From: JBHIBR01 sp046759145 [NCBI: Nitrospinota bacterium]
GTDB lineage: Bacteria > UBA8248
NCBI GenBank assembly: GCA_046759145.1
Contig: JBHIBR010000141.1
Location: 1 to 5,449 of the forward strand
Reading direction: 5' to 3'
Length of the DNA stretch: 5,449 nucleotides
Shown: positions 1 to 5,449 of the stretch, piece by piece
Layout of the letters: every line of letters starts with the position of its first letter
Position numbering within the stretch: position 1 is the stretch's first letter
Translations under genes and position numbers: made by a program
Notes under the pieces: generated by a model
Seen by the model: the letters and a program-made list of their open reading frames with translations, nothing else
Told to the model about the DNA's origin: nothing
The model's database searches: none

Positions 1-1
1 C

Positions 2-2428
2 GTCTTCTACCGCCCGTGGGAGGCGGCGCGGGGGGCCGCCCTGCCCCTGGCCGTGGCGCTGGTGACGGCCCTTCTCGCCGCCTGGCGCGTGGCCCTCTGG
101 GTGGAGCAGCCGGACGCCGTCCGCAGCATCCTCTACCTCTGGCCCCTCCCGGTCCTCCTGCTGCCGGCCCTCTGGGCGGGGCGCGAGATCCGCCGGCACT
201 TCGCGCCGCACCCCTCGTTCCGCCTGCCGCAGAGCTTCGTCATGGGGACCAACTTGGTGATGCTGTCGTTGGCTGCGGGCGCCGCCATATACCTCTTCTC
301 CCAATACGTCGAGCTCTCCGACCGCACCGGCGCCCCCAACTTCGCCGACCTGCGCGCGGGTTTCGTCCTGATCTGCCTCGCGGTGGAGATGTGCCGTCGC
401 TGCTTCGGGGCGACGCTTCCGATTCTCTCCACCCTCTCCATCGTCTACGGAATGTGGGGCAACCTGATGCCCGGCCCCCTGCGCCACGGGGGACAGGGGT
501 GGTCGGAGCTCCTCGGGAAGCTCTCCACCGACTTCATCGGCGGCGTGCTGGGCTTCCTGGTGGTCATCTCTTCCACCTTCATCATCATGTTCCTCCTCCT
601 CGGCGCCTTCCTCCAGGAGTCGGGCGCCGCGCGCTTTTTTGTGAACTTCTGCCTGGGCCTCTTCGGGCGGCTGCGGGCGGGCGCCGGGTTCGCCGCCGTG
701 GGCAGCAGCGCCTTCATGGGCACCGTCTCGGGCAGCGCCTCGGGCAACGTCGTCACCACGGGCACCTTCACCATCCCGCTGATGATGCGCACGGGCTACA
801 GCCCCCACATCGCGGCCGCAGTGGAGGCCTCCGCCAGCAGCGGGGGGCAGATCATGCCCCCGGTGATGGGCGCGGGCGCCTTCATCATGAGCGAGCTCAT
901 CGAGGTGCCCTACGTCAAGATCATCGGCTACGCCGCCATCCCGGCCATCCTCTACTTCCTCATCGTGGGGATCAACCTGCAGTTCGCGGCAGGCAAGCTC
1001 GACCTTCAGCGCATCCCGCCCGAGGAACTCCCCGACTGGCGGGCGGAGTTGCGGCGGGGCTGGATCTACCTGTTGCCCCTAGCCGTCCTGGTCTACTTCC
1101 TGATCGAGGGATATACGCCCGTGTTCGCCGGGGTGTGGGCGGTCTTCGTCATGGCTGCGGTATGGATGCTCCAGCAGGGCTACTTCGGTCTCCGCGCCCT
1201 GGGCCGCGCGCTCTGGTACGCCGCCATCCCGGCGACGGTGGCGGCGCTCCTGCTGGTGGTCTACGGCGTCCAGAGGACCCTCTACGCCCTCTTGCCCGCC
1301 GCGGCTGCACTGGACAGTCTCGTCTACCCCTTCGAGTTCCTCTACCACGGGGCCGTCTTCTTCCTCCTCGCCACCGGCCTCCAGGCTCTCCTGCTCCGCC
1401 TCCTGGGCAGCCGGCGGGAGGGGGACGCCTCACCCCTGCGGCTGGGCGAGGTGGCGACCCTCCTGTGCAACCCGTTCCTCTACGCCCGGCGGTTTCGGGC
1501 CCGAGGAGAGGCCGCCCCGGACGTGGCCGCGGCGGTGGCGACCCGCAGCTGGTTGCGCAGTGTGCTCCGGGCGCTGGCGGTCGGCGGCCGGCAGGGGGCG
1601 GAGTTCGGCGTCACCTTGGCCACCATCGAGCTTGTGGTCCAGGTGCTCTCCATCACGGGCGTCGGCAACAAGATGAGCCTGCTCATCGAGAGCCTGGCGG
1701 TGGACGTGTGCTTCCTGGGCGAGGCCGCGGGGGGCGGCTGCGCCTGGGGCCTGGGGATCGACGGCTTCCTGGTGGGCCTCCTCCTCACCGCGGTGGCCTG
1801 TGCCATCCTGGGGATGGGGATGCCCACCACCGCCGCGTACGTCCTGCTGGCCATCCTGGGCGGGCCGGTTCTCATCAGTCTCACCAAGCCCGTCCTGGTC
1901 GGCCTCGGGGGTCCCGAATGGGCCCAGGCCATCGTCGCCATCCGGGGCGAGAGGGTGGCGGCCCACATGTTCATTTTTTATTTCGCCATCCTCTCCGCCA
2001 TTACGCCCCCGGTGGCCATCGCCGCGCTGGTGGGCGCCAAGATGGCCGGGGCCCCGTATTTCAAGACCGCCTTCACCGCCCTCAAGTTCGCCATCGTGGG
2101 GTTCGTCGTGCCCTTCCTCTTCATGTATATGCCGGGCATCCTTGCCCTGACGGAGCCGCTGGAAGTGCTGCGGGTCTCCTTCTCCACCCTGCTGGGCTTC
2201 ATCGCCCTCTCGGCCTTCTTCCAGGGCTACCTCCTCGCCCCCACGAGCCTGCTGGACCGCCTGTTGCTGCTCCTGGCGGGGCTGAGCTTCTTCCTTGTCG
2301 GCCTCCGGGGCGAGCTCCTTTGGGGCGTGCTGGGCGTCGTCCTCGGCTCGCTGGCGGTGGCCAAGCAGATGGGTTGGAGCCGGGCCCGGAGGCCGGAGAG
2401 GCGCCTCGCGGGCGGTGGGGGCGGCTAG
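2..2428 (+). CDS. TRAP transporter fused permease (DctQM-type, 4TM/12TM fusion), 5'-truncated
   Basis: This is an inner-membrane permease of a tripartite ATP-independent periplasmic (TRAP) transporter. It would import a substrate delivered by a periplasmic binding protein, driven by an ion gradient. The frame is open back to base 2, giving at least 808 codons in view. The first GTG (53) lacks a good ribosome site, so the true start probably lies outside the window. Numbering from that GTG, residues 1-130 hold about four hydrophobic helices (the DctQ-like part). Residues 215-280 are the first DctM signature, with GSASGNVV at 227 and GGQIMPPVMGAGAF at 264. Residues 586-596 carry the second, LGMGMPTTAAY, followed by FYFAILSAITPPVA at 642. 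Residues 373-511, normally a short connector, are long and hold extra hydrophobic stretches. No binding protein is visible; one may lie upstream. Fused permeases of this kind usually work with TAXI-type binding proteins (family knowledge). The substrate cannot be told. Confidence 0.93.
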   Translation, partial: VFYRPWEAARGAALPLAVALVTALLAAWRVALWVEQPDAVRSILYLWPLPVLLLPALWAGREIRRHFAPHPSFRLPQSFVMGTNLVMLSLAAGAAIYLFSQYVELSDRTGAPNFADLRAGFVLICLAVEMCRRCFGATLPILSTLSIVYGMWGNLMPGPLRHGGQGWSELLGKLSTDFIGGVLGFLVVISSTFIIMFLLLGAFLQESGAARFFVNFCLGLFGRLRAGAGFAAVGSSAFMGTVSGSASGNVVTTGTFTIPLMMRTGYSPHIAAAVEASASSGGQIMPPVMGAGAFIMSELIEVPYVKIIGYAAIPAILYFLIVGINLQFAAGKLDLQRIPPEELPDWRAELRRGWIYLLPLAVLVYFLIEGYTPVFAGVWAVFVMAAVWMLQQGYFGLRALGRALWYAAIPATVAALLLVVYGVQRTLYALLPAAAALDSLVYPFEFLYHGAVFFLLATGLQALLLRLLGSRREGDASPLRLGEVATLLCNPFLYARRFRARGEAAPDVAAAVATRSWLRSVLRALAVGGRQGAEFGVTLATIELVVQVLSITGVGNKMSLLIESLAVDVCFLGEAAGGGCAWGLGIDGFLVGLLLTAVACAILGMGMPTTAAYVLLAILGGPVLISLTKPVLVGLGGPEWAQAIVAIRGERVAAHMFIFYFAILSAITPPVAIAALVGAKMAGAPYFKTAFTALKFAIVGFVVPFLFMYMPGILALTEPLEVLRVSFSTLLGFIALSAFFQGYLLAPTSLLDRLLLLLAGLSFFLVGLRGELLWGVLGVVLGSLAVAKQMGWSRARRPERRLAGGGGG
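2425..2428. other. Shared palindromic stop (CTAG) of two convergent genes
   Basis: The four bases CTAG read the same on both strands. The + strand TAG at 2426-2428 ends the TRAP permease, and the - strand TAG at 2427-2425 ends the last gene of the opposite operon. The genes therefore overlap by four bases tail to tail and leave no room for a terminator between them. Each transcript must end inside the other gene's coding sequence. This is read directly from the sequence. Confidence 0.9.
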
Positions 2429-2838
2429 GAGCGGCGGGCGCGGGCGGCGGGGTCCTTCATGGCCTCGCGCCGGTCATCGCGGACGATGAGGGCGTGCCCC
2501 CGGCACCAGCGCCTCAGGTTTTCCGACTCTTGCTCCAACTCATAGGGCAAGCGCGCCAGCTGTGAGCGCCGGGCCCGCAGGTAGTGGATGCGGTCCTGGT
2601 TGAAGCGCTGGTGTTCGATGAGGCCCTTTAGCTGGGCGGCGGCTTCTTTCTCCGCCCTGTCGGCGGCGGCGAGTGCCGGTTGTCGGGCGGCCAGTACCTG
2701 CCGGAGCTGGCGGCACTCCGAGGAGGACCGCAGGCGGCTCAAGAGGCCCAGAGCGGCGATTCCGAGGGCGAGCGCCAAGAGCAGGAGGTCGGCCGTCTCC
2801 ATCCCCCGGGCGAGGAAGGCCTCCAAGAGGGGTCTCAT
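2425..2838 (-). CDS. Small membrane-anchored helical protein, unknown function (second of a coupled pair)
   Basis: I do not recognise this 137-residue protein. Residues 14-35 (from METADLLLLALALG) form one clear hydrophobic membrane segment. It is followed by an Arg-containing stretch (SRLRSSSECRQLRQ), which suggests a short outside N-terminus and a cytoplasmic C-terminus. Residues 38-115 are rich in Ala, Leu, Glu, Gln and Arg and look like a long amphipathic helix or coiled coil. The tail (116-137) is highly charged. There are two cysteines (42 and 112) and no catalytic motif. The start is chosen at ATG 2838 because it forms an ATGA overlap with the stop of the upstream gene (2837-2835). The frame stays open further back, but a longer start would overlap that gene by about 145 bases. 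No strong Shine-Dalgarno is close, so translation is probably coupled to the preceding gene. Calling it a real gene rests on the overlap, the clean membrane segment and the matching partner. Confidence 0.75.
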   Translation of the reverse strand: MRPLLEAFLARGMETADLLLLALALGIAALGLLSRLRSSSECRQLRQVLAARQPALAAADRAEKEAAAQLKGLIEHQRFNQDRIHYLRARRSQLARLPYELEQESENLRRWCRGHALIVRDDRREAMKDPAARARRS

Positions 2839-3239
2839 GGGGCGTCGTCCCAGGCTCTCCAGTCCGAGCCCCGGAAGCGGTCCGCGTCGGGGTGCTTCTC
2901 CCAGTGCTCCCGGACCTCGCGCAGGAACTTGACCTTGCCGGGGAGACCGGTGTCTTCCAGGGCCTTCTCCCGGCCCCACACCTCTTCTTCGAGCTGGGAG
3001 AGGAGCTTGATCTGCTGCGGGAGGAGCCTTCCCTGGAAGGTCCCGAGGGATTGCTGGGCGCGGCGGAGGTTCGCCTCGTGGCGCTGGCGGGCGGTCCGCT
3101 TCTGCGCAATGGCGCGGTTGAGGCGGTCCCGTTCCCTCATCCTACGGTAGTAGGACCGGATGTACCAGGCCCCGGCCAGGAGGAGCAGGCCGATCTCGGC
3201 GCCCATTCTTATGTCGACCAGGTAGGCAGCCTCGGGCAC
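2835..3239 (-). CDS. Small membrane-anchored helical protein, unknown function (first of a coupled pair)
   Basis: I do not recognise this protein of about 134 residues. Near the N-terminus a hydrophobic segment (MGAEIGLLLLAGAWYI, about residues 12-28) is followed at once by a strongly basic run (RSYYRRMRERDR). By the positive-inside rule this puts the C-terminus in the cytoplasm. Residues 30-110 are highly charged and helix-prone with many Gln, Arg, Glu and Leu, consistent with a coiled coil. The end is rich in Trp and Asp (SDWRAWDDAP). The preferred start is GTG 3239, which has GGAGG at 3249-3245 with a 5-base spacer. GTG 3245 (two residues longer) overlaps that ribosome site, and ATG 3206 has no good one. 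It lies in the same reading frame as the upstream helicase, about 39 bases after its stop, and its own stop overlaps the next start as ATGA. It is therefore likely co-transcribed with both. Confidence 0.75.
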   Translation of the reverse strand: MPEAAYLVDIRMGAEIGLLLLAGAWYIRSYYRRMRERDRLNRAIAQKRTARQRHEANLRRAQQSLGTFQGRLLPQQIKLLSQLEEEVWGREKALEDTGLPGKVKFLREVREHWEKHPDADRFRGSDWRAWDDAP

Positions 3240-3244
3240 CTGCA

Positions 3245-3249
3245 CCTCC
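3245..3249 (-). promoter_or_regulatory. Ribosome binding site GGAGG deciding the GTG 3239 start
   Basis: On the - strand the bases GGAGG are followed by the spacer TGCAG and then GTG at 3239. This is a near-ideal Shine-Dalgarno and spacing for that codon. The GTG at 3245 shares its first base with the motif, which argues against it being the main start. Confidence 0.6.
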
Positions 3250-3254
3250 GCGCG

Positions 3255-3268
3255 CAGGGCACTCCCTG
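3255..3268 (-). promoter_or_regulatory. Small hairpin between helicase stop and first small gene
   Basis: The - strand reads CAGGG-AGTG-CCCTG, a perfect 5-base-pair stem with a 4-base loop. It sits between the helicase stop (3281-3279) and the ribosome site of the next gene. It lacks a U-rich tail, so it is not a typical intrinsic terminator. It could affect translation or RNA stability, or be chance in GC-rich DNA. Confidence 0.25.
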
Positions 3269-3278
3269 AGCGAGCCGA

Positions 3279-5449
3279 CTATAGCAATCCCCGGGCCGGG
3301 CGCAAAGCCCGAGGCGGCTCCACCCCCTGGCGGGCTCGCGCCAGGAGCCCCTCCAGCGTCCAGTCCAGGGGGATCCTCACCTTGCCTTTCCCCTTGCGCT
3401 CCAGCAGGAGGTGGCCCCGCTCCAGGCCGAAGCAGAAGAGCTCTCCCGTGAGCGCGGCGTCCGCGCGGCAGTACTCCAACACCTTCTGCCGTTCCCCCGC
3501 CCGCCACCAGGCGAGGGACTGGAGCCCATCGGCGAGCTTCGCCGCCCCCAGGGTGGCCTGGGCGAGTGCCCCCAAGCTGGGGCGGAAGCCGATCCGGCCC
3601 GCCAGGTCTCGCAGCATGTCGAAGGTGGGGAGGGCGCGGGCGAGGTCGACCCGGGAGTGCGCCCGCAGCACCTGGTAGTCAAAGCCCAGGATGTTGAAAC
3701 CCACCACCAGGTCGGCCCCCCGGAGGGCAGCCAGCAGGGAGGGGGCTTGCTCTTCCAGGTATTCTTCAACTCCCCCCTCCGGCCAACGCCAGAGCACGGC
3801 GCAGGCGAGGCCCATCCGGTCGGCCCGCTCCCAGCCGCCCACCTCCTCGGCGCTGCGCTGGGTCTCGAGGTCGAGGACGAGGACCCGGGGCGCTCTCGCG
3901 CGGTCGGGGAGAGCGCGGGGAGGTTCGGCTCTCCTCGGCTCCAGGGGCGGGGCGTCGCCCTCCTCCCGGGGAGGGAGTTCTTCCCTCCCGAGCACCATCC
4001 GGAGGACCCAGATGGCCGCCTCCTTGTCGAGGGGGTAGTTGCCCGAGCCGCACTTGGGCGAGTGGACGCAGGAGGGGCAGCCCCCCTCGCAGGGGCATGC
4101 CTCCACCACCTCCAGGGTTTTGGCAAAGAGAGCCTCCGCCTGCTCGAAGCCTTGCTCGGCGAGGCCGACCCCACCCGGGTGGCCGTCGTAGAAGAAGATG
4201 GCCCCTTTGCCCACCTGGGGGTGGAGGGGAGTGGAGATGCCCCCGATGTCGTCCCGGTCACACAGGGCGAAGAGGGGGAAGAGGCCGATGGCGGCGTGCT
4301 CGGCGGCGTGGATGCCGCCCATGAAGTGGAGCCCCCGCGCGGCCACCCCGCGGGCGAGCGCCTCCTCCAGCTCCACCCAGAAGCCCACCGTCTCGAAGGT
4401 GGTGGGGGGGAGCTCCAGGGGGTGCACGCCGAGTCGCTCCTGCCGGGCGGTGGAGCGCTTCTCGTAGCCCGTAATGTGGGTGGTGACCCGCAGGCGGCCG
4501 AGGTGCAGCCGGGCGTTGCCCAGGGAGCGGCTCCGCTCCCGGGTGAGGATCTCCGTCTCCTTCTCGGTGCGGGCGCGGGTGAAGTAACGGGCATCGGAGG
4601 GGCGCACCCGGACGTTGCGCCGCTCGAGGTCGAGAGCCGCCACCTCGTACTGGCGCCCCCGGTGGAGGTAGATGGCCCCCGGGTGGCACTCGGTGAGGGC
4701 CTGGTGGCCGTTCACGTGTCCGATGGGCTCGGCTCGACTGAGCTCGCCGAAGTCGGACCCCTCGAGGATGGCGAAGGACTCCCCTGCCCCCCGGAGGTCC
4801 ACCCGGCGGTGGGGCCGTCTGCGCGCGGCGAACCAGCGCTCCCCCTCGGCGCTCCGCAGGAGTTCCCCCTCATCCTCCAGTTCCCCGGCGGCCCGCCGCC
4901 AAGCCCTTGGGAGGGTGGGCTCCCCCCCCTCCAGGGGCAGCTCCGCCGCCGCGCAGGGGAGGTGCTGGGCGAGGAGATAGGGGTTCTCCGGGTCGAGGGT
5001 GGCCCGCTCGAAGGGGCGCCCAAAGAAATCCTCCGGGTGGGTGACGAGGTACTGGTCCAGGGCGTCGCGCTCGGCGATGAGGGCGATCAGGCTCTCGCGC
5101 TCGCCTCGTCCCACGCGCCCGCCCCGCTGCCAGGTATTGATGATGGAGCCCGGGTAGCCCACCAGGATGCAGACGTCCAGCCCGCCGATGTCCACCCCGA
5201 GCTCGAGGGCGCTGGTGGAGACCACCCCGGCGAGCCCACCTCGCTTGAGCTGGCGCTCCACCTGGCGGCGTTCCTCGGGGAGAAAGCCCGCCCGGTAAGA
5301 GCTCACCCGCCCGCGGAGCTCCGGGTGAGAGCCGAGGGTCCAGGTGTAGATGAGCTCCGCGGCCCGGCGCCCTTTGGTGAAGACGATGGTCTTGAAGCCG
5401 GCCAGCAGGGCCCGGGCGAAGAGCCGGCTCGCCACGGTGTGGGCGCTCA
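3279..5449 (-). CDS. DEAD/DEAH-type helicase with DUF1998-type Cys cluster fused to DEDDy exonuclease (MrfA-MrfB-like), N-terminus cut off
   Basis: This is the C-terminal 722 codons of a large DNA helicase-nuclease, probably cytoplasmic and acting in DNA repair. The ATP-binding first RecA domain (motifs I-III) lies beyond the window. Residues are numbered from GTG 5435, an internal codon. The second helicase domain is at 1-140: IVFTKGRRAAELI, motif V STSALELGVDIGG (73-85) and motif VI QRGGRVGR (103-110). Residues 150-345 are a family-specific middle region. Residues 348-480 match the DUF1998 type, with a Cys cluster C447-x-C449-x3-C453-x2-C456-x5-C462 (4050-4097), likely metal-binding. A Pro/Glu/Arg-rich linker (484-516) leads to an RNase H-fold exonuclease domain. 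Its catalytic residues are D522/E524 (DLET), D586 (NILGFD) and Y655/D659 (YCRAD), a complete DEDDy set. In B. subtilis, MrfA and MrfB are separate neighbouring genes for mitomycin C damage repair, in the same helicase-then-nuclease order. Alternatives include other DUF1998-linked helicases, some found in phage defence. Confidence 0.9.
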   Translation of the reverse strand, partial: SAHTVASRLFARALLAGFKTIVFTKGRRAAELIYTWTLGSHPELRGRVSSYRAGFLPEERRQVERQLKRGGLAGVVSTSALELGVDIGGLDVCILVGYPGSIINTWQRGGRVGRGERESLIALIAERDALDQYLVTHPEDFFGRPFERATLDPENPYLLAQHLPCAAAELPLEGGEPTLPRAWRRAAGELEDEGELLRSAEGERWFAARRRPHRRVDLRGAGESFAILEGSDFGELSRAEPIGHVNGHQALTECHPGAIYLHRGRQYEVAALDLERRNVRVRPSDARYFTRARTEKETEILTRERSRSLGNARLHLGRLRVTTHITGYEKRSTARQERLGVHPLELPPTTFETVGFWVELEEALARGVAARGLHFMGGIHAAEHAAIGLFPLFALCDRDDIGGISTPLHPQVGKGAIFFYDGHPGGVGLAEQGFEQAEALFAKTLEVVEACPCEGGCPSCVHSPKCGSGNYPLDKEAAIWVLRMVLGREELPPREEGDAPPLEPRRAEPPRALPDRARAPRVLVLDLETQRSAEEVGGWERADRMGLACAVLWRWPEGGVEEYLEEQAPSLLAALRGADLVVGFNILGFDYQVLRAHSRVDLARALPTFDMLRDLAGRIGFRPSLGALAQATLGAAKLADGLQSLAWWRAGERQKVLEYCRADAALTGELFCFGLERGHLLLERKGKGKVRIPLDWTLEGLLARARQGVEPPRALRPARGLL

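Follow-up and report, generated by a model that had tools for sequence, protein, structure and literature searches.

Two overlapping small genes behind a helicase-nuclease gene may encode a membrane-anchored helical pair

In the peripheral stalk of ATP synthase, b and b' each cross the membrane once, carry a long helix in the cytoplasm and are encoded by adjacent genes. Known members of the FtsB/DivIC family face the periplasm, and the partner in an Rz/Rz1 spanin pair is a lipoprotein with a lipobox cysteine. YprA helicases that are fused to MrfB, or encoded beside it, form a DNA repair branch, for which the accessible part of a preprint describes no conserved neighbours other than MrfB-type nucleases (PMC12458937). 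Here, we analysed two small genes, A and B, that follow a helicase-nuclease gene in a 5,449-nucleotide stretch of DNA (the window, meaning the whole stretch).

Gene A (2835–3239, minus strand) encodes 134 residues, beginning with GTG at 3239 and ending with a stop codon at 2837–2835, while gene B (2425–2838, minus strand) encodes 137 residues from an ATG at 2838 to a stop that ends at 2425. The start of B thus shares the letters ATGA (2835–2838, minus strand) with the stop of A. A sequence-only reading of this DNA had described two adjoining genes of nearly equal length with this overlap, placed about 39 bases behind the helicase; both minus-strand frames are open as it described, and the gap is 39 bases, with the helicase stop ending at 3279. 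Gene A has a good ribosome site in the upstream letters (GCGCGGAGGTGCAG, followed by GTG), with a GGAGG at 3245–3249 on the minus strand, 5 nucleotides from the GTG. For gene B, an ATG at 2802 is a second possible start, 36 bases further in and directly preceded by GGGGG; if this codon were used there would be no ATGA overlap, so the overlap of the two genes is likely but not certain. On the other side, a gene for a TRAP transporter fused permease (2–2428, plus strand, 5' end outside the window) is convergent with gene B, and their stop codons overlap in CTAG (2425–2428), leaving zero intergenic space. Between 2200 and 3500 we found no promoter match and no terminator-like site on the minus strand; the two terminator-like sites in this interval, against 0.8 expected, both lie on the plus strand. 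No Rfam match was found within the window.

Open length alone means little at a GC content of 71%, since base composition predicts that about 8% of 137-codon frames would contain no stop. Both frames, however, carry a coding signature: GC by codon position is 0.71/0.45/0.90 in gene A and 0.75/0.49/0.88 in gene B, next to 0.76/0.51/0.91 in the helicase gene and 0.67/0.48/0.94 in the TRAP gene, and this pattern is absent from all three plus-strand ORFs tested. Of six frames, the two minus frames expected to be coding were the only ones in which codon scores trained on the helicase and TRAP genes exceeded zero, reaching +0.42 bits per codon for the frame of gene A in its half and +0.35 for that of gene B in its half. 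Codon adaptation was 0.68 for A and 0.62 for B, compared with 0.73 and 0.73 for the two training genes and 0.29–0.47 in the three plus-strand frames. On coding pattern and codon usage, A and B are very probably both real genes.

A membrane segment is clear in the product of gene B (KD19 2.29, best window residues 18–36). The hydrophobic N-terminal segment of A, which by our own reading spans roughly residues 12–27, is borderline: its best KD19 of 1.46–1.47 falls short of the level of 1.6 applied in this test, and the stretch holds D, R and E. Of the earlier proposal that each protein has one membrane segment, the part concerning B is thus borne out and the part concerning A is left borderline. 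In both products a long charged helix follows the N-terminal segment, and A also has a charged tail. Net charge over the 15 residues C-terminal of the best hydrophobic window is +4 in A and +2 in B, with −1 on the N-terminal side of each, a distribution that favours cytoplasmic tails, the charge rule being not decisive. AlphaFold models, each built from one sequence, predict that both proteins are nearly all helix, with helices at 3–97 and 100–115 in A (pLDDT 78.8, low pTM of 0.36) and at 2–36, 40–95 and 97–128 in B (pLDDT 82.8, low pTM of 0.45). Sequence and prediction together back the description of mostly helical, probably membrane-anchored proteins with the tail inside. The further label of coiled-coil-like is unproven: none of six shuffle tests for heptad or hendecad periodicity (3.5, 3.6 and 3.667 residues) in the two tails was significant (p 0.05–0.93), and the label is better read as a long charged helix because the periodicity does not stand clearly above shuffled sequences.

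How far the gene arrangement speaks for a partnership can be judged from base rates. In the accessible text of one study, same-strand pairs spaced at −8 to +10 nucleotides encode complex subunits in 30.4% of cases in E. coli and 45.2% in H. volcanii, compared with 6.8% and 5.6% for pairs beyond +20 nucleotides, and the contrast is smaller among COG pairs from 1,695 species (35.5% versus 22.5%) (PMC10666635). The statement that such an overlap is usually a sign of interacting partners made in equal amounts is, against the short-distance figures given there, too strong; that A and B interact is plausible from these base rates, which are its one ground, and it is plausible that they work as a unit. 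Our best single reading, held tentatively and supported mainly by this base rate of complexes among short-distance pairs, is a pair of helical proteins anchored in the membrane as a hetero-oligomer. Both genes would be real, apparently confined to their lineage and of no detectable kinship to each other, with translation of B probably coupled to that of A by termination and reinitiation at the ATGA. A single N-terminal segment would most likely anchor each product in the inner membrane, leaving a helical tail with positive charge on the cytoplasmic side, and the two tails would probably assemble into a membrane-anchored stalk of helices, a hetero-oligomer and perhaps a heterodimer, that may tether or space something at the membrane; the pair would lie behind the helicase by position, not by function. 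Points against this reading are the low pTM values of models built from one sequence each, the minority share of complexes even among short-overlap pairs, the lack of a heptad pattern, the weak segment of A and the uncertain start of B.

A and B might also belong to no complex at all, being small membrane proteins specific to the lineage, unrelated and non-interacting, that merely have a transcript in common; we rank this reading a close second. The majority of short-distance pairs encode no complex (69.6% in E. coli and 54.8% in H. volcanii, in the accessible text of PMC10666635), coiled-coil periodicity is not clear, and A and B show no sequence kinship (BLASTP E 2.6; global z 0.27). Their like size and layout, together with the ATGA overlap, speak against mere passengers, neither point being decisive.

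That the two genes were unrecognised is upheld by family searches, in which neither protein had a match at E ≤ 0.001 in Pfam, NCBIfam, PHROG, PADLOC or the PDB, nor exceeded any curated cut-off in the first four. The best PADLOC value was for B with Aga_Helical-REase (E 0.0087, 13.3 bits). Searched by sequence against the PDB, A had no match at E ≤ 1 and B a best E of 0.13; searched by fold, the two models had 0 matches at E ≤ 10. We judge the sub-threshold scores of A (DivIC) and of B (Rz-like spanin, PADLOC) to be generic for small proteins that combine a membrane segment with a long helix. The Rz-like scores of B (PHROG E 0.031 and 0.09, LysB E 0.56), of which the best is not significant, would fit a remnant of phage lysis genes in which B is the inner-membrane spanin. 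The product of gene A has 0 cysteines, lipobox cysteine included, and so cannot be the lipoprotein partner. The charges favour an inside tail, though such a rule does not settle topology; the neighbouring genes encode a repair helicase and a transporter, and the viral contigs yielded no confirmed relative of B. We hold this spanin reading to be the least probable of those considered.

Relatives of A were absent from the genome contig collection, and neither A nor B had relatives in viral contigs or plasmids. Tblastn of A against the helicase loci gave best values of E 0.016 (L015) and 0.013 (L025), which we take as chance. Across three sets of whole genomes, searched with a threshold of E ≤ 0.01 per genome, A matched in 3/64, 5/395 and 0/63 genomes and B in 0/64, 4/395 and 2/63, the 63 partly overlapping the 395; the numbers expected by chance are about 0.6, 4 and 0.6, making 3/64 for A and 2/63 for B slightly high. 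These 14 rows correspond to 13 distinct places, eight of them in open frames of 221–1377 residues, longer than A or B, and the remaining five containing in-frame stops. The best match, for A, has E 3.4e-4 and lies in a frame of 380 residues (genome G254). At E ≤ 1, gene A had two of six weak matches. There is apparently no convincing relative of A or B, so far as sequence comparison can tell, and orphan here means within the collections searched, whose sampled groups are distant. An empty relative search that lacks a positive control is uninformative, and absence is weak evidence, since the analysis reached no genome closely related to the source organism.

The earlier suggestion that the pair anchors or regulates the helicase called for a survey of helicase neighbourhoods. 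We collected 24 helicase loci from the genome contig collection (47–54% identity) and further loci, at most 57% identical, from the best-scoring 30 of 136 matching genomes, 6 new of 21, and 8 of 16; removing 4 with fewer than 500 bases downstream and 3 duplicates from these 68 left 61. The hydrophobicity cut-off of the screen was set at 1.42, as gene A itself would be missed at 1.7. Two small ORFs with a hydrophobic N-terminus stood behind the helicase in 0 of the 61 distinct loci (47–57% identical relatives), a count that is only a moderate argument against a role with the helicase because gene order is often lost at such identities. A single such ORF was found in 7 of the 61, four of which have, by our own reading, lipoprotein-like GC starts. 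Other motifs appear downstream: a NusG-like motif lies within 1.5 kb of the helicase in 19 of 61 loci and ComF-like and YkgJ-like motifs in 8 each, some loci having both, while 32 have none of the three (motifs and labels are our own). The NusG-like motif recurs as ALYVQVNHEK or ALYVQVNHER in L003, L009, L010 and 16 other loci. In L022, no in-frame stop occurs from the end of the helicase match to the end of the NusG-like frame (about 5610 to 6219), which could reflect either a fusion of the two at this locus or a sequence error.

Lying 39 bases behind the helicase and sharing its strand, the pair could still be its membrane anchor or regulator. By the accessible text of PMC10666635, however, a 39-nucleotide gap falls in the uncoupled class, and the repair branch is reported, in the available part of PMC12458937, to have no conserved context except MrfB. 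Together with the survey, a moderately strong test at these distances, this makes a helicase anchor unlikely in our estimate, and a functional link of A and B to the helicase, for which position alone argues, is not supported. A more specific version, a dedicated inner-membrane anchor that holds an MrfA–MrfB-type fused repair machine, or its DNA, in an unsampled bacterial lineage, is more unlikely still. For a repair helicase to be tethered to the membrane in this way would, if true, come as a surprise.

The helicase gene itself (3279–5447, minus strand, 5' end outside the window) is present as its 3' part and encodes an MrfA/YprA-type protein with Helicase_C, WHD_HRQ1 and MZB domains and, at the C-terminus, a DEDD 3'-5' exonuclease-like domain. 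The MZB/DUF1998 zinc-binding domain matches PF09369 (E 1.4e-23; 83.8 bits, cut-off 24.2), the C-terminal half of the core matches PF00271 (E 4.7e-12), its N-terminal half lying outside the window, and the HRQ1 winged-helix model is also matched. The best NCBIfam model, TIGR03817, scores 491.6 bits, under its cut-off of 874.1, with the protein truncated here. In the fused nuclease domain, D15, E17, D79 and D152 are invariant in 16 of 16 aligned sequences, the window's included, in keeping with the conserved acidic residues of the RNase H-like fold, and 15 of the 16 match RNase_H_2 (best E 1.9e-10). The window's copy (3312–3914, minus strand) is a divergent member that keeps the acidic residues, has no RNase_H_2 match and reaches only PF10108 (E 0.069). 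A PDB profile search with the domain returned no DEDD nuclease by name, its best entries being KtrA (E 0.0045) and 'ancestor of diDNase' (E 0.051). The C-terminus looks like a DEDD nuclease domain, and an MrfB-type nuclease thus seems to be already fused to this helicase; from this fusion we infer that it belongs to the repair branch.

One helicase tree placed the window near the root with weak support, and a quick tree placed it on a long branch beside the G004/L013 group (98% SH-aLRT). The L013 helicase, from a record titled Gemmatimonadaceae, forms with eight from the genomes of its group a clade that stands apart from those of Desulfobacterota and, in one quick tree, adjoins the window; the name of the L013 record may not fit its kin. 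In the phylum of genome G005, 0 of 198 helicases matched at E ≤ 1e-200. No helicase relative was confirmed in viral contigs, and the 78 plasmid records found were all below 60% identity, none covering 80%.

The TRAP fused permease has at least 808 residues, of which 77–783 align to positions 54–602 of TIGR02123, pointing to a large insert in the predicted protein. Most open frames among the relatives listed span about 610–740 residues, the longest 799. Close kin were lacking: 13 of 19 genomes match at E ≤ 1e-30, with a best E of 1.6e-68.

For the source lineage, the nearest helicase relatives reached are at most 57% identical. If A and B do pair up, they would join the uncharacterised families of small membrane proteins from coupled genes, which would be useful for annotation.

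Set beside the described systems, B resembles Rz-like spanins in its N-terminal segment, long helix and weak PHROG scores, and differs in having no lipoprotein partner, the opposite predicted topology and no recognised phage genes in the window. A resembles FtsB/DivIC in being small, with an N-terminal membrane segment and a helix, and scores 12.6 bits with PF04977, short of the cut-off of 28.9 (E 0.13); its charges, however, favour the cytoplasm. The neighbouring gene is like MrfA/YprA with a fused MrfB-type nuclease in its Helicase_C, MZB and C-terminal DEDD-like nuclease domains; that family excludes A and B, its reported partner, in the accessible text, being a nuclease and not membrane proteins. 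Although A and B have no match to ATP synthase b/b' families at E ≤ 1 in Pfam or NCBIfam, and no ATP synthase gene was recognised in the window, they recall b/b' by analogy in their predicted single-pass design, long cytoplasmic helices and adjacent genes.
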